Source: a virus. Taken from it: a stretch of DNA of 60,766 bases. The DNA lies in IMG/VR virus record IMGVR_UViG_3300046003_003173, positions 1 to 60,766 of that record. One strand, written 5' to 3'. The notes under the pieces were generated by a model. It was given only the letters and a program-made list of their open reading frames with translations, was not told the DNA's origin and did not search any database. The translations under genes were made by a program, and so were the position numbers. This document shows, one piece after another, positions 1-60,766 of this stretch (position 1 is the first letter of the stretch; every line of letters starts with the position of its first letter).

Positions 1-509
1 AAGAAGAGAAGCAAAGTGCCATACAGCAGCGCCTGTGGGGCGTACTGGGTAAACCAGCTCGATTGGTTTGATGAGTCCAAGGGCTGCACGCGCTCGTAAT
101 ACAGCACCTCGTAGGAGTAGGCCAGTGTAGGGGTGGGCCCTACCAACCAGTGCTCGTAGTCGTAGTCGCAAAAATACAGCGGCACGTCAGTGCTGGCCGC
201 CTCTGGCCAATACTCACGGATGTACTCGTAAGTCCGAAGCAGAACAGGCTGGCGCTTGCCTGCCACGGTGATGTTCATTGAAACAGTCTTGCGCCAGCGT
301 GCCGGCTTGGGAATTACGTTCTCGGACGCAACCATAGTGCTTGTGGCCACAGTCAGGTTGCCAAGAAATTTAATCTCAGCCGCAATGATCTGCTCTGCCA
401 GCATGATGAACTGCGGAATTTTGTCTAGCGTCTGCTGGTCTGTGCGCTCTAGATAGGTCTGGATGTCGTTGACCAAACTGTCATACGTCATTACGGCTGC
501 GACTGTCAT
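1..509 (-). CDS. Phage adaptor-like protein, 3' end cut by window edge
   Basis: The frame opens with ATG at 509, seven bases after a GGAG, and is still open at base 1, so only the first 169 codons are visible. It begins MTVAAVMTYDSLVNDI and carries LDKIPQFIMLAEQIIAAEIK, KPARWRKTVSMN, and a tyrosine-rich stretch with YDYEHWLVGPTP and WFTQYAPQ. From memory this pattern matches the phage adaptor (head-tail connector) family. It follows the M15 endolysin in transcription order. A second, different adaptor-like gene lies at 10402-11094, so this one may belong to an alternative branch of the genome rather than to the same virion. Confidence 0.6.
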   Translation of the reverse strand, partial: MTVAAVMTYDSLVNDIQTYLERTDQQTLDKIPQFIMLAEQIIAAEIKFLGNLTVATSTMVASENVIPKPARWRKTVSMNITVAGKRQPVLLRTYEYIREYWPEAASTDVPLYFCDYDYEHWLVGPTPTLAYSYEVLYYERVQPLDSSNQSSWFTQYAPQALLYGTLLLF

Positions 510-520
510 TTTTTTCTCCG

Positions 521-862
521 TTATCCGACGTTGCGTTCAAAGTGCGGGCAATCAACCAGCGACTTGAAGTTGCCTCCCCAACGATTTTTGGGGTGCAAAG
601 ACTCCCAGTAAACGCCCAGCGGAGCAATGATGCCCTTGTCCCAGATTATCCGCCCATCTTTGAAGAAGTTCAAGTCAATGGCGCACCTTTTGAGGTGAAT
701 TGAGTTCATGGTCTTTGACCGACCTGTTTTGAAATAGATAGCCTGTTGCTCTGGCGTCCGGGACAGTTCCCCGCCAGTAACCACAAAACCTTGCTCGGTA
801 GCGTACTGGATCAGCTTGCACATATCCAGCAGGAAAGCGGCTTGTTCTTGACTTAGGCTCAT
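521..862 (-). CDS. Endolysin, peptidase M15 family (113 aa)
   Basis: A small zinc peptidase expected to cleave the peptide part of peptidoglycan at lysis. The M15 signature is complete: S54-x-H56 with D63 in NSIHLKRCAIDL, then H107 in the DCPHFE motif after RWGGNFKS. There is no signal peptide, so it would need the holin to reach the wall. Its start overlaps the end of the holin-like gene by four bases (ATGA), giving a holin-endolysin pair. The other lysis cassette, near 57 kb, uses an unrelated GH24 lysozyme in the equivalent position. Confidence 0.85.
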   Translation of the reverse strand: MSLSQEQAAFLLDMCKLIQYATEQGFVVTGGELSRTPEQQAIYFKTGRSKTMNSIHLKRCAIDLNFFKDGRIIWDKGIIAPLGVYWESLHPKNRWGGNFKSLVDCPHFERNVG

Positions 863-1371
863 TTTTTACTCCTCATGTCAGCCAATTTCTCAATCGTGCG
901 TCCACCAAAATAAGCACCCATGATCAGCATCCCCCACTGACCGAGCAGTTGGACGTAGGACTCGTTGGCGTTCAAACCGAATGCGGACATCATGGCAAAG
1001 ATGAAGTACCCCACGAAGATGGCTACAAGGCTCATAGGGCGAATATTCTTGGACAGCCAAGAGTCACTGCTCATATCCGCTTTCCAGCGGTCTGAGACGT
1101 TGTTATCCTCATTCTGAGCGGCTAGGGCAAACACCTTGAGTTCTTCCAACTCGGCTTGGGCCTTCATAATGCCAAGCTCAATCAACCGTTCCTCGTGATC
1201 GTACTGAAGCTGACGTAGTTTGGCCACGTCCTCCGGGGTCGGGGAATCAGGAATTTTTATCCCAAAGGTGTTCTCAACAACCTCTTTGCCCTTGGCTTGG
1301 ATTGCAGAAGACAAAAGGCCCAGACCGTTCTGGGCCAACGTACCGAGGAGGGACGCAACTATTGGAATCAT
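859..1371 (-). CDS. Holin-like membrane protein (170 aa)
   Basis: The protein has a hydrophobic N-terminus (MIPIVASLLGTLAQNGLGLL), a charged central helix rich in E, K and Q, and two C-terminal hydrophobic segments (MSLVAIFVGYFIFAMMSAFG and LLGQWGMLIMGAYFGG) before a basic tail. This resembles the 3TM holin group. A GTG at 1377 is possible, but AAGGG sits better for ATG 1371. The gene lies between the anchored protein at 1374 and the M15 endolysin, which supports a lysis role. It is analogous to 57464-57955 but not obviously homologous along its length. Confidence 0.65.
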   Translation of the reverse strand: MIPIVASLLGTLAQNGLGLLSSAIQAKGKEVVENTFGIKIPDSPTPEDVAKLRQLQYDHEERLIELGIMKAQAELEELKVFALAAQNEDNNVSDRWKADMSSDSWLSKNIRPMSLVAIFVGYFIFAMMSAFGLNANESYVQLLGQWGMLIMGAYFGGRTIEKLADMRSKK

Positions 1372-1373
1372 GG

Positions 1374-1829
1374 TCACCCTTTTAAATCAAAACTCAGATT
1401 AGCATGGCGGGGGTATTGAACGACACGTTCACCTTCGGGACACTTGTACTTGATCGTCGCTAGCAATGTAGCTGAACCCGGCGCAATCTTCTCTTTTCTC
1501 ACCATCGTGAGTTGGTATGTAAACGTGTCAATCGTTGGCCCTGCTGGGCCGCTGAACTTGCTTGCGGTTGTCGTTGCCTCGTGCACCATACCTGCTGCGT
1601 CACGGATGCTTGGCGTAAAACTCTCTACTGAGCAGTCATCACGTTTTTTAATCCGGGCCACCGTGACGTTGATAGGTTGCCCTGCCGCTGCTGTAATCTT
1701 AAAATGCTCTGGTGACCACTCAAGGATAGCCCTGTCAAACCACCCAAACTTGTCTGCCAACGTGTACCCGCCGCCAATGGCTGCAATGCTGGCTGCGACT
1801 GCTCCAATGGCTTTGGTAAGGTCAATCAT
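1374..1829 (-). CDS. N-terminally anchored exported protein of lysis cassette (151 aa)
   Basis: The N-terminus (AIGAVAASIAAIGGGYTLA) is one membrane-spanning helix or uncleaved signal. A 120-residue soluble domain follows with two Cys (in RDDCSVES and KYKCPEGER), rich in Thr and beta-type sequence. I do not recognise the family. The position next to the holin suggests a lysis or envelope function, possibly spanin-like, but no Rz1-type nested gene is visible. A near-identical copy lies at 57958-58413, differing by scattered mostly synonymous changes and a few residues such as K/T and R/Q. Confidence 0.7.
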   Translation of the reverse strand: MIDLTKAIGAVAASIAAIGGGYTLADKFGWFDRAILEWSPEHFKITAAAGQPINVTVARIKKRDDCSVESFTPSIRDAAGMVHEATTTASKFSGPAGPTIDTFTYQLTMVRKEKIAPGSATLLATIKYKCPEGERVVQYPRHANLSFDLKG

Positions 1830-1848
1830 TTGTCCCGCCTATTCCACT

Positions 1849-2019
1849 TCATCTGCCCAACGTCAAAGAGGCATAAACGATGGCTGCCATACTGACGATC
1901 AAGACACCAGCGGTCTTCATGATCACGCCCTCAAGCCGCTTGAGCCGAGCATTGATCTGTGCATACCGTTCTGCACAAACGGCCTCATGGCTCGTCAATC
2001 GGATGTCTATATCGCTCAT
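1849..2019 (-). CDS. Small membrane protein with coiled N-terminus (56 aa)
   Basis: The protein begins MSDIDIRLTSHEAVCAERY, continues with a charged helix (QINARLKRLEG) and ends with one hydrophobic segment (AGVLIVSMAAIVYASLTLG). The start overlaps the stop of the tail-chaperone gene by four bases. A copy with few substitutions lies at 59037-59207. The topology fits a lysis accessory such as a haemolysin-like or antiholin-type peptide, but the function is unknown. Confidence 0.65.
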   Translation of the reverse strand: MSDIDIRLTSHEAVCAERYAQINARLKRLEGVIMKTAGVLIVSMAAIVYASLTLGR

Positions 2020-2507
2020 GGTGCGTCAGGCCAAGTAATAGTCCAAGGGAATCCAGCCTGTGCTGGGATGTCTCGCAAGGCTTGGCAGTAATCTTTCCAC
2101 GCCTGTGAAGGTGTCATATCACTGCGAAACCGCCAATCAGTCTCAGTCAGCTTGTCATCCCGGCTGGTGCGTACCGCCTTGGCTTGCTCTGCGTCCTTGC
2201 TGGCCTTGTAAGCAGCCTCTTGCTCGGCAGCAGTAGTAGTTACACCATCTACAACTTGGTCTAAGAAGACAGGGCCGAGGATGTACTTGGTGTACCACTT
2301 GCCATCAATCTGCTCAACACCAGACGCTTGGCTGTATTGGTAGACCGTCCCGCCAGAGGCTTGTGGTCCTTCAAAAACCACATCAGCACCCAGTGCTGTC
2401 AAGACCTCGGTTGTTGTTGTGTCCCACGCTGGGCCACCATTGGCTTTTTGGTATGCACGAAACTCTGCCTCGTACATGACCGCGCCTGTTTGTGTTCTGA
2501 TTTGCAT
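2016..2507 (-). CDS. Tail assembly chaperone-like protein, APC domain (163 aa)
   Basis: The C-terminal 60 residues carry the pattern of the Phage_tail_APC family: SRDDKLTETDWRF, then WKDYCQALRDIPAQAGFP and a terminal WPDAP. The N-terminal half has MYEAEFRAYQKANGG and a small beta domain around GGTVYQYSQASG. Such proteins sit beside fibres and are thought to aid fibre or tail assembly. It lies between the fibre and the lysis genes. A copy with a shorter, different linker (FTDTEDTT in place of FLDQVVDGVTT) is at 59204-59683, and a third APC domain is at 5055-5336. Confidence 0.75.
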   Translation of the reverse strand: MQIRTQTGAVMYEAEFRAYQKANGGPAWDTTTTEVLTALGADVVFEGPQASGGTVYQYSQASGVEQIDGKWYTKYILGPVFLDQVVDGVTTTAAEQEAAYKASKDAEQAKAVRTSRDDKLTETDWRFRSDMTPSQAWKDYCQALRDIPAQAGFPWTITWPDAP

Positions 2508-2517
2508 AGTGTGTCCT

Positions 2518-4467
2518 TTAAGCCACGGAAAGGAAAATGTAGCTTGCTGATGTGACGTTGATGTTTGTCGCTGAAAGCTGGTTCACCACAAAGCCTGTGC
2601 TGTCGGTATCCACGCTGTCGTCTGTCGTTACTTCAGCGGCTGATGTGTTGAGGCTGAGGTGTGGGTCATTACCAGCTACGATTCCCCTTGCGCTGTCCCA
2701 TACATACCAATCACCCGTTGAGTCAGTGCGCTTGATGAGTACGAACCTCGCCCCGCCTGTGAAGCCACAGTTGATAGTTTGGGTTGTGCCGTTGCCTGTG
2801 TAGCTGCCTACTTTGGAAACACCAGCGCAGGTTGCGAAGAGGTAGGCTACGAATGTGTCCGCGCTTTCATTTGTGCTATTGTTTGTTCCCACTGTAAACA
2901 CTGTGGACGTTGGCGAAGTGTCGTTCCAATAGGTTATGTCGTCTACCGTTGCCGCTGTTGTGTTGAGAACAAGGTAATCTGTGTTGTCTGCGTTGGCATA
3001 CACCGCCCATGCGCGACCTGTTGCATCAGAACGATTCTTCACAATCATCAACTCAGGCACAACAGTCAGATTGTGCGTTACAGTTCTGTTTGCTCCCGTC
3101 CCCGTATAGCAAACAGTATCCATAAACGATGGCGCACGTCTCATTAACCAACCATATTGATTTGCGTTTGCTCCTGTACTTGTAAACATACCATTTTGGT
3201 AGTCCCAAGTTACATTGGCATCGCTATCTTCTGCAACATTATAATTTGGATATAAAGTTTTAGCGCCTTGCAAGCGTGTGTGAAAATAGTTGTCACTTGT
3301 TCCTGTTATCTGTCTTCGATAGGCAAAATCAACAGGAAAGCTACTTACATAAGCTGGGTTAGTACCTACGCTTGTTGTAATGTTTAACACACTCGTCCCC
3401 AGCGTAGGCACTTTCATCGGGCCACGGCGTATGGCTATGTAGATGTAGGTATCGCCAGACCTATTTGTAAGCGAACCATATGCTCTACCAACAGCAATAC
3501 CTGTAGGAGTTATTGCGATAGCGTTTTCACCACCTTCTGCACTTGATGTATTTGGCTGTAACCATTTGCTGTCACCACCAGTTCCTGTTGCGTTCCCTAA
3601 CCATCCTCGCATAGTGTCATAAATTTGCCAGTTTGTTTCTGACAAGCCAGAAGCGTTACTAGCATTTTTCCACAGAATCCATTGAGGCTCATAGCCCAAT
3701 GTAATTGCTCTGTTTGCTGTTTCGTCCCCTGTATAACCTCCACACGAAATCACATTGTCCGTACCCGTCAGGCCAAAGCCGCCTGCGTCATGGGCGAATA
3801 GGTAGGCTACGTAGGTTGAACCAGAGCCATTAACACCGCTGTCGCTTCCAAGAGTTAAATCAGTTGCGCTAGGGATTGTGCTATTCCAAAATATACCGCC
3901 ATCAGAAAAAGCCTCACTGGTGCTATTTATTTGAATGTATTGAGTGCTTGTTAACGCTCTGTGCCAACAAATCCAATTGTTTACATTGCTTGTTCTTTTA
4001 ACAACAACAAATCCCGGTGCAGAGCCAAGATTATGGGGAATTTGCCGACCAGCAGTACCATTTCCAGTCCACGTCACAATATCAAAAAACTTTGGCTGCT
4101 TGCGGAATGTCCATGAGACGTAGGTTCGTGCCGAAAATCCACCAGTTACAAATCCCGTAGACGTAAATGACTGAGCGCCTTGGCCGCTGCCAAAATCATT
4201 GGCGGCTGTGGTGTCTGATTTTAAATTGACATCGCCGCCCCGCACGGTGTCCACAAGAAAGTTGCCTTGAACGTCACTTCTGCACTTAGTCCAAACCAAA
4301 CCACCCTTGGTAGACAAGTCAATACCGTTGGTAATAGTTTGATTTGAGCCTGTCCCAGTAAAAAGAAAGCAAGAAAACACGTCCTCAATGTAGTTAGCAG
4401 CAGCCGCCTGTGCAAACTCACCAAAACCTTGGGCCGATGCCGCACCCCTTGTTTGTACTAATGGCAT
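2518..4467 (-). CDS. Tail fibre / receptor-binding protein, branch A (649 aa)
   Basis: A long Gly/Thr/Ser/Asn-rich virion protein built from about five repeats of one module, each with a GTG or GNG turn (FTGTGSNQTI, WTGNGTAGRQI, YTGDETANRAI, YTGTGANRTV, YTGNGTTQTI) followed by a strand ending in a Trp- or Lys-containing motif (VWTKCR, VVVKRT, ILWKNA, MIVKNR, VLIKRT). The C-terminus carries WYVWDSARGIVAGND and ends VTSASYIFLSVA. It is probably a trimeric fibre that binds the host surface. The end-truncated fibre at 59693-60766 shares its central 98 bases exactly and its C-terminal module closely, but differs between them. Confidence 0.75.
   Translation of the reverse strand: MPLVQTRGAASAQGFGEFAQAAAANYIEDVFSCFLFTGTGSNQTITNGIDLSTKGGLVWTKCRSDVQGNFLVDTVRGGDVNLKSDTTAANDFGSGQGAQSFTSTGFVTGGFSARTYVSWTFRKQPKFFDIVTWTGNGTAGRQIPHNLGSAPGFVVVKRTSNVNNWICWHRALTSTQYIQINSTSEAFSDGGIFWNSTIPSATDLTLGSDSGVNGSGSTYVAYLFAHDAGGFGLTGTDNVISCGGYTGDETANRAITLGYEPQWILWKNASNASGLSETNWQIYDTMRGWLGNATGTGGDSKWLQPNTSSAEGGENAIAITPTGIAVGRAYGSLTNRSGDTYIYIAIRRGPMKVPTLGTSVLNITTSVGTNPAYVSSFPVDFAYRRQITGTSDNYFHTRLQGAKTLYPNYNVAEDSDANVTWDYQNGMFTSTGANANQYGWLMRRAPSFMDTVCYTGTGANRTVTHNLTVVPELMIVKNRSDATGRAWAVYANADNTDYLVLNTTAATVDDITYWNDTSPTSTVFTVGTNNSTNESADTFVAYLFATCAGVSKVGSYTGNGTTQTINCGFTGGARFVLIKRTDSTGDWYVWDSARGIVAGNDPHLSLNTSAAEVTTDDSVDTDSTGFVVNQLSATNINVTSASYIFLSVA
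3386..3483. repeat. 98-bp exact repeat, internal copy (matches window end)
   Basis: These 98 bases, starting AACACACTCG and ending CGAACCATATGC, are identical to the last 98 bases of the window. The match breaks at the base before. It lies inside the fibre gene and encodes the IAIRRGPMKVPTLGTSV region. An exact match that stops at the contig edge is typical of an assembly-graph branch point. Confidence 0.95.
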
Positions 4468-4475
4468 ATCAGTCC

Positions 4476-5051
4476 TTATGCAAACTTGGTCTGCGAGGCA
4501 AAGACAGTGAATGCCGCACTGCCCGTCTTGACGATGGTGTACATATAGACGTCGACCGAACTTGCGTTACCAGCCGCTGGTGCTGTACCGCCTTGATACT
4601 TGGGAGTCACTGTTGTGCCATCTACCTGCACCACATTGTTGTAGTAAGCAGTCGAGCCTTGCGTGACAAGGAAAGCCACAGTCACAGACTGGCCCGTAGT
4701 CATGGCAGTGTTCAACGATGTACCTGATGACGCCCTGAAGTTGACAGTCCAGTTGGCACTTGCGTTGCTGGTGTAGTACTGGACAGACTGGGTGGTGACA
4801 TCGTAGTTGATCGTGCCTGTGGCCGCTGTTGCTGATACTGTCGCCACCTCTGCCGTGTCGTTCAAAATCATCGCTAGTGCTGATGATGTACCGCTGAAGG
4901 TCTTTGTGCCAGTGAAGGTCTGGGCTGTAGATAGACTTGCCACATCAGACAGGGTGTTGCTACCAAAAGCAATGGTCTTGTTGGTAAGCGTAGATGTTCC
5001 CGTCAATGTGACAAGGTTGGTTGGCGTGATGATGTCAGATAGGGTTGTCAT
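4476..5051 (-). CDS. Tail fibre-associated Ser/Thr-rich protein (191 aa)
   Basis: The N-terminus contains LTGTSTLTNKTIAFGSNTL and STAQTFTGTKTFSG, motifs common in phage fibre shafts. The C-terminal 100 residues form a predicted beta domain (NWTVNFRAS, SVTVAFLVTQGS, VDVYMYTIVKTGS). The shaft-like LTNKTL phrase also occurs in the large fibre at 5345-8350. It is probably a minor fibre or adhesin segment. The exact role is unknown. Confidence 0.6.
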   Translation of the reverse strand: MTTLSDIITPTNLVTLTGTSTLTNKTIAFGSNTLSDVASLSTAQTFTGTKTFSGTSSALAMILNDTAEVATVSATAATGTINYDVTTQSVQYYTSNASANWTVNFRASSGTSLNTAMTTGQSVTVAFLVTQGSTAYYNNVVQVDGTTVTPKYQGGTAPAAGNASSVDVYMYTIVKTGSAAFTVFASQTKFA

Positions 5052-5054
5052 GGC

Positions 5055-5336
5055 TTACTCCTGAGTGGGCCAAACGACAGTGTTTGGGAACCCTGCTTGT
5101 GCTGGTACATCGCGCAATGCTTGGCGGTATGGGGCATATTTATCTTTAGTGGCTTGGGGCGTATCAGCACCCTGAGTCCAGTCCGTTGCAGCTAGTTTGG
5201 CACTGCGCTCTGCCCTAACTTCTGTGGCTTTGCGGGTGTCTGAGCCAGCATCCCATGCTGCTTGGTTTGCTTCCCATTCTGCTTCTTCTTCAATAGTAAA
5301 AGGAATGTTGCCTTCTGATGTTGCGTGATATCTCAT
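5055..5336 (-). CDS. Tail assembly chaperone-like protein, APC domain (93 aa)
   Basis: A short protein with an acidic N-terminus (IEEEAEWEANQAAWDAG) and a C-terminal APC motif: RSAKLAATDWTQ, then YRQALRDVPAQAGFPNTV and a terminal WPTQE. It lies between the large fibre and the Ser/Thr-rich fibre-associated protein, where small fibre-assembly helpers are usual. It shares only the C-terminal domain with the proteins at 2016 and 59204. Confidence 0.75.
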   Translation of the reverse strand: MRYHATSEGNIPFTIEEEAEWEANQAAWDAGSDTRKATEVRAERSAKLAATDWTQGADTPQATKDKYAPYRQALRDVPAQAGFPNTVVWPTQE

Positions 5337-5344
5337 GTTGAGTC

Positions 5345-8300
5345 CTATGAATTGGCAATGCCGTAGAGACGGAAGACGCCGGAGGTGATGGTTCCACTAG
5401 ATGGCAAAAACCTAACCCCTGTCACAGCGCCAGCAACAGTGTTACCACCTAAGAAAGCCCCACCCTGCAACACATCCGAAGAATCCCTCGTGTAGACTAC
5501 CTCTCCCGTTACCATATTTCGTAGTGTTGCGCCAGAGGGCAAATATACTTTCATCGTAAAATTAAGACCTTCATTTGTGACATTGCCGACGGAAGCGGCT
5601 ATACCAATAGAGCTTGTAGCGTTGGCGGTTGCAGCATACGTTGTGCTGCCTGAAGCAACTTGCATGAAATGTCCTTTGTAGTCCGTAGTCGAATACGAAC
5701 CTCCTATTTTCAGGCGACATGAAAAGCTGCCTCCATCGTTTGAAATAACAATGCCGCTACCAATTATCAAATACGCATCGTAAGTGCTACTGAAGGTTGT
5801 TTCCATATCAACCGTAGCCGATGCGCTTGCAGTGACAGTAGAGAGCAGGGTTAATGCCCCCGAACTTGGGGTAGCCCACGATGGCAATCCAGACCCAGCA
5901 CTGGTCAGCACCTGTCCGTTAGTCCCTGCAGCACCAGCAAGGGTCAATGCTGTTGTCAAGTTAGCTGATGCAATGGTTGGCGCAGTCAGCGTCTTGTTGG
6001 TGAGAGTCTGTGTCCCGGTCAGCGTAACAGCAGTGCCGCCGTTGCCGCCAATCTGTGCAAACACTTCCCAGCTTGCTGTGCCAGAACTGTTGTAGACAAA
6101 CTGAACAGACGCCCCGCTGATGTCGCAAACCAAGTCCTGCGCCACATCAGCTATGTTGTTGCCGTTGCGCCCTACGGTGAGGTTGTTTGTCCCCCAAGTA
6201 CCCGCTGCATCAGCAACAATGACCTGAGCGCCGTTAGCTGGAGACGCTGGCAGGGTGACAGTGAACGCCCCGGCAGTCGTGTTGGTCAGCACACCGTCGT
6301 TAGCGGAGGCGGTGTAGTTGGACGTTTTGGTGGTGGTGTAAACAATGCCACCCGCCGCTGGTGCACTGGACGCCCAAGTGGTCCCATTGCTTGTCAGCAC
6401 ATTGCCCGTGGTGCTTGGCGCTACAAAGGTGGGTGCTGATGTGCCGTTGCCCAAGATGACGTTGTTGGCTGTGAGGGTGGCCAAACCCGTACCGCCGTTG
6501 GCTACAGACACAAGCTGTGCGGCTGCAAATGTGATGGCGCCGGTCATGGTGCCGCCAGAAAGGGCTAGGTACCCACTGGCCGGTAGGTAGGCAGCCAGCC
6601 AAGCCGAGCCGCTGTACACGCGCATCTCGCTGACCGTGGTGTTGAAATACAGAGCACCTGTCAGCAGTGCGTTGCCGTCGTTGTCCAGAGCCGGGTCGGA
6701 AGCCTTTGCTCCAAGGTACCGGTCATCAAACGAGTCGAATGACGCAGCCGCGGCCGTGGCGCTGCCAGAGGCAGCCGTTGCACTGCCGGCCGCTGCCGTG
6801 GCGCTGTTGCCCGCGTTGGTCTCGCTTGTCGCCGCAGCAGAAGCCGAAGCCGCCGCGCTGGTCGCGCTGCCCAGAATGCTGTCTACGTAAAACTTGGTCG
6901 CGCCATCTTGGTTGGCCGTTGGGTCAGCCAAGCCGGTGATCTTGTTTGCGCCCATAGCAATGGCGCCTGACATCGTGCCGCCAGTTTTGGCCAGCAGACC
7001 AGACACCGTGGTGTCGACCTCGGTCTTGGTGTAGGCGTTGGTGATGCCGTAGCCCGCAAGGGTCGTCGGGTTTGTGCCGGCAGTCACGCGGCCGTAGGTG
7101 TCCACGGTCACAGACGTGTAGGTGCTGGCGCCGACCCCAGTGGTGGCCAAGTCGATGTTGTCCGAGTTGACAACGATGCGGCTGCTGGACGCCGTGCCAA
7201 CGTCCAAGGTGTTGCCGGTCTTGGTCAGACCCGCGCCAGCGGTGATCTGGCCAGCTCCTGAGAACTGGACCCAAGTCACCGCAGTTGATCCAAGGGTGCC
7301 CCCGGCGTCGATTGTGCAGACCCATCCGCTATCTGCGTTGGCCGTGCCGGATTCGACAAAGGTGAATGCCGACGTCAGTTCCACCCAAGTGTCGGCGTCG
7401 GTGGACCGGGCCCATGTGCTGGCAGCAACCACGTAAATGCCGTTGTTGGCCGAAGTGCTTTGGTCTTTAACCAGCACCCGGTCGCCGGCAATTACTGCGA
7501 CTCCGTCGATCGTCTGGGTGCCGGACAGGGTGATGCTGGCCGTGGTCGCAACAACGCAGGAGGCTTTTGCATCCAGCCCTTGTGCGGTGTTGTCAACGTA
7601 GTTCTTGGTCGCCGCGTCTTGTGCGGCCGTAGGGTCGCCAAGGCCCGTGACCTTGCTGGTGCCCATGGCAATGGCGCCTGACATCGTGCCCCCGGTCAAG
7701 GCCAAGCGCAACGCGACAGCGGTGTCAACGTACCCTTTGTTGGCCGCGTCAGTGGATCCGGACGGCGTACTCAGACCGGTGATCGTGCTGCCCGTGGCCG
7801 AGTTCATGTCCAGAGAGCCGTTGATGGTGACGTCGGCAAACGTCGACGTGCCGGTACTGGCGGTCACATTGCCTGTCAGGTCGCCTGTGACGTTGCCGAT
7901 TACGTTGCCGGTCACACCGCCGGTGACGTTGCCGGTCAAGTTGCCAGTGAACCCGGAGCTGGCGCTGGCGGTGGTGAACGCGCCTGTTGAAGCGGTCGTT
8001 CCACCGATCGGAGTACCGTTTATCGTACCGCCAGTAATCACAACGCTGGAGCCGAGAATTGAGTTGCCGGTGACCGTCAGATTGGTAAAGGTGCCAGCCG
8101 CAGCCGTGGTCGCGCCGATCGGCGTGCTGTTCAGGGTAGATGAGGTGATGGCCAGAGACTGAAGCGCGGATGACGCAATCAAAGCCGTGCCGGCCGAATT
8201 GACCATCGCCACCTTGTAGCCGTTGGCGGCCAAGGTTGGAAGCAGGTCAAAACCGACAGTGATGCTCTCCAGCTCATTGCGCAGCGTCGCCGACGCACCG

Positions 8301-8350
8301 GGTGAGTTTGGAGTCGGGTACGTGGTGTGCGTGTAGTAGGGGTTGCTCAT
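5345..8350 (-). CDS. Large tail fibre protein (1001 aa)
   Basis: The N-terminus (MSNPYYTHTTYPTPNSPGAS, then RNELESITVGFDLLP) is probably the virion-attachment part. The shaft contains a run of GN(V/L)TG repeats, several copies of a module reading GLxxPTAxQDxATKxYVD, and an Ala/Ser collagen-like stretch (SATAAAGSATAASGSATA). LTGTQTLTNKTLTAPTI precedes a 150-residue C-terminal beta domain that may be the receptor-binding tip. No S74 chaperone motif is evident. It overlaps the tail-hub gene by four bases and is the first of the fibre group in transcription order. Confidence 0.85.
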   Translation of the reverse strand: MSNPYYTHTTYPTPNSPGASATLRNELESITVGFDLLPTLAANGYKVAMVNSAGTALIASSALQSLAITSSTLNSTPIGATTAAAGTFTNLTVTGNSILGSSVVITGGTINGTPIGGTTASTGAFTTASASSGFTGNLTGNVTGGVTGNVIGNVTGDLTGNVTASTGTSTFADVTINGSLDMNSATGSTITGLSTPSGSTDAANKGYVDTAVALRLALTGGTMSGAIAMGTSKVTGLGDPTAAQDAATKNYVDNTAQGLDAKASCVVATTASITLSGTQTIDGVAVIAGDRVLVKDQSTSANNGIYVVAASTWARSTDADTWVELTSAFTFVESGTANADSGWVCTIDAGGTLGSTAVTWVQFSGAGQITAGAGLTKTGNTLDVGTASSSRIVVNSDNIDLATTGVGASTYTSVTVDTYGRVTAGTNPTTLAGYGITNAYTKTEVDTTVSGLLAKTGGTMSGAIAMGANKITGLADPTANQDGATKFYVDSILGSATSAAASASAAATSETNAGNSATAAAGSATAASGSATAAAASFDSFDDRYLGAKASDPALDNDGNALLTGALYFNTTVSEMRVYSGSAWLAAYLPASGYLALSGGTMTGAITFAAAQLVSVANGGTGLATLTANNVILGNGTSAPTFVAPSTTGNVLTSNGTTWASSAPAAGGIVYTTTKTSNYTASANDGVLTNTTAGAFTVTLPASPANGAQVIVADAAGTWGTNNLTVGRNGNNIADVAQDLVCDISGASVQFVYNSSGTASWEVFAQIGGNGGTAVTLTGTQTLTNKTLTAPTIASANLTTALTLAGAAGTNGQVLTSAGSGLPSWATPSSGALTLLSTVTASASATVDMETTFSSTYDAYLIIGSGIVISNDGGSFSCRLKIGGSYSTTDYKGHFMQVASGSTTYAATANATSSIGIAASVGNVTNEGLNFTMKVYLPSGATLRNMVTGEVVYTRDSSDVLQGGAFLGGNTVAGAVTGVRFLPSSGTITSGVFRLYGIANS

Positions 8351-10392
8351 CTGAGTCCTCGGCGTAATGTGTAGTGCACGATGACGCTGTTCACCGTGAA
8401 AGGCTGAAGGAGATCTGAGTTCGAGGAAATCCGAATGGCCATGTTTTCAGCGGTCCCGGTAACTTCGATTTCGGACGGCGAAACGTCAGATCCGTCCCAC
8501 ACGAAATTATCCCAAATCATCTCGTCCCAGTAGCTGGACCTCAAGTCGTTCTGGTAAGACAGATCGACAGGCTGGGTTATGGACTCCTTGCGGTAGCCCA
8601 AGTCGTATCCAAACTGAATCTCGGCGTAAGAGTCACCGGTTATCTCGACCGACGCCTTGCGGTACCGCTTCAAAACGCGTGGCGATTTCGTTGAGTTGTA
8701 GACCAAGTTGATGTTGGCCGCAATGGTCCCACCGTCAAAACTGGTCCCCGCGTCCATCTGGTAGACAAAGCCGTTTCCAGATCCGAAGAACTGCACCGTC
8801 CCGCCGCTGGGGGCCTCACCGTCAACGCAGCAGTTGATGGTGTGCGCAAACTGAACCGGCATGCTGCCGAGTAGGTTGGCGTTTGTGATGGTCAGGTACA
8901 GGGCGGAGCCGTCGGAGAAGAAAACCCGGTACTGGCCTTTGTCTCGGTTGACTGAGCTGCCAACGGCCAGTGCCCGGTGCGCTTCAATGAACGGCCGAAT
9001 GTTCATGGTCAGCGAAGCTGGCACGAAGTTGCCGAAGTTCAACGATGTGCTCATGCTGATGACACCTCGGTCGTCAAGCACGTAAGACTGGTCCAAGTTC
9101 TGCGCGGTGTATGCGTAGGCGCCGGTGCCGGTGTTGAACGCCGACAGTTGAAAGTTTGCGGAGCTTGTGCCGTACAAGACCGACGTGTCCTGACGCGTGT
9201 AAACGCCCAAGGCGCCACTTGATTGGTTACCCGGCAGGATCAGCAGGTTGGTGATCTCTGCGTTCATGGCGATCTCGCCAGCGCCCAGCAAAGGGGTCCA
9301 TTGGTACGGATAGCCCAAAGCGCTGAATTGCAAAGAAGCGCCGAAGCTCAAAAACAAATGCTGCTTGTGGAAGCAAATGTGGTTGGGCGTATCCACGGTC
9401 ATGCCGGTGCGAATGGGCACGTAAGTCGTGCCGTCAAATTCAAATGCGTTGTTCTTTCCGTCGCACCCGTACATTTTGTAGTTGGCTGTGCCGCCGCCGA
9501 AGTTGGCGATCACGGTTTCGTAACGGCCGCTGGGTGCCAAAGTGATTTGCACAGGTACGGTCAAGACGTGGGCGTAGGTTGTAGCGCCGATTCGCAAATT
9601 CTCACCAACCGTAAAGGTCCCGGTAACGGTAGACAAAATCAATTGACCGGCCGCATCGCTTGAAGCGTAGGTGCCGTCTTCAAGAACCGTGCGGGCCACC
9701 ACACACGTCGCCCCGCTGGACTGACCGGTCAAGGTGACGCCGTCTGCGATCGCCAAGACGCCGCTATCAAAAGACATGGTCTTGCCAAGGGTAACGGCAG
9801 TCCATCCCGAAGATGTCGACTTGTGCATGACCGAAGCTGTTGCACCGGCGTTGTTTCGCCATGCGTACAGGGTGCCGTTGTAGTAGCCCACGCCGAGCAC
9901 GGATCCGGATCCCGGCACGGCGGTGATGTCGGCCCGGTAGCTGTCTGCGGCAAGGTTGCGGTAGGTCACGTCCAGCAGGCCGTCGGCTGATACCCCTTGC
10001 ACATACGTGATGTCGCCCACATTGGTCGAGCTCACCGAGATGCCTTCTGTGGACAAGAAGGTGCCGGTCTCTCGGGTAATCACCACGTCGTTGCCGGTCC
10101 GCGCGATGACCACGCCGGTGGCTGCGGATGACAAGCCGACGATGGTGTTGCCGACGGCGACCGTGCCGGTCAGTGCGCAGACAAGAAGGTTGTAGACCGC
10201 AGCCGATGGGCTGGGCCTTCCGTCAAAGCGCTCGTATCCAGCGATGCGGGTGTAGCCGCCAGTGATTGAGCACTCGAAGTTGGCAGCCCGGCGGGCGATG
10301 CCCGGGGGCAATGAAAGAGTTGGGGTGACCTGATCCAAGCCGCCATTGAGGCGGATGAGATCGTAATTGACTCTGGGCGTGGTCAGTGGCAT
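8347..10392 (-). CDS. Tail hub / nozzle-type protein (681 aa)
   Basis: The start (MPLTTPRVNYDLIRLNGGLD) and LSLPPGIARRAANFECSITGGYTRIAGYERFDG match the style of podovirus tail-hub or tubular-B proteins, in which a conserved N-terminus precedes a large beta-propeller-like body. It lies directly downstream of the adaptor-like gene (9-base gap) and upstream of the large fibre, the normal place for the nozzle that docks fibres. A C-terminal WDEMIWDNFVWDGSDV stretch is visible. The assignment rests on context and N-terminal style. Confidence 0.6.
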   Translation of the reverse strand: MPLTTPRVNYDLIRLNGGLDQVTPTLSLPPGIARRAANFECSITGGYTRIAGYERFDGRPSPSAAVYNLLVCALTGTVAVGNTIVGLSSAATGVVIARTGNDVVITRETGTFLSTEGISVSSTNVGDITYVQGVSADGLLDVTYRNLAADSYRADITAVPGSGSVLGVGYYNGTLYAWRNNAGATASVMHKSTSSGWTAVTLGKTMSFDSGVLAIADGVTLTGQSSGATCVVARTVLEDGTYASSDAAGQLILSTVTGTFTVGENLRIGATTYAHVLTVPVQITLAPSGRYETVIANFGGGTANYKMYGCDGKNNAFEFDGTTYVPIRTGMTVDTPNHICFHKQHLFLSFGASLQFSALGYPYQWTPLLGAGEIAMNAEITNLLILPGNQSSGALGVYTRQDTSVLYGTSSANFQLSAFNTGTGAYAYTAQNLDQSYVLDDRGVISMSTSLNFGNFVPASLTMNIRPFIEAHRALAVGSSVNRDKGQYRVFFSDGSALYLTITNANLLGSMPVQFAHTINCCVDGEAPSGGTVQFFGSGNGFVYQMDAGTSFDGGTIAANINLVYNSTKSPRVLKRYRKASVEITGDSYAEIQFGYDLGYRKESITQPVDLSYQNDLRSSYWDEMIWDNFVWDGSDVSPSEIEVTGTAENMAIRISSNSDLLQPFTVNSVIVHYTLRRGLR

Positions 10393-10401
10393 CTGGTCTC
10401 T

Positions 10402-11094
10402 TTAGGCAAGAGGCGGACCACTGACAACGGTTGGCAGCTGGTCGATGTCCAGACGGTTCATCAAACGCTTGAATTCAAACTCGCCCCGCTGGTAAACCTC
10501 CGGAGCCGATTCATAACCGCCGTAGAACATCATGGCCCGGTAGACGATCATCATCTGGAATCGGGTGGGGAAGTAAGCGGAAGGCTCGTCAGTGGCCGCA
10601 GAGAACTCGGTGGGCTGCACGTAGTACTCGCCCACAACAACGTAAGGCTGATCAGGGATCGAGCCAAAACCCAAGTTTTTATCAGGGTCGATCGTGATGA
10701 CCACTGGCCTTGCATACGTTGTCCGCATGTTCCCGTACATGTACAGGTTGCGGAACGTCGTGTAGTCCATGTAGTTTGACAGCTGCTCGTCTTTGTAGTT
10801 TTGGCCTACAGACGAGATCCGCCAACTGTCACGTTTCCAGTTTCCGAAAGTGGTCCCCACACCGGCTTCGGTGGGGGTGTAGATTTGCTGTTGCGTGACC
10901 GTGTTGAACTGCACTGGCTGGCGCATCCACTGCCAGTCCTCCTTGGCCGTCTGCACATCAACCCACGCGCTGTTAATCCACGCAGCGATCCGCGCGGACT
11001 CGCCTGTAAGGCCAGTGACGGTGACCAGAGGGGTGCCGGCGCCTGAGACGCCGCACTCCACCCTTGCGCGATTAATCAGCTGTAGGAAATTCAC
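10402..11094 (-). CDS. Phage adaptor / tail tubular A-like protein (230 aa)
   Basis: It begins MNFLQLINRARVECGVSG and contains ARIAAWINSAWVDVQTAKEDW followed by tyrosine- and beta-rich sequence (VGEYYVQPTEFSAATDEPSAYFP) and a C-terminal helix (FEFKRLMNRLDIDQ). This is the pattern of P22 gp4-like or tail-tubular-A adaptors, which sit between portal and tail. It overlaps the upstream gene by four bases. A different adaptor-type protein is partly visible at 1-509. Confidence 0.65.
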   Translation of the reverse strand: MNFLQLINRARVECGVSGAGTPLVTVTGLTGESARIAAWINSAWVDVQTAKEDWQWMRQPVQFNTVTQQQIYTPTEAGVGTTFGNWKRDSWRISSVGQNYKDEQLSNYMDYTTFRNLYMYGNMRTTYARPVVITIDPDKNLGFGSIPDQPYVVVGEYYVQPTEFSAATDEPSAYFPTRFQMMIVYRAMMFYGGYESAPEVYQRGEFEFKRLMNRLDIDQLPTVVSGPPLA

Positions 11095-11513
11095 GTAGCT
11101 TCAGCCAATACGTTGGTGAGCCATGCGCGACCCCGGGGGTTTGCGTCTTCCATGAGCTCGAATGGGTAAGCCAAACCGTGACGCGCGACCATGTCGATCT
11201 GGTCAGGAGCCGCGGGATTGCGGGTGACTTGGCTGTACTTGGTCTCTTTCATGTGTGCCAAGATCTCAACGTACTTGCGGCGGACCGTAGTGGGCACGCC
11301 ACGCATGATCGGCTGGTTGGTTCCGTTGCAGTTGAGGATCACGTGAGGAGCTTGGTTTTCATCGGTGCTGGAGTGAACCATCACGGTGACCATCTCATTC
11401 ATAAACATCTCGCTGGAAGCCAGTTCGCGCAGGTCGGGGACTCGCGAAACGGGATCAATCATCGGTGCGTCATCGTGGATCTCGATGCCAGCGATTACTT
11501 CTTTTTTTGCCAT
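11091..11513 (-). CDS. Conserved virion-operon protein of unknown function (140 aa)
   Basis: The start MAKKEVIAGIEIHDDAP is preferred because GGAG lies seven bases upstream; an ATG six bases earlier has poor spacing. The protein contains MVTVMVHSSTDENQAPHVILNCNG and RRKYVEILAHMKETKY. I do not recognise the family. It lies just after a strong terminator hairpin and overlaps the adaptor gene by four bases, so it may be co-translated with it. Confidence 0.7.
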   Translation of the reverse strand: MAKKEVIAGIEIHDDAPMIDPVSRVPDLRELASSEMFMNEMVTVMVHSSTDENQAPHVILNCNGTNQPIMRGVPTTVRRKYVEILAHMKETKYSQVTRNPAAPDQIDMVARHGLAYPFELMEDANPRGRAWLTNVLAEAT

Positions 11514-11549
11514 TCTCATTCTCCGTTGGGGTTAAAAAACTCTCTTGCC

Positions 11550-11578
11550 AAAAAGCAGACCACCCGAAGGTGGCCTGC
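11550..11578 (-). terminator. Rho-independent terminator after capsid genes
   Basis: Read on the minus strand this is a GC-rich stem (GCAGG.CACC with loop TTCG, one internal mismatch) followed at once by five T. It lies between the 145-aa gene (11608-12045) and the 140-aa gene (11091-11513), so it would end or attenuate capsid transcripts before the tail genes. Confidence 0.7.
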
Positions 11579-11607
11579 GTAAAAACCTCTTCAAGGAGGA
11601 TGGCAAA

Positions 11608-12045
11608 TTACTGGGCCGAGCCGGGCATGTCCATGCAGTCGCTGAAGGTGTCAGTAACACCAGCAGCACCAAGGTCAGTCGAGCCGGGGGTAAACGTAGC
11701 AGACGAGCTGGTAACTATTTTGATCAAACCGACCAAAGTTGTACCGGCTGTGACCTGACCGGGCACTGGGCATGGATCGCCAGCGGCAACGATAGGACCT
11801 TGCGTGGTTGACACGGCGCCAGCGGCTGTGATCCACACGGCAAACAAGCAGGCTTGCGAGTTGCCCAAGGCGGTGCCGGCCGTGAAAGGCAGGTTGTCGG
11901 TAGCAGCTTTAGACTTGAAAATACCGTTGCTTGTGAAAGTCAAGGTGTTCGCAGTCTTGAAGGTGTTGGCGTCGGTGCCTTCAGCCAAGCCGGCGGCGGT
12001 GAGGGAGAGGTAGCCACTATTGGCTTGTTCGATGTTGTATGACAT
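11608..12045 (-). CDS. Capsid-cluster protein, possible decoration protein (145 aa)
   Basis: It begins MSYNIEQANSGYLSLTAAGL and is rich in Ala, Gly, Thr and Ser with few charges, a composition common in capsid decoration or head-fibre proteins. It has three Cys, including DPCPVPGQV and SDCMDMPG near the C-terminus. The next gene upstream is the similar-composition protein at 12067, and the capsid gene is two genes away. The function is inferred only from position and composition. Confidence 0.6.
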   Translation of the reverse strand: MSYNIEQANSGYLSLTAAGLAEGTDANTFKTANTLTFTSNGIFKSKAATDNLPFTAGTALGNSQACLFAVWITAAGAVSTTQGPIVAAGDPCPVPGQVTAGTTLVGLIKIVTSSSATFTPGSTDLGAAGVTDTFSDCMDMPGSAQ

Positions 12046-12066
12046 GATGAATTTCCTTCAAGAAGA

Positions 12067-12564
12067 TTAGGAGACAGTTGCCGAGAACGGAGTTGCTTCC
12101 GAACCGGTTGCAGCGGTGAACACGCGCACGGCGAAGGTGCCGGCGATTGCATCGATGATCTCGATGTGATCGCCAGCAAGGCCGCCCAGTGTCGAGCCGT
12201 TGAGGGTGATGGTGTCGCTCGTGGAAGTCGTGGCATAACCCAAGACCGCCGCCGCGCCATCGCTGATAACAAACGCTCGGCCAGACATCACGTCAGTAGC
12301 ATTGTTCACCTTGATGGTGGTGCTGTTTGATGTGATGGTGGTGCCGATGATGAATCGGTAGACAGAACCAGTGCCGGTAGCATTAGGCAGGGTGACTGCA
12401 CATCCTGCTGCGGCATTGATAACCATCGTGCGACCGCCGTTGACTTCGCGAGTGCAAGTCAAAGCGCCAGTGACTTCGACTGTCGGGGTGGCCTCCACCG
12501 CGCCGACCACGTCACCTGTTAGCACTCCGTTGTTCAGAAGGCTGTAATAAGCTGCATTGCTCAT
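12067..12564 (-). CDS. Capsid-cluster beta-rich protein, possible head fibre/decoration (165 aa)
   Basis: It begins MSNAAYYSLLNNGVLTGDVV and continues with alternating beta-type sequence (GGRTMVINAAAGCAVTLPNA, SVYRFIIGTTITSNSTTIKV). The composition is like that of head decoration or short fibre proteins. It lies directly downstream of the major capsid gene with a Shine-Dalgarno (AAAGGAACAC) before ATG. The function is unproven. Confidence 0.6.
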   Translation of the reverse strand: MSNAAYYSLLNNGVLTGDVVGAVEATPTVEVTGALTCTREVNGGRTMVINAAAGCAVTLPNATGTGSVYRFIIGTTITSNSTTIKVNNATDVMSGRAFVISDGAAAVLGYATTSTSDTITLNGSTLGGLAGDHIEIIDAIAGTFAVRVFTAATGSEATPFSATVS

Positions 12565-12614
12565 GGTGTGTTCCTTTAGTTAGGACGGGGCCGGGGTAAC
12601 CCAGCCCCTAGTCA

Positions 12615-13676
12615 TTACAGGGCGGTCACACCGGCTTCGATACGGGCCATGAAGGCGTCGTTCAGACGCACAGTCGCGAACCATGTAGAAGCGCCCACGT
12701 AGCCGAACTGGCCCAGCGGGTTGGCGTGGTTGGTCTGCGATGCTTTGAGGACCACAGGCTTGATTGCAGACATGCCCTTCAGAGCGACTTGGCCCCAAGC
12801 GTCTTCACCGATGATGATGAATGGGTACACGTCGACGTTGGCAGCACCAACAGACAGCATGCCGCTCGAGCCAACCGAAGCGCCGGCAGCCAAGAACGAT
12901 TTCAACAGGGGTGAGCTGATGAAACGGAAGTCTTCGCATGCACCAACTTCGCGGTCATGGATCGGCTTGAACGAACCGTACTCTTCAACCCGGGTGAAGC
13001 CGGGCAGATTACGGATGTCGCTGACAGCGTCAGTGTGGCAGAACACCACGTATGCAGGCTGCACAGCCCGAGTACCGAAGTTGACACCGGGAGCCAGACG
13101 ACTGGTCACACGACGCGAACGGTTGGACTCGAGGGTACGAGCTGATTTACGAATTGCGTTCAGGCTGATGGCCGTGTTCACAGCGGAGCGGCTGGAGCCG
13201 TTCGCGTAGATCACAGTGGAGCCAGCCTTCAGCACCCCGTAACGAACCATCTCCATCACCTCGGCCAGAGTCTCGCCCGTGAGCTTGACCATTTCGCCGG
13301 GGATGTCGTCTTCGTACAGCTGCTCGACCTTGCTGGAGTACTTGAACAGCACGCCATATTGCTGGAGCTGAACAGACACGTCTTGGAACGAGATCGTGTT
13401 CGCGTTGGGAGTCACACCCTCAGCCAACACGAAGTTGGAAGCGGTGATGTCCGGTGTGCCGACGTAGCGGCTGGTGTTTTCAATCGTGGTACCCGCGGTC
13501 GATGCGCCAAAGGGCAGAGTACGACGAAACACCAAGGTGTCTGTCGAGTTCTGTGGCATCTCGCGTTGAGTACCGAAATCGCCCAGTACGGTGATGGGCT
13601 GGGCATGCTCAAGCATGCCCTGTGCAGCGCGGATAAGGTTTCGCGATGCTACGGTGCCGTAATTTTGGATAGACAT
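12615..13676 (-). CDS. Major capsid protein, N4-gp56 family (353 aa)
   Basis: The sequence matches the N4-gp56 capsid family: MSIQNYGTVASRNLIRAAQG, a region with FRRTLPFGAST and NTISFQDVSVQLQQYGVLFK, then VEQLYEDDIPGEMVKLTGE, and a C-terminal FIIIGEDAWGQVALKG. About 350 residues is normal for the family. It lies downstream of the scaffold-like gene and upstream of two possible decoration proteins. It would form the icosahedral shell of the head. Confidence 0.9.
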   Translation of the reverse strand: MSIQNYGTVASRNLIRAAQGMLEHAQPITVLGDFGTQREMPQNSTDTLVFRRTLPFGASTAGTTIENTSRYVGTPDITASNFVLAEGVTPNANTISFQDVSVQLQQYGVLFKYSSKVEQLYEDDIPGEMVKLTGETLAEVMEMVRYGVLKAGSTVIYANGSSRSAVNTAISLNAIRKSARTLESNRSRRVTSRLAPGVNFGTRAVQPAYVVFCHTDAVSDIRNLPGFTRVEEYGSFKPIHDREVGACEDFRFISSPLLKSFLAAGASVGSSGMLSVGAANVDVYPFIIIGEDAWGQVALKGMSAIKPVVLKASQTNHANPLGQFGYVGASTWFATVRLNDAFMARIEAGVTAL

Positions 13677-13704
13677 GGTCTAGTTTCTTTCTTTGAAAAT
13701 TGAG

Positions 13705-14577
13705 TTAATAGCCGCGTTCTTTGAGCTCTCGCTCACGTTTCTTGGCTTCGTAATTCCACAGTTCAGTTGGTGACATGTCGCCAAGTGTTTTAGGCGGTGG
13801 TGTCTGGCCAGTTCGAGTTGTCGCGGCTGCAGCGAGACGTGCTCCGCGCTCTTGCCTGATTTCCGTAGCCGAAACCGATTTGGATGCGTTGAACAAGTCA
13901 AGCATCTTGATCGCGTCTCTGGCTGCCGAGCTGTCAGCGAGTGCTCGGGTATCAGGCGACTGCACGGTGAACCATTGCGCGAATTCAGTCGTGTTGACCG
14001 TATCGCGCCAGTTCTCGTACTTACCTTCTATCCGGGCCTCTTCCATGAGGCGCCCCATCTCAGCGCGGGTTTGTGCGACCTGCTGTTGAACGTAGCCTGT
14101 CACCTGTTCAGGTGTCAAACCTTGTTGCTGGCCACCCACCTTCGATGCGACGTATTCCTCCATCGCTCCTGCCCACTCGGGAAAATCCTGTTTGAGCTGG
14201 TCCCACTTTTCCGGGTTCTTGGCTGCGCTAACGATGGCTGTCTGCGAAGGCGCTTCTTGCGTTGCCGCTTGACGTGCCTGCTGAGCCTCTCGTTGCATCG
14301 CTGCCACGCGACCCTCGGTCGTTTTGACATGGTGCAGCAGTTGAGCATTTGCCTGTGCTAATTCATCGATCTGAGCCAATTTGGCACGGACCGTTGGGGA
14401 TAGCCCAGCCAGCGGATCTTCCGGCTGTTCCAGTTGTTGTGGTTCAAGGTCTTGCGGCGTTTCCGGCGCATCGGCTAAAAGCTCTGTTGCGGACGAGCTA
14501 TCGTCGACATCGAGCTTGGACGCCTCTTGGTCCCATAACTTCTGTGCTTCTTCCGAAGACAGTTGGTTTTCTTCCAC
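13705..14577 (-). CDS. Scaffold-like capsid assembly protein (290 aa)
   Basis: A GTG start at 14577 lies eight bases after GGAG. The protein is highly charged and helical: an acidic N-terminus (EENQLSSEEAQKLWDQEASK), Gln- and Glu-rich coiled coils (QANAQLLHHVKTTEGRVAAM, AQQARQAATQEAPSQ), and a C-terminus ending PTELWNYEAKKRERELKERG. An acidic N-terminus, coiled coil and basic C-terminus upstream of the capsid gene is the usual scaffold profile. Confidence 0.75.
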   Translation of the reverse strand: MEENQLSSEEAQKLWDQEASKLDVDDSSSATELLADAPETPQDLEPQQLEQPEDPLAGLSPTVRAKLAQIDELAQANAQLLHHVKTTEGRVAAMQREAQQARQAATQEAPSQTAIVSAAKNPEKWDQLKQDFPEWAGAMEEYVASKVGGQQQGLTPEQVTGYVQQQVAQTRAEMGRLMEEARIEGKYENWRDTVNTTEFAQWFTVQSPDTRALADSSAARDAIKMLDLFNASKSVSATEIRQERGARLAAAATTRTGQTPPPKTLGDMSPTELWNYEAKKRERELKERGY

Positions 14578-14636
14578 TTTTTGCTCTCCAAATAAAGACC
14601 GTCTTTCAACGGCCCACTAAAAAGGCCAAGCGGGAT

Positions 14637-14837
14637 TTACTCCGGCTCAACCACCACACCCCGAGTTGCCGCATTGGGCAAGTCGAGAAATCTTTTTAGC
14701 ATGCGTATCTCACCACGCAACGCAGCTGTCTCTGTGTCGGAGAGGGCGACAGCGTCGTTCTTGGTTCTGGCCTGCTCAAGCTGGGCCTCTGCCCACTTGC
14801 GCAACTGGTGCCATGTGCTTGATGAGTAATCGGTCAT
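14637..14837 (-). CDS. Small conserved virion-cluster protein (66 aa)
   Basis: A helical protein beginning MTDYSSSTWHQLRKWAEAQL with TAALRGEIRMLKRFLDLPNA. I recall similar short ORFs beside portal and capsid genes in other phages; the role is unknown. Unusually, its ATG is preceded by seven T that form the tail of a terminator-like hairpin, and no Shine-Dalgarno is visible, so its translation may be weak, leaderless, or depend on readthrough. Confidence 0.6.
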   Translation of the reverse strand: MTDYSSSTWHQLRKWAEAQLEQARTKNDAVALSDTETAALRGEIRMLKRFLDLPNAATRGVVVEPE

Positions 14838-14865
14838 AAAAAAAGCCAGCTTCAGGGGCCGGCTT
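14838..14865 (-). terminator. Rho-independent terminator abutting a start codon
   Basis: On the minus strand AAGCCGGC pairs with GCTGGCTT (one G-T wobble) around a seven-base loop, followed by a seven-T run that ends directly at the ATG of the 66-aa gene. It would stop transcripts coming from the terminase-portal side before the scaffold and capsid genes. Confidence 0.7.
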
Positions 14866-14874
14866 CGGTAAATT

Positions 14875-14893
14875 TTGGGCGCACTTCGCCCAA
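14875..14893. other. Perfect hairpin in intergenic spacer
   Basis: TTGGGCG and CGCCCAA form a seven-base-pair stem with a five-base loop. No T run follows on either strand. It lies just upstream of the terminator at 14838-14865 (minus-strand sense), so the two form a tandem pair of structures. The rest of 14894-14953 is AT-rich and has no recognised gene. Confidence 0.6.
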
Positions 14894-14953
14894 AGAAATT
14901 CTATAACAAACTGTGGGTATTACGCAACAACTAAATTTCATGGGCTTTTTTTG

Positions 14954-16021
14954 TTACAGCTTCACCGTCTGGTCACTGCCAGCCCCTGTGCTGAGATTGA
15001 ACGTCGATGCCGCCGTCGCCGCGCCGGGAGTGTACGTTTGCCAGTCAGTGCTAGGCGGTGCAAAGCCGGCCGGAGCCGTGTACCGCTGGCCAGTCTTGGG
15101 GTTGTAGTAGTTTTGTGTGGCTCCCGTTTTGGCCTTTGCCGCGTCATATCTAAAACCGTAGGGGTTGTAAGGCGCAATGCTGGGGCCGCCAGTGTTGTTG
15201 CCCAGCGCCCCAATCGTTGGCGTCACGCCTGTAGGCAGGCCAACTTGCGCGTTCTGGCTAAACAGTTGCTGCTGCACCCCCGAAATCAGGCCGCCGGTAT
15301 TGACATTGCCTGTCTCTGTGTTGGGCACGCTAAACGTCCCGGGGGTGGCGGCAAGGGGGTTGGCGGCAAGGCTGTTAGCTCCGGTCAATAGTCCAGCGCC
15401 ACCGGATGCCACCGGAAGGTTGAGTTGTATCGGCGCAACCTGCGCGGTGCTGGTCGCAGCACCTTTAATCAGGCCGGGCGTTACAGCGGCTGAGGGTACT
15501 GTGGTGAGTTGGCCGGCTGTTGTTGGCGGCGTAAACGTGGTGACTGGGACCGGGACCGACCCCTTACCCGTTGCGGAGTTGCCGCTGGCGTAGAAAGTCT
15601 CGCCCAGCCCGCCTTGGCCGCCGGGGTCATACCTTGTAGCCACGTCGTCAGGGGCGTACTTTGCCATGTCGGCCACGGTTCGGACGCCTGCCTGATAGCC
15701 GGTGGTGTTTCCCTCAGCCAACTTCTTCACAGCTGCGTATCCGCCGGCAGCATTGAATTCTGATGTTGGCACCCCGCCAACCTGAGACCGCCGCATCAAT
15801 TCGGCCGCTTCATCCGATGTTATCTTGGTTGCAAGGGCCGATGTGTCCACCTTGGCGTCGGCAAAATAGCTACCCAATTTATCAGCACTAACGCCGGCAG
15901 CCCTTGAAAGATCCGCAAGGGTTACCCCGCTCGCGGCTGCGGTTGCCGCAAGGGCTGCCGGTTTTAAAATGTTTTGATTAACAAGTGCTTTGATTTCGGC
16001 GTCTGAAAGTTTTGTCGCCAT
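14954..16021 (-). CDS. Virion-cluster protein of unknown function (355 aa)
   Basis: The N-terminal 130 residues are helical and Ala/Asp-rich (LSDAEIKALVNQNILK, AAGVSADKLGSYFADAKVD). The remainder is low-complexity, rich in Gly, Pro, Thr and Asn (PVPVTTFTPPTTAGQLTT, NPYGFRYDAAKAKTGATQNY). I recognise no domain. It lies between the portal gene and the terminator, with good Shine-Dalgarno spacing, and is probably a minor virion component. Confidence 0.7.
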   Translation of the reverse strand: MATKLSDAEIKALVNQNILKPAALAATAAASGVTLADLSRAAGVSADKLGSYFADAKVDTSALATKITSDEAAELMRRSQVGGVPTSEFNAAGGYAAVKKLAEGNTTGYQAGVRTVADMAKYAPDDVATRYDPGGQGGLGETFYASGNSATGKGSVPVPVTTFTPPTTAGQLTTVPSAAVTPGLIKGAATSTAQVAPIQLNLPVASGGAGLLTGANSLAANPLAATPGTFSVPNTETGNVNTGGLISGVQQQLFSQNAQVGLPTGVTPTIGALGNNTGGPSIAPYNPYGFRYDAAKAKTGATQNYYNPKTGQRYTAPAGFAPPSTDWQTYTPGAATAASTFNLSTGAGSDQTVKL

Positions 16022-16030
16022 GGTTTCTCC

Positions 16031-18253
16031 TTAGATTCCTGAACCAGTTTTGAGAGCCAGATCGCGCTCGGCGGCGAACAGCTCTTTGCGACTGCGCTCC
16101 TTCATCGCGGTGTCGGCCAGCTGGGCTTTGATTTTCTCGAGGCTGATGTTCTGCGAGTTGGATAGCTTCAGCATCTCGATCTCGCGAGTCATCTCCAGCT
16201 GCATGATGCGCAGGTCGGCCTCTTGCGCAGCAATCGCTTGGCGCACTTGCAGCTCTTGCAAGTCGCCTTGGTTCTGGGCTTGGGCCTTCTGCATCTCAGC
16301 CTCTGCACGCATCTGAGCCACGGCCATGGCCGGGTCGGGCGCCGGGCCTTGAGCGGCTGCCTGCTTCTGCGCTTCCTTGATCTGCTCGATCTCCTCTTCC
16401 GACTTGAACACCTCGGCTGGGTCGATGTGCTGGGCCTGCAAGGCTTTCTCAAACAGCTTCTGGGTGTCGAGGTACATGCCGTAGACCGGGTTGGCGCCAG
16501 CTGCAAGCAGGTTTAGGAAAGACTGGTTCTGGATGTCACGGACCACCAAGGCGCTCGAGCCGCGGGCATCGATCGAAAAATCGCCCTTGATCTCCTCGTC
16601 CTCGTTGTACATCATGTTGTAGTCGTAGTAGCGACGGATGTGAGGCTTGGTGATCATATCGTCGAACTGCTTGACGAGCCTGCGCAGCACCACGTTGGCG
16701 CTGTTCATCAACATCTGCATGCCGCCGACGGTGTCAGGGGCCGCGCCCTTCTCGCCCTGCATGATGGTCGGCACGCCGGTCTCGGCGTCCGCCAACTCGG
16801 TGGCCATCTTGATGATGCCGGCCAGCTCGACTTGGTGCGAGTTGAACTCGAAAGTCGAAAACGCCTTGCGCACGTCGTCGATGTCGTCGGTTGCGTACCA
16901 GATCTTGCGTGCTGACAGCTGCCACTGCTTGTCGGCCGGCTGGATGGCGCCGGGTTTGATGACGATCTGAGGGCCGCTGGACACGCCAGCGTTGTCCATC
17001 ATCTGCCGCCAAGCTGCGTTCAAGACCTTCTGCTGCGAACGCATGAGGTACGGGATCCCGTATCCCCAAACCGTGCCGGCAACCTTCTCCCAGACGTAGA
17101 AGTCGTATGGGATGTCGCCGTTTTCCAATGGGTTTAAGAACGCCTTGACCACGGTGTCGTTGATCATGACCACGCAAGCGCTGGTGCTGCGCAACTCGTC
17201 CTTCTCGCCTACGCTGACGCCAGCGGACTCGAGGTCGTCGTGGTCCACCTCGCCCCAGTAGGTCCACTTTTCGTATGTCAGCCGGGTCATGTCTCGCTGG
17301 TCTTCGTCGGTCAGCTCGCGCAGGGTGGCTGACTGCTTGGGGCCCTCTTCGAGCACCTTGCGCAGTTGGGGCTTGAGGAAGCCGGGTTGCTTGGCCAGAT
17401 CTCGGATCTGCTTGGCGGTAACCTGCTCCCGCTCGTAGATGCCCTTGCCGTTGTGTATCGTCTCGCCGCAGCCGGGGTCTGGCCAGACGTTGCGCGGGTC
17501 AATCCTGAACGAGGCGGGGCCGATCTCCTGCACGATCTCGATCTGATGGACCGTCTCGCCTGTGCTGTCTGTGATTGGCTGCCAAGCCTTGCGAGTGCGG
17601 TTGGTGACGATTGGGCCCTTGATCACTCCGGTGCCGAGCACGGCTGTGTCGTGGATCACTTTGCGCAACTCGCCGTTGTAGCTGCACTCGACCAGCTGGT
17701 CCTCGATCTCGGTCTCCATGGCCTTGGCCTTCTTGTTGGCCAGCTCGAGCACAGCTTTGACAACGTCGCGCACGCGGGCCGGTTGCCCGTCTTCGCCCAT
17801 GATCGGCTGGCCCTGCTGGTCCATCGCCGCTTTGTTGTCCTTGCTCATGCCCATCAGCTGTGGGTCCGGCGTAGGCTGGATGCCCCAGTTGCGATCGTCG
17901 GTTGGCAGCAAAATGTCTGCAAGCCGGGCCTCGGCCGCATTGGTCTTCTGTCGAGTCATGCCGATGAACACCGTTGATCGGTGGGGCTTGGCGTTCTGAG
18001 TGGTGACAGGGTAGCCCTGTTCCACGCTGGTCATCATCTGGCTTGCTGCCTTGTTGATGTTGTCCTTGCCGTTGTACTGATCCTCGTCCTCGATCCAGCG
18101 CTTGTCGACTCCGTAGGATCCGCGCGAGCGAATCCACTCGTCACGCTGACCGCTAAGCGAAGCGCCGAAGGACTGCAGCTTCTCTGCCTTCTTTCGTTGC
18201 TGCTCTTCGGGGTCTACGAACTCGACCTCGATTTGTGGAGGTTGGTTGTGCAT
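16031..18253 (-). CDS. Portal protein (740 aa)
   Basis: This is a long podovirus-type portal, the dodecameric ring through which DNA enters the head. Recognisable parts are an acidic N-terminus (QIEVEFVDPEEQQRKKAEKL), the region with SFRIDPRNVWPDPGCGETIH, WGYGIPYLMRSQQKVLNAAW, and SSGPQIVIKPGAIQ. The C-terminal 150 residues form a Glu/Gln/Ala-rich helix (QMRAEAEMQKAQAQNQGDLQ), likely the barrel. It lies downstream of terL with one small gene between, the usual packaging order. Confidence 0.85.
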   Translation of the reverse strand: MHNQPPQIEVEFVDPEEQQRKKAEKLQSFGASLSGQRDEWIRSRGSYGVDKRWIEDEDQYNGKDNINKAASQMMTSVEQGYPVTTQNAKPHRSTVFIGMTRQKTNAAEARLADILLPTDDRNWGIQPTPDPQLMGMSKDNKAAMDQQGQPIMGEDGQPARVRDVVKAVLELANKKAKAMETEIEDQLVECSYNGELRKVIHDTAVLGTGVIKGPIVTNRTRKAWQPITDSTGETVHQIEIVQEIGPASFRIDPRNVWPDPGCGETIHNGKGIYEREQVTAKQIRDLAKQPGFLKPQLRKVLEEGPKQSATLRELTDEDQRDMTRLTYEKWTYWGEVDHDDLESAGVSVGEKDELRSTSACVVMINDTVVKAFLNPLENGDIPYDFYVWEKVAGTVWGYGIPYLMRSQQKVLNAAWRQMMDNAGVSSGPQIVIKPGAIQPADKQWQLSARKIWYATDDIDDVRKAFSTFEFNSHQVELAGIIKMATELADAETGVPTIMQGEKGAAPDTVGGMQMLMNSANVVLRRLVKQFDDMITKPHIRRYYDYNMMYNEDEEIKGDFSIDARGSSALVVRDIQNQSFLNLLAAGANPVYGMYLDTQKLFEKALQAQHIDPAEVFKSEEEIEQIKEAQKQAAAQGPAPDPAMAVAQMRAEAEMQKAQAQNQGDLQELQVRQAIAAQEADLRIMQLEMTREIEMLKLSNSQNISLEKIKAQLADTAMKERSRKELFAAERDLALKTGSGI

Positions 18254-18270
18254 GGGGTTCAGTCCTCAGC

Positions 18271-18636
18271 TTAGTAAGGTGCTTTGGCGTAGCGTGCGTG
18301 GATGGCCAAAGTGCAGTCAATTGCAACGCTCGTGCCGCTGGTGACTGCGGGGCGAACCCACGCTGGGTTCTCTTGGCAGGTGTGCACAGCAGCAGCGGTA
18401 AAAGCCATGTTGGTGGTGCCGCCACGCTGGGTCATTGGGTGCCAGTTGACATTGTCATTGGAGCCTTGCCACGTAACCGTGCCGCCGCCAAAGGTGCCTG
18501 ATACTTGGGCAGTTAAGTCGGCTGCGTAGGCGATAGGCACGCCGCCGCCAACGTCGTTGGTAGCCAAGTCAGCCCAAGAGGCGATGACCGCGCCGGGGAC
18601 TGAGTTGCGATCGATTGTTGCTGCAATAGTAGCCAT
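18271..18636 (-). CDS. Small virion-cluster protein (121 aa)
   Basis: It begins MATIAATIDRNSVPGAVIAS and contains GTFGGGTVTWQGSNDNVNWH, a beta-sandwich-like phrase, with two Cys at the C-terminal side. It lies between terL and the portal gene in a close run. The family is not named with confidence; a decoration or stabilising role is possible. Confidence 0.65.
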   Translation of the reverse strand: MATIAATIDRNSVPGAVIASWADLATNDVGGGVPIAYAADLTAQVSGTFGGGTVTWQGSNDNVNWHPMTQRGGTTNMAFTAAAVHTCQENPAWVRPAVTSGTSVAIDCTLAIHARYAKAPY

Positions 18637-18650
18637 GTTGGTTTCCTTGG

Positions 18651-20972
18651 TTAGTACCCAGTCACTGGGTCGAATACGTTGAACTCAAGCGTCGGGGCCA
18701 TGCGGCCAGATCGCATTCGGCCCGCGGCCTCTTCCTGTGTCTTGGCGTGGCGTCGCATCATCATTGCGTAACGCGTTGCTGACATCAAGTCGTCGCTGAT
18801 TTTAACGACCATGCCATCCTTGCGGTGGTACAGCCTGAACTCCTCGAACCAGTCCTCCAGATGTGAGAACACCCGAAGGCGCATGGTCTGCATGCGTGTC
18901 AGCATCTCGGACAGGCCGGCCTCGACTCCGTTGCTTCCGTCCTCGAAGGTGGCCCGGTTGGGCATCATGTTCAGACCTTGGTCCTTGTACTGCTTGGCCA
19001 GCTGCTCACCGCTGCCGCCCTTGTCCCGCTGCAGGCCGTCGTGCGGCCATGCGATCGGCACCCAGTCGCCGCGCGAGCGCACTGCCATCGAGTGCCCAGC
19101 GATGCCGGGCTCACTGCGTCTGTAGCAGTCGGTCACGTAGAGCGTGTCGCTGTCCTTGTCCCAAGCCATCCAGACAACGGCCGTCGGGTGGTCGACACCG
19201 AAGTCGATCGCCGCAACGCGTGCCCAGTGAGGCGGGATCGGGAATGCCCTGATCTTGATCGCCTCCTCGACCACTGGGAAGACCCGGCCAGATCCCAGAA
19301 TGGGGATGCCCTTGGCCCGTGCTTCGCGCTCATGCTCAGGGTAGCTGGCGATGATCGCATCGGCCTGCTCCTTGGTGTAGTGCTCGGCGTCGCTGATCGT
19401 CATGTTGGTCACGGTCGATGACGCCGGCTTCTCCAGCAGGAATCGCTTGACCACTTCGGACATGCCGAGCAAAGGCGTGAAGGTCACGAAGACCTGACCG
19501 GCCACAGCTTGTGTACGGGTCAGGCCCTCAGAGTAAATCGGCAGAGGTGGCTCTTCGTCGAACCACACCAAGTCGACAGTGTCGGCTTGCCACTTGGTGC
19601 GGCCTTGGTCGTAGCTGTTGAACTGGATCACGCTGTCTTCGCCACATTCGTGGCGGACCACAATGCTCGAGACCGCGTCGGGCACGCCCTGCTTCATTGA
19701 CGTATCGCGAACGCAGTCAAACGGAATGGCGCCGGTGCCCCACTCCTCGCGCATCTCTGGCGGACCGAGCAGCAATCGTTGAATACCCTTTCGGGTCAAC
19801 TCGGCCGATTCGGACCCGACCATGCACCGGATGGCGTAGTTGTACCGCCGCCCCTTCCACCAAGACGGGTACCGGCCCGTCGTGTGCATCGCGACCTCGA
19901 ATGCGCCAGCCCACGTATTGTGGTGCACAACACCGTCAGCAATGTAGTTGTGAAACTTTGGCACGGTCAAGTCGTACAAATCATGTACGCCAACCGACCT
20001 GAACGCTACAATACGATTCCCTTCACTGTCAGGAGAAACCAATGCGCGGACGCTTCTCAACGATTGACCCGGTCGTACTGCAAGAGCTGATCGAAGTAAA
20101 GAACCTAACACAGCGACAAGCGGCCCAGCAAATGGGCGTATGCCTGTCTGCTGTTGAGCGCGCCTGTAAGCGGCTTGGGCTAAAAACACAGAGGCCCGGA
20201 CCGCGCTCAGGAGCCGGCCACCCAGACTGGAAGGGCGGTCGAGTCTTGATCGGCCGCTATTGGTACCTGTGGACTGGGCCAAGCCATCCAATGGCGACGC
20301 AGGCCGGGTACGTGGCTGAACACCGGCTTGAGATGGCCGCAACGGTCGGACGTTCGCTTCTCCGGGGAGAAGTGGTTCACCACCTTGACGGAGATCCTCA
20401 GAACAACGCCCGCTCAAACCTGATGCTGTTTGGCTCAAACGCTGCTCACCTTCGCCATGAATTGACGGGAAAGATTCCAAATCACACGCCTCAAGGCAAG
20501 GTGCGAATGCAAGAAGCTGCTCGAGCGTCGCATACCCGGCGGCGGTCAAAACTTGGTGATCCAAGGCAGCCGTGAACACATCACCGGTGGCTAACAAAAC
20601 TTCGACGCACAGTTCGGGGGCTTTGCGGATTACGTGAGACGCGCCAACGGCCACAGCCTTGTCGCCATCCCAAGCCCAGACCTTAAAAGATTCAGCCCGC
20701 GCGTACAGTTCGCCAATAGTCGAAACCGTGCCGTCTGGGTGTGGAACAAGGCTGTTAACAGTTCTACATTTTCCGAGTTGATTGCCCGCCATGAACAGGC
20801 GCTCTCGGAACCCGGCGCCGGCTGCATGGAACTCCCGCTGCTTGGCGTAGGGCGCATAGGTCAACAAGCGGTTGCGCTTGGCCCTGATGTCCTTCAATCG
20901 CAGAAGCTCGTAGAGCTCCCGCTTCTCGTCGTCGTCCAGAAGCCGGGTGTCGATGCGGTCGAGCTGGATCAT
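18651..20972 (-). CDS. terL: Terminase large subunit interrupted by an intein (773 aa precursor)
   Basis: This is the packaging ATPase-nuclease. Residues 1-68 run to the P-loop GNQLGK and residue 353 onward resumes TWAGAFEVA, so the mature protein would be 489 residues, a normal TerL length. After the intein come the Walker B region (VDLVWFDEEPP), the coupling-type FVTFTPLLG and the nuclease domain with VAAIDFGVDHPTAVVW. The intein spans residues 69-352 and splits the Walker A motif between K68 and T353, so the unspliced protein cannot be an active ATPase. The gene overlaps the small-terminase candidate by four bases. A complete HNH gene lies antisense inside the intein part, and the terL frame has no stop across it. 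Confidence 0.95.
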   Translation of the reverse strand: MIQLDRIDTRLLDDDEKRELYELLRLKDIRAKRNRLLTYAPYAKQREFHAAGAGFRERLFMAGNQLGKCRTVNSLVPHPDGTVSTIGELYARAESFKVWAWDGDKAVAVGASHVIRKAPELCVEVLLATGDVFTAALDHQVLTAAGYATLEQLLAFAPCLEACDLESFPSIHGEGEQRLSQTASGLSGRCSEDLRQGGEPLLPGEANVRPLRPSQAGVQPRTRPASPLDGLAQSTGTNSGRSRLDRPSSLGGRLLSAVRASVFLAQAAYRRAQQQTGIRPFAGPLVAVLGSLLRSALAVRPGQSLRSVRALVSPDSEGNRIVAFRSVGVHDLYDLTVPKFHNYIADGVVHHNTWAGAFEVAMHTTGRYPSWWKGRRYNYAIRCMVGSESAELTRKGIQRLLLGPPEMREEWGTGAIPFDCVRDTSMKQGVPDAVSSIVVRHECGEDSVIQFNSYDQGRTKWQADTVDLVWFDEEPPLPIYSEGLTRTQAVAGQVFVTFTPLLGMSEVVKRFLLEKPASSTVTNMTISDAEHYTKEQADAIIASYPEHEREARAKGIPILGSGRVFPVVEEAIKIRAFPIPPHWARVAAIDFGVDHPTAVVWMAWDKDSDTLYVTDCYRRSEPGIAGHSMAVRSRGDWVPIAWPHDGLQRDKGGSGEQLAKQYKDQGLNMMPNRATFEDGSNGVEAGLSEMLTRMQTMRLRVFSHLEDWFEEFRLYHRKDGMVVKISDDLMSATRYAMMMRRHAKTQEEAAGRMRSGRMAPTLEFNVFDPVTGY
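19917..20768 (-). other. Intein in TerL Walker A motif (284 aa), with antisense HNH insert
   Basis: Splicing blocks are readable. Block A starts at C69 (CRTVNSLVPHPDGTVSTIGE). Block B is GDVFTAALDHQVLTAAGY (residues 130-147), with the usual TxxH Thr replaced by Ala (A136-L-D-H139). Block F is LYDLTVPKFHNYIADG, and block G is VVHHN ending at N352 followed by Thr+1. Residues between about 148 and 318 (RSGRC-type Arg/Ser/Leu-rich, low complexity) match no LAGLIDADG or HNH domain in this frame; they are the antisense reading of the HNH gene on the plus strand. Confidence 0.93.
20042..20575 (+). CDS. HNH homing endonuclease encoded antisense inside the terL intein (177 aa)
   Basis: It is the only convincing plus-strand gene in 1-22.4 kb. 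ATG at 20042 follows AGGAG (20031-20035) by six bases. A helix-turn-helix region (LTQRQAAQQMGVCLSAVERA) precedes an HNH_3-type domain: YVAEHRLEMAATVGR, EVVHHLDGDPQNNARSNLML (H113, H114, D116, N121, N122, N126) and H136/H139. A basic C-terminus (SHTRRRSKL) ends at 20575. Its codon position 1 pairs with codon position 1 of terL, and its wobble base with terL position 2. The 3' end overlaps intein block B. It probably cuts intein-less terL alleles to drive homing. TACAAT at 20007-20012 could be a -10 box, but no clear -35 is present. Confidence 0.92.
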   Translation: MRGRFSTIDPVVLQELIEVKNLTQRQAAQQMGVCLSAVERACKRLGLKTQRPGPRSGAGHPDWKGGRVLIGRYWYLWTGPSHPMATQAGYVAEHRLEMAATVGRSLLRGEVVHHLDGDPQNNARSNLMLFGSNAAHLRHELTGKIPNHTPQGKVRMQEAARASHTRRRSKLGDPRQP

Positions 20973-21433
20973 CGAGCCGCTTTCGCGAGAAGCATGTTCA
21001 GTCGTGCGTCAAGCTGATCGCTTGTCAGGTCCAGACTGCCGGACATCTTGACCTCGATGCTCTTGAGCTTCGGCTGGGTGTACTGGAGGAACTCGTTCAG
21101 CGTCCGCATGCGTGTGTCGACATCCAGCAGCGGCACCATGACCGTCTTGCCTTCGTGGTCAAGCACTGGGTGGCCGCCGCGGATCATCGGGATCGTGGCC
21201 TTCAAAGCCTTGGCGATCTCCACCGCCGGATCGAGCCCCTCATCGACGCATGCCTCGACCACGGCCTTGAGATTGATCCGCATGTCGCGGCCCTTCTTCT
21301 GGCTGGTGATCTGCTTCGCATGCGTGCGACCAGTCTTGGCCGCGGTCGGAAACGCCAGATCATCCATGGTCGCCATCTTCGGTGGCGCCCCGGCTAGATC
21401 GGAATTGCGACTCGGGTTTCGTCTACTTGCCAT
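20969..21433 (-). CDS. Probable terminase small subunit (154 aa)
   Basis: It lies immediately upstream of terL with a four-base overlap, the normal place for the DNA-recognition subunit. It has a basic Ser/Arg-rich N-terminus, then KGRDMRINLKAVVEACVDEG, a helical core (DPAVEIAKALKATIPMIRGG) and a C-terminus with LDLTSDQLDARLNMLLAKAA. I do not see a classical helix-turn-helix, so the call rests mainly on position and size. It overlaps the upstream gene by 11 bases. Confidence 0.6.
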   Translation of the reverse strand: MASRRNPSRNSDLAGAPPKMATMDDLAFPTAAKTGRTHAKQITSQKKGRDMRINLKAVVEACVDEGLDPAVEIAKALKATIPMIRGGHPVLDHEGKTVMVPLLDVDTRMRTLNEFLQYTQPKLKSIEVKMSGSLDLTSDQLDARLNMLLAKAAR

Positions 21434-21743
21434 TCTTCATCGCCCCTCTTACAAGGCCCTCGTTGCGTGCACTGATTGCTCTGGCCTTGCTCTTGGCGTC
21501 GGCTTTGCTGCTGGCTCCCCAAGCGTTGAGGCTGAGAAGCAATCGCGTCGGCTTGCCATCTTTGCGCTCAGGGCCGGGCATGCCGCCCATTCGAGCCAGA
21601 AAGCTGGCCCGGCGCGGGTTGTCTCCGGACTTGACTGGCGCCTTGAGGTTCATGCCCGCGGCCTTCGCGCTGGCGCGGCCCTTGGCATTCAAGCCGCCTG
21701 ATGGCGACTTGCCCTCTTTGCGCTGCCAAGCCGGCGTCTTCAC
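21423..21743 (-). CDS. DUF6321-like small basic protein (106 aa)
   Basis: It begins (GTG) MKTPAWQRKEGKSPSGGLNA with AKAAGMNLKAPVKSGDNPRR and RASFLARMGGMPGPERKDG, a pattern I associate with the DUF6321 family found upstream of terminase genes. It is strongly basic and Gly-rich, which suggests nucleic-acid binding, but the role is unknown. Its GTG overlaps the TGA of the preceding gene (GTGA). Confidence 0.75.
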   Translation of the reverse strand: MKTPAWQRKEGKSPSGGLNAKGRASAKAAGMNLKAPVKSGDNPRRASFLARMGGMPGPERKDGKPTRLLLSLNAWGASSKADAKSKARAISARNEGLVRGAMKNGK

Positions 21744-21913
21744 TTCATCGCCCGCCGGATGATGCCGGGCTTGGCCGTCTTGGCCGACTCGACAAAGTCA
21801 GCCTTGCTCGGCGCACCTTTGTCGCCGGGCTGGCGCATGCGCTCACCCGAGCCAGAGGCTATGCGTGCCCGCTTGGCTTGGATGTTTGCGTACAAGCCGG
21901 GCTTCGTGGCCAT
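21740..21913 (-). CDS. Small basic conserved phage protein (57 aa)
   Basis: The sequence begins MATKPGLYANIQAKRARIAS, continues GSGERMRQPGDKGAPSKADF and ends with IIRRAMK. I recall near-identical short proteins paired with the DUF6321 gene in many phages; the function is unknown. It overlaps the flanking genes at both ends (one base upstream, four downstream), so the trio is translationally coupled. Confidence 0.75.
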   Translation of the reverse strand: MATKPGLYANIQAKRARIASGSGERMRQPGDKGAPSKADFVESAKTAKPGIIRRAMK

Positions 21914-22179
21914 CAGACCATCCCACCGACCATGCCATCGATGACGCCGCCGTTAAAGCCGGTGGGCGCCTTGTAGACCCCGCCGCCTTTGAAAGGGGGC
22001 TGGGTCTCGTTCGTGCCGGGCATTGGCACAGACACCTTGCCGGGGATCTGGCCAGCGCCTTGGGTCTGGTTGCCTCCACCGCCGATAGCCGAGCCGGGCA
22101 TCTTGCCTGCGTTGCCCATCATGCCTCCAGCGGCACGCATGGTGTTGCGCGATGCGGGGTTTGCGTATTTCTGATCCAT
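21913..22179 (-). CDS. Gly-rich small protein (88 aa)
   Basis: It begins MDQKYANPASRNTMRAAGGM and is dominated by Gly, Pro, Met and Gln (GNAGKMPGSAIGGGGNQTQG). It is low complexity with no recognised domain. It is second in the late operon, between the 80-aa gene and the 57-aa gene, with tight overlaps. The function is unknown. Confidence 0.65.
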   Translation of the reverse strand: MDQKYANPASRNTMRAAGGMMGNAGKMPGSAIGGGGNQTQGAGQIPGKVSVPMPGTNETQPPFKGGGVYKAPTGFNGGVIDGMVGGMV

Positions 22180-22194
22180 GATATTTCCTTGTGT

Positions 22195-22437
22195 TTAGGC
22201 CATGAGGCCGGGTTGGGGTTTGCGGGTCGCTGCTTCTTCGTTCCACATCTGTCCGTACTCTTCCGGACTTTCCATCGATTGCTCTTGTGGTCCTTCGCCG
22301 GCCTCCTCGGCCAGCATGTCGTCGACGTACTGACGGCATTCGGCAATGCTTTCGCACATGTATGGTTCGCCGCCCTCGCTGCTCGAGACCATGACAGTGC
22401 CGTCATCGGCCATTTCGATCGTAATTGTCTTAGCCAT
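22195..22437 (-). CDS. First gene of late virion operon, acidic small protein (80 aa)
   Basis: The start at 22437 (MAKTITIEMADDGTVMVSSS) is chosen over an upstream in-frame ATG because GGAG precedes it with good spacing. It continues with MCESIAECRQYVDDMLAEEA and an acidic C-terminal half. I recall similar small acidic proteins at the head of packaging operons. The function is unknown. The minus-strand promoter candidate lies about 80 bases upstream. Confidence 0.65.
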   Translation of the reverse strand: MAKTITIEMADDGTVMVSSSEGGEPYMCESIAECRQYVDDMLAEEAGEGPQEQSMESPEEYGQMWNEEAATRKPQPGLMA

Positions 22438-22517
22438 TTGGGCTCCAAATGTGCAGAAAGCCGCATCGCGGCTCTCGAGTTTTGAGTGCCTTTTCGCGGG
22501 CACACTTGCGCGTGAAG

Positions 22518-22546
22518 AGCTTAGCCGAACGGGATTTTCAGGTCAA
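22518..22546 (-). promoter_or_regulatory. Candidate promoter for the late minus-strand operon
   Basis: On the minus strand TTGACC (22541-22546) is followed after 17 bases by TAAGCT (22518-22523). The -35 is 5/6 and the -10 only 3/6 to consensus. It points at the 80-aa gene that opens the virion block. Confidence is limited by the weak -10. Confidence 0.35.
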
Positions 22547-22569
22547 GTGGCAAAGCCCTTTAATTTTGT

Positions 22570-22585
22570 GTTGTATTTTTACAAC
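22570..22585. promoter_or_regulatory. Operator-like dyad, copy 1
   Basis: GTTGTATTTTTACAAC is a perfect dyad (GTTGTA/TACAAC). A closely similar 16-mer occurs 33 bases away at 22603-22618, and a related GTTGT..ACGAC site lies in the 31.0 kb control region. The spacing of about three helical turns suits a dimeric repressor. Confidence 0.5.
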
Positions 22586-22602
22586 GCTTTTAAATTATTT
22601 TT

Positions 22603-22618
22603 GTTGTATTTGCGCAAC
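22603..22618. promoter_or_regulatory. Operator-like dyad, copy 2
   Basis: GTTGTATTTGCGCAAC shares 13 of 16 positions with copy 1 and keeps the GTTG..CAAC arms. It lies immediately upstream of the plus-strand promoter candidate at 22633. Confidence 0.45.
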
Positions 22619-22632
22619 ATTGATGAAAAGCG

Positions 22633-22660
22633 TTGACAGTGACTGTCACTGTGATACATT
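22633..22660 (+). promoter_or_regulatory. Candidate early promoter overlapped by a perfect palindrome
   Basis: A consensus TTGACA (22633-22638) is followed after 16 bases by TACATT (22655-22660). The 17-base palindrome ACAGTGACTGTCACTGT (22636-22652) covers the end of the -35 and most of the spacer, a classic operator position. It drives the plus-strand genes from 22878. The 217 bases between (22661-22877) contain purine-rich leader sequence in which I see no convincing gene. Confidence 0.6.
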
Positions 22661-22877
22661 TGAGTCAAGGGGAAAACAAAGCCCCCCACCGCAAAGGAAC
22701 CAGCGGGATACAAAAAGGAAACCAGCCGATTACAGAGTACCTACCGGGAAATCAAAGGCCAGACCGCTTAGACCCAGTCCCCCAGACTGGCGAGTGCGAA
22801 GGAAACCAAAGGGCAGCGTGCTGTTCTTTGGCGGCGTATTCAGGCGGCCGTAACAGCTTGATATTTTGGAGATCTAT

Positions 22878-23072
22878 ATGCCAGTTGTTTTTATCAACAT
22901 CAAATGCGTTTACGGTGTCATGAAGTATTACCCTGACCCGTCCAACGCCACGGCCCTGCGGCTTGCCAAGCTCACCGGCAACAAGACTTTTAGCCCCCAA
23001 GACATTGCAACGATCAAGGCCCTTGGCTTTGAGATTCAGTACAGCGACGCCTACGCCGCTGCTCAGGTTTAA
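22878..23072 (+). CDS. First early plus-strand gene, unknown function (64 aa)
   Basis: The ATG at 22878 follows GGAG by six bases. The protein starts MPVVFINIKCVYGVMKYYPD and ends with FEIQYSDAYAAAQV. It has no recognised domain; the middle (ALRLAKLTGNKTFSPQDIAT) looks helical. As the first gene behind the operator-bearing promoter it could be an early regulator or host-takeover protein, but nothing in the sequence proves this. Confidence 0.65.
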   Translation: MPVVFINIKCVYGVMKYYPDPSNATALRLAKLTGNKTFSPQDIATIKALGFEIQYSDAYAAAQV

Positions 23073-23084
23073 CAGGAGATCCTC

Positions 23085-23546
23085 ATGACTGCATTTTCCA
23101 AACAAATCGCCCGCGCTTCACGCATCGCCCGCACCGAGGCCAAACAACTGCTTAACCGTGTGAAGTTGCTCAAGCACCCCGCGGTCAAGGCCGCATTCCA
23201 AGCTTTCCCGCCGGTCATGCGCAAAGACGTGAACGTCTCCTTGTCTTCATACGGTGACTCGGTGTTTATGAACCTGACAATCCGGGATCTGGCCTCGTTC
23301 AAGTCGCCCAAGCTAACCAAAGTGCTTGAGGAGTTCATGGGCGACGAGTGGACCGCTCGGGTCAACGATTATCCAAATGAAACCCCGAACAAGGACTTTC
23401 ACTTTGGCAAACAAGTAGGGGAGTTTGCAATAGACGTCAGCATCTACGCATACGTCAAATCAGACAGCCCGCTCTGCCGAATCGTCGTGACTGGCGTGAC
23501 CGAACGCGTGGTGCGCGAAGAGATTAAAGAGATCGTCTGCTCCTGA
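23085..23546 (+). CDS. Early protein of unknown function (153 aa)
   Basis: ATG follows AGGAG. The N-terminus is basic and helical (SKQIARASRIARTEAKQLLN), followed by mixed sequence with NVSLSSYGDSVFMNLTIRDL and a C-terminus ITGVTERVV-like region ending EIVCS. I do not recognise it. It forms a run with the 64-aa gene and the DUF932 gene. Confidence 0.7.
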   Translation: MTAFSKQIARASRIARTEAKQLLNRVKLLKHPAVKAAFQAFPPVMRKDVNVSLSSYGDSVFMNLTIRDLASFKSPKLTKVLEEFMGDEWTARVNDYPNETPNKDFHFGKQVGEFAIDVSIYAYVKSDSPLCRIVVTGVTERVVREEIKEIVCS

Positions 23547-23556
23547 CCCCACCGTG

Positions 23557-23578
23557 CAGGGCACTGACAAGTGCTCTG
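23557..23578 (+). terminator. Strong hairpin before the DUF932 gene
   Basis: CAGGGCACT and AGTGCTCTG form a nine-pair stem (one G-U) around GACA. No T run follows, so it may act as an attenuator, a processing site or an RNA-stability element rather than a simple terminator. Confidence 0.4.
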
Positions 23579-23613
23579 TGCAGTGCGATCGCGCGCTTCG
23601 GCTAACGCCGGTA

Positions 23614-23637
23614 TCTAAACCAACCTAAAGGACTTTT
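23614..23637 (+). promoter_or_regulatory. Repeated leader element, copy 1 (before DUF932)
   Basis: TCTAAACCAACCTAAAGGAC directly precedes the ATG at 23638. The AAAGGAC part is the Shine-Dalgarno, while the upstream TCTAAACCA is not needed for that yet is conserved in two other leaders (31079 and 34111). Confidence 0.6.
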
Positions 23638-24594
23638 ATGGCTCACGAACTCACCACACACGCTGACGGCCGCGTCGAATTTGCATACCTCGCTTCGGAC
23701 GGCACCCCTTGGCACGGCCTCGGCCAAGCACTCGAAGACGGCACCAGCCTTGATGCTTGGCGCGTCGCAGCCGGCATGGACTGGAAGATCAAGCGCGGCA
23801 TCGTTCGCTACAACACCAGCTTCGAAGGCGACCAGCAGGAACTGCCTGATCAACACGTCCTGTTTCGCTCTGACACAAAGAAGCCCCTCGGCGTCGTGTC
23901 CAAGCGTTATCAAGTGGTGCAGCCCGGCGAGGTCGTCGAGTTCTTCCGCGACATCGCACGGGCCGGCGGGCTCGAGTTGTCGGCTGCCGGCACGATCTAC
24001 GGAGGCAAGCGATTCTGGGCTACGGCCAAGATTGGCGAAGCCGCTCCGACATCGGTAGCGGACACCATTGGCGGGTACATCCTGATCAGCACCAGCGCTG
24101 ACGGATCTCTGGCCACCGAGGTGCGTCGCACCACTGTGCGGACCGTGTGCAAGAACACCTTGGCCATGGCTCTGGGTGACCAAGCTTCGGTCCGGGTCAC
24201 GCACAAGTCGGTGTTCGATCCTGATCAGGTCAAGGAATTCATGGGCTTGAACACCGCGGCTTGGGATGCCTTCCGCCACAACGTCACTCGCTTGGCCAAC
24301 ATCGAGCTGCTCGAAGAAGAGGCCGGTGTGATCACGGCCGGCGTCTTGGGCAACGGAGAGAAGGTCCGCGAGACAGTTGGGTTCAAGAAGGTCTTGTCCC
24401 TGTTCAACGGCGCGGGCATGGGCTCTCAAATGGACGGCGTGATGGGTACGCGTTGGGGCTTGCTCAACGCCTTCACCGAGTACGCTGACCACCACGTCCG
24501 GGCCCGCTCTGATGAGAACCGTTTCGTCTCTTCACAGTGGGGCGTTGGCGCTGACCTCAAGCAACGCGCTCTGTCTGCCCTGATGCCTGCTTAA
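23638..24594 (+). CDS. DUF932 phage/plasmid-like protein (318 aa)
   Basis: It matches the DUF932 family (phage/plasmid-related protein, TIGR03299 type): FAYLASDGTPWHGLGQALED at the N-terminus, LPDQHVLFRSDTKKPLGVVS with KRYQVVQPGEVVEFFRD, GGKRFWATAKIGEAA and VCKNTLAMALGD. Full length is normal. The biochemical role is not known; members are common in plasmids and phages and are often strongly expressed. The conserved leader element and a preceding hairpin suggest its own post-transcriptional control. Confidence 0.88.
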   Translation: MAHELTTHADGRVEFAYLASDGTPWHGLGQALEDGTSLDAWRVAAGMDWKIKRGIVRYNTSFEGDQQELPDQHVLFRSDTKKPLGVVSKRYQVVQPGEVVEFFRDIARAGGLELSAAGTIYGGKRFWATAKIGEAAPTSVADTIGGYILISTSADGSLATEVRRTTVRTVCKNTLAMALGDQASVRVTHKSVFDPDQVKEFMGLNTAAWDAFRHNVTRLANIELLEEEAGVITAGVLGNGEKVRETVGFKKVLSLFNGAGMGSQMDGVMGTRWGLLNAFTEYADHHVRARSDENRFVSSQWGVGADLKQRALSALMPA

Positions 24595-24602
24595 ACCAAA
24601 CC

Positions 24603-24618
24603 GGGGGCTTCGGCCCCC
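24603..24618 (+). terminator. UUCG-capped hairpin between early genes
   Basis: GGGGGC-TTCG-GCCCCC is a perfect six-pair stem with the very stable UUCG tetraloop. It lies just after the DUF932 stop and directly before the AGGAG of the next gene. With no T tract it may mark a 3' end, protect mRNA, or reduce expression of the following genes. Confidence 0.5.
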
Positions 24619-24631
24619 ATAGGAGATCAAC

Positions 24632-24934
24632 ATGCTTACCTTGAACGACATCAACAACATCGAGTGCAACGACGAAGTTAGCCAGCTGGACTACTACCTC
24701 GGTCTCCAACGCGCCATCAATGGAGGCATGTGGGGCCTGCAAGGCAGCTACGACCGGGCCATGATGAGAGCTATTGAAAGCGGCCACTGCATGCTGGGCA
24801 CCAAGTCTGCTCGCGATTACTACGGCAACGGCATCCCCAGCCGCAACGACGTGCAGCCCGGCACCAAAGGCAGCTACGACTTTGTCATCGACAACATGGG
24901 CCTCGAGTGGGCCCGCGAAATGGAAGAAGCTTAA
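24632..24934 (+). CDS. Early protein of unknown function (100 aa)
   Basis: It begins MLTLNDINNIECNDEVSQLD and has GLQGSYDRAMMRAIESGHCM and YYGNGIPSRNDV. It ends LEWAREMEEA. I recognise no domain. It follows the UUCG hairpin and an AGGAG Shine-Dalgarno. It is nearly joined to the next gene (two-base gap). Confidence 0.65.
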   Translation: MLTLNDINNIECNDEVSQLDYYLGLQRAINGGMWGLQGSYDRAMMRAIESGHCMLGTKSARDYYGNGIPSRNDVQPGTKGSYDFVIDNMGLEWAREMEEA

Positions 24935-24936
24935 TC

Positions 24937-25332
24937 ATGGGAACTCGTTCAAACACAGTCGTCATCAACGACGGCGTCAAGATCCTTAACCTTTACCGCC
25001 AGTTTGATGGCTACCCTTCTGGCCACGGCGCCGAGTTGGCCGCCTTCTTAGCCCCCTTGGCTTTAGTCAACGGTTACGCGCCCGGCGCTCAAAGCCAAGC
25101 CAACGGCATGGGCTGCCTTGCTGCTCAGTTGGTGGCCAACTTCAAGACCGGTGTCGGCGGGTTCTACATCGACAACCCTTGCGGCTCTTGCGACCACGAC
25201 TACACGTACACGATCAAGGGCAACACCCAGACCCCCGAAGCAGGGTTAGTTATCACCGTGCACGGCTACGGCAAAAAAGTTTTTACTGGCAACCTTAAAG
25301 CGTTCATTAACTTTTGCAAGGACTCCGCATGA
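24937..25332 (+). CDS. Conserved phage protein of unknown function (131 aa)
   Basis: The start at 24937 (MGTRSNTVVINDGVKILNLY) gives the family-like opening MGTRS and is preferred to an upstream in-frame ATG inside the previous gene. It contains RQFDGYPSGHGAELAAFLAP and a Cys pair in CGSCDHDYTYTIKGN. I recall this family in other phages without a known role. It overlaps the next small gene by four bases. Confidence 0.7.
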   Translation: MGTRSNTVVINDGVKILNLYRQFDGYPSGHGAELAAFLAPLALVNGYAPGAQSQANGMGCLAAQLVANFKTGVGGFYIDNPCGSCDHDYTYTIKGNTQTPEAGLVITVHGYGKKVFTGNLKAFINFCKDSA

Positions 25333-25409
25333 AATTCGCCCTCGCATTTGCTTACGCTTTTGCCCTTGTGGTCCTGTGCTTGGACCTAATGATCTGGAGA
25401 CCCTTATGA
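25329..25409 (+). CDS. Single-pass membrane micropeptide (26 aa)
   Basis: ATG overlaps the upstream TGA, and its own stop overlaps the ATG of the next gene (ATGA). The protein is almost entirely one hydrophobic helix (MKFALAFAYAFALVVLCLDL) ending MIWRPL. The coupled overlaps on both sides support translation. The function is unknown; it could be an inner-membrane peptide. Confidence 0.5.
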   Translation: MKFALAFAYAFALVVLCLDLMIWRPL

Positions 25410-25801
25410 AACACCAAACGCTCGATGACTTCTTGGCAAACCACGGCTGGTCAGACACCATGAAAGCCCGTCTTCGCAAGACTTCAGAAAACTTAGATGT
25501 CAAGTACCTTGTCGCTTGGGACAACGCCGGCCAGATCTCGGCATCGGCTTTTACCGACAAGCCTGTCGAGTGGCCAGAGACCGCTTTAGCCATCTGGTCG
25601 AGGGACAAGGACCTTGACCCGGGCACCAAGTCGCGCACGATGATGGCCGTCGAGATGGTGGAGGTGGGCGGCCTGACTGTCTACGCCGCGTCAAAGAAGA
25701 TGGGGATCAACCAGTCAGCCGTTCACCGCGCGGTCAAGCGTCGAGAGATCAACCCAGTCTGCCCTCACTGCAATCAGGTGATCAGAAGTCAAGTTGCCTA
25801 G
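25406..25801 (+). CDS. HTH protein with C-terminal Cys pair (131 aa)
   Basis: The start at 25406 (MKHQTLDDFLANHGWSDTMK) overlaps the micropeptide stop. The C-terminal half has a helix-turn-helix-like stretch (TVYAASKKMGINQSAVHRAV) followed by a possible zinc knuckle, CPHCNQVI. The N-terminal half is unrecognised. It is probably a DNA-binding regulator. It converges on the minus-strand zinc-finger gene with a 20-base tail-to-tail overlap. Confidence 0.7.
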   Translation: MKHQTLDDFLANHGWSDTMKARLRKTSENLDVKYLVAWDNAGQISASAFTDKPVEWPETALAIWSRDKDLDPGTKSRTMMAVEMVEVGGLTVYAASKKMGINQSAVHRAVKRREINPVCPHCNQVIRSQVA

Positions 25802-26240
25802 CTAGTTTTTTCATGATGGCCGCTGCGATCTCGTGCTCCAAGCGCGTGATTGTCGCGGCCAATTTTGTTTCTGCCTCACCCCTAAGCTCCTTCCTCCCCA
25901 CTCCTCTGCAGTCAAGGCAGATCTCATCACTCAGGACCGGCGCGTCCTTGATCACGCTGTACCCGCGCCCGTGGCAGGCCGGGCACACGTCCTTCGACAG
26001 GTGGTGCATGACGTTGTAAACCACTAGTGGCTCGTTGCCCATCTCGACCAAAGTCTCGGCAATGTGGAACACCTCGCGTGTGTCTCCTGCATATCGCCAA
26101 CGCCAGATCGCCAGCCCAAGCGGGTTGCTTGCACCGGCCATCCCACAAGCCCTCACCAAGTCGATGTCGCCTATCTCGTTAACCGGGACCTCGCTCAGGT
26201 TCTTGGACACCTGAGCTTTGGTTACTCGCTCTTTGAACAT
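25782..26240 (-). CDS. DnaJ-type zinc-finger protein (152 aa)
   Basis: The start at 26240 (MFKERVTKAQVSKNLSEVPV) overlaps the helicase stop by one base. The protein carries two CxxCxGxG motifs (CPACHGRGYSV and CLDCRGVGRK), which would bind one zinc as in DnaJ and some antitermination Q proteins. A helical tail (ATITRLEHEIAAAIMKKLAR) follows. Position after the helicase suggests a replication or transcription accessory role; antiterminator is one possibility. Confidence 0.7.
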   Translation of the reverse strand: MFKERVTKAQVSKNLSEVPVNEIGDIDLVRACGMAGASNPLGLAIWRWRYAGDTREVFHIAETLVEMGNEPLVVYNVMHHLSKDVCPACHGRGYSVIKDAPVLSDEICLDCRGVGRKELRGEAETKLAATITRLEHEIAAAIMKKLARQLDF

Positions 26241-27553
26241 CACTTCCCCCTTGATTCGTTGACCGCGTCGATCAGTGCCTGTTGCATGTTGCCCTTGCTT
26301 GCAAGCACCGCCATGATCCGTTCGTCGATTGTGCCCGCGGACACAAGGTGGTGCACGACGACCTCGTTCTTCTGCCCTGACCTGTGCAGCCTTGCATTGG
26401 CCTGCTCGTACAGGTCCAAGCTGAAAGGCAATCCAAACCACACTGCCACATTGCCGCCCACCTGTAGCCCGTCCACGCCGTGGCCGCCGCTTGCCGGGTG
26501 CATCAGCATCAGCTTGATCTTGCCTGCCTGCCAACGGGCCAGTGAATCTTCGCCGTCGAACTGCACTGCCTGAGGGAACCTTGCCTTGATCCGGTCCATG
26601 TCGTGCACGTATGCTGTAAAGCAAAGAACCGGCTCGCCTTGATCCACGATCTCCTCGAGTGCGTCAAGCTTGGCATCATGGATCAGGTGCACAACCCGAT
26701 CGTCGTCATAGACGGCCCCGTTGGCCATCTGACCCAGCTTGCCTGCCAGCACTGCCGAGTTGACCGCGGCCACCTTCCCGCTCACCATGGTCGCTTCCAT
26801 CTCCCGGTATCGGCCCATGTCGAATGTCACTTGGACCACGTTGTCGATACGCTCTGGCATCTCAACCCCGCTGTCCACGCTGACCATCACATCCTTCACC
26901 GCTTCTTGAATCTCCTGCCTCGCCCCCCTCCTGAGCTTCCAGCTGTAAATAATTTGACCGTTCCTTTTGTCCGGCACGTACCACTGGTCCCGGTACTTGG
27001 TGATCCCGGTGCCAAGCCTTTTGCCGTTGTCCATGATGCTGATCTGGGCCCACAGGTCAAGCAGGTCACCGTTCGGGTCTGGCGTACCTGTGAGAATAAA
27101 CAGCTTCTGGATTTGGCCGCGGACCGACTTCAGTGCCTGCCAAGCTTTGCTGGCCCGGTCCTTGAAACCCCGGTTCTCGTCGATCACCACGCACGCGAAA
27201 GGCCAAGGCTGTTTGCTTTCCTTGACCAGATCCACCAACCAAGAAAAGTTCTCCCGGTTGATCACGTAGACGTCCGCGTCCACCATCAATGCCTCTAGCC
27301 GGGCCGGAATGGGCCCTAGAACCTTCGAAACGGTCAAGCTGGATAGGTGGTCCCACTTACCCGCCTCCGCGTGCCATACGAGCTCTGCGACCCGTTTGGG
27401 CGCCACCACAAGTGCCTTCACCCCCATCTGCCCGATCGCGGTCAGGGTCGCGACCGTCTTTCCAGCCCCCATTCGAAGCGCAATCAGCTGGTAGGCTTCG
27501 TCGACCATCCTCTGAATCGTCACGGCCTGAGCCGGTCTAGCGGAAAATTTCAT
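26240..27553 (-). CDS. SNF2/DEAD-like helicase (437 aa)
   Basis: Superfamily 2 motifs are in order: Q-type N-terminus, Walker A GAGKT (29-33), Walker B D125-E126-N127 (VVIDEN instead of the common DExS/DExH), motif III LTGTPDPNG, and a C-terminal RecA fold with LMLMHPASGGHGVDGLQ and motif VI QANARLHRSGQK. The size suits compact phage SNF2 helicases. It is likely to remodel DNA or replication intermediates. It overlaps VRR-NUC by 17 bases and precedes the zinc-finger gene. Confidence 0.9.
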   Translation of the reverse strand: MKFSARPAQAVTIQRMVDEAYQLIALRMGAGKTVATLTAIGQMGVKALVVAPKRVAELVWHAEAGKWDHLSSLTVSKVLGPIPARLEALMVDADVYVINRENFSWLVDLVKESKQPWPFACVVIDENRGFKDRASKAWQALKSVRGQIQKLFILTGTPDPNGDLLDLWAQISIMDNGKRLGTGITKYRDQWYVPDKRNGQIIYSWKLRRGARQEIQEAVKDVMVSVDSGVEMPERIDNVVQVTFDMGRYREMEATMVSGKVAAVNSAVLAGKLGQMANGAVYDDDRVVHLIHDAKLDALEEIVDQGEPVLCFTAYVHDMDRIKARFPQAVQFDGEDSLARWQAGKIKLMLMHPASGGHGVDGLQVGGNVAVWFGLPFSLDLYEQANARLHRSGQKNEVVVHHLVSAGTIDERIMAVLASKGNMQQALIDAVNESRGK

Positions 27554-27803
27554 CAGCTTTCTCCATCGAGTCGACCACGCGCACGTCGGCGCCCAGTCCC
27601 CTCAGCATTTCAATGATTCGGTTCTGAAGAGGCGTTGGCTTTTCGCCGGGCCTCTTGAGTTCCACAAAAATAATCCGGCCACCGGGCAGAAACACAATCC
27701 GGTCCGGCACTCCAGACATGCCCGGCGACACCCACTTGGCCGCCAAGCCTCCCGCCTTCTTGGCTATTACCCTCAATCTTTGTTCAATCTTCTTTTCCAG
27801 CAT
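27537..27803 (-). CDS. VRR-NUC domain nuclease (88 aa)
   Basis: A stand-alone VRR-NUC fold with the PD-(D/E)xK core: MSGVPDRIVFLPGGRIIFVE then LKRPGEKPTPLQNRI, with the catalytic D, E and K visible, and a C-terminal VRVVDSMEKADEIF. Such phage enzymes resolve branched DNA. It is paired with the SNF2 helicase, a frequent phage combination that probably acts on recombination or replication intermediates. Confidence 0.9.
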   Translation of the reverse strand: MLEKKIEQRLRVIAKKAGGLAAKWVSPGMSGVPDRIVFLPGGRIIFVELKRPGEKPTPLQNRIIEMLRGLGADVRVVDSMEKADEIFR

Positions 27804-28015
27804 GGTCAGGGCAATAGGGCATTAAAGGGCAATGATTTTCCTATATATATACTTAGCAAACACTCATTTTTTACTTTAAACATTTACTCTAATATGTATA
27901 TAAATTTATAATACCCTTAATACCCTAGTACTTGTATTCTCCAATGAAATCAACGACTTAGGGCAGGGTAGTAGGGGTAGGGTAATAGGTATGCCTAGTA
28001 ATACCCTTTACCCTA
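27804..28015. other. Candidate replication origin: AT-rich tract with iterons
   Basis: This non-coding gap has three parts. Three AGGGCA(A/T)T repeats lie at 27808, 27816 and 27826. An AT-rich tract runs from about 27836 to 27911. TACCCT repeats lie at 27912, 27921, 28002 and 28009, with the reverse form AGGGTA at 27965 and 27979. It lies between nuclease/helicase and primase genes. AT-rich DNA plus iterons beside replication genes fits an origin. Confidence 0.5.
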
Positions 28016-30347
28016 GAAAATCGGGCTCCCCCGCTGGAATCATGAAAACGACGCGTCCGTTTGTCTTTCTACGCTGTCCGCCGTTCAATTTCTTCAATGC
28101 CCTGCCCGCAGCGATTGTTTGCCATTTTGATGGATCCCTCACTCCAATCTTCAACAGCGCGTCGGTCGCAGTGATCCAAACGTCACCAAGACCCAATTCG
28201 GACCACTCAAATGCGGCTGCCAGCCTCTCCTCGATCGGATCAACCACGGTAAACTCCTCGTTGTGAATGTTCAATTCGCCCATCTCTTGCATGTTCAGGG
28301 CCCATTGCTCGCCCCCAACCCACAACCCCTTCACTTCGGCCCAGACCTGTTGCATGTCGATCCCGCTATCCAAATCAAACCCGTCGACCTCGATCGACCA
28401 GAAGCGGCGGTTGCCACTGGGGTCGTTCAGGTACTGGGATTCGTTGACCGTTCCGCCAAACACCGTGCGACGACCGAAGTTGGACTCGGTCGCGGCGTAG
28501 GGCCGGCGCAGCTTGTCCATGGGCTGGGTCACGAATGACTTCAGTGCGCTGACCTCGCTCTTTGAAAACGTCGCGTCAAGCTCACCCAGTTCGACGATCC
28601 AGTAGGACAGGGCGATGAAGATCGAGTCCTTGGATTTCATGTCAAGAGTGTGGCCGGTCAGCACCGAGTCAAGTGAGGCCGGCGCCAGCTTCTGGAACCA
28701 AGTGGTCTTGCCAATGTTCTGTGGCCCGACGAATGTCAGGATGCCCTGTGCGGCGATGCCGTCTGGGCTGAATGCGGCGGCCACCGCTTGGATCAGCCAC
28801 TTGCGCATCAACCTGCTCTTCATCCGATCCCCGCCGGCCGGCACCCGAACAGTGTCGTAAAACAAATCGAGCCGCGACACCCCGTCCCAAGCCACACTGT
28901 CAATCCACTGCACAACCGGGTTGTACTGGTTCTTGTCTGCGGCCGTGATCAGGAACTGAGCAATGTGCTTGGTTGGCATGCGCACGGTCTCGCACTCAGA
29001 GAGGACGTGAGCTATGGCCGCGTTGTCCCTGTTGTCTCTGGTGAATGCAGTCCCCGGGATGGACATCTCGATCGCCTTCTTGATCACGTTGTACCGAAGC
29101 CCATACCCCAGCGTCCCGATGAGCACGTAGAAGTTGGGCAGGGTGCATAAGGGATAACCCTCATCGTTCAGGTTGACAAAGCCTCCAGACACACGCACCC
29201 GGGCCCGGACCCAGCCCCTGACCGTGGACAAGGGCAGCTTCAAGCCGAGGTCCTTCGCCTTGTCTTGAATCGCAACCGCGATCTGCTCACGCTCCACGTC
29301 CGACAACTCAGCAGTGTGTGCGACCCCAGCGGCGATCTTCTCTTGCAGATGACGGACGTCAGTGCACCCCTCAATCAGGCCCATCACCCCGGCCAAGGCC
29401 AAGTCCCTTTGGTCCAGCGCCCGCACTTCTCGTTTATCCTTGGTCATGTGCAGCAGAGAGGCCAAGGTCACGGCCCCGCGCCCGCCCGGCCGATCCGTAC
29501 TAAAGCTCTCCCACTTTTCGGCGCAGTAACCGGACACCCACTTGCCAGACCTCGCGCTCCAGCTGTCCCAAGCCTCGAGCCACTCCCCATCCCCAGAGCC
29601 CTGATGGTGCAGTGCAGCACCGATCTTGAGCCACTCCCCGTAACCCACGTCCGGGTCGAGGTGCACGAGCACCTCTTCCGCCACCCGGTCAAGATCCCAC
29701 CCGTCAAGAGTGGACTTCAGGTTGGCGAAGGCGTCACCAGAGTATCCTGCTTCGTGGCCAGAGTATCCTGCTTCGTGGCCAGAGTAGAGGGACTCTCCCC
29801 ACACCTTGTCGACCATCCAGCCAAGGTCTTGAGGCATCATCGGCAGAGACGCGTGCCCGTTGAGAGCATGGCCTGTCACTGTGAAGTAACGGCCGTCTTT
29901 GTACAGCTCAACGCCGGACTCTTTCTTGGTCCGCGAGCCGTCGAGGTTGGTCTGGGTGAAAATCTTGATCCCGGTGCCAGATGGCGACACCTCTGCGTAA
30001 CCCTCCACCCTGTCGAGCGTCTCTTGGGCCAAAGCAGTCAGCACGCCGGTGGCCGGGTCGCGACAGTCATCCAGATCGATCCCGTGCAGAGTGCCGCCAA
30101 GCACGATGCCGATGCCGTCGTAATCGCCAATCAGGTATTCGTCGACCGCTGCACCGAAAGACACCCAAGTAGCCGGGTTTGTCGAGCTCCCGGCACCGCC
30201 CTTGGCTGAGAGGGGCATCTTGGCCCAGACCTTGTCGCCGTTGGGCTTGCTCCGCTGCACGTTGCGCCACAGCACCCACCGGTCCAGCGCTTGCAGGTCT
30301 CGGGGTATGGCGTCTAGGCTAAGAGCCAGTACGTTGGGGCGGGTCAT
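28008..30347 (-). CDS. Primase-helicase: PrimPol-like N-terminus with VapE-type helicase (779 aa)
   Basis: The N-terminal 180 residues look like a bifunctional primase/polymerase fold (RWVLWRNVQRSKPNGDKVWA, IGIVLGGTLHGIDLDDCRDP, EVSPSGTGIKIFTQT). A PriCT-like region follows (GYGEWLKIGAALHHQ). The C-terminal half is a VirE/VapE-type SF3-like ATPase with Walker A GPQNIGKTT (K547), YWIVELGELDATF and SGNRRFWSIEVDGFD. It should prime and unwind DNA at the origin. A 21-base unit is tandemly repeated in the interdomain linker. It overlaps the 66-aa gene by four bases. Confidence 0.88.
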   Translation of the reverse strand: MTRPNVLALSLDAIPRDLQALDRWVLWRNVQRSKPNGDKVWAKMPLSAKGGAGSSTNPATWVSFGAAVDEYLIGDYDGIGIVLGGTLHGIDLDDCRDPATGVLTALAQETLDRVEGYAEVSPSGTGIKIFTQTNLDGSRTKKESGVELYKDGRYFTVTGHALNGHASLPMMPQDLGWMVDKVWGESLYSGHEAGYSGHEAGYSGDAFANLKSTLDGWDLDRVAEEVLVHLDPDVGYGEWLKIGAALHHQGSGDGEWLEAWDSWSARSGKWVSGYCAEKWESFSTDRPGGRGAVTLASLLHMTKDKREVRALDQRDLALAGVMGLIEGCTDVRHLQEKIAAGVAHTAELSDVEREQIAVAIQDKAKDLGLKLPLSTVRGWVRARVRVSGGFVNLNDEGYPLCTLPNFYVLIGTLGYGLRYNVIKKAIEMSIPGTAFTRDNRDNAAIAHVLSECETVRMPTKHIAQFLITAADKNQYNPVVQWIDSVAWDGVSRLDLFYDTVRVPAGGDRMKSRLMRKWLIQAVAAAFSPDGIAAQGILTFVGPQNIGKTTWFQKLAPASLDSVLTGHTLDMKSKDSIFIALSYWIVELGELDATFSKSEVSALKSFVTQPMDKLRRPYAATESNFGRRTVFGGTVNESQYLNDPSGNRRFWSIEVDGFDLDSGIDMQQVWAEVKGLWVGGEQWALNMQEMGELNIHNEEFTVVDPIEERLAAAFEWSELGLGDVWITATDALLKIGVRDPSKWQTIAAGRALKKLNGGQRRKTNGRVVFMIPAGEPDFLG
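29737..29786 (-). repeat. Tandem 21-bp repeat in primase linker
   Basis: Two exact 21-base units (29737-29757 and 29758-29778) plus eight bases of a third encode YSGHEAG-YSGHEAG-YSG. Copy number can vary by slippage without changing the frame. Confidence 0.9.
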
Positions 30348-30544
30348 GCTTTGTCACCCCGCAACAACATCCCAGTTGGAATGCCGCCAGCTTGCAGCAT
30401 TGCTTTGCGCAGGCCGTTGTAGCTATCCGACTGGATTAGCGCTGCAATAATGGCGCCGTGGTGCTCTTCGCTAATTTCCATTTGATCAACTGCGTCTATG
30501 CAGTCGGCCAAAAGATCCTTGTAATACTCAACGCGAGTAAACAT
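30344..30544 (-). CDS. Small protein upstream of primase (66 aa)
   Basis: The start at 30544 (MFTRVEYYKDLLADCIDAVD) follows AGGAG, better than an upstream in-frame ATG. The sequence is helical (EEHHGAIIAALIQSDSYNGL). It overlaps the primase start by four bases, implying translational coupling. The function is unknown. Confidence 0.7.
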   Translation of the reverse strand: MFTRVEYYKDLLADCIDAVDQMEISEEHHGAIIAALIQSDSYNGLRKAMLQAGGIPTGMLLRGDKA

Positions 30545-30585
30545 ACCGTCTCCTAAATACAACACCGGCATCCGGCCGGTTCGGT

Positions 30586-30780
30586 TTAATTCGGCATCCC
30601 GCCAATCGGCAACAGGTGCAGGAGGGCTCGCTGTACCTGAGTCTGGAAAGCGTTGACCGCCTCGTCGTCACAAGATATGAACACCCTCACGCCATCATCT
30701 TCCACGTCAAACACCAACTCCGCGCCCTCTGCAATCGCACGCATGGCGTCCACCGACAGGGCCAAACGCAGCTCAATCAC
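30586..30780 (-). CDS. Small protein downstream of regulator (64 aa)
   Basis: It begins MIELRLALSVDAMRAIAEGA, with a beta-type centre (ELVFDVEDDGVRVFIS) and a helical end. Its start overlaps the stop of the Cro-like gene (ATGA), so the two are coupled. No domain is recognised. Confidence 0.65.
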   Translation of the reverse strand: MIELRLALSVDAMRAIAEGAELVFDVEDDGVRVFISCDDEAVNAFQTQVQRALLHLLPIGGMPN

Positions 30781-30998
30781 TTGCGGCCCTTCAGAGCAGC
30801 CCAGTCGACGTCCGGCCTCAAGTCTTCAGCTCGAAAACCCAGCTTCAGCCGTCGTGAGATCCGGACCAGTTCCGGCACTCTTGCTATTGGTATTCGGCCC
30901 TTGCTTCCCCACAGTGACACGGCCTGAGATCGTATGCCAAGATGGTGGGCTAAGTTGACTGGACCGCCGAAGCGGTTGACTATTTCGCGAGTGTTCAT
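30777..30998 (-). CDS. Cro/YdaS-like HTH repressor (73 aa)
   Basis: A compact helix-turn-helix protein: IVNRFGGPVNLAHHLGIRSQ then AVSLWGSKGRIPIARVPELV, as in YdaS/Cro regulators. It is the first gene of the minus-strand replication operon and faces the plus-strand operon from 31105. The shared 106-base gap contains a GTTGT..ACGAC dyad, so it probably autoregulates and controls both directions. Confidence 0.8.
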   Translation of the reverse strand: MNTREIVNRFGGPVNLAHHLGIRSQAVSLWGSKGRIPIARVPELVRISRRLKLGFRAEDLRPDVDWAALKGRK

Positions 30999-31014
30999 AG
31001 GTCGGCATGATAGC

Positions 31015-31044
31015 GTTGTTTACACGACACAATAAAATTATTTT
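31015..31044 (+). promoter_or_regulatory. Divergent control region with operator-like dyad and promoter candidate
   Basis: TTGTTT (31016-31021), 17 bases, then TATTTT (31039-31044) form a moderate plus-strand promoter for the 31-43 kb operon. The dyad GTTGTTTACACGAC (31015-31028) overlaps the -35 and resembles the two dyads near 22.6 kb. The facing repressor start is at 30998. Confidence 0.45.
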
Positions 31045-31078
31045 TACAGGCCCCCGAAAGCGCTGTTATCATTTCGGT

Positions 31079-31104
31079 TCTAAACCAGCCTACAGGACAA
31101 AACC
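31079..31104 (+). promoter_or_regulatory. Repeated leader element, copy 2
   Basis: TCTAAACCAGCCTACAGGAC lies directly before the ATG at 31105. It matches the leaders at 23614 and 34111 in TCTAAACCA and in the CTA.AGGAC part. Confidence 0.6.
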
Positions 31105-31299
31105 ATGAACGACATGTACCAGCGGTTCTTGAGCCTATTCAAGACCCCATCACCAGTGGAGATTGCTGCCCGGGAGCTCGACGAAGCCCGGCGCCAGCTG
31201 CTCCAATCCCAGAGTGCTGCCGAGTATGCAACCCGCATCTCGGCTTATCACCTCGACCGCATCAAGCGCCTTCAAACCTACATCAAGGATCAGACATGA
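31105..31299 (+). CDS. Small coiled-coil protein (64 aa)
   Basis: It begins MNDMYQRFLSLFKTPSPVEI, then a long charged helix (ARELDEARRQLLQSQSAAEY) ending RLQTYIKDQT. It is the first gene of the long plus-strand operon, preceded by the repeated leader. It overlaps the next gene by four bases. The function is unknown. Confidence 0.7.
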   Translation: MNDMYQRFLSLFKTPSPVEIAARELDEARRQLLQSQSAAEYATRISAYHLDRIKRLQTYIKDQT

Positions 31300-31646
31300 T
31301 AACCATTACCATTAGCCCGCAGACAGCAGAGCAAGTGCAGATCTTGGCCGCGGCCATGGTCAGCCTGCTGCAAACGCCAGCAGCCGAAGTGGCCACCGTC
31401 ACTGCACAGGCGGTGCTTCCGCCAGAGCAGCCGGCTAAGAAGGCCAAGGCAGCCAAGCCTGCCCCTGCCCCTGCCGAGGCATCCGAGCCAGTTATCGCGC
31501 TGGAGGACGTCCGGGCCAAGCTGTTGGCATACAAGGAGAAGGGCAAGTCACTCAAAGACCTGTTCGAGACTGTCGGCTGTGCGAACCTAAGCTCAGTGCC
31601 GGCCGATCGCTACGCCGAACTGCTGGCCAACATGGAGAAGATGTGA
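31296..31646 (+). CDS. Ala/Pro-linker protein, possible DNA-binding accessory (116 aa)
   Basis: An N-terminal segment (MITITISPQTAEQVQILAAA) is joined by a Lys/Ala/Pro linker (KKAKAAKPAPAPAEA) to a C-terminal helical domain (ALEDVRAKLLAYKEKGKSLK then LFETVGCANLSSVPADRYAE). The C-terminal part resembles domains found in single-strand annealing or recombination accessory proteins, but this is uncertain. It overlaps both neighbours. Confidence 0.65.
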   Translation: MITITISPQTAEQVQILAAAMVSLLQTPAAEVATVTAQAVLPPEQPAKKAKAAKPAPAPAEASEPVIALEDVRAKLLAYKEKGKSLKDLFETVGCANLSSVPADRYAELLANMEKM

Positions 31647-32287
31647 GCTACCTAATCGCATCACTGCCGCCGATTAAATGCTTTGTAAAGCGCGAGTTCT
31701 TGTACAACGAACACAAGGGTCACGGCGAGCTTGAGCCGGCCATCTGGGTCAGCATCAAGGCCTTGCGTGGCCAAGTGTTCCGTATCGAGTCGCTGCTGCC
31801 CAACTATGGCGCTCTGTACGACAAGCTGCCGATACATGCTTACGTGTGGCGCGAGGACTTCTACGCAAGCGAAGCACAGGGTCTGCCAATTGACACGCTC
31901 CAGTTGTGGGACTGCATGGGTTACCGTTTCACGGTGATCGAGAAGATCGGCCTGCGCAATTTGGGAGTGAAGTTTTTGGGCAAAGACAAGAACTGGCACT
32001 TTGGCAGGTACCTGTTCACGGTTGACTTCTGCGCAGACGGCATGGACCTAGACACCGGTTTCACCGAAACCGCAGAGGAGCACAAGAGCTTCAACTTCAT
32101 CCAGCTAGACAACGGCCAGTTTGCTGCACAGCCAAACAACCGTTGCCTGTGGTACGACCAGTCATTGATTCCCGCTGAGACAAAGTTCCCAGACTTTGAG
32201 GCGGCTCAAGTGATCTGGACTGTTGACGGCAGCCGCAAGTGGGCAGCCGGAGAAAATTGGTTTTACGATATCAAGGAGAAAACGTAA
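31643..32287 (+). CDS. Unknown protein of the replication operon (214 aa)
   Basis: A GTG start (MSYLIASLPPIKCFVKREFL) overlaps the previous stop. It is rich in aromatic residues (WVSIKALRGQVFRIESLLPN, GKDKNWHFGRYLFTVDFCAD, NNRCLWYDQSLIPAETKFPD). I recognise no catalytic motif. Position in the operon suggests an early or replication-linked role. Its TAA overlaps the ATG of the next gene by one base. Confidence 0.7.
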   Translation: MSYLIASLPPIKCFVKREFLYNEHKGHGELEPAIWVSIKALRGQVFRIESLLPNYGALYDKLPIHAYVWREDFYASEAQGLPIDTLQLWDCMGYRFTVIEKIGLRNLGVKFLGKDKNWHFGRYLFTVDFCADGMDLDTGFTETAEEHKSFNFIQLDNGQFAAQPNNRCLWYDQSLIPAETKFPDFEAAQVIWTVDGSRKWAAGENWFYDIKEKT

Positions 32288-32508
32288 TGTCTAAATTAAC
32301 GATCATCATTGAAGACAACGGCGACGAAATCACATGCCAAGGCACCGTCGAGCCTTCCCTTACCGCTGACAAGACGGTGTACACCACTGCCGAGGTCATC
32401 GGCCTCTACATGCAGCAGAACATAGCCGCCATCATGTCTGACGCGGTCAAGTGGGCCCAAGAGCCTGACCAGCCAAGCCTCATCGCCATATCGGGAGGCA
32501 AGGTATGA
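32287..32508 (+). CDS. Small protein of the replication operon (73 aa)
   Basis: The start at 32287 (MSKLTIIIEDNGDEITCQGT) is preferred to an upstream in-frame start inside the previous gene. The core is helical (AEVIGLYMQQNIAAIMSDAV). The function is unknown. It overlaps its neighbours by one and four bases. Confidence 0.65.
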   Translation: MSKLTIIIEDNGDEITCQGTVEPSLTADKTVYTTAEVIGLYMQQNIAAIMSDAVKWAQEPDQPSLIAISGGKV

Positions 32509-32732
32509 GTAAAGACAGTAAAGCGCCTCAAGCGTTTCCTTACAGCGGTGTGGGGGACGAGTTGAACTATTCCAAAGGCATGACCTTGCGCGATTACTTT
32601 GCAGGGCAAGTTGCAATTGGCGCGATGTCCCAATATTGGAACGGCGACCGTTTTAACGACCCGACTTCAGAGGATATTGCTCAGGAAGCTTATCAAATTG
32701 CCGACGCCATGTTGAAAGCGAGGAAAGCATGA
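32505..32732 (+). CDS. Conserved small phage protein, MTLRDYFAG type (75 aa)
   Basis: It contains KGMTLRDYFAGQVAIGAMSQ and ends with EAYQIADAMLKARKA, the pattern of a common small phage protein family with no known function. It is coupled by four-base overlaps on both sides. Confidence 0.7.
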   Translation: MSKDSKAPQAFPYSGVGDELNYSKGMTLRDYFAGQVAIGAMSQYWNGDRFNDPTSEDIAQEAYQIADAMLKARKA

Positions 32733-32965
32733 CACAACCAGAAGCCCTGCGGATTGCTGATGAACTCGATACTACGCCAGCCACCCAGAGAGTCGTTTGG
32801 TTTGCCGCAGCAGGCAAAGAATTGCGCCGGTTGCATACGGTGAATCAGGAGTTGCTAAAGGCGCTTGACACCATTAGCGGCTTGTCGCAGGCGATGTTGG
32901 CGCAGTCGATGTTTGAGAAACGTGCCCAAGACGCAATAGCCAAAGCAGAAAGGACAACACCATGA
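32729..32965 (+). CDS. Small helical protein (78 aa)
   Basis: It begins MTQPEALRIADELDTTPATQ and is helical to the end (ELRRLHTVNQELLKALDTIS). I recall the MTQPEALRLADxL opening in phage and prophage proteins of unknown role. It is coupled to DUF2800 by a four-base overlap. Confidence 0.65.
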   Translation: MTQPEALRIADELDTTPATQRVVWFAAAGKELRRLHTVNQELLKALDTISGLSQAMLAQSMFEKRAQDAIAKAERTTP

Positions 32966-34125
32966 CCGCACACGCCAAACTGTCCGCATCCGGCAGTGAG
33001 AAGTGGATGACGTGCACTCCAAGCGCGAGGATGGAGGAGCAATTCGAAGACGAGGGCAGCGAGTTTGCACGCGAAGGCACCTTTGCCCATGCAGTCTTTG
33101 AGCAGCAGATGCTGACCTACCTTGGCCGCACCATCGAAACCTTGCCGGAAGAGCTGCTGCACTTTGATTCGTGGGCGCTTGCCGGATACGTTGACGAGGC
33201 GGCTCAATACTGCATCAAGCGAATCGAGGACGCCTACGCTAGGTGCAAGGACCCGGTGATCTACGTTGAGCGCAAGCTTGACTTCAGTCCGTGGGTGACT
33301 GAGGGTTTTGGCACTGGCGACCTTGTGATCATCACAGACGACCTCGTTGAAGTGATGGACCTGAAGTACGGCAAGGGCATCTACGTTGACGCCAAAGACA
33401 ACAGCCAGATGAGGTTGTACGGTCTGGGCGCGTTCAACGAGTTGGCCGATCTGTACGACATCAAAAGGGTGCGCATGACCGTGCTGCAGCCACGCCTTGG
33501 CAACTACAGCAGCGAAGAGCTTCCGATAGCTGACTTGCTCAAGTGGGCAGACGATGCGGTTGTGCCGGCAGCCAAGCTGGCTTGGGTTGGCGAGGGCGTG
33601 TTCGTACCCGGGCCACACTGCACAAGCAGCTTCTGCAAGGCCCGTTACACATGCCCAGCCCGTGCAGCGCAAGCACTTGCAGTGGCCAAGCAGGAGTTTG
33701 CCCCCGTGCCCCCGGCGGTGGACTTCCTGACGATGGACCGGATTGCCGAGCTGCTGCCCAGTGCGGACCTTGTGATCGACTGGTTCACAGACCTGAAGAC
33801 CTACGCGCTCAAGCAGGCCGAGAAGGGCACGGCGGTCCCCGGCTACAAGCTGGTCGAGGGCAGGAGCAATCGCAAGTACAGCGACCAAGAAGCCGTAGCC
33901 CAAGCGCTGCGGGCAGCCGGGGTCCCTGACGAGATCGCATACGAGCGCAGCTTGCTTGGCATCACCGCCATGACAGACGCGCTTGGCAAAAAGAAATTTG
34001 CTGACGTGCTGGGTGCCTTAGTCACCAAGCCCGAAGGCAAACCAACGCTGGTGCCCGAAGGGGACAAGAGGCCAGCAATCACATCACGTGCAACCGCACT
34101 TGATGATTTTTCTAAACCAGTCTAA
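32962..34125 (+). CDS. DUF2800 RecB-like nuclease (387 aa)
   Basis: It matches DUF2800: HAKLSASGSEKWMTCTPSAR, EEQFEDEGSEFAREGTFAHA, the nuclease core VIITDDLVEVMDLKYGKGIY (D and K of PD-(D/E)xK) and a Cys cluster (CTSSFCKARYTC plus an N-terminal Cys) of Cas4/AddB type that could bind Fe-S. It is usually paired with DUF2815 and Pol A, as here, and probably acts in recombination-coupled replication. Its last codons overlap the third leader element. Confidence 0.88.
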   Translation: MTAHAKLSASGSEKWMTCTPSARMEEQFEDEGSEFAREGTFAHAVFEQQMLTYLGRTIETLPEELLHFDSWALAGYVDEAAQYCIKRIEDAYARCKDPVIYVERKLDFSPWVTEGFGTGDLVIITDDLVEVMDLKYGKGIYVDAKDNSQMRLYGLGAFNELADLYDIKRVRMTVLQPRLGNYSSEELPIADLLKWADDAVVPAAKLAWVGEGVFVPGPHCTSSFCKARYTCPARAAQALAVAKQEFAPVPPAVDFLTMDRIAELLPSADLVIDWFTDLKTYALKQAEKGTAVPGYKLVEGRSNRKYSDQEAVAQALRAAGVPDEIAYERSLLGITAMTDALGKKKFADVLGALVTKPEGKPTLVPEGDKRPAITSRATALDDFSKPV

Positions 34126-34134
34126 AGGACTAAT
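34111..34134 (+). promoter_or_regulatory. Repeated leader element, copy 3 (before DUF2815)
   Basis: TCTAAACCAGTCTAAAGGAC ends ten bases before the DUF2815 ATG while its first 15 bases encode the C-terminus of DUF2800 (SKPV and stop). The same element precedes DUF932 and the 64-aa operon leader gene. Confidence 0.65.
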
Positions 34135-34674
34135 ATGGCTACCGAATCCAAAATCATCACAGGCAAAGTTCGCCTCTCTTTCACCAAAAACGTCTTCACA
34201 CCTGACGAGAAGGGGTCTTACTCGATCATGATCTTGGTCGACAAAAGGGACAAAGAAACACTGGCCAAAATCAATGGCGCAGTTGACAAGTTCAAGACCG
34301 ACCCCAAGGCGGTCACGATCTGGGGTTCCAAGTTCTTGGCCAGCTTCAAGACTCCTCTGCGCGACGGCGACACCGAGCGCGACACAGAGAAGTACCCTGA
34401 GTACAAGGGTCACTACTTTATCAACGCCAACACGTACAACAAGCCAAGCGTGGTTGACTCGGGGCTGAACGACATCATCAACAAGTCAGATTTGTACAGC
34501 GGCTGCTACGGACGCATCTCGATCATTCCAGCTGCGTACAACGTCGACGGCAACAAGGGCATCAAGTTCTACCTGAACAACGTGCAGAAGCTGGCCGAAG
34601 GCGAGCCTCTGGGTGGAGGCGTGTCCAACGCAGCCGATGATTTCACTGCTGTTGAGGATGACTTCCTATCATGA
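34135..34674 (+). CDS. DUF2815 ssDNA-binding protein (179 aa)
   Basis: It matches DUF2815: GKVRLSFTKNVFTPDEKGSY, SIMILVDKRDKETLAKINGA, HYFINANTYNKPSVVDSGLN and YSGCYGRISIIPAAYNVDGN. The acidic C-terminus (TAVEDDFLS) is like the protein-interaction tail of phage SSBs. It is the likely single-strand DNA-binding protein for the Pol A replisome. It overlaps the next gene by four bases. Confidence 0.9.
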   Translation: MATESKIITGKVRLSFTKNVFTPDEKGSYSIMILVDKRDKETLAKINGAVDKFKTDPKAVTIWGSKFLASFKTPLRDGDTERDTEKYPEYKGHYFINANTYNKPSVVDSGLNDIINKSDLYSGCYGRISIIPAAYNVDGNKGIKFYLNNVQKLAEGEPLGGGVSNAADDFTAVEDDFLS

Positions 34675-34841
34675 CCGAAGAAACTAAACCCCAAGTCCTG
34701 TCGATCAGGATGGTCCCCGCCGGAGTTGATCTGGTGTTGCTGGCTCTGAGCAAGTTGCCTCATGAGCAGGTCGCAGATCTCTACGCGGAGATCCGCGGCC
34801 AAGCCCTGTTCCAACTGTCAGAAAACAAACCCACGGAGTAA
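34671..34841 (+). CDS. Small protein between SSB and polymerase (56 aa)
   Basis: It begins MTEETKPQVLSIRMVPAGVD and continues LALSKLPHEQVADLYAEIRG. Overlap with the SSB stop (ATGA) and clean spacing to the next gene support it. The function is unknown. Confidence 0.6.
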   Translation: MTEETKPQVLSIRMVPAGVDLVLLALSKLPHEQVADLYAEIRGQALFQLSENKPTE

Positions 34842-34845
34842 ACAG

Positions 34846-35106
34846 ATGACAACCCGAAATCGATTAGCTGAAATGTACGAGGACTTGATCTTCTTGGAAC
34901 CGGCCGTTTTTGACGAAGCGATTTTGGGTGTTGCTGACCGATTTGGGATGGACCCGGTTGTTGCTTACGACCGGACTCGAGTGATAGACATCTACGCGCG
35001 AGACATGACCAGAGAAGAAGCAGAAGAGTTTTTTGAATTCAACACCATCGGTGCTTGGCTTGGCGATGCCACTCCAGTGTTCATCGACATGCGGCCTGCC
35101 GAGTGA
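34846..35106 (+). CDS. Acidic small protein before polymerase (86 aa)
   Basis: The start at 34846 (MTTRNRLAEMYEDLIFLEPA) follows GGAG. It is acidic and helical (FDEAILGVADRFGMDPVVAY; REEAEEFFEFNTIGAWLGDA). No domain is recognised. Only one base separates it from the polymerase ATG. Confidence 0.65.
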   Translation: MTTRNRLAEMYEDLIFLEPAVFDEAILGVADRFGMDPVVAYDRTRVIDIYARDMTREEAEEFFEFNTIGAWLGDATPVFIDMRPAE

Positions 35107-35107
35107 C

Positions 35108-37447
35108 ATGACTAGTGAACGCATGAAGGCGGCGATGGTCTTAGCAGATAAGTGCTGGGAGAAAGCGTATTCCGTAGAGCCTGAGTTTGTTGAACAGTAC
35201 TTGGCTTTTGCTGAAGAACTGTTGATGAGTAAACGCGAAGTGCAGGGCGACGCATTCCGTTCGTATTGCAAAGACCGGGGCCTTGTTCGACCAGAGTCTT
35301 TACATCCCAATGTTTGGGTTTCGGGGGTCAGGGCTCTCAAAACAATAGGTTGGATTGATCGCATTGGCAAAGTTGAACCTACCCAGTTGCACAACCACAT
35401 GCCCACCGTTACTTTGTGGCGGAGCACGTTACCGGTATCAAAACAAATGACCACACTACGAATTGACCTTGAGACGTACAGCGATGTCGACTTGAAAAAG
35501 TGCGGCGTGCACAAGTACGTTGAGTCGGACAACTTCGAAGTGATGTTGTTTGCCTACGCGTTTGATGACGAAGCGGTTGAAGTAATTGACTTTGCCAGCG
35601 GGGAGAAACTACCTTATTGGCTTTTTCTTAAACTGTACGACCCAGAGGTTACCAAGACTGCGTACAACGCAGCGTTTGAGATAGCTTGCTTGAACAGGAT
35701 CCTTGACGCCAACCTTGAGCGAGAGCAGTGGCGTTGCACCAGCGTGCATGCGCTGTACCTTGGCCTGCCCGGTAACCTTGGCGAAGTGGGCAAGGTGTTA
35801 GGCCTTGGAGCCGACAAGCAAAAGCTGGCATCAGGTTGGGCGTTGATCCGCTACTTTTGCCTGCCATGCAAACCTACCTTGAAGAACGGCGGCCGCACGC
35901 GCAACCTACCGCACCACGATCCGGACAAGTGGGCGCTGTTTAAAGAGTACTGTGCTCGTGACGTTGAGTCAGAGCGCGAGATCGCAACACGGATTGCAAA
36001 GTTTCCGGTGCCCGACAAAGAGTGGAAGCTGTGGCACCTTGATCAACGGATGATGAGCATTGGGATTAAGGTCGACCGCGAGTTGGTCAACGCCGCCATC
36101 GAGTGCGACGGCATATTCAAAGAGAGGATGACCACGGAGGCCATCGCTCTTACAGGTTTAGACAATCCCAATTCCCGCGACCAGTTGCTCAAATGGTTGC
36201 AGACAGAAGAGGACGACGACACGATCGTTGACCTGACCAAGAAAAGCGTGCCCAAGGTTCTTGAATCTACGGACAGTGCGATAGTGCGACGCGTGCTGGA
36301 GTTGCGCCAAGAGATGGCCAAGACAAGCGTGTCCAAGTACCACGCCATGGCCCGGGCCATGTCTGACAAAGATGATTCGGTCAAAGGCTTGACCCAGTTT
36401 TATGGAGCGAACCGCACCGGCCGTTGGGCTGGTCGTTTGGTGCAGGTGCAGAACCTGCCGCAGAACAAACTGCGTGACATTGACTTGGCCCGCAACTTGT
36501 TGAAGAAGCGCGACTACGAAACCCTTGAGCTGTTGTTTGGCAATGTGCCTGACACCCTCTCACAGCTCATCAGGACCGCGTTTGTCGCGCGGGAGGGGTG
36601 TAGGTACATCATCGTCGACTTCAGCGCCATTGAGGCCCGTGTGATCGCTTGGATGGCATGGTGCCAGTGGCGCCTTGATGTGTTTGCCACACACGGCAAG
36701 ATCTACGAAGCGTCGGCTGAGCAAATGTTTAACTTGCCGGCCGGCAGCGTCACGAAGAAATCGCCGTACCGACAGAAGGGCAAGATCTCCGAGCTTGCAC
36801 TCGGCTATCAAGGCGGGGCCGGCGCACTCAAGACCATGGGCGCGTTGGAGATGGGCTTGACCGAGGACGAGCTTGAGCCGATCAAGGAAGCGTGGCGTGC
36901 GGCCAACCCGGAGATCGTTCAGTTCTGGTACGCGTGCGAACGCGCAGCCAAGGAAGCGGTGCTGGGCAAAGGGTCGGCCACACTAGCCATCGCTGGCAAG
37001 AGGACGTCTCTGGTGTTTGCCTACGAGTCAGGTTTCCTGACAATCCAATTGCCAAGCAAGCGCAAGCTGTTCTATGTCAAGCCGCGGATCGAGTCAGAAG
37101 ACCTTGTGCGCGGCGGGTTTGTTGTGGCCAGAGCCGGGTCACTGACATACGAGGGTCAGGACCAGAAGACCAAGCAGTGGACTCGCCTGTCTACATACGG
37201 CGGCAAGCTGGTGGAGAACATCACTCAGGCAGTGGCACGCGACTGCTTGGCCGAGGCGATGCTGGCGCTGGATGACGAGGGCTACAGGCAGTTGGCCACG
37301 GTTCACGACGAGATCATCATGGAGATGAGAGGAGGCCCATTGAAAGAAGCAGAAAAGATCATGGGCCGCCCGATTGCATGGGCGCCCGGCTTGCCCCTGC
37401 GCGGCGACGGCTTTGAAACCAGTTACTACATGAAGGAGATTGATTGA
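35108..37447 (+). CDS. Family A DNA polymerase with N-terminal winged-helix-like extension (779 aa)
   Basis: Replicative PolA-type enzyme. The 3'-5' exonuclease has D120 and E122 in LRIDLETYS, TAYNAAFEIACL, and ARDVESE. Polymerase motifs are A (VDFSAIEARVIAW, D504), B (RQKGKISELALGYQGG, R555/K559) and C (VHDEIIME, H733-D734). The usual start of such polymerases is at M114 (MTTLRIDLETYS). Here 113 extra residues (EFVEQYLAFAEELLMSKREV, GVRALKTIGWIDRIGKVEP) resemble a small winged-helix-like phage protein that is normally separate. No Shine-Dalgarno is seen before M114, so a true fusion is likely. Confidence 0.92.
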   Translation: MTSERMKAAMVLADKCWEKAYSVEPEFVEQYLAFAEELLMSKREVQGDAFRSYCKDRGLVRPESLHPNVWVSGVRALKTIGWIDRIGKVEPTQLHNHMPTVTLWRSTLPVSKQMTTLRIDLETYSDVDLKKCGVHKYVESDNFEVMLFAYAFDDEAVEVIDFASGEKLPYWLFLKLYDPEVTKTAYNAAFEIACLNRILDANLEREQWRCTSVHALYLGLPGNLGEVGKVLGLGADKQKLASGWALIRYFCLPCKPTLKNGGRTRNLPHHDPDKWALFKEYCARDVESEREIATRIAKFPVPDKEWKLWHLDQRMMSIGIKVDRELVNAAIECDGIFKERMTTEAIALTGLDNPNSRDQLLKWLQTEEDDDTIVDLTKKSVPKVLESTDSAIVRRVLELRQEMAKTSVSKYHAMARAMSDKDDSVKGLTQFYGANRTGRWAGRLVQVQNLPQNKLRDIDLARNLLKKRDYETLELLFGNVPDTLSQLIRTAFVAREGCRYIIVDFSAIEARVIAWMAWCQWRLDVFATHGKIYEASAEQMFNLPAGSVTKKSPYRQKGKISELALGYQGGAGALKTMGALEMGLTEDELEPIKEAWRAANPEIVQFWYACERAAKEAVLGKGSATLAIAGKRTSLVFAYESGFLTIQLPSKRKLFYVKPRIESEDLVRGGFVVARAGSLTYEGQDQKTKQWTRLSTYGGKLVENITQAVARDCLAEAMLALDDEGYRQLATVHDEIIMEMRGGPLKEAEKIMGRPIAWAPGLPLRGDGFETSYYMKEID

Positions 37448-37674
37448 TGAACGCAGACGAAACGCAAGTGGGCGGCACCCACTACAAAGACATGCCGATG
37501 CAACCTTGGGCCGTGATGGAAGCCGTGCTGACGCCGGAAGAATTCCAAGGGTACCTGAAGGGCAACATCATCAAGTACGCCATGCGAGCCGGTCGCAAAC
37601 CCGGCACCGACGACGGCGAAAAAGCCGCTCATTACAAACAGAAACTGATGGAGAAACAAACATGGGCATCCTAG
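37447..37674 (+). CDS. DUF3310 protein (75 aa)
   Basis: It matches DUF3310: MNADETQVGGTHYKDMPMQP, NIIKYAMRAGRKPGTDDGEK and AAHYKQKLMEK. The family occurs beside replication genes in many phages and is sometimes called nucleotide-kinase-like, without proof. Its ATG overlaps the polymerase stop by one base. Confidence 0.88.
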   Translation: MNADETQVGGTHYKDMPMQPWAVMEAVLTPEEFQGYLKGNIIKYAMRAGRKPGTDDGEKAAHYKQKLMEKQTWAS

Positions 37675-37925
37675 ATGAAATTAAGGTCAACCGGACCCCC
37701 ACTCACATGGTGCGCCCTGCGGCCATAGAGCTGCAAAAAAAGACCAAAACAATCATGGGCGCATACGTGGAGCGCCAACGGCGCCCCGGCGAAGTCCGCG
37801 CGTCGGACAACGACCTGTGGCAACGCGACGTCTACCGCACTGGCGACGGCGACTCCACCGCTCAAGTGCCCCGGGCCGGCAGCCTTGTGGCGTTCAGTTT
37901 GCCAAGCAAGGGGAGTCGGACATGA
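37662..37925 (+). CDS. Small basic protein (87 aa)
   Basis: The ATG at 37662 follows GGAG and lies inside the end of DUF3310. It begins MGILDEIKVNRTPTHMVRPA and has KKTKTIMGAYVERQRRPGEV. It overlaps the next gene by four bases. The function is unknown. Confidence 0.65.
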   Translation: MGILDEIKVNRTPTHMVRPAAIELQKKTKTIMGAYVERQRRPGEVRASDNDLWQRDVYRTGDGDSTAQVPRAGSLVAFSLPSKGSRT

Positions 37926-38041
37926 AAGACGATGAGATTGAAAACCTCTTCAAGTACAGCTGGCTGGACGCCGCGCTTGCCATTGCCCTCGCGCTGATTG
38001 CGATGGTGTCGTTGTTTTTCTTAGCGGGGTATTTGACATGA
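37922..38041 (+). CDS. Single-pass membrane peptide (39 aa)
   Basis: An acidic N-terminus (MKDDEIENLFKYSWLDA) precedes one hydrophobic helix (ALAIALALIAMVSLFFLAGY). Four-base overlaps on both sides support translation. It may be a small inner-membrane protein of unknown role. Confidence 0.6.
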   Translation: MKDDEIENLFKYSWLDAALAIALALIAMVSLFFLAGYLT

Positions 38042-38397
38042 GCCGACTACTTTTTGCTGCCGCCCGGGGGGCGAGGATACAGACAAAATGGAATGATTCT
38101 GTCGTGTGGCAAACAAGCGGACAACTTCTTTTGGTTGACACTATCCGCCACTACCGCATCCACCCGAATGACGCCCACCTTCAATATGGCCCGGTCAGTA
38201 CGGCGCTGCGGGATTGCGATGGCGAGTTATGGTTGTACATAGACTCAGAGCACATGAATGATTTTGTTATTCGATGTGCAATCGTTGCAAATTACGCAAA
38301 CAACATGATGCACGAATGGCAGCAAAACAAAGACCGACTGACGCGCAGTCTATTTCTTTTAATTTTGGCCGAAGCACTGGCCGACGAGGGGATGTAA
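38038..38397 (+). CDS. Tandem paralogue 1 (119 aa)
   Basis: It begins MSRLLFAAARGARIQTKWND and contains YRIHPNDAHLQYGPVSTALR, ending LFLLILAEALADEGM. The next gene shares the N-terminus, the YRIHPND block and the C-terminus, while the centres differ. The function is unknown. Confidence 0.7.
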   Translation: MSRLLFAAARGARIQTKWNDSVVWQTSGQLLLVDTIRHYRIHPNDAHLQYGPVSTALRDCDGELWLYIDSEHMNDFVIRCAIVANYANNMMHEWQQNKDRLTRSLFLLILAEALADEGM

Positions 38398-38775
38398 ATG
38401 AGCCGCCTACTACATGCTGCCGCCCGTGGGGCGAGGATTGGATGGCAAGCCCTTAGTGGTCAGTGGTATCCAGCGGTGAGCTTGACCGATGTGCAATCAG
38501 AAGGCGGTCAAGTTGCCTACCGCATCCACCCCAATGACGAACACCTTGCCTATGGCCCGATCAGCACGGAGGTACGCAAAGCCGCAGAGACCATCGCAAA
38601 AAAGGCGTACCTAGACGACGTACTAGGTCACTACGGCCTTGCCGCGATTGACGATTACTTATCACGGCCAAATGAATTCAGTTATTGCTGGGACAAAACT
38701 ATGAACGCAACTGCTAATCAGAAACAATTATTTCTTTTAATCTTGGCCGAGTTCTTGGCCGATGAGGGGATGTGA
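38398..38775 (+). CDS. Tandem paralogue 2 (125 aa)
   Basis: It begins MSRLLHAAARGARIGWQALS, contains YRIHPNDEHLAYGPISTEVR and ends LFLLILAEFLADEGM. It has the same ends as the preceding gene with a different middle (TIAKKAYLDDVLGHYGLAAI). It starts directly after the preceding stop and overlaps the next ATG by one base. Confidence 0.7.
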   Translation: MSRLLHAAARGARIGWQALSGQWYPAVSLTDVQSEGGQVAYRIHPNDEHLAYGPISTEVRKAAETIAKKAYLDDVLGHYGLAAIDDYLSRPNEFSYCWDKTMNATANQKQLFLLILAEFLADEGM

Positions 38776-39083
38776 TGACAGGATTTGAATCAAAGCGCCA
38801 AGCAGCGCAAGCCAAGCTGGACGATGACGACGCACAGGTCTACATTGCAGAGTATGAGGCTGCTCTGTTGGTCTCATACCAAAGCGGTTTTGCCGACGGT
38901 AAAAAAGCAGCACAGCGCAAGCCGCTGACGGATGAGCAGGCAAAGACAATTGCGTATGTTGGCCCAGTCTTTGCACCTGATGGAGTAGTTAAACGCTCCG
39001 CGCCTGCTTACAGGCAAGAGCTTGAGCAGCATCGTATGGATGCTATTCGCAGGACAGAAGCCGCCCACGGCATCAAGGAGTAA
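38775..39083 (+). CDS. Modular accessory protein with AAHGIKE tail (102 aa)
   Basis: ATG at 38775 is preferred to a GTG three bases earlier. After an acidic helix (KRQAAQAKLDDDDAQVYIAE) it carries the shared module AAQRKPLTDEQAKTI and ends TEAAHGIKE. The same modules recur in the next genes. The function is unknown. Confidence 0.65.
   Translation: MTGFESKRQAAQAKLDDDDAQVYIAEYEAALLVSYQSGFADGKKAAQRKPLTDEQAKTIAYVGPVFAPDGVVKRSAPAYRQELEQHRMDAIRRTEAAHGIKE
39060..39083 (+). repeat. Gene-junction cassette, copy 1
   Basis: GCCGCCCACGGCATCAAGGAG plus TAA encodes AAHGIKE and carries AAGGAG before the next ATG at 39086. Confidence 0.75.
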
Positions 39084-39085
39084 CC

Positions 39086-39310
39086 ATGAAACTCATCGAA
39101 AAAGTAACCGTACTGCCGGTTATAACAACGCTAGATTTAGATGTTGAACGTGTCCTGCAAGCCGCTATTGACGCCAAGCCAAAGCGCGTATGGGTAATTG
39201 GCGAAGATGCAGATGGTGGACTGTACTTCGCATCAAGCTGTGCAGATGGTGGCGAAGCGTTGTGGTGGATGGAGAAAGCTAAACACGCACTGATGGAGAT
39301 TTCAGAATGA
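39086..39310 (+). CDS. Small protein in modular gene run (74 aa)
   Basis: It begins MKLIEKVTVLPVITTLDLDV and contains AIDAKPKRVWVIGEDADGGL and GGEALWWMEKAKHALMEISE. It lacks the shared tail but lies among genes that have it and uses the upstream junction cassette for translation. It overlaps the next gene by four bases. The function is unknown. Confidence 0.65.
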   Translation: MKLIEKVTVLPVITTLDLDVERVLQAAIDAKPKRVWVIGEDADGGLYFASSCADGGEALWWMEKAKHALMEISE

Positions 39311-39837
39311 CACTAGAGCAGCCAGAGCAGGAGCCGGTGGCGTATGACAAAACAGAACTGAATCGCTTTGTGCAAGATTTGTATGACGAAAAAATGCAGG
39401 AGGGAAAGCACGGCCACTACGAAACCATGTTCCATGTTGTACATCAGGCAATCAAAAAAGTTGCCCCACCCAAGCAGCAAGCCGAGCCGGTGGCTCAATC
39501 CGACTTGGTTAAACGATTGCGTGATACTGCTAGCAAAGGAGTATCAGTCTGGGGTGATTTGCAAATGGAAGCTGCCCGAGAGATTGAGATTCTTACGGCA
39601 GAGCGTGAATCCTATGCAAGTGCAATGGACAGGATGCTGGAAGCACAGCCAGAGCAGCGCAAGCCGCTGACGGATGATGTGCTTGTGCCGCTGGAAATTT
39701 TGGAAGCTGCTGCAAACTCGTTGGATAGTTTTTGCGGTAATTTAGGCTGGGGAGACGCAGATTTGCAAACCTTGGACAACCTATTTGCAGTTATCGAGCA
39801 GCACAAAGCCGCCCACAACATCAAGGAGGGGACATGA
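39307..39837 (+). CDS. Modular accessory protein with AAHNIKEGT tail (176 aa)
   Basis: Segments shared with its neighbours are QPEQEPVA at the N-terminus, PPKQQAEPVAQSDLVKRL in the middle, QPEQRKPLTDDVLVPLEILE near the end and the AAHNIKEGT tail. Between them are unrelated helical parts (RFVQDLYDEKMQEGKHGHYE). The pattern suggests assembly from interchangeable modules joined by Gln/Pro/Glu linkers. The function is unknown. Confidence 0.65.
   Translation: MTLEQPEQEPVAYDKTELNRFVQDLYDEKMQEGKHGHYETMFHVVHQAIKKVAPPKQQAEPVAQSDLVKRLRDTASKGVSVWGDLQMEAAREIEILTAERESYASAMDRMLEAQPEQRKPLTDDVLVPLEILEAAANSLDSFCGNLGWGDADLQTLDNLFAVIEQHKAAHNIKEGT
39808..39837 (+). repeat. Gene-junction cassette, copy 2
   Basis: The 30 bases encode AAHNIKEGT and stop. 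Within them AAGGAGG is the Shine-Dalgarno, and the final ATGA starts the next gene. Confidence 0.85.
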
Positions 39838-40160
39838 CCAAGATCACGATTGACCGGGTGACGGTAGAGCAGGCGCTGGAGGCGCTGATTTGGGCTGACG
39901 CACAGGGTGAAAACTGGCAACAGGTAGTCAAAAAAGCAATCAAATCAACACAAGAAGCCGCAGCACAGCCAGCAACTGTGCAACTGACGGATGAGCAAGA
40001 TCGTGCGCTGTGCGAAGCGTATTGCAACGATGCCTCCGACGAGTATTTCAAAGCACGGCCAGCAATGGACTTTCCAGAAATGCGCCGAATCTTTTACGCA
40101 GGCCATCGCAAAGCGTGGATTAACTACGAAGCCGCCCACAACATAAAGGAGGGGACATGA
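39834..40160 (+). CDS. Modular accessory protein with AAHNIKEGT tail (108 aa)
   Basis: It begins MTKITIDRVTVEQALEALIW, an opening similar to that of the gene at 41443 (TVQQGLEALA). It has VQLTDEQDRALCEAYCNDAS, a variant of the shared LTDEQ module, and the identical AAHNIKEGT end. The function is unknown. Confidence 0.65.
   Translation: MTKITIDRVTVEQALEALIWADAQGENWQQVVKKAIKSTQEAAAQPATVQLTDEQDRALCEAYCNDASDEYFKARPAMDFPEMRRIFYAGHRKAWINYEAAHNIKEGT
40131..40160 (+). repeat. Gene-junction cassette, copy 3
   Basis: Same peptide AAHNIKEGT and same embedded AAGGAGG with overlapping ATGA; one base differs from copy 2 in the Ile codon (ATA). Confidence 0.85.
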
Positions 40161-40798
40161 CTAACTTAAGACAGGCCGCGCAGCAGGCCGAGCCATGCAT
40201 AGGAAAAGACCCGCGATGCCCTTGTCAAGATGGTGATGCGTGTCATTACAAAGACTGTGGGAACACGAAGGCATGGCCAGTGCCGCAAGCCGAGCCAACC
40301 CCTTGGCGAGACATGGTGGTGGTTACCTTAGTCCGAGAGGGCATAGACAAGCACCGGGCGCGGGAATTGGCTGACCACTTTGCAGCACAGCCAGAGCAGG
40401 GGCCGCTTGGTTGGCTTGACGGAAATGACAAACTAGCTCAATTCATGCACCGGGATTTGAAGGCAGATCACGACAAGCGCGGGTCGGCAACACCGCGAGA
40501 ATACACCATACCCGTCTACGCCGCCCCACCCAAGCAGCAAGCCGAGCCGGCGGCAATCATTGAAGTTTTTGATAAAGACTGGCGGCTGGAATATCTGTCG
40601 TTGCCAGTTGGCAAACACAAACTCTATACCCAGCAGTATACCTACACCACCCCACCCAAGCGCAAGCCGTTGACCAATGAGCAGGCAGATCAAATCATCG
40701 GAGGGTTACAAACTTGCCATCTTCAAAATAGCAGGCGTGAGTTTCTGAAGGTGTGGCTGCGTGATTGGGCCGCCCACAACATTAAGGAGGAGACATGA
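40157..40798 (+). CDS. Modular accessory protein with Cys cluster and AAHNIKEET tail (213 aa)
   Basis: The N-terminus has a Cys/His cluster (CIGKDPRCPCQDGDACHYKD then CGNTK) that could bind zinc. Shared linkers follow: AQPEQGPLGWL, PPKQQAEPAAIIEVF and PPKRKPLTNEQADQII, and the tail AAHNIKEET. I recall PLTxEQ..AAHGI-type proteins in phages and prophages of Burkholderiales, all without function. Confidence 0.65.
   Translation: MTNLRQAAQQAEPCIGKDPRCPCQDGDACHYKDCGNTKAWPVPQAEPTPWRDMVVVTLVREGIDKHRARELADHFAAQPEQGPLGWLDGNDKLAQFMHRDLKADHDKRGSATPREYTIPVYAAPPKQQAEPAAIIEVFDKDWRLEYLSLPVGKHKLYTQQYTYTTPPKRKPLTNEQADQIIGGLQTCHLQNSRREFLKVWLRDWAAHNIKEET
40769..40798 (+). repeat. Gene-junction cassette, copy 4
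   Basis: It encodes AAHNIKEET and stop, with embedded AAGGAGG and the overlapping ATGA for the 30-aa membrane peptide. Confidence 0.85.
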
Positions 40799-40887
40799 TT
40801 GACACACTAAACCCACCCCAATGGATTGCTGTAGTCGCTGCAGTTTTTCTGATATTTGCAATTATTTCTGCGTGGATTGACCTATGA
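40795..40887 (+). CDS. Membrane micropeptide (30 aa)
   Basis: MIDTLNPPQWIAVVAAVFLI followed by FAIISAWIDL: one hydrophobic helix with short polar ends. ATGA overlaps on both sides and the junction-cassette Shine-Dalgarno support it. The function is unknown. Confidence 0.5.
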   Translation: MIDTLNPPQWIAVVAAVFLIFAIISAWIDL

Positions 40888-41279
40888 CTGAACCACTACC
40901 CTGCCCGTTCTGCGGCCACGTTGGGGTATCGCAATACGAAGGATCCACTTTTCGCTGGTTGGCGACCGAGTGCAACGGCTGCGGCGCACAGTGCGGCGAA
41001 GAGCGCATCGACACGATGACGATGGAGCGAAGCGCAGCGATTGAGCAAGCCAAGGTGGCGGCGATTGAGACTTGGAATACAAGGGCTGCACAGCGCAAGC
41101 CGCCGACTTGCGAATGGTCGCCAGAGGACGACGACTCAATGCCCGGCACCTACCGCAGCGCTTGCGGCGAGCTGTGGTCATTTATCGAGGGTGGCTGGCA
41201 AGACAACCGCGTGCGTTTTTGTCACGGCTGCGGCGGTAAAGTTGTTGACGGTGCCTGCGGCATTAAGGAGAAGACATGA
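40884..41279 (+). CDS. Lar-like zinc-ribbon protein with second Cys cluster (131 aa)
   Basis: The N-terminal part has CPFCG, then CNGCGAQCG, and AAIETWNTRAAQ, the pattern of Lar restriction-alleviation-like zinc ribbons. After the shared AAQRKP linker a second part has a CEWSPEDDD stretch and a CHGCGGKVVDGACG cluster. It ends ACGIKEKT, a degenerate form of the shared tail. A role in resisting host restriction is possible by family resemblance only. Confidence 0.65.
   Translation: MTEPLPCPFCGHVGVSQYEGSTFRWLATECNGCGAQCGEERIDTMTMERSAAIEQAKVAAIETWNTRAAQRKPPTCEWSPEDDDSMPGTYRSACGELWSFIEGGWQDNRVRFCHGCGGKVVDGACGIKEKT
41253..41279 (+). repeat. Gene-junction cassette, degenerate copy 5
   Basis: It encodes ACGIKEKT and stop; AAGGAG and the ATGA overlap are kept although two codons of the tag have changed. 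Confidence 0.65.
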
Positions 41280-41446
41280 CTTGGTTTATAAAAGTTACAC
41301 ACACCGACGAAGAAGGGAATCAACTTGGTACTCAAAATGTAATGTCCGATGAGGCGGTTGACTTTTCTGTTATTGATTTACGGTTTGCGTTTTTTGAAGA
41401 AATGCTGGCCCAAATGGACGCCAAACTGAAGGAGCGCACCACATGA
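41276..41446 (+). CDS. Small protein (56 aa)
   Basis: It begins MTWFIKVTHTDEEGNQLGTQ and ends with an acidic helix (FFEEMLAQMDAKLKERTT). Four-base overlaps join it to both neighbours. No domain is recognised. Confidence 0.6.
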   Translation: MTWFIKVTHTDEEGNQLGTQNVMSDEAVDFSVIDLRFAFFEEMLAQMDAKLKERTT

Positions 41447-42348
41447 CTGACACCATCACAATACCCCGTGCCACAGTGCAGCAGGGGCTGGAGGCGTTGG
41501 CCATTGCCGACAATATTGCACTCGTTGGGGCAGCTTATACGCCAAAGAGTATTGATCGTGGATTGCGGAAAATTCGTGAGTCGGCAACCGCCCTACGCAA
41601 AGCACTGGAGCAGCCAGAGCAGGAGCCGGTGGCGAAGTGGATTATTGAAGAAGATAACCCAGATTCTTTCGCTAAACACCCAGCTTTTCAACCCGCATCA
41701 CAGCCAGAGCAGCAAGCCGAGCCGGTGGCGGACGGTAACAAAGTGATTTGCCCAGCCTGCTGTCACCAATTCCGTGCAATCCCTACGGCGGTGCAAACGC
41801 TTATGTTAAACGCTGGATTTGAGCCACCATTCGTCACCCCACCCGCATCACAGCCAGAGCAGCAAGCCGAGCCGACGCCGATTTACTACATGCGCGACAA
41901 CCACACATTCAAGGAATTGAGCGCAGACGTAAGCACCGCGCTAGTAGAAATTGAAAGCGAGTTCAACGCTGGGTATACATATGGGTCTCTGTTCAGCAAG
42001 AGAAAGGGCTTTCCGTGGGTCCATGCGAGTGGTTCTGAGCATCGGCTGGCATTCTTTTTGAAATGCAAGACGGTGCTTGAGAAGTGGGCTGACGCCCCAC
42101 CCGCAGCACAGCGGAAGATGCCGAGCCACATGGCAGACGCTCTGTGTGAGATGGTTCCGCGAGAGTTAATGGCACAACCAGTACCACCCACAACCCAGCG
42201 CCCGTGGCTAAGTCTGACGGGTGCTGAGATAGACGCAAACGAGATCCTGCGCTATCACTTCAGCCTTAACAACGGCCCGGTGACAAGGGCGGGAATGGCA
42301 GTTGTTGACACCGTAACAGCCCTGTTGAAAGCAAAGAACCATGGATAA
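41443..42348 (+). CDS. Longest modular accessory protein (301 aa)
   Basis: A helical N-terminus (ATVQQGLEALAIADNIALVG) is followed by shared linkers: LEQPEQEPVAKW, then twice PASQPEQQAEP, one copy before a Cys pair (CPACCHQF) and one before a domain with YYMRDNHTFKELSADVSTAL. AAQRKMPS comes later. It ends with a helical domain containing LSLTGAEIDANEILRYHFSL instead of the AAHNIKE tag. The function is unknown. Confidence 0.65.
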   Translation: MTDTITIPRATVQQGLEALAIADNIALVGAAYTPKSIDRGLRKIRESATALRKALEQPEQEPVAKWIIEEDNPDSFAKHPAFQPASQPEQQAEPVADGNKVICPACCHQFRAIPTAVQTLMLNAGFEPPFVTPPASQPEQQAEPTPIYYMRDNHTFKELSADVSTALVEIESEFNAGYTYGSLFSKRKGFPWVHASGSEHRLAFFLKCKTVLEKWADAPPAAQRKMPSHMADALCEMVPRELMAQPVPPTTQRPWLSLTGAEIDANEILRYHFSLNNGPVTRAGMAVVDTVTALLKAKNHG

Positions 42349-42436
42349 CTGGCCCTTTCCCACTGAACTGCCCAAGCCGCAGCCAGCTAAGCCCATCCCC
42401 TTCAACCCCAACAATCACGAGGATGCGCCATGGTAA
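42341..42436 (+). CDS. Proline-rich micropeptide (31 aa)
   Basis: MDNWPFPTELPKPQPAKPIP then FNPNNHEDAPW. It overlaps the preceding gene by eight bases and the next by seven. No independent Shine-Dalgarno is obvious, so translation is uncertain. Confidence 0.4.
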   Translation: MDNWPFPTELPKPQPAKPIPFNPNNHEDAPW

Positions 42437-42678
42437 TCACTGAAGACGAGGAGTTCGAGCTCGTAAAGCACGAACGAAAGTTCAAGCTGGACAGCACGAG
42501 GACTGCGATGGTGTCGCATGAGTATTACTGGATACCCATCGACCCGTCGACCCCGACCGGCGTCAAGGTACTTCTGCTGGGCCGCGGCGGCGTGGCCTCA
42601 CTTGGCCAGTACCGGCACCGACCCAATGAGACCCAGTTCTGGACCCACTGGGCTCCATTGCCGCGGAAGAGGGCATGA
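42430..42678 (+). CDS. Small protein (82 aa)
   Basis: It begins MVITEDEEFELVKHERKFKL and contains YYWIPIDPSTPTGVKVLLLG and PNETQFWTHWAPLPRKRA. I recall short phage proteins with GVKVLLLxxGGVAxxGxY motifs, of unknown role. It overlaps the next gene by four bases. Confidence 0.7.
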   Translation: MVITEDEEFELVKHERKFKLDSTRTAMVSHEYYWIPIDPSTPTGVKVLLLGRGGVASLGQYRHRPNETQFWTHWAPLPRKRA

Positions 42679-42905
42679 AGACTGAGCTCCTTGTGCGCAA
42701 CACCCTGCGCGTCCATCCTGACGGCTTGACCATCAACGAGATTGCCCAATTTGCCGGAGTGCCCTACCGTTACGCCCACCGGGCGGTGACCAAGATGCCG
42801 GATGTCTACATCGACCGCTGGAAGCCGCCCCGGGGCGCATGCCCGCATCAAGCAGTCTGGTGTGCGGTCCACGTGCCCGACAACTGCCCACACCCAACTA
42901 CTTGA
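42675..42905 (+). CDS. HTH-like small protein (76 aa)
   Basis: It has LTINEIAQFAGVPYRYAHRA, a winged-helix or HTH-like stretch, then CPHQAVWCAVHVP. It is the last gene of the plus operon and overlaps the end of the convergent minus gene by eight bases. It is probably a DNA-binding regulator. Confidence 0.65.
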   Translation: MKTELLVRNTLRVHPDGLTINEIAQFAGVPYRYAHRAVTKMPDVYIDRWKPPRGACPHQAVWCAVHVPDNCPHPTT

Positions 42906-45900
42906 CCGCGGCCAAGTCTTTCTTCATCCCGTAGTAGAGAGCGTTGAACTCAGACGCTATTTGAGCCCGTTCTTTTTGGATGGCCTTGCGCTCGCTGTTC
43001 TTCTGGGCCTCGGTCAAGCTTGAGTCTTCAGCGACTTTCAACTCTTGCTTGCGAAGCTCGGTCATCTTCTTGGTGTAGCTTTTCGCGGAGTTGCCAAGAG
43101 ACTGGAGGCCCTTGGATTCGGGATCGTATTCCACCTCGATGCCCAGCTTCTGCCGATCAGATGCTTGCTTGGCAGCTTCCAAGACTTCGGCCTTGCGTTC
43201 GTAGAACAGCTTCGAGTCGGTCACGTCATCGACCTCACCGTAGAAGGCTTTGAGCACAGGCACGTCTCGAGGTCCAACCTCACCTTCAGGGCTCCACATT
43301 TTGGACGGAATGTTGACGAACACCGACGCAAGAAAATCGCCGGTTCCGCCGGTCAGGTTGCGGACAATGTTGCGTATCGATCCGGGGGACACGTCGATCG
43401 CACCGCCCACAGCACGGTTACCTCCAGTGCTTTCGCTGAGCCAGCGGGCCAAACGTTGCTCCCACGTGCCTGCCATGCCGGGCCCGAAGTTCTCCGCGTC
43501 AGGCTTGACGTCGTCGTATTTGCGGGGAGCGACTGGTGTGCCGAAGCTGTTGACTCCCATCAGAGCCTGCACGCCCAAGTCCACGACCGAAGGCGAGACC
43601 GCGAGTGCAACCTCGGTCGGTTTGCTTGGGTTGAAACCCCCGCCAAACGGGTTGAAAGAGCCGAAGGTCACCGACACCATGTTGGTGGCTGCCTTCGCCG
43701 GGCTGACACCACGGCTGTGGTTCTGTGTGTATCTGGCCAAGTCGGCTATCTGGTACCCGAGCGTAGAGAACACGTTTATTCCGTACTGGATTGGCAACTT
43801 GAAATACCGGCCGTTCTTGCCGACCTTGCTCTCGCCTTTGATCATCATCCCCTCTCCGGGCGGCAGCATGATGATCAGGTTCCGTTCCTTCTCGAACTGG
43901 GGGATCTTGTCCCAGTATGCTTCACCGTCATCGTCATCTCCGCCCACGCCCGCGCCCATGAAAGCCAGACCTGCAGCCATGCCGGACAGACCAGCCATCG
44001 CTGCCATGACGTATGGGCTGCGCAGGTTCTTGACTGTCTTGACCGAGCCCTGCACGCCTGCGTTGAAGAACAGGTACATCGTGTTCATCGCCGAGCCCCA
44101 CTCTCCCCTGCGGTTGAAGTTGGTGGTCAGGTTCTTCGCAATGCTGGCCGCATCGGCAGGCGACTTGTTCAACTGCCGGGCTGCTTTGTACGCGGCAAAA
44201 CGGGCTTGCGTTTCGCTGTACTGGCCAATGAATTCCAACGCGTCCAGAGTGGCTTTGCCCATCGAGTAGGCCGTGGATTTGATGGACGAGCCACCCTCCC
44301 ACTCGACCAGCCTCTGCAGTTCCTTCTGCATCTCCTGCTGGTCTCGTATGTGCCAGCCACCGGTGGTCGCCCCAGCCGCGCGGAACTCCTCGAACATCTG
44401 ACCTGACTGGACAGGGTTGGCGTAGTTCTTGAAGAACAGAGCCGCGCCCTTTGGACCCAGATCAGACAAAGCCGAGACCGCGCCGAAGCCGAGGTCTTTT
44501 ACCGCGTTGGTAAAACCAAAGGCTGGGTTGTAACGGGTCAGGGTGTTGCGCATCAGGGCGGTGTACCGGCCAAGGGTCATGGCCAGCACCCGGTCGATCG
44601 CGCCGGTCTCGTCCTTGCCCGCGTTACGCATGGCACGCAGAAGCAGGGGGTCCTTGATCTTGATGTAGATCTCGTTTCCGTCAATCTTGACCGAGATGGT
44701 GTCCTCTCCCTTGTCGATCAAGGTGTTGTACCTGACCATCCCAGTCGCGCGATCGAATGCAGCCTTTGTCCGGACAGAGTCGATCTCCCACAGGCCCGGG
44801 TCTGGGTTGGTCGTTACCAGATCCAAGAACACCTTGGCCACGTTGTTGCGTTCGGCCCGGGCCACGGCGCGTTCGTAGTCGAGGACGATGTTCTCGATGA
44901 CGTGACCGGCTCGAGACTCGCGTCCAAGTGCACGCATGGTTTCTTTGCCTCGGATGTTGAACCCCCGGCCACCGACTCGAGGACCAGCAACGGGACGGCC
45001 GGACTCGAGGTCTTCGTCTTCGGTGAACCCGCGCAGAGGCACGTAGTCAGAGTACTGCCTTTGCAGGGAGTCGAACTGGTCCTGAGTGATCAGGCCCTCG
45101 CTCAGCAGCACAAGTCGGGTGGCTTGGGTGATCTGCATGAGCTTGTCGTGCAAGTCGGCGAGAGCGGTGTCTTTGCCCTCTGCCTTGAAAGCACGCATGA
45201 TGTTGTTGGCTTCGCTTGTTGTCATGCCCGAGCCTTCGCCCTTGCCGAAGGTCTTGTTGCGTGCTGCGATGGCTTGGTTGCGCTCAGGCGCGTGCTTGGC
45301 GTAGGCATAGAGGGCCAGATCGCTGAGCTCCAAGCCGGCGGCCTTGGCTTCCTTGATCAGAGGCTTGAGCATGTCCTCTTTGAAGTCGACCATCTGCTCC
45401 TGCAGGCGACCGTAAGACAGCTCCTCAGCCAAGTAGACGTTCTGGGCCTCGCCCACCTTGCCTCCCTGCGCAGACAGGGCGCCCTGCACGTCAGCGACCC
45501 GGGCAAAGTAATCCTGCAAGTTGCGCTGGACTGTCTTGGTGTAGGTCTCGTCTTTCAGGGTGAACCGCTGCCCCCGGGCAGACGGGAACTGCCTCGGGCT
45601 GTACCTGATGTCCGGGTTCTCCGGATCGAACGCGCCAGTGTTGCCGATGGCAGACTTGATCTGGGTGGGCTTGAAGACGATATAGGAGTCTTGGGCTTCC
45701 GGAAAGTAATCCATTACCTCCTCGTCCGTCATCTCGTTCAACTCGTTTCCGTCTACGCCGTCGGGTCCAAATGGATCAAACCCTTCTCGCCGGTTTAAAT
45801 AGACGATGCCGTCGTAGCCAGCTTTAATCAAAGCATCTTGCACCACCTTATCGCCAGCGCCCCCTGTTGCCATGCCTACAAGGGAATCCGAAATTTTATC

Positions 45901-46881
45901 TCCCTCGTCCTCTACAACACCAAGGTCAACAAGCTGGCCCCAAGTGTTTGCCGCGTCCCACTGCCCGTAGTCAACTAAACGAATTGGTTTTTTGATAGAC
46001 AAGTAGACCGGCATAATGCGCCTACCGTTGCTGCCGCCAAAAGTGTTTGCCTGCTCAGCTGGACCAAAGTGAGATCCAAGTTCTGACCGAGCGGTATCAA
46101 ACACCGAAAAGTCTTCGGGGGTTGAGTGATAAACCACCATCGGCTTGCCCGCGTCATCCACCACCTCGCTATCGCCAAACCACCTCTTGAATGCGGGCGT
46201 GTCGGTCTGGCGTGCACTGAACCTGATGTCCGGGTTCTCCGGGTCAAAGGCGCCGGTGTTGCCGATGGCAGACTTGATTTGGGTGGGCTTGAATGCAAGA
46301 ATTTCTACGAGTACGCCGTTGGTATCTTTAATGATGGCGCCGTCATAGCCAGCGTCAACAAGAACTTGTTGGATTTCATTGCCGTCCAAGCGTCCGTAGG
46401 GACTCTCTTTGCCAAACAAGTCAGGCCGTGTTTCAAGCACAAGACCGTTTTTCTGTTCCACAAAAACAACGGGATTTTTAAGGCTCGCATAAACTGGCAG
46501 CACGTAAGCTCCGCGACCGCCAAGGCCTTTTTCCTTCGCGTAATTTGAGGCACGCGACGACTCTGCGGTCATGTACACACCAGCGCCAAGCTTCCCAGTT
46601 TTTGAGGACTTGAATGCCGTAATCCCGCCATCAGAATCTTTGTCAGTTGTCCCGTGATAAACCACCATCGGCTTGCCCGCGTCATCCACCACCTCGCTAT
46701 CGCCAAACCAACGCTTGAACTCAGGCGTGTCGGTCTGGCGTGCACTCGCCGCCGGGCCCTGCATCTCCATGGCACGCTCAGGCAGGTAGGTGTCGAGCCC
46801 GCCATTGACCAAGAACGCCTTGAGCGCGGGTATGCCCTTGATCGTGGTGCCGTCGGTGAACGTGTAGGTGCAGTTGGCCAT
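42898..46881 (-). CDS. Polyvalent protein with two tandem ADP-ribosyltransferase-like domains (1327 aa)
   Basis: The N-terminus holds two ART-PolyVal-type units. Each begins with FKRWFGDSEVVDDAGKPMVV then YHGT (first) or YHST (second) and ends with FKPTQIKSAIGNTGAFDPEN. The first has the usual GAGVYMT; the second has GSHFGPAE in its place. The middle is helical (LSDLALYAYAKHAPERNQAI). The C-terminal third has RYNPAFGFTNAVKDLGFGAV and a hydrophobic ALFFKNY-type region as in LPD38 polyvalent proteins. It is likely packaged and injected to modify host proteins. It lies last in the minus operon. Confidence 0.8.
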   Translation of the reverse strand: MANCTYTFTDGTTIKGIPALKAFLVNGGLDTYLPERAMEMQGPAASARQTDTPEFKRWFGDSEVVDDAGKPMVVYHGTTDKDSDGGITAFKSSKTGKLGAGVYMTAESSRASNYAKEKGLGGRGAYVLPVYASLKNPVVFVEQKNGLVLETRPDLFGKESPYGRLDGNEIQQVLVDAGYDGAIIKDTNGVLVEILAFKPTQIKSAIGNTGAFDPENPDIRFSARQTDTPAFKRWFGDSEVVDDAGKPMVVYHSTPEDFSVFDTARSELGSHFGPAEQANTFGGSNGRRIMPVYLSIKKPIRLVDYGQWDAANTWGQLVDLGVVEDEGDKISDSLVGMATGGAGDKVVQDALIKAGYDGIVYLNRREGFDPFGPDGVDGNELNEMTDEEVMDYFPEAQDSYIVFKPTQIKSAIGNTGAFDPENPDIRYSPRQFPSARGQRFTLKDETYTKTVQRNLQDYFARVADVQGALSAQGGKVGEAQNVYLAEELSYGRLQEQMVDFKEDMLKPLIKEAKAAGLELSDLALYAYAKHAPERNQAIAARNKTFGKGEGSGMTTSEANNIMRAFKAEGKDTALADLHDKLMQITQATRLVLLSEGLITQDQFDSLQRQYSDYVPLRGFTEDEDLESGRPVAGPRVGGRGFNIRGKETMRALGRESRAGHVIENIVLDYERAVARAERNNVAKVFLDLVTTNPDPGLWEIDSVRTKAAFDRATGMVRYNTLIDKGEDTISVKIDGNEIYIKIKDPLLLRAMRNAGKDETGAIDRVLAMTLGRYTALMRNTLTRYNPAFGFTNAVKDLGFGAVSALSDLGPKGAALFFKNYANPVQSGQMFEEFRAAGATTGGWHIRDQQEMQKELQRLVEWEGGSSIKSTAYSMGKATLDALEFIGQYSETQARFAAYKAARQLNKSPADAASIAKNLTTNFNRRGEWGSAMNTMYLFFNAGVQGSVKTVKNLRSPYVMAAMAGLSGMAAGLAFMGAGVGGDDDDGEAYWDKIPQFEKERNLIIMLPPGEGMMIKGESKVGKNGRYFKLPIQYGINVFSTLGYQIADLARYTQNHSRGVSPAKAATNMVSVTFGSFNPFGGGFNPSKPTEVALAVSPSVVDLGVQALMGVNSFGTPVAPRKYDDVKPDAENFGPGMAGTWEQRLARWLSESTGGNRAVGGAIDVSPGSIRNIVRNLTGGTGDFLASVFVNIPSKMWSPEGEVGPRDVPVLKAFYGEVDDVTDSKLFYERKAEVLEAAKQASDRQKLGIEVEYDPESKGLQSLGNSAKSYTKKMTELRKQELKVAEDSSLTEAQKNSERKAIQKERAQIASEFNALYYGMKKDLAAVK

Positions 46882-46885
46882 GTTC

Positions 46886-47377
46886 TTAGCCCCCCAGCTC
46901 CTGATCGATCAAGAGCATGCCGGCTTTGTCTCCGTCGACCAGCTGGATGCGCGACAGCAGGTCCCCGTACTCGCCCACGCTGGTGCGTTGGAACTCCAAG
47001 AACTGGAGCAAGAACTGCTGGACCACTGGATCGTCGCTTGCGTCAGAGTACCAGCCCTTGTAGCTGTTGTACAGCTCCAGCTCGGTCTCGTACCCAAGCT
47101 CGATCGCGTCAGAGAAGGACTTGATCGACTCGTTCATGGCCTCGATCATCGGGACCTTGGCCACCGTGCCTACGTCGTTTTGAAATTGCGCGTGCAACTG
47201 GTAGTGCTTCAGCTCTTCTTTGCTTTCGCTTAAAAAGAATTTGGCCGCGCCAAGGTAGCCAAGGCGCTGAAGCTGGTTGGCGATGTGCTTGTACAGGTTC
47301 GACGCGTAGAGCTCTGAGTGAATCGCCTCGTCGAGCATGCTCTTGAGGTCGGCGGAGATGATCATTGTCGGTGTCAT
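46886..47377 (-). CDS. Ferritin-like protein (163 aa)
   Basis: The pattern fits a non-haem ferritin: MLDEAIHSELYASNLYKHIA (E22 with the YASxLY phrase), ESKEELKHYQLHAQ (E55-x-x-H58), ELGYETELELYNSYKGW and FLEFQRTSVGEYGDLLSRI (E128, E136). These would supply the di-iron site of a four-helix bundle. Length suits a ferritin subunit. It is embedded between two giant virion-type proteins with 4-10 base gaps, so it is a true operon member. It may store iron, protect DNA from oxidation, or be a virion part. Confidence 0.78.
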   Translation of the reverse strand: MTPTMIISADLKSMLDEAIHSELYASNLYKHIANQLQRLGYLGAAKFFLSESKEELKHYQLHAQFQNDVGTVAKVPMIEAMNESIKSFSDAIELGYETELELYNSYKGWYSDASDDPVVQQFLLQFLEFQRTSVGEYGDLLSRIQLVDGDKAGMLLIDQELGG

Positions 47378-47386
47378 GTTGGACCC

Positions 47387-50300
47387 TTATTTGCAGTTGA
47401 TTTTGACTTTGCCAGAGGTGTCCAGCTCGTCGAGGATGTCGAGGAAATTGTCTTGCACGTATCGAATCTGAGAGGCATCGGGCCGGCGATTGACCAAACC
47501 CTCGGTCTTAGTTTTTGCCAAACCGCGCTTCTCCAATCCGGTAAACAGGTCGGCAAGGGGCGTAGCATTTGCCTTGCTGTTTAAGGTTTGTTCAACTCTT
47601 CCTTGGATGAAATTTGTTCGTTCCTGTCCTTGGAACGCATCCAGTCTTTGACCCGCACCGCTAACCGGTCTAGCTGCTCTGGCGTTCTGCTTTGCAGCCA
47701 CTGGTTGTGCTGGTCTTGGTCCAGATTTGGCTGCTGCGCTAATTCGTTTTCCATCGAAGCCTTCTTTCTTTAAAAGGGATTGTGCCGCACCCGCATAATC
47801 TTGGCTAGTCACCCGAAGCCTTACGCCCAGCTTTTTGTAAAGCTCCTGCTCCGGGTACCAGATCAAAGCCTGCAAAGCGGCCGGGGGTACGCGTTTACCG
47901 GTTTGCTTCTCAACCAAATCCACCATCTCGCGAACAACGCTGCGCAAAAGCTGGCGCTGACCGCCGCTGCCCGGCGCATCAGTAGGCTTGTCAGCCGACT
48001 TGATGATCGAGCCAGACGCACCTACCAAAGCGGTCTTGATGCGGGCGCCAGAGTCAAATGCCGCACGTTCCTTGATGAACTGCCGGTTGTGCAAACTGTA
48101 TATTTTACGAGCCAAGGCAACCGCGCCCGCGTCGGTTTTCCGAGCAGCGACAACCTCTTTTCGGTTGAAGTCTGACGCGTAAACACCACGGCTTGAATCT
48201 CCGGTTTCGGCCAAAGCGGCACGAAGCTTGGCCACTTGCTTGGGGAATAGGACCGGGTCAAAGGCCGGCAACGTGCCGCTGAGGCGGCCGATGGTGCGCA
48301 TGAACCACATGTCCATGGTCACGGGTTCAAAGTTGCCGGTCAGGTTGCTGTAGAAACCAAATCCAATCTTGGGCCCAAATACGGCAGACCCCAAAAGCTT
48401 CTCGTCCATCGACTCGCCGCCGATCTTAAAACCCATGCTTTCCAGCTCGCGCTTGGTCAATGACGTTTGCAGGAACCTGCGCAGATCGGCAGCGCCCAAT
48501 TCTTTCAACAGGCTGTTGGCCAGTGCAAAGTTTTTGGCCATGGCCGGGGCGGATTTGCCGGTGCCAACTTCGGGAAATTGCTGCGACTGGCGGAAGGCTT
48601 CGTACTGGCTTGAGGCGTAACGCAGGTTGTCTTCCACGTTCATCGTCTGGGACGAAATGGCAACGGCCATCAAGAACGCGTTGCGTGCGTTTTGGTCCGT
48701 GTTCAGCTCTGGGTATTTAACCGCCATCACCCTCAATGTTTTGGCCACGGTTTCGTCATACCATTCGACGGCATTGCCTGCGCTGCGGATTGCGCCAACG
48801 GCCTCGCCCGCCAACATGTGGGCCAGCTTGCTTCGGTCTTCGGCGTTTTTCAAGTCAAGGACTGGCATGCCCGCGTCACGGTACCGTTGGTCCAACCATT
48901 GGACGACTTCCGGAATGCCGCCAACCCGAGAAGCTTCAAACGCGGCGTCCTTGGTTTTGCCGGTCATTAGGCCCAAGACAGACGCGTTGTATTGCTCTTC
49001 GGATAGGCCAAGACTTTTGGCCACATCGCGGAACGTACCAAGATCGGTTGGCTCTGCTTGTTTTTCGCTGAACCTGACGTCGCTGCCGATGCGCTCCAGT
49101 TCTGCGTTGGCCGCTTCGCGTGACCCGGTTGGGATCTCCAAATTGCCGTTGCGCACTCGGGCGCCGGGCACGCGGGTAGCCTCGATGGCCTCCAGCTCTT
49201 TGGACAGGAGCCCCTTCTTCAGCGTCGTCGGTTCGGCTGTGACAGGGGCTGGGGCACCGGCCACGCGACCCAGAGGTCTTACGGGTACGGCTGAGTGGCG
49301 CGGGCCCAGCAGGACTACGGCAGATTGGTTGTTGCCGAAGGGAGCGATGTAACCGTCAAAACCAGCGTTGATTACTGACGATTCAAAGGCGTTGAAATTG
49401 CCTTTAACCGGGAGCGTTTGGGTTTTGGGGTCGTAGATGTTGTTGAGCTGGACTTCGTGTGCGATGCCGCCAACCCCGGACTCGGGCCTGATTCCGGAGC
49501 CTTGGTCAACATAGAAGTAAATGCGGTTTTTGAGGCGAGGATCTGGGCTACCGTCCAGTCGATCCCGCTCTGCACCTTTGAGGCCAGTCCCATAAAAAAT
49601 TCCGCTTAACGAAGATCTGGTTTCGGTTGAGTAGTGGCGGCCGAGAACTGAGATGGCGCCTTCGCGGGCTGTTCCGTATTCTGGGGCTTGACCGCCCCCA
49701 TCTCCAGAAGCGACTGGTCGAGCTGACGCTGCAGGCTCTGATACGTCTTGACCTGCTGCAACGTTAATGCTTCCATCTCTGACCCCTTTGCTGTATTCAA
49801 TGAGCGCGTCTCGCGCTATGACCTTTGCCGCTTTTAAATCTTGGACGTACTTGTCAACCCGGGCAGACTCCTTCTTCCCTTGGTTGGCTTTACCCCTGAA
49901 CGCGGCCAACAGATTGTCAATGATGCCGATCCACTTGTCGACAAAACCTTTGAACCCTTGCGGGTCCGTCTTGGCCACATCTTTCCAGAATCTTTTGTCT
50001 GTTGCCCTGTTGCCGAGGAAGTCGGCGATCATTTCAGACTCGGTATTTGGCAGCGACACCAGCTCTTGCAGGCGTTGCTCCCGCGCAACAGGGTCGGCTA
50101 TCGCGGCCAACTCGTCTTTGTGCAGGAAGTTTGTGAGGTAGGCACGCTTGCCGGCCGGGTCCATGCCGGCAAAGATACCCTTCATGCTGGCCACGTAACG
50201 CTGGGCCGGCGTGTTGGCCATGCCCTGTTTGGACTCCAGCTTGGCGATCTGCTCAACCGTGTGGTGGAACTCGTGAAGAGCGGTGCGACCGATGTTGATG

Positions 50301-52741
50301 TCAACGCTGCCGGTGTTGACAAAGGCAACCCGGCCAATGGCAATGCCGTTGAGCGAGTCCGCCCGATCGTCGTTGTATGCAAATACCCTGCCCTTGAACT
50401 GGGTGCCCAGTGCTTCGGCGATCCCGGCGACCGCAGTGGCGGCTTCTGGGGTCGGGGCGTTGAAGACCGCGGGTAGGTTTACTTCACCAGTGGAAGCTGC
50501 CCATCTTCCCAAAGACTCTGTGGCAGCTGCTCTCGCTGCGTCTCCGTCAGCGACTCCTCCCACTGACGTAGGAGGGACACCCCGCATTGGCGCTGCCGGG
50601 AGGGTGAGGGTTTTGTCGGCAATGGCGCCTGAGTCTTGGGTGGTTGCTGCATCGGGCAATGTTACGCTGGGAGCGTTTGTAAGTCCAGAGGCTGGGGTAG
50701 TACCGGCCGCCTCCGTTTGACGCGCTGTGAGCTCAACTGACGCGCCCCTGCGGGTGATTGCGGGGACGGATTCATCGGCTGCGATGGTGGTCAGCTGCTC
50801 ATCGGACAGATCCCCGACTGGAACACCTTGGATCTTCTGCGGACGTGGCGCGGTCAGGCCGGCAAGCTCAGGCACCTGACCGGTGACCCGGGCCAGCAGG
50901 TCCGAGTCAGAAGTGCGCTCAGCTAGACGTGGCAGCGTCGGCGGCTCGGCGCCAAGCGCAGGGCCGCTCGGGCTCAAGAGGCCCGCCGGGGCCGGCGCGT
51001 CGAAGTCAAAAGTAGGCTCAATCGGGCCCAAGGCGCCAGCTGGGACCGGCGCGTCGAGGTCAAGGGTAGGGCCGCTTGGGCCCAAAGCGCCAGCTGGGGC
51101 CGGCGCGTTGAGGTCAAGAGTAGGCCCGACCGGGCCCGGCGTGATCTCCAGAGATCCGGCCAACTCATTCGCCGACGTGACCGCCTCGTCGACCGACGTT
51201 GACTGCAGAACGCGAGAAGGGTCCGCTGTCATCAGGGGGCTGATCAGCCGGGCGTCGTATGTGTCCGCGCTGAGCAGGGTACGCGCGGCTTGGTCGGTGC
51301 CAGTGAACTGCGTGCCGGCGACGTTCTGGTCAATGGCTCGGGCAATCTGTACGTTGGGGTCGTATGCGCCCCTAGCGATACTGGCAACTTGCAAACCTGA
51401 CATGGCGGTGCCAGTAGCTGCGCCAAGCACAGCAGCCTCGCCAAGGCCCTTGCTCAGTTCAATGTCTTTGCCTTGGAAAAACTTGTCAAGCACGTTGCCG
51501 CCAAACTGAGCGGCCGTTTCTTCAATGGCGTTGGTGATGCCGTTGGCAGTAATCGCGGCACCGGCTTGGACTAGCCGTTGCCCAGCAATTGCCATCACGG
51601 CGTTTTGCTTTGCAACCGACATGCCTTTGAACACGTCACCTAGTTTGTCAAAAACTTTTAACGGCAGCATCTCTGTGCCAATTTCAAGCGCACCCTTGGC
51701 TATGGCCACGCGGGAGTCATCGCCTTGCGCGTAGCTTTGGCCGGCCGCTGTTCCGCCCATGCCGCCCAGCAAGGCTACGCGGAGCGGGGGTACAAAAGCC
51801 GCAACCAATTGTTGAGCCATTTGAGGGGAGTTGGCCGCCAGCTTGGACATAAGCCATGGGGAAAACTCTTCGTTTTTCCATGCGCCTTCCATGCTGCGCG
51901 TGCCAATCTTAGGCATGAAATCTTGTGCGCTTTTGGCAAGGTATTCAGTGCCAAACGCAGTAGTCACTTTGGCCAAAGGTTTTAAGCCGGCCAATTGCAA
52001 AGCGGGATTGACAAACGTCTGGTTAAAGGCGTCGGCCGTTACGCTTGGAATGTTTAAGGCGCCGCTGACCAAACCTGCGGATCCAGCAGCAGCGCTGGCA
52101 AGCAATGGGTTTTCTTCAGCAAAGGCTTGGCGACGGGCAGTTTGGGTTTCTTGCTGTAGCAGATCGTCGCGTTTTAATCTTTGAGCCAATTGGTCAAAAG
52201 TTTCAGCGCCCTCGGCTTCGCGAACCTTGGCAACAGTAAGCGCGGGGCCCGGCTCAACCGGCACGCGACCCATGCGCATTTGGTCGGCCTTGGCCACGGT
52301 CTCGCGGCTGATAGGTCCGGCGCCGTAGCTCAGGCGTTTGTCGATTTCGGCCTGTTGCTGTTGCGCTGTTGGCACGGGCGCTGTCTCCAGCACGCTCTTG
52401 TATTCGGGCGATACGAAGTCCCGCATCTTTTGCAAAGCGCTGCGGTTGTCGGCCGGCGCTGCGACTTTGGGTGCAACGGCTTTGGGCGTGGCGGCGGGCG
52501 GGGCAGCAACGGCGGTTGGCGCTGCCGGCGTGGCGGTGGTTGGCGCTGCGGTGGTCGGCGCTGCAGCGACCGGCGATGGCTCTGCCTCGGCGGCAAGCTC
52601 GTCGGTCACCCATTTGTTGTTGACCAGATACGCTTTGTCGCCGGCGTCGTTGGTGGCCGACTTCGTGAACGGCTCCCACCGATTGCCCACCAAAACAACA
52701 CGTTCTCCGGTCTCCGGATTGGTTGCGGTTTTAAAGCCCAT
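47387..52741 (-). CDS. Giant polyvalent / internal virion protein with metallopeptidase motif (1784 aa)
   Basis: Order: an N-terminal unit (FKTATNPETGERVVLVGNRW), an Ala/Pro/Thr linker, hydrophobic helices (ASAAAGSAGLVSGALNIPSV, LRVALLGGMGGTAAGQSYA), four GPxxPTxDxxAPxPAGxL repeats, a zinc-peptidase-like motif HEFHH (823-827), a beta domain with IYFYVDQGSGIRPESGVGGI, then a helical region (MLAGEAVGAIRSAGNAVEWY). The C-terminal part has VVREMVDLVEKQTGKRVPPA. This matches the multi-domain ejected polyvalent proteins of podoviruses. It probably enters the host with the DNA. Confidence 0.75.
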   Translation of the reverse strand: MGFKTATNPETGERVVLVGNRWEPFTKSATNDAGDKAYLVNNKWVTDELAAEAEPSPVAAAPTTAAPTTATPAAPTAVAAPPAATPKAVAPKVAAPADNRSALQKMRDFVSPEYKSVLETAPVPTAQQQQAEIDKRLSYGAGPISRETVAKADQMRMGRVPVEPGPALTVAKVREAEGAETFDQLAQRLKRDDLLQQETQTARRQAFAEENPLLASAAAGSAGLVSGALNIPSVTADAFNQTFVNPALQLAGLKPLAKVTTAFGTEYLAKSAQDFMPKIGTRSMEGAWKNEEFSPWLMSKLAANSPQMAQQLVAAFVPPLRVALLGGMGGTAAGQSYAQGDDSRVAIAKGALEIGTEMLPLKVFDKLGDVFKGMSVAKQNAVMAIAGQRLVQAGAAITANGITNAIEETAAQFGGNVLDKFFQGKDIELSKGLGEAAVLGAATGTAMSGLQVASIARGAYDPNVQIARAIDQNVAGTQFTGTDQAARTLLSADTYDARLISPLMTADPSRVLQSTSVDEAVTSANELAGSLEITPGPVGPTLDLNAPAPAGALGPSGPTLDLDAPVPAGALGPIEPTFDFDAPAPAGLLSPSGPALGAEPPTLPRLAERTSDSDLLARVTGQVPELAGLTAPRPQKIQGVPVGDLSDEQLTTIAADESVPAITRRGASVELTARQTEAAGTTPASGLTNAPSVTLPDAATTQDSGAIADKTLTLPAAPMRGVPPTSVGGVADGDAARAAATESLGRWAASTGEVNLPAVFNAPTPEAATAVAGIAEALGTQFKGRVFAYNDDRADSLNGIAIGRVAFVNTGSVDINIGRTALHEFHHTVEQIAKLESKQGMANTPAQRYVASMKGIFAGMDPAGKRAYLTNFLHKDELAAIADPVAREQRLQELVSLPNTESEMIADFLGNRATDKRFWKDVAKTDPQGFKGFVDKWIGIIDNLLAAFRGKANQGKKESARVDKYVQDLKAAKVIARDALIEYSKGVRDGSINVAAGQDVSEPAASARPVASGDGGGQAPEYGTAREGAISVLGRHYSTETRSSLSGIFYGTGLKGAERDRLDGSPDPRLKNRIYFYVDQGSGIRPESGVGGIAHEVQLNNIYDPKTQTLPVKGNFNAFESSVINAGFDGYIAPFGNNQSAVVLLGPRHSAVPVRPLGRVAGAPAPVTAEPTTLKKGLLSKELEAIEATRVPGARVRNGNLEIPTGSREAANAELERIGSDVRFSEKQAEPTDLGTFRDVAKSLGLSEEQYNASVLGLMTGKTKDAAFEASRVGGIPEVVQWLDQRYRDAGMPVLDLKNAEDRSKLAHMLAGEAVGAIRSAGNAVEWYDETVAKTLRVMAVKYPELNTDQNARNAFLMAVAISSQTMNVEDNLRYASSQYEAFRQSQQFPEVGTGKSAPAMAKNFALANSLLKELGAADLRRFLQTSLTKRELESMGFKIGGESMDEKLLGSAVFGPKIGFGFYSNLTGNFEPVTMDMWFMRTIGRLSGTLPAFDPVLFPKQVAKLRAALAETGDSSRGVYASDFNRKEVVAARKTDAGAVALARKIYSLHNRQFIKERAAFDSGARIKTALVGASGSIIKSADKPTDAPGSGGQRQLLRSVVREMVDLVEKQTGKRVPPAALQALIWYPEQELYKKLGVRLRVTSQDYAGAAQSLLKKEGFDGKRISAAAKSGPRPAQPVAAKQNARAARPVSGAGQRLDAFQGQERTNFIQGRVEQTLNSKANATPLADLFTGLEKRGLAKTKTEGLVNRRPDASQIRYVQDNFLDILDELDTSGKVKINCK

Positions 52742-52750
52742 ATTGCTCTT

Positions 52751-53746
52751 TTAATCCAGTTTGAATTTGGGTGGCAAAGGTGGCGCGGCACCCGAAGCCG
52801 CCGCTGCCGGGGCTCCTGCGGCCGGGGCTGTTTTGGCTTTTTTGCGGTTTTCCCATTCAGCCGAGGCGTCTTCCAACCGCTTTTTCATTGGAGTAACTTC
52901 GGCCAACTTGGCTTTAGCTACTGCATCACCGCCATCGGCCATCCTTTTCAAAGTTATGTAGGCGCGGTTAGCTTCCTTCGCTTCCACACCAAGGGCTCGG
53001 GCCAGTGCTTCTTTGGCTGATTTTTCCGCGCGTTCAAGGGCAATGCTGCCTTCCGCGCCACCCCCTTCTGGTTTACTGGCAGCCCTCGCTCTAGCCGCTT
53101 CAAGCCTGTCCTCACTTGTGCTTTCAACGGTAGCGGCTCTGATTTCAGCAGCTTTAATGATGTTTGCGTGCGTAGCCAAATTAATCTTTGCCAACGCGTC
53201 CATATAGCCTGTGTCGGCAGCAAGAGTTTTTGCTTTTTTGATTTGAGCGTCTGTAGCGTCTGAGGCTTTAAGATTTTCAAACTCTTTGCTGGCTTTGTAC
53301 TGATCCGTAAAAGCTTTTGCAACCGCCGGGGCCACTGCTGCGTTTGCTTCTGCGGTTGCCAAAGTAGTGGCTGAAGCAGCTGCGGCCTTTACAGGTGCAA
53401 GCGCGGTTTCAGCGCCGGCAGCGGCTTTGCCCTCGGCAACTAGCGCTCTAGCCTTGGCTTCCGATACACCGGCTTTTATCAAAGCGTCATATTTATTGGC
53501 CTCTGCATTTGCTGCGGCCGCTATGGTATCGGGGTTTTGGTTGTAAGCTGTTTCGGCGCGGGCGTAGCTGACATCACGCTGGCGTTTGATATCGTCCAGT
53601 CGCAAATTCTTTTCGGTCTCTGCTTCCAGCATCTGTTTTTTCAGATCCAGATCGGCCTGCTTCTTCATCTCCATCTGTGCGCCTTCGCCGTAGCCAGCCG
53701 CGGCTCCGCCCAAAACGCCAGAGATCAATCCTGCAAAACTAGCCAT
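52751..53746 (-). CDS. Internal virion-type coiled-coil protein (331 aa)
   Basis: A short hydrophobic start (MASFAGLISGVLGGAAAGYG) is followed by a very long Ala/Lys/Glu-rich helix (MEMKKQADLDLKKQMLEAET; ALAPVKAAAASATTLATAEA) and a Pro/Ala-rich C-terminus. This profile suits ejected or tail-channel proteins. It is next to the giant protein with a nine-base gap. Confidence 0.65.
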   Translation of the reverse strand: MASFAGLISGVLGGAAAGYGEGAQMEMKKQADLDLKKQMLEAETEKNLRLDDIKRQRDVSYARAETAYNQNPDTIAAAANAEANKYDALIKAGVSEAKARALVAEGKAAAGAETALAPVKAAAASATTLATAEANAAVAPAVAKAFTDQYKASKEFENLKASDATDAQIKKAKTLAADTGYMDALAKINLATHANIIKAAEIRAATVESTSEDRLEAARARAASKPEGGGAEGSIALERAEKSAKEALARALGVEAKEANRAYITLKRMADGGDAVAKAKLAEVTPMKKRLEDASAEWENRKKAKTAPAAGAPAAAASGAAPPLPPKFKLD

Positions 53747-53747
53747 A

Positions 53748-54236
53748 TCAGGCTCCCATCTCGGGGATGTTTTCGTTGCTGAACTGGCTCAACATCTGGG
53801 CCATCTTTTCAGGCGCAACGCCAAACTTCTCAAGGATCGTGGAGATCATGACCTCCATACCACCAGCGATGTCAGAGTTGGTTGGTTTTTCCAGTCCGCT
53901 GTCGCGCAGGAAGTCCACTGCTTCCATCATCAGCTTGATTCCGGCCGGGATGATTACGTCCGGAGGCATCGTCGCGTTCGACTCCTTGAACATGAGGAGC
54001 ATCAAGCCGGCAATGCCTTTGCCGAGACGCTGGTCCAAGGGACCCGGCTTCTGGATCTCCTGAAGCATGGCCCGGTGGCTTTCTTTGGAGAACATGATCT
54101 TCATGCCTGCAATGACCACGCGGTCATAAGCCTCTTGCAATTTAGGCGGTATCTTGATGTTGTCAGAAACCGCTTTGGTTGTGATCTCGTCGCCTTCAGG
54201 GCGGCCCATTTTGTCTTGGATAATGCCTGTTGCCAT
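53748..54236 (-). CDS. Virion-operon protein of unknown function (162 aa)
   Basis: It begins MATGIIQDKMGRPEGDEITT and is helical (PKLQEAYDRVVIAGMKIMFS; GVAPEKMAQMLSQFSNENIP). No domain is recognised. It lies between the internal virion candidates with one-base and ten-base gaps. Confidence 0.65.
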   Translation of the reverse strand: MATGIIQDKMGRPEGDEITTKAVSDNIKIPPKLQEAYDRVVIAGMKIMFSKESHRAMLQEIQKPGPLDQRLGKGIAGLMLLMFKESNATMPPDVIIPAGIKLMMEAVDFLRDSGLEKPTNSDIAGGMEVMISTILEKFGVAPEKMAQMLSQFSNENIPEMGA

Positions 54237-54246
54237 TTTGTGCTCC

Positions 54247-55308
54247 TTATGCTGAACGGGGTTGCATAGCTCCGGCTACGAGGCCGGGTGGCTGCGCAAC
54301 AACCGCGTTGGGGTTGATCTTGAATCCGGCGTTGACGCTACCATAGCCCGCGTTCAAATTGGCACGCCTCATCTTCTCTCTGTCCACGGTAGCTTGAACC
54401 TCCAAAGCCTTTGCGTTGGCGTATCCAGTGTTGGCTTTTATCTGCTCGAGCTCGGCCTCAGACCTGCCACTCAGCCAGTCAGCCAGTCCGCCAACAGCCT
54501 TAGAGGCAACATAAGCGCCGGTCGGGTTGGTCTTCAGCATGTCCATGGCACCGGAGCCCGCGGTCATGGCAGCATCCCCGAATTTGCCCTGTTTAAGGAG
54601 GTCCATGGCTCCGGGCTTGGCGGGCGGCAAACCCACTGGTGCACCGACCGGCGGTTTGAGCCCCATCCCCGTCCCCGGCCCCTGTAGGGAGTAGTCGGCT
54701 TGCAGCGCAGGGGGCGCAACACCGGCGGCCGGGGCATTCAAAGGACTGCCGCCAGCGTTGAGGGTATCCAAAGAATTGACGCCAGCGGCGGAAAGACTGC
54801 GCGAATCAGCGAGTGCCTCGCCACCACCCCTAACAAAATCCTCGGCCACGCTACTGATGTCCGCCTTGACAGCAGCCGGTGTGCCCCCACCCAAGGGGGT
54901 TTCTAGACCCCGATAATTTGTATCTCGCAGCATAGCGTTAGTGATCTTGTCATCACCAAGGCCAATAGCTGAGTCAAGGGCCTTAGAGTCAAACAGGCCT
55001 GCTTTCTCAGCAAAAGAACCTATGCCGCCTGCAAGGCCGGCGACCATGCCGATCTGGGACAGGGTCTTGTTTCCGGTGATGTTGCCGACTAGGCTTAGAG
55101 CGCTCCCCACAAACTGGAGGCCCGACAGCAAAGTTAAGCCGTTTGCTGCAATGGCTGCGCCCGAGGTATACATCGAGAATATCGAAATGGCCGCGCTGAG
55201 CGGGTCTCTCTTCTCACCGTAGGCTGCCCCGCCCGTGGGGTCGCCAATCGGGTGGTCAATCGACATTGCCCGGGTTTGCGTCCGGGTTAGATAGAATTTC
55301 TTAATCAT
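54247..55308 (-). CDS. Internal virion protein with hydrophobic segment (353 aa)
   Basis: The start at 55308 (MIKKFYLTRTQTRAMSIDHP) follows GAGG; M15 is an alternative. A 60-residue hydrophobic stretch (AISIFSMYTSGAAIAANGLT; LVGNITGNKTLSQIGMVAGL) could insert into the host membrane, as in T7 gp14-type proteins. The C-terminal part has EQIKANTGYANAKALEVQAT. It overlaps the GNAT-like gene by four bases. Confidence 0.65.
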   Translation of the reverse strand: MIKKFYLTRTQTRAMSIDHPIGDPTGGAAYGEKRDPLSAAISIFSMYTSGAAIAANGLTLLSGLQFVGSALSLVGNITGNKTLSQIGMVAGLAGGIGSFAEKAGLFDSKALDSAIGLGDDKITNAMLRDTNYRGLETPLGGGTPAAVKADISSVAEDFVRGGGEALADSRSLSAAGVNSLDTLNAGGSPLNAPAAGVAPPALQADYSLQGPGTGMGLKPPVGAPVGLPPAKPGAMDLLKQGKFGDAAMTAGSGAMDMLKTNPTGAYVASKAVGGLADWLSGRSEAELEQIKANTGYANAKALEVQATVDREKMRRANLNAGYGSVNAGFKINPNAVVAQPPGLVAGAMQPRSA

Positions 55309-55694
55309 ATTTTCCTCTCAAATGGTAGGCTGCCAAGCAGGTAGTACTCAACGTCCCCGTCTTTCCAAGTGGGCTTAAACCCGATTCGTTTCACAAACTT
55401 TTTTTGATCTACTCGCTCGTGAGATACGCGAGTGGTCAAAAAGCCATGTCTCTCAAACACCGGCTCAAGGAAAGCCCTGACCGAGTCACGCATGCTGGCC
55501 CTTGGCTGCCAGTCAGGGGCAAGAGCAATGTGCACTTCAGTCCCTTTGGCCACCATGGTCCAAACAAGCCGGTCTTCAAAATCGAACTGAAGAACTTCCC
55601 AGTCAGCAAAGTAGTCAAGGATCTGGTACCTCGACAACGCAGTGCCCTTGCGAACCGAGGAGATGATCGGTTCAAGAAGGGCTTCGCGTGTCAT
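55305..55694 (-). CDS. GNAT-fold-like virion protein (129 aa)
   Basis: The C-terminal half (FLTTRVSHERVDQKKFVKRI then GFKPTWKDGDVEYYLLG) resembles the second half of GNAT acetyltransferase-like phage proteins such as T7 gp13. The acetyl-CoA loop is not evident, so it may be a structural homologue. It is coupled by overlaps to both neighbours within the ejection-protein group. Confidence 0.55.
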   Translation of the reverse strand: MTREALLEPIISSVRKGTALSRYQILDYFADWEVLQFDFEDRLVWTMVAKGTEVHIALAPDWQPRASMRDSVRAFLEPVFERHGFLTTRVSHERVDQKKFVKRIGFKPTWKDGDVEYYLLGSLPFERKI

Positions 55695-56923
55695 GACAGA
55701 CCGGTCAACAGATCTTTAAGCCCTTTGATTCCCGACGTTGCGCTGAGAATCTCAAGCGAATTCTGCAAATAGGCTTTCTGCATGTTGACGGCCGCCTGCT
55801 TCGGCGTAACAGGGGGCGTACCCGTAGCGTCTTTAACATCAGCGCTGAGGTCTGGGTTGGCCATGAGGTCGGCGATGTTCTTGGACACTTGCTGGAAGAC
55901 GTCGTTTGCGCTGGCCGATGCCTGTATCTGGTTTTTGTAAGCGGCCTCTGTTGCAGCCAAGGTCGCGCGGGTAGACGCGTCGATGTTCTGCAGTTCGATC
56001 TTTGTCTGAGCGTCGGCGTTCGACAGGGCGAACTTCATCGACTGGTCCATCATGTTCTGGACAGTGCTGTTGAGAGCGGTGGCGTATTGCTTGGAGACGT
56101 CGGTCTGGTTGGCAGCCGTGACTTGGGCGGCCTGATTCTGGGCTGCCGCATTGGCCGCCGCCGCTTGATTGGTCGCGCCGGCCGTGAACTGTGCGGCCTG
56201 ATTGGCCGCGGCTGCGTTGGCCGCGGATGTCTGGCTGGCTGTACCCGCGCCAAATTGCATGGCCTGATTTTTCGCAGCTTGGTTTTGAGCTTCGGCTTGG
56301 TTGGCCGCAGAAGCCGTGAATCCGAGAGCCTGATTGCCGGCTGCCAAGTTTTCTGAGCCGGCTTGGTTCTGAGCGTTGGCTGTAAAACCAAGGGCTTGGT
56401 TGCTTTGGCCGGCGTTGAACTGGGCCAACTGGTTTGCAGCGTTGGCGTTGACCTGAGCTGAGTTGGCAAAGGTGGCCGCGTCTTGTGTGGCGATCGGGAG
56501 CGCTGCCGAGTAGACGGCCTTCTGGCCCTCTCCCAAGGCCATGCTCGAGTTGACCAAGCCTCGCGAGTTCATCTGAGCCAATGAGTTGGCACGGGCTTGC
56601 TGGAGCAGGGGCGAGTTGGCAGCAATCAGGCCGCCGATCTGTCCTTGAACTGTTTGGTTGTTGTCGACGTTCCAGTTGGTGCCAAGGGCCCCGGCCGCGT
56701 CGTATCCGGCCGCTGTTCGCGAACCCGCGTTGTAACCTTCGCCAGTCATGGTGCTGGCCGTGTATCCAAACGGGTTGGCGTCGGTAGCCTTGTAACCAGT
56801 TGCGCCAGACGTCGCCGCGGTGTATCCAGTGGCTTGAGGTGCGGCGATCGCGCTCGTAGCGTTGCCGAGCAGGGTTGCCCCTGACGTGGTGTTTAAATCA
56901 AACGGGTTGTTTGCTGTTGCCAT
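55691..56923 (-). CDS. Virion protein with 22-residue repeats (410 aa)
   Basis: The N-terminus has repeats of a GYTAATSGATGYKA type. The centre holds four 22-residue units starting NQAxxF (two 11-residue halves, Asn/Gln/Ala-rich), ending about residue 280. A helix with a TKIELQNIDASTRATLAATE stretch follows. Hendecad repeats favour a right-handed coiled coil. It is the first ejection-type gene after the lysis cassette. It may form a tail-channel or internal core protein. Confidence 0.65.
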   Translation of the reverse strand: MATANNPFDLNTTSGATLLGNATSAIAAPQATGYTAATSGATGYKATDANPFGYTASTMTGEGYNAGSRTAAGYDAAGALGTNWNVDNNQTVQGQIGGLIAANSPLLQQARANSLAQMNSRGLVNSSMALGEGQKAVYSAALPIATQDAATFANSAQVNANAANQLAQFNAGQSNQALGFTANAQNQAGSENLAAGNQALGFTASAANQAEAQNQAAKNQAMQFGAGTASQTSAANAAAANQAAQFTAGATNQAAAANAAAQNQAAQVTAANQTDVSKQYATALNSTVQNMMDQSMKFALSNADAQTKIELQNIDASTRATLAATEAAYKNQIQASASANDVFQQVSKNIADLMANPDLSADVKDATGTPPVTPKQAAVNMQKAYLQNSLEILSATSGIKGLKDLLTGLS

Positions 56924-56944
56924 ATTCGCTCCACAAATAGGAAA

Positions 56945-56985
56945 GCCGCACTAGGCGGCCTATTGCGGGCGCAGTGGCCCCGCAA
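56945..56985 (-). terminator. Two hairpins between lysozyme and virion genes
   Basis: In minus-strand order, TTGCGGG..CCCGCAA (56963-56985) is followed by GCCGC..GCGGC (56945-56959) and a short TTT. They would reduce readthrough from the lysis cassette into the internal virion genes. Confidence 0.5.
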
Positions 56986-56990
56986 AGATT

Positions 56991-57467
56991 TTACATTAAG
57001 AACAGGGCGCGTTCATCATTTCTGCGCTTTACCAGTCCGGGCAGGATTTTGCCCCCGCCCCTTGTGAATTTCAGAAACTCGTCCGCCGCTTCTTCGATCT
57101 CTCCGCGAAGAACCTTTTGACGGAGCGTTGATCGCTGAACTCCTCCCAGACCGAGATTAAAAGCAAAGCTGACGAGAGCATCAAACTGGCCTTGGGTGAG
57201 AACCACGGGAAAGAGCTTGGCAACCCCAACCTCAAATCGCTGAAGATCGCGGCCAAGAATTCCATCTACTTCTGCCTTTGAAAACGTGCGGTTATCTGCT
57301 GCCGCAAGTGGGAAAGCGTCTCTTTGATCCAAAGGTAAGCGACCTTGATCTGGGTAAAGGACATGACCTACTCCAATCGTAAAAAGACGCGCTGGGCATC
57401 GGTACGGTTTAAATCGAACACCCTCGTGGTGCTTGATCATCTCCTTGCAACGGGCAGAGACTTTCAA
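56991..57467 (-). CDS. Endolysin, GH24 lysozyme (158 aa)
   Basis: The GH24 catalytic triad is visible as E15-(8)-C24-(5)-T30 in KHHEGVRFKPYRCPARLFTI, the E-C-T form found in many phage lysozymes. GVGHVLYPDQGRL, FPVVLTQGQFDALVSFAFNL and a C-terminal RRNDERALFL follow. It cuts the glycan strands of peptidoglycan. It overlaps the holin gene by four bases. No signal or SAR segment is present. Confidence 0.92.
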   Translation of the reverse strand: MKVSARCKEMIKHHEGVRFKPYRCPARLFTIGVGHVLYPDQGRLPLDQRDAFPLAAADNRTFSKAEVDGILGRDLQRFEVGVAKLFPVVLTQGQFDALVSFAFNLGLGGVQRSTLRQKVLRGEIEEAADEFLKFTRGGGKILPGLVKRRNDERALFLM

Positions 57468-57955
57468 TCCTTGCCGCCTTTGAATGCCCGGCCGCCGAAG
57501 TGGAAGCTGATGATCGATGCAAAGATGATCTGAGTGTCAGAGTTCCACAACTTGGTGAGCAGAACATCGAACGCCACCCCGTGGTTCCAAGCGTAGACAA
57601 ACCCGCCGACTTCGACGAAGGTAAATAGCAAGAAGAAGCCGTAAGTCAACAGGGGCCGGACACCGGCCCGGAGATTGACCATCCACTGGCTGGCGCCCTG
57701 ACCTATGGCGATGTCGTGCGCGTACAAGGCCGCTCGTTCTGATGCCTCTGCCTCGATCATCTGCCCTTCGATCTTGATCTCCTCGACCCTTTGCTGGGCT
57801 TCGTACCCGGCCTTGCGCATCTCCAGCTCTCGCTCGATCTGCAATTGGGCCATGGCCATCTCATGCTTCTTGTCTGCCCTGTCTTGGAAAAAGCCAAGCA
57901 GCTTTGGCAAGCCCCCGGCGAGGAAGGAGATCAGGGTCGAGAGTAGGGTTAGCAT
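57464..57955 (-). CDS. Holin-like protein, 3TM type (163 aa)
   Basis: An amphipathic N-terminus (MLTLLSTLISFLAGGLPKLL) is followed by a charged helix (QIERELEMRKAGYEAQQRVE) and two C-terminal hydrophobic segments (RPLLTYGFFLLFTFVEVGGF and IIFASIISFHFGG). This fits the 3TM holin group linked with endolysins. It is the partner of the GH24 lysozyme and the counterpart of 859-1371. Confidence 0.75.
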   Translation of the reverse strand: MLTLLSTLISFLAGGLPKLLGFFQDRADKKHEMAMAQLQIERELEMRKAGYEAQQRVEEIKIEGQMIEAEASERAALYAHDIAIGQGASQWMVNLRAGVRPLLTYGFFLLFTFVEVGGFVYAWNHGVAFDVLLTKLWNSDTQIIFASIISFHFGGRAFKGGKD

Positions 57956-57957
57956 GG

Positions 57958-58413
57958 TCAGCCTTTCAAGTCAAAACTCAGGTTTGCATGGCGTGGGTAC
58001 TGCACAACGCGCTCACCCTCGGGGCATTTGTATTTGATCGTTGCCAGAAGGGTGGCTGTGCCGGGTGCAATCTTTTCTTTTTGCACCATAGTCAATTGGT
58101 AGGTAAACGTGTCAATCGTTGGCCCTGCTGGGCCGCTGAATTTGCTTGCCGTTGTCGTTGCCTCGTGCACCATACCTGCTGCGTCACGGATGCTTGGGGT
58201 AAAACTCTCAACAGAGCAATCATCACGCTTTTTAATCCGGGCCACTGTCACATTGATAGGTTGCCCTGCCGCCGCTGTGATTTTAAAATGCTCTGGTGAC
58301 CACTCAAGAATGGCTCTGTCAAACCAACCAAACTTGTCTGCCAACGTGTACCCGCCGCCAATGGCTGCAATGCTGGCTGCGACTGCCCCGATGGTTTTGG
58401 TTAAGTCGATCAT
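57958..58413 (-). CDS. N-terminally anchored exported protein, second copy (151 aa)
   Basis: The start at 58413 (MIDLTKTIGAVAASIAAIGG) follows GGGGGAC. The protein is nearly identical to that at 1374-1829, with the same two Cys and the same anchor. Differences include KAIG/KTIG and VRKEKIAPGS/VQKEKIAPGT. It overlaps the upstream gene by four bases. Confidence 0.72.
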   Translation of the reverse strand: MIDLTKTIGAVAASIAAIGGGYTLADKFGWFDRAILEWSPEHFKITAAAGQPINVTVARIKKRDDCSVESFTPSIRDAAGMVHEATTTASKFSGPAGPTIDTFTYQLTMVQKEKIAPGTATLLATIKYKCPEGERVVQYPRHANLSFDLKG

Positions 58414-58886
58414 GTGTCCCCCACGAGTTGCCACGTAAACCACGCGGTTAAACCAATCACTACAGCCACCAATGCAGCCCACAGGCCAAAGGTCAGGATG
58501 TCGTTAATCTCTTTAGCCCTCAGTGCCTTGGCCTGAGCCTTCTCTGCCTCTGCCTTTTTGCGCTCAGCCACCATGCGGTTACGCTCCAGCATCAGGGCGT
58601 TCCAGACATCGTCATTGCCTGACCAGATCAGCATCTGCTTCAGCTCGTTCTCTGCGTCTTGGAGCTGCTTGAGCTGCATCACCGTCTCAAACGCCACTGC
58701 CGTATCGCTCTTGCCAAAGCCCTTTGGCTTCTTCTTGACCGACGCCTTGGCGATAACGTCCTTCGCCTCGAAGAACTTCATCAGGTCGCCGCTGATGCCA
58801 TTGATGTCCTTGCCCATCTTGATGGCAGCTTGTATCCCTTTGATGGCTCCTTGGGCTACAGCGAATGCGGTTAGCGGATCGATCAT
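58410..58886 (-). CDS. Helical membrane-anchored protein of lysis cassette B (158 aa)
   Basis: The start at 58886 (MIDPLTAFAVAQGAIKGIQA) is chosen by GCGGGAC. It has a long charged helix (LERNRMVAERKKAEAEKAQA) and one C-terminal hydrophobic segment (LWAALVAVVIGLTAWFTWQL). The gene is absent from branch A, where the same spot is a clean deletion. It may be a spanin-like or antiholin component; unproven. Confidence 0.65.
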   Translation of the reverse strand: MIDPLTAFAVAQGAIKGIQAAIKMGKDINGISGDLMKFFEAKDVIAKASVKKKPKGFGKSDTAVAFETVMQLKQLQDAENELKQMLIWSGNDDVWNALMLERNRMVAERKKAEAEKAQAKALRAKEINDILTFGLWAALVAVVIGLTAWFTWQLVGDT

Positions 58887-59035
58887 TTGTCCCGCCTGTT
58901 CCACATTTCAAATAGCGTTTTGATCTTGTCCTCCAAGACAGCTACCCGCAGGTCCAACTTTGCCAAGACGATGATCAAGGTGATCAGCGCCAGCAGGATG
59001 GGCCATGCTTTTGCGAGGACGTCGAAGAAGTCCAC
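58883..59035 (-). CDS. Small membrane protein, GTG start (50 aa)
   Basis: MDFFDVLAKAWPILLALITL then IIVLAKLDLRVAVLEDKIKT: one hydrophobic helix and a coiled C-terminus ending MWNRRDK. GTG at 59035 is the only start giving this frame. Its TGA overlaps the next ATG by four bases. It is missing from branch A. Confidence 0.5.
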   Translation of the reverse strand: MDFFDVLAKAWPILLALITLIIVLAKLDLRVAVLEDKIKTLFEMWNRRDK

Positions 59036-59036
59036 T

Positions 59037-59207
59037 TCATCTGCCCAGCGTCAGAGATGCGTAAACGATAGCGGACATGGAGACGATCAAGACGCCAGTG
59101 GTCTTCATAATCACACCCTCAAGCCGCTTGAGCCGAGCATTGATCTGTGCATAACGTTCTGCACAAACGGCCTCATGGCTCGTAAACCGGATGTCTAGCT
59201 CACTCAT
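59037..59207 (-). CDS. Small membrane protein with coiled N-terminus, second copy (56 aa)
   Basis: It is nearly identical to the protein at 1849-2019 (MSELDIRFTSHEAVCAERYA versus MSDIDIRLTS), ending in the same hydrophobic segment. The start overlaps the tail-chaperone stop by four bases. Confidence 0.65.
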   Translation of the reverse strand: MSELDIRFTSHEAVCAERYAQINARLKRLEGVIMKTTGVLIVSMSAIVYASLTLGR

Positions 59208-59683
59208 GGTGCGTCAGGCCAAGTAACGGTCCAAGGGAATCCAGCCTGTGCTGGGATGTCTCGCAAGGCTTGGCAGTAATCTTTCCACGCCTGTGAAGGT
59301 GTCATATCACTGCGAAACCTCCAATCAGTCTCAGTCAGCTTGTCATCCCGGCTGGTGCGGACAGACTTGGCTTGCTCTGCGTCCTTGCTGGCCTTGTAAG
59401 CAGCCTCTTGCTCGGCAGCAGTTGTGTCTTCTGTGTCGGTGAAGGTAGGGCCAAGGATGTACTTGGTGTACCACTTACCGTCAATCTGCTCGACGCCAGA
59501 CGCTTGGCTGTATTGGTAGACCGTCCCGCCAGAGGCTTGTGGGCCTTCAAAGACTACATCAGCACCCAGTGCTGTCAAGACCTCGGTTGTCGTTGTGTCC
59601 CAAGCTGGGCCACCATTGGCTTTTTGGTATGCACGAAACTCTGCCTCGTACATGACCGCGCCTGTTTGTAAACGTATTTGCAT
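59204..59683 (-). CDS. Tail assembly chaperone-like protein, second copy (159 aa)
   Basis: It is the same protein as at 2016-2507 except for a shorter linker (PTFTDTEDTTAAEQ) and a few substitutions (QTGA/RLQTGA region, ITWP/VTWP). The APC-type C-terminus (WKDYCQALRDIPAQAGFP) is unchanged. It lies between fibre B and lysis cassette B. Confidence 0.75.
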   Translation of the reverse strand: MQIRLQTGAVMYEAEFRAYQKANGGPAWDTTTTEVLTALGADVVFEGPQASGGTVYQYSQASGVEQIDGKWYTKYILGPTFTDTEDTTAAEQEAAYKASKDAEQAKSVRTSRDDKLTETDWRFRSDMTPSQAWKDYCQALRDIPAQAGFPWTVTWPDAP

Positions 59684-59692
59684 GATGTGTCC

Positions 59693-60766
59693 TTACGCGA
59701 TTGCGAGTCCAATGTAGGTTGCAGAAGTTACGTTCACGTTTGTTGCTGATAGCTGGTTCACCACAAACCCTGTGTTGTCTGTATCCACGCTGTCGTCTGT
59801 CGTGACTTCAGCGGCTGTATCGTTGAGGCTGAGGTGTGGGTCATTACCTGCCACGATTCCCCTTGCGCTGTCCCAGACGTACCAATCACCTGCTACGTCA
59901 GTGCGCTTTATCATTACAAATCTTGACCCGCCTGTGAAGCCACAGTTAATGGTCTGTGAAGAACCATTTCCTGTGTAGGAAAAAACTTTACTTACACCAG
60001 CAAGCGTTGCGAAGAGGTAGGCAACGTAGGTGTAGCCTGAACCATTGGTGTTGTCATACCCACCTAAAGTAATTTGAGTTGAGGTAGGAGCAGCCGCAAA
60101 ATCATAACCTCCTGTAGATGGGGAATAGTCATATGTATTTGCAGCCCCATCTCCATTAATAGTCATTCTTGAATAGGTGGTGAGTGTTTTAGGAAATAAA
60201 GCAAAAAAGTCACCGGAAGCATTTCTTATTTTAATAATTGTAAACTCAGGCACAACACCTAAATTATGGCTAACAGTTCTACTCGTTGTTGAATTCCCCG
60301 TATAGCAAACCTCATCAAAAAAGCCGGGGGCGCGGATTAGGTTGTAAGCAACAGAGCCGCCCGGCCCTTGTTGAACAGTCCTAATTGCACTGCTACGTCC
60401 TGCGCTTGAGGTTAAATTAGCTCCGTTTACACCTTCTGCTGTTGAAGATGTGCTTGTGCTGTCAACGGTTGTTTCGGCGTTGGTGTTGCTTGAATACAGT
60501 GCGCGTGTGGTCGATCCTGTATTTGGTTGCCCAACACCTCTTAGCCTATCAATAAACACAAATGGCGAGTTTGCAGCAGGGTCACGTTGCGAGTTGATGA
60601 CAAGATCACTTGCTGTTATTGCACCCAGAACACCACCAGAACCTCCAGCGGAAGATGCATCCAGACCAAACACACTCGTCCCCAGCGTAGGCACTTTCAT
60701 CGGGCCACGGCGTATGGCTATGTAGATGTAGGTATCGCCAGACCTATTTGTAAGCGAACCATATGC
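59693..60766 (-). CDS. Tail fibre branch B, 5' end cut by window edge (357 aa visible)
   Basis: The frame is open to base 60766 with no start needed: the visible part begins AYGSLTNRSGDTYIYIAIRR, identical to branch A. A divergent middle follows (SAGGSGGVLGAITASDLVIN; TVSHNLGVVPEFTIIKIRNA; PKTLTTYSRMTINGDGAANT). The conserved C-terminal module ends VTSATYIGLAIA. Joined to 4467-3484 it would give a continuous 685-residue fibre. Confidence 0.75.
   Translation of the reverse strand, partial: AYGSLTNRSGDTYIYIAIRRGPMKVPTLGTSVFGLDASSAGGSGGVLGAITASDLVINSQRDPAANSPFVFIDRLRGVGQPNTGSTTRALYSSNTNAETTVDSTSTSSTAEGVNGANLTSSAGRSSAIRTVQQGPGGSVAYNLIRAPGFFDEVCYTGNSTTSRTVSHNLGVVPEFTIIKIRNASGDFFALFPKTLTTYSRMTINGDGAANTYDYSPSTGGYDFAAAPTSTQITLGGYDNTNGSGYTYVAYLFATLAGVSKVFSYTGNGSSQTINCGFTGGSRFVMIKRTDVAGDWYVWDSARGIVAGNDPHLSLNDTAAEVTTDDSVDTDNTGFVVNQLSATNVNVTSATYIGLAIA
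60669..60766. repeat. 98-bp exact repeat, terminal copy (matches 3386-3483)
   Basis: The last 98 bases equal 3386-3483. The match is bounded by the window edge on one side and a mismatch on the other, as expected for a branch in an assembly graph. Confidence 0.95.

Follow-up and report, generated by a model that had tools for sequence, protein, structure and literature searches.

An apparently undescribed class of phage inteins with a putative homing endonuclease encoded on the antisense strand

The terL gene of the window—the whole stretch of 60,766 nucleotides of viral DNA that was analyzed (IMG/VR record IMGVR_UViG_3300046003_003173)—carries an insertion that very probably represents a class of homing inteins with the endonuclease encoded separately, by a gene on the antisense strand. 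This class is quite probably widespread and hitherto undescribed, has a probable single origin, and moves between unrelated P-loop ATPases; its endonuclease gene lies in a fixed antisense phase, forming with the intein frame an overlapping pair selected on two strands. The preliminary description had proposed a homing unit with protein splicing encoded on one strand and DNA cutting on the other. At the sequence level, this proposal is strongly supported by empty sites, a cluster of 8 changes within 40 bp, purifying selection on the HNH gene, and recurrence of the architecture. The features in the window are listed in Table 1.

Table 1. Features of the terL locus in the window
Feature	Position	Strand	Basis or remark
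terL precursor gene	18651..20972	-	N-extein 20769-20972, intein 19917-20768, C-extein 18651-19916
Intein, 284 aa, TerL residues 69-352	19917..20768	-	Exactly missing from near relatives
N-terminal Hint segment, intein residues 1-92	20493..20768	-	AlphaFold pLDDT about 89-98
Filler, intein residues 93-250	20019..20492	-	Mostly HNH reverse complement; predicted largely disordered
C-terminal Hint segment, intein residues 251-284	19917..20018	-	NCBIfam C-terminus match and AlphaFold
HTH + HNH_3 endonuclease gene, 177 aa, wholly within intein	20042..20575	+	Domain matches, model, selection in relatives
Shine-Dalgarno AGGAG of HNH gene	20031..20035	+	6 nt upstream of ATG 20042
Overlap zone, HNH 3' end over folded Hint segment, intein residues 65-92	20493..20575	both	Coordinates; two-strand constraint refers to the matching segment of the first family, not to the window copy
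N-extein flank	20769..20808	-	8 differences per 40 bp from near empty alleles; ends GGAAAA versus GGCAAG

The window TerL is a minus-strand ORF of 773 aa with matches to Terminase_6N (4e-24) and Terminase_6C (5e-19), and is interrupted at its ATP-binding P-loop by a predicted Hint splicing domain composed of intein residues 1–92 and 251–284. The insertion is in frame, has splicing blocks at both termini, and sits at the Walker A lysine/threonine junction, GNQLGK|T. Its catalytic residues are all present: Cys1 as the nucleophile, the block B His71, the block F Asp266, the C-terminal pair His283 and Asn284, and a Thr at position +1; the block B Thr is replaced by Ala. C1, H71, H283, and N284 are invariant across 37 intein members, which carry Ser, Thr, or Cys at +1, and Asp266 is likewise conserved among divergent members. 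The Intein_splicing match is 1.7e-5 and lies under the curated cut-off; of the NCBIfam intein models, the C-terminus scores above and the N-terminus below its cut-off. The AlphaFold model based on the family alignment features pLDDT values of about 89–98 for residues 1–90 and 94–97 for residues 251–284, the insert staying mostly below 50 with a helical stretch around residues 181–220 at 50–80. The model has a Hint fold and is matched by Foldseek to DnaB, RecA, and DnaE inteins (DnaB mini-intein, E 6e-7), and the intein family profile matches DnaB mini-inteins at 2e-19. These residues and the Hint model, together with the exact 852-bp empty sites described below, bear out the intein that the preliminary description had placed inside minus-strand terL.

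Most of the space between the Hint parts reads, in reverse complement, as a separate predicted HTH–HNH gene with its own ribosome-binding site. The gene product matches HNH_3 (1.6e-7) and several PHROG HNH families (best 6e-18), and joins an N-terminal HTH as a separate DNA-binding domain to an HNH motif, whose residues are invariant or nearly so in the family and present in the window. The AlphaFold model of the HNH protein, with the N-terminal HTH and the HNH core, has a mean pLDDT of 88.6. Foldseek with this model gave no match with E <0.001, the better local matches being mostly helix-turn-helix proteins, and the only homing enzyme matched by the HNH family profile in the PDB is I-HmuI (1u3e)—weakly, at E 0.015. 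An SD-like motif precedes the first ATG of the HNH ORF in 100 of 150 distinct family sequences (67%) versus 15% for control ATGs on the same strand. A scan for sigma-70-like promoters on the plus strand near the window HNH gene found none. A complete plus-strand HTH + HNH_3 gene with AGGAG and ATG, as originally claimed, is thus confirmed by domain matches, model, and coordinates. The same holds for the two claims about its overlap with terL: throughout the 534 bases the TerL frame contains no stop, as against 6–8 stops in each of the remaining four non-coding frames, and the 3' end of the HNH gene, at intein residue 65, reaches into the block-B region with the conserved His71. Upon synonymous shuffling of the HNH codons, the TerL phase stayed open in 12 of 20,000 trials; hence, the HNH sequence by itself does not account for the open phase. 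HNH codon positions 1, 2, and 3 are paired with TerL positions 1, 3, and 2, respectively, so that either frame's most constrained position opposes the other frame's most tolerant one.

The search for further Hint inteins with antisense HNH genes that the preliminary description had called for yielded about 155 further distinct sequences with the same architecture, from IMG/VR contigs, prophages, and isolated Pectobacterium and Pseudoalteromonas phages. In a first set, 94 of 94 distinct inteins (window included) have the HNH sequence antisense and in one phase; their insertion sites, the window apart, are almost all G|[ST][AGST]K[ST]. The window-type set comprises 76 loci (62 distinct), each with at least one recognized intein end and with an open antisense frame, again in this phase; the sites include GK|T, GNQ|SGK, and GGNR|S and, in SNF2-like helicases, D|TGLGK and D|CGMGK. 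A scan with the terL-intein alignment in place of the HNH again returned intein-bearing members with antisense HNH, or a remnant only in the case of L261. The inteins occupy mostly P-loops of unrelated terminases and, in some cases, SNF2-like helicases (SNF2-rel_dom was matched in 2 of 39 members); the antisense-HNH inteins of L334 (2199–3065, minus strand) and L338 (2157–3056, minus strand) apparently lie in SNF2-like helicase P-loops. In 21 pairs, Hint domains are 61–69% identical although the C-exteins of their TerLs show no detectable similarity. Among annotated phages, a search with the HNH protein found the Pectobacterium Ymer group and Pseudoalteromonas phage PHS3, both with an antisense HNH in a TerL intein; the words "intein," "endonuclease," and "homing" are absent from the Ymer-genus paper. 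Bacterial genome contigs of Enterobacter cloacae, Acinetobacter, and Methylomonas carry an antisense-HNH intein as well, and HNH homologues of lower similarity are free-standing. The sequence comparison suggests one origin for the class, which is the simplest account because the phase is single everywhere; alternatively, this phase may be favored through its pairing of constrained with tolerant positions.

Several members differ from the common arrangement. L261 is a 146-residue mini-intein without an HNH gene, having an antisense remnant only; L249, L250, L255, and L257 have shortened HNH genes; and in L128 the HNH is split while the intein frame is open. Such decayed copies are consistent with the usual homing life cycle. 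Broken HNH frames beside an intact intein had been named at the outset as grounds for refuting the proposal: they do occur, in these same copies, but the HNH frame overall is strongly selected. In the window-type L337 (2469–3266, minus strand), the TerL frame spans 266 codons and ends close to where the HNH gene begins, possibly because of a broken copy or an assembly error. A subgroup of L295–L304 and L306 starts with GGNR|CLAAEQEI or similar and has a C-terminal block not recognized by the profile—possibly a divergent intein type. The intein-bearing terL of Escherichia coli MEI003 (L266, 1480–3885, plus strand) is called incomplete in RefSeq, and the PHS3 record (L089, 972–3098, minus strand) annotates only the post-intein part of terL; both are annotation artifacts because the precursor ORF went unrecognized.

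Selection was assessed with overlap-aware tests, in the first set on 24 independent sequence pairs. In this phase no single change is silent in both frames, and each difference can hence be assigned to a frame. Over the filler, the HNH omega is 0.08 (0.06–0.10) and the TerL-frame omega 0.84 (0.63–1.13). Over intein residues 16–55, the values are 0.30 (0.14–0.50) for HNH and 0.15 (0.07–0.26) for TerL, and over residues 56–92, 0.14 (0.06–0.25) and 0.24 (0.11–0.43). Beyond the HNH gene, in the last 36 intein residues, the antisense omega rises to 1.6 (0.8–5.1) with TerL at 0.08, and the C-extein as a negative control gives 3.5 (2.3–6.0) antisense and 0.044 for TerL. The window-type set has an HNH omega of 0.099 (0.079–0.119). 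Its terL-frame omega of 2.4 was rejected as a sign of positive selection and is read as unconstrained, since the test is skewed where changes in the other frame are rare and the C-extein control is similarly skewed. The two-strand conservation test suggested in the preliminary description thus has a positive outcome: as judged by substitution patterns in the relatives, the HNH strand is selected over the filler (omega 0.08–0.10 in the two sets), where the TerL frame is unconstrained, the TerL strand over the C-terminal Hint part, and both strands over the N-terminal Hint domain, one strand being constrained for this domain and the other for the HNH C-terminus. TerL codon-position divergence flips accordingly between the filler (0.39/0.65/0.32) and the C-terminal Hint part (0.38/0.28/0.59). 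Between the window and its nearest relatives, divergence is highest at HNH position 3 and, for most comparisons, lowest at position 2, contrary to the pattern of normal TerL coding. The window HNH itself is represented by five identical contigs with zero polymorphism; the selection results for it hence come from comparison between lineages.

Evidence for mobility comes from empty sites. When IMG/VR was scanned with the window precursor, 75 loci were obtained, of which four have the intein and the others are terL relatives; many of the intein-less relatives are full length and shorter by 284 codons. The nearest empty contigs (L015–L018) have flanks about 97% identical and lack exactly 852 bp, giving presence and absence at one precise site in close relatives, and E. 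coli ET729 carries the empty allele of the intein-bearing E. coli MEI003. Compared with each of six near empty alleles, the window has 8 changed positions within the 40 bp upstream of its insertion, whereas other 40-bp flank bins have mostly 0–3 differences (maximum 5), the downstream excess being small. In addition, the junction Lys of window-type inteins at GK| sites is AAA in 16 of 16 distinct cases versus 7.1 expected from the codon usage of the C-exteins of the same inteins; in the window terL C-extein, AAA accounts for 1 of 16 lysines. The cluster of changes and the AAA junction are consistent with either co-conversion of a donor flank or a block to self-cutting: the 40-bp N-extein flank is likely a co-converted donor flank, and its difference could alternatively reflect protection from self-cutting. 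The homing-intein reading rests on the empty sites, these donor-like flanks, the similar inteins in unrelated terminases, and the decayed mini-inteins.

A homing cycle would then proceed as follows. The TerL precursor would splice itself, the antisense-encoded stretch being tolerated as a floppy loop in the ordinary place of an endonuclease domain, and the antisense transcript would yield a free HNH protein. In a co-infecting phage or prophage whose terL lacks the intein, this protein would bind the sequence coding for the P-loop and cut or nick it, and repair off the intein-bearing copy would transfer the 852-bp unit together with a short flank. Later decay of the HNH gene would leave mini-inteins. 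The class may have arisen when an HNH gene landed antisense in a mini-intein.

Other explanations of the locus fit less of this evidence. It is extremely improbable that the plus-strand ORF arose antisense by chance or that a living intein carries it as a dead passenger: the copies with a broken, shortened, or absent HNH beside an open intein frame would agree with it, but the strong domain and structure match, the omega near 0.1 in two independent groups, the SD motifs before HNH starts, and the inverted codon-position divergence of the window would not. A chance ORF in particular was rejected on the codon shuffling and the selection tests. A gene that mainly regulates terL instead of serving homing—by antisense RNA or by DNA binding of the HTH—is very unlikely as well. 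The HNH transcript would indeed run antisense to terL, and its product contains an HTH; however, an HNH motif kept nearly invariant speaks against this, and both the patchy presence and absence with exact empty sites and the related inteins in unrelated genes, including SNF2-like helicases, are typical of mobility. An antisense transcript could in itself still regulate terL.

A live HNH within a non-splicing insertion, with TerL either working unspliced or dead as proposed for the ShiLan insertions, is distinctly unlikely. The sub-threshold Pfam intein score of the window and its replaced block B Thr would suit such an insertion; against it stand the conservation of Cys1, His71, Asp266, His283, Asn284, and the +1 Ser/Thr/Cys in divergent members, the confident Hint model resembling DnaB, RecA, and DnaE inteins, and TerL-frame omega values in relatives of 0.08–0.24 for the Hint parts and of 0.044 for the C-extein. 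Moreover, a P-loop insertion that stayed in place would inactivate the ATPase. That the class is real while the window copy is partly decayed and has lost homing is unlikely. Its HNH has 177 aa versus about 220–240 aa in the first family and ends at intein residue 65 where the first family reaches about residue 14, and all known window copies are identical; however, the nearest relatives likewise lack a recognizable C-terminal extension in the aligned part, and the window copy retains the HNH motif residues, an intact frame, and an intact ribosome-binding site.

In these probable homing inteins with an antisense endonuclease gene, one strand provides for splicing and the other for cutting, while both are passed on as a single unit. 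The class constitutes a large natural data set on the origin and persistence of antisense overlapping genes and shows that inteins tolerate a long, mostly disordered antisense-encoded stretch. It accounts for terminases truncated or called incomplete by annotation pipelines, and makes it possible to test how expression proceeds for a gene lying opposite the coding strand of a packaging gene. A description of antisense endonuclease genes in inteins was not found in the open-licence literature—a paper elsewhere is possible—and the class is apparently undescribed.

In the usual description of inteins, the endonuclease forms a domain within the intein protein itself. In a classical homing intein the endonuclease is translated in frame, whereas here the HNH lies on the opposite strand and the intein frame at that place is predicted to be disordered. 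The HNH core is shared, by a weak match, with I-HmuI, which is an intron-encoded enzyme; the HNH of the window class, in contrast, is embedded in an intein. For inteins related to the mycobacteriophage TerL P-loop inteins TerL1-a and TerL1-b, splicing and endonuclease activity were shown (PMC5050341). TerL1-a shares the TerL host and the Lys|Thr junction with the window intein, but the activity matched an endonuclease domain in the intein itself, and an antisense gene is unmentioned. In ShiLan, an HNH is described as hidden in another frame of a methylase insertion, read from the same transcript and without a detectable splicing domain (PMC11855218). The likeness lies in an HNH gene within an insertion that is open in the host-gene frame and in a patchy, homing-like distribution; the window element differs by having its HNH on the opposite strand, in a Hint intein, with TerL and other P-loop ATPases as hosts of its class. 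In an uncultured huge phage (L088, LR756508.1), an N6_N4 DNA methylase ORF (1564–3915, plus strand) carries an insertion with an HNH in another frame of the same strand (1937–2821, plus strand). This arrangement resembles ShiLan in the same-strand HNH and perhaps differs by splicing blocks: the insertion is intein-like by eye (CITPDTEIL...FVTGN|S) and reaches E 3e-3 with our own N-profile, and gave no Pfam or NCBIfam intein match. Nuclear group I introns such as Didymium L2066 carry expressed homing endonuclease genes antisense to the self-splicing element (PMC9548176), and are similar to the window class in placing the endonuclease gene opposite a self-splicing element. Within the open-licence literature, they and ShiLan come nearest to the window class. 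However, L2066 is an RNA intron of rDNA with a His-Cys box enzyme and no protein frame to keep open, whereas in the window class the host protein is translated through the reverse complement of the endonuclease gene.
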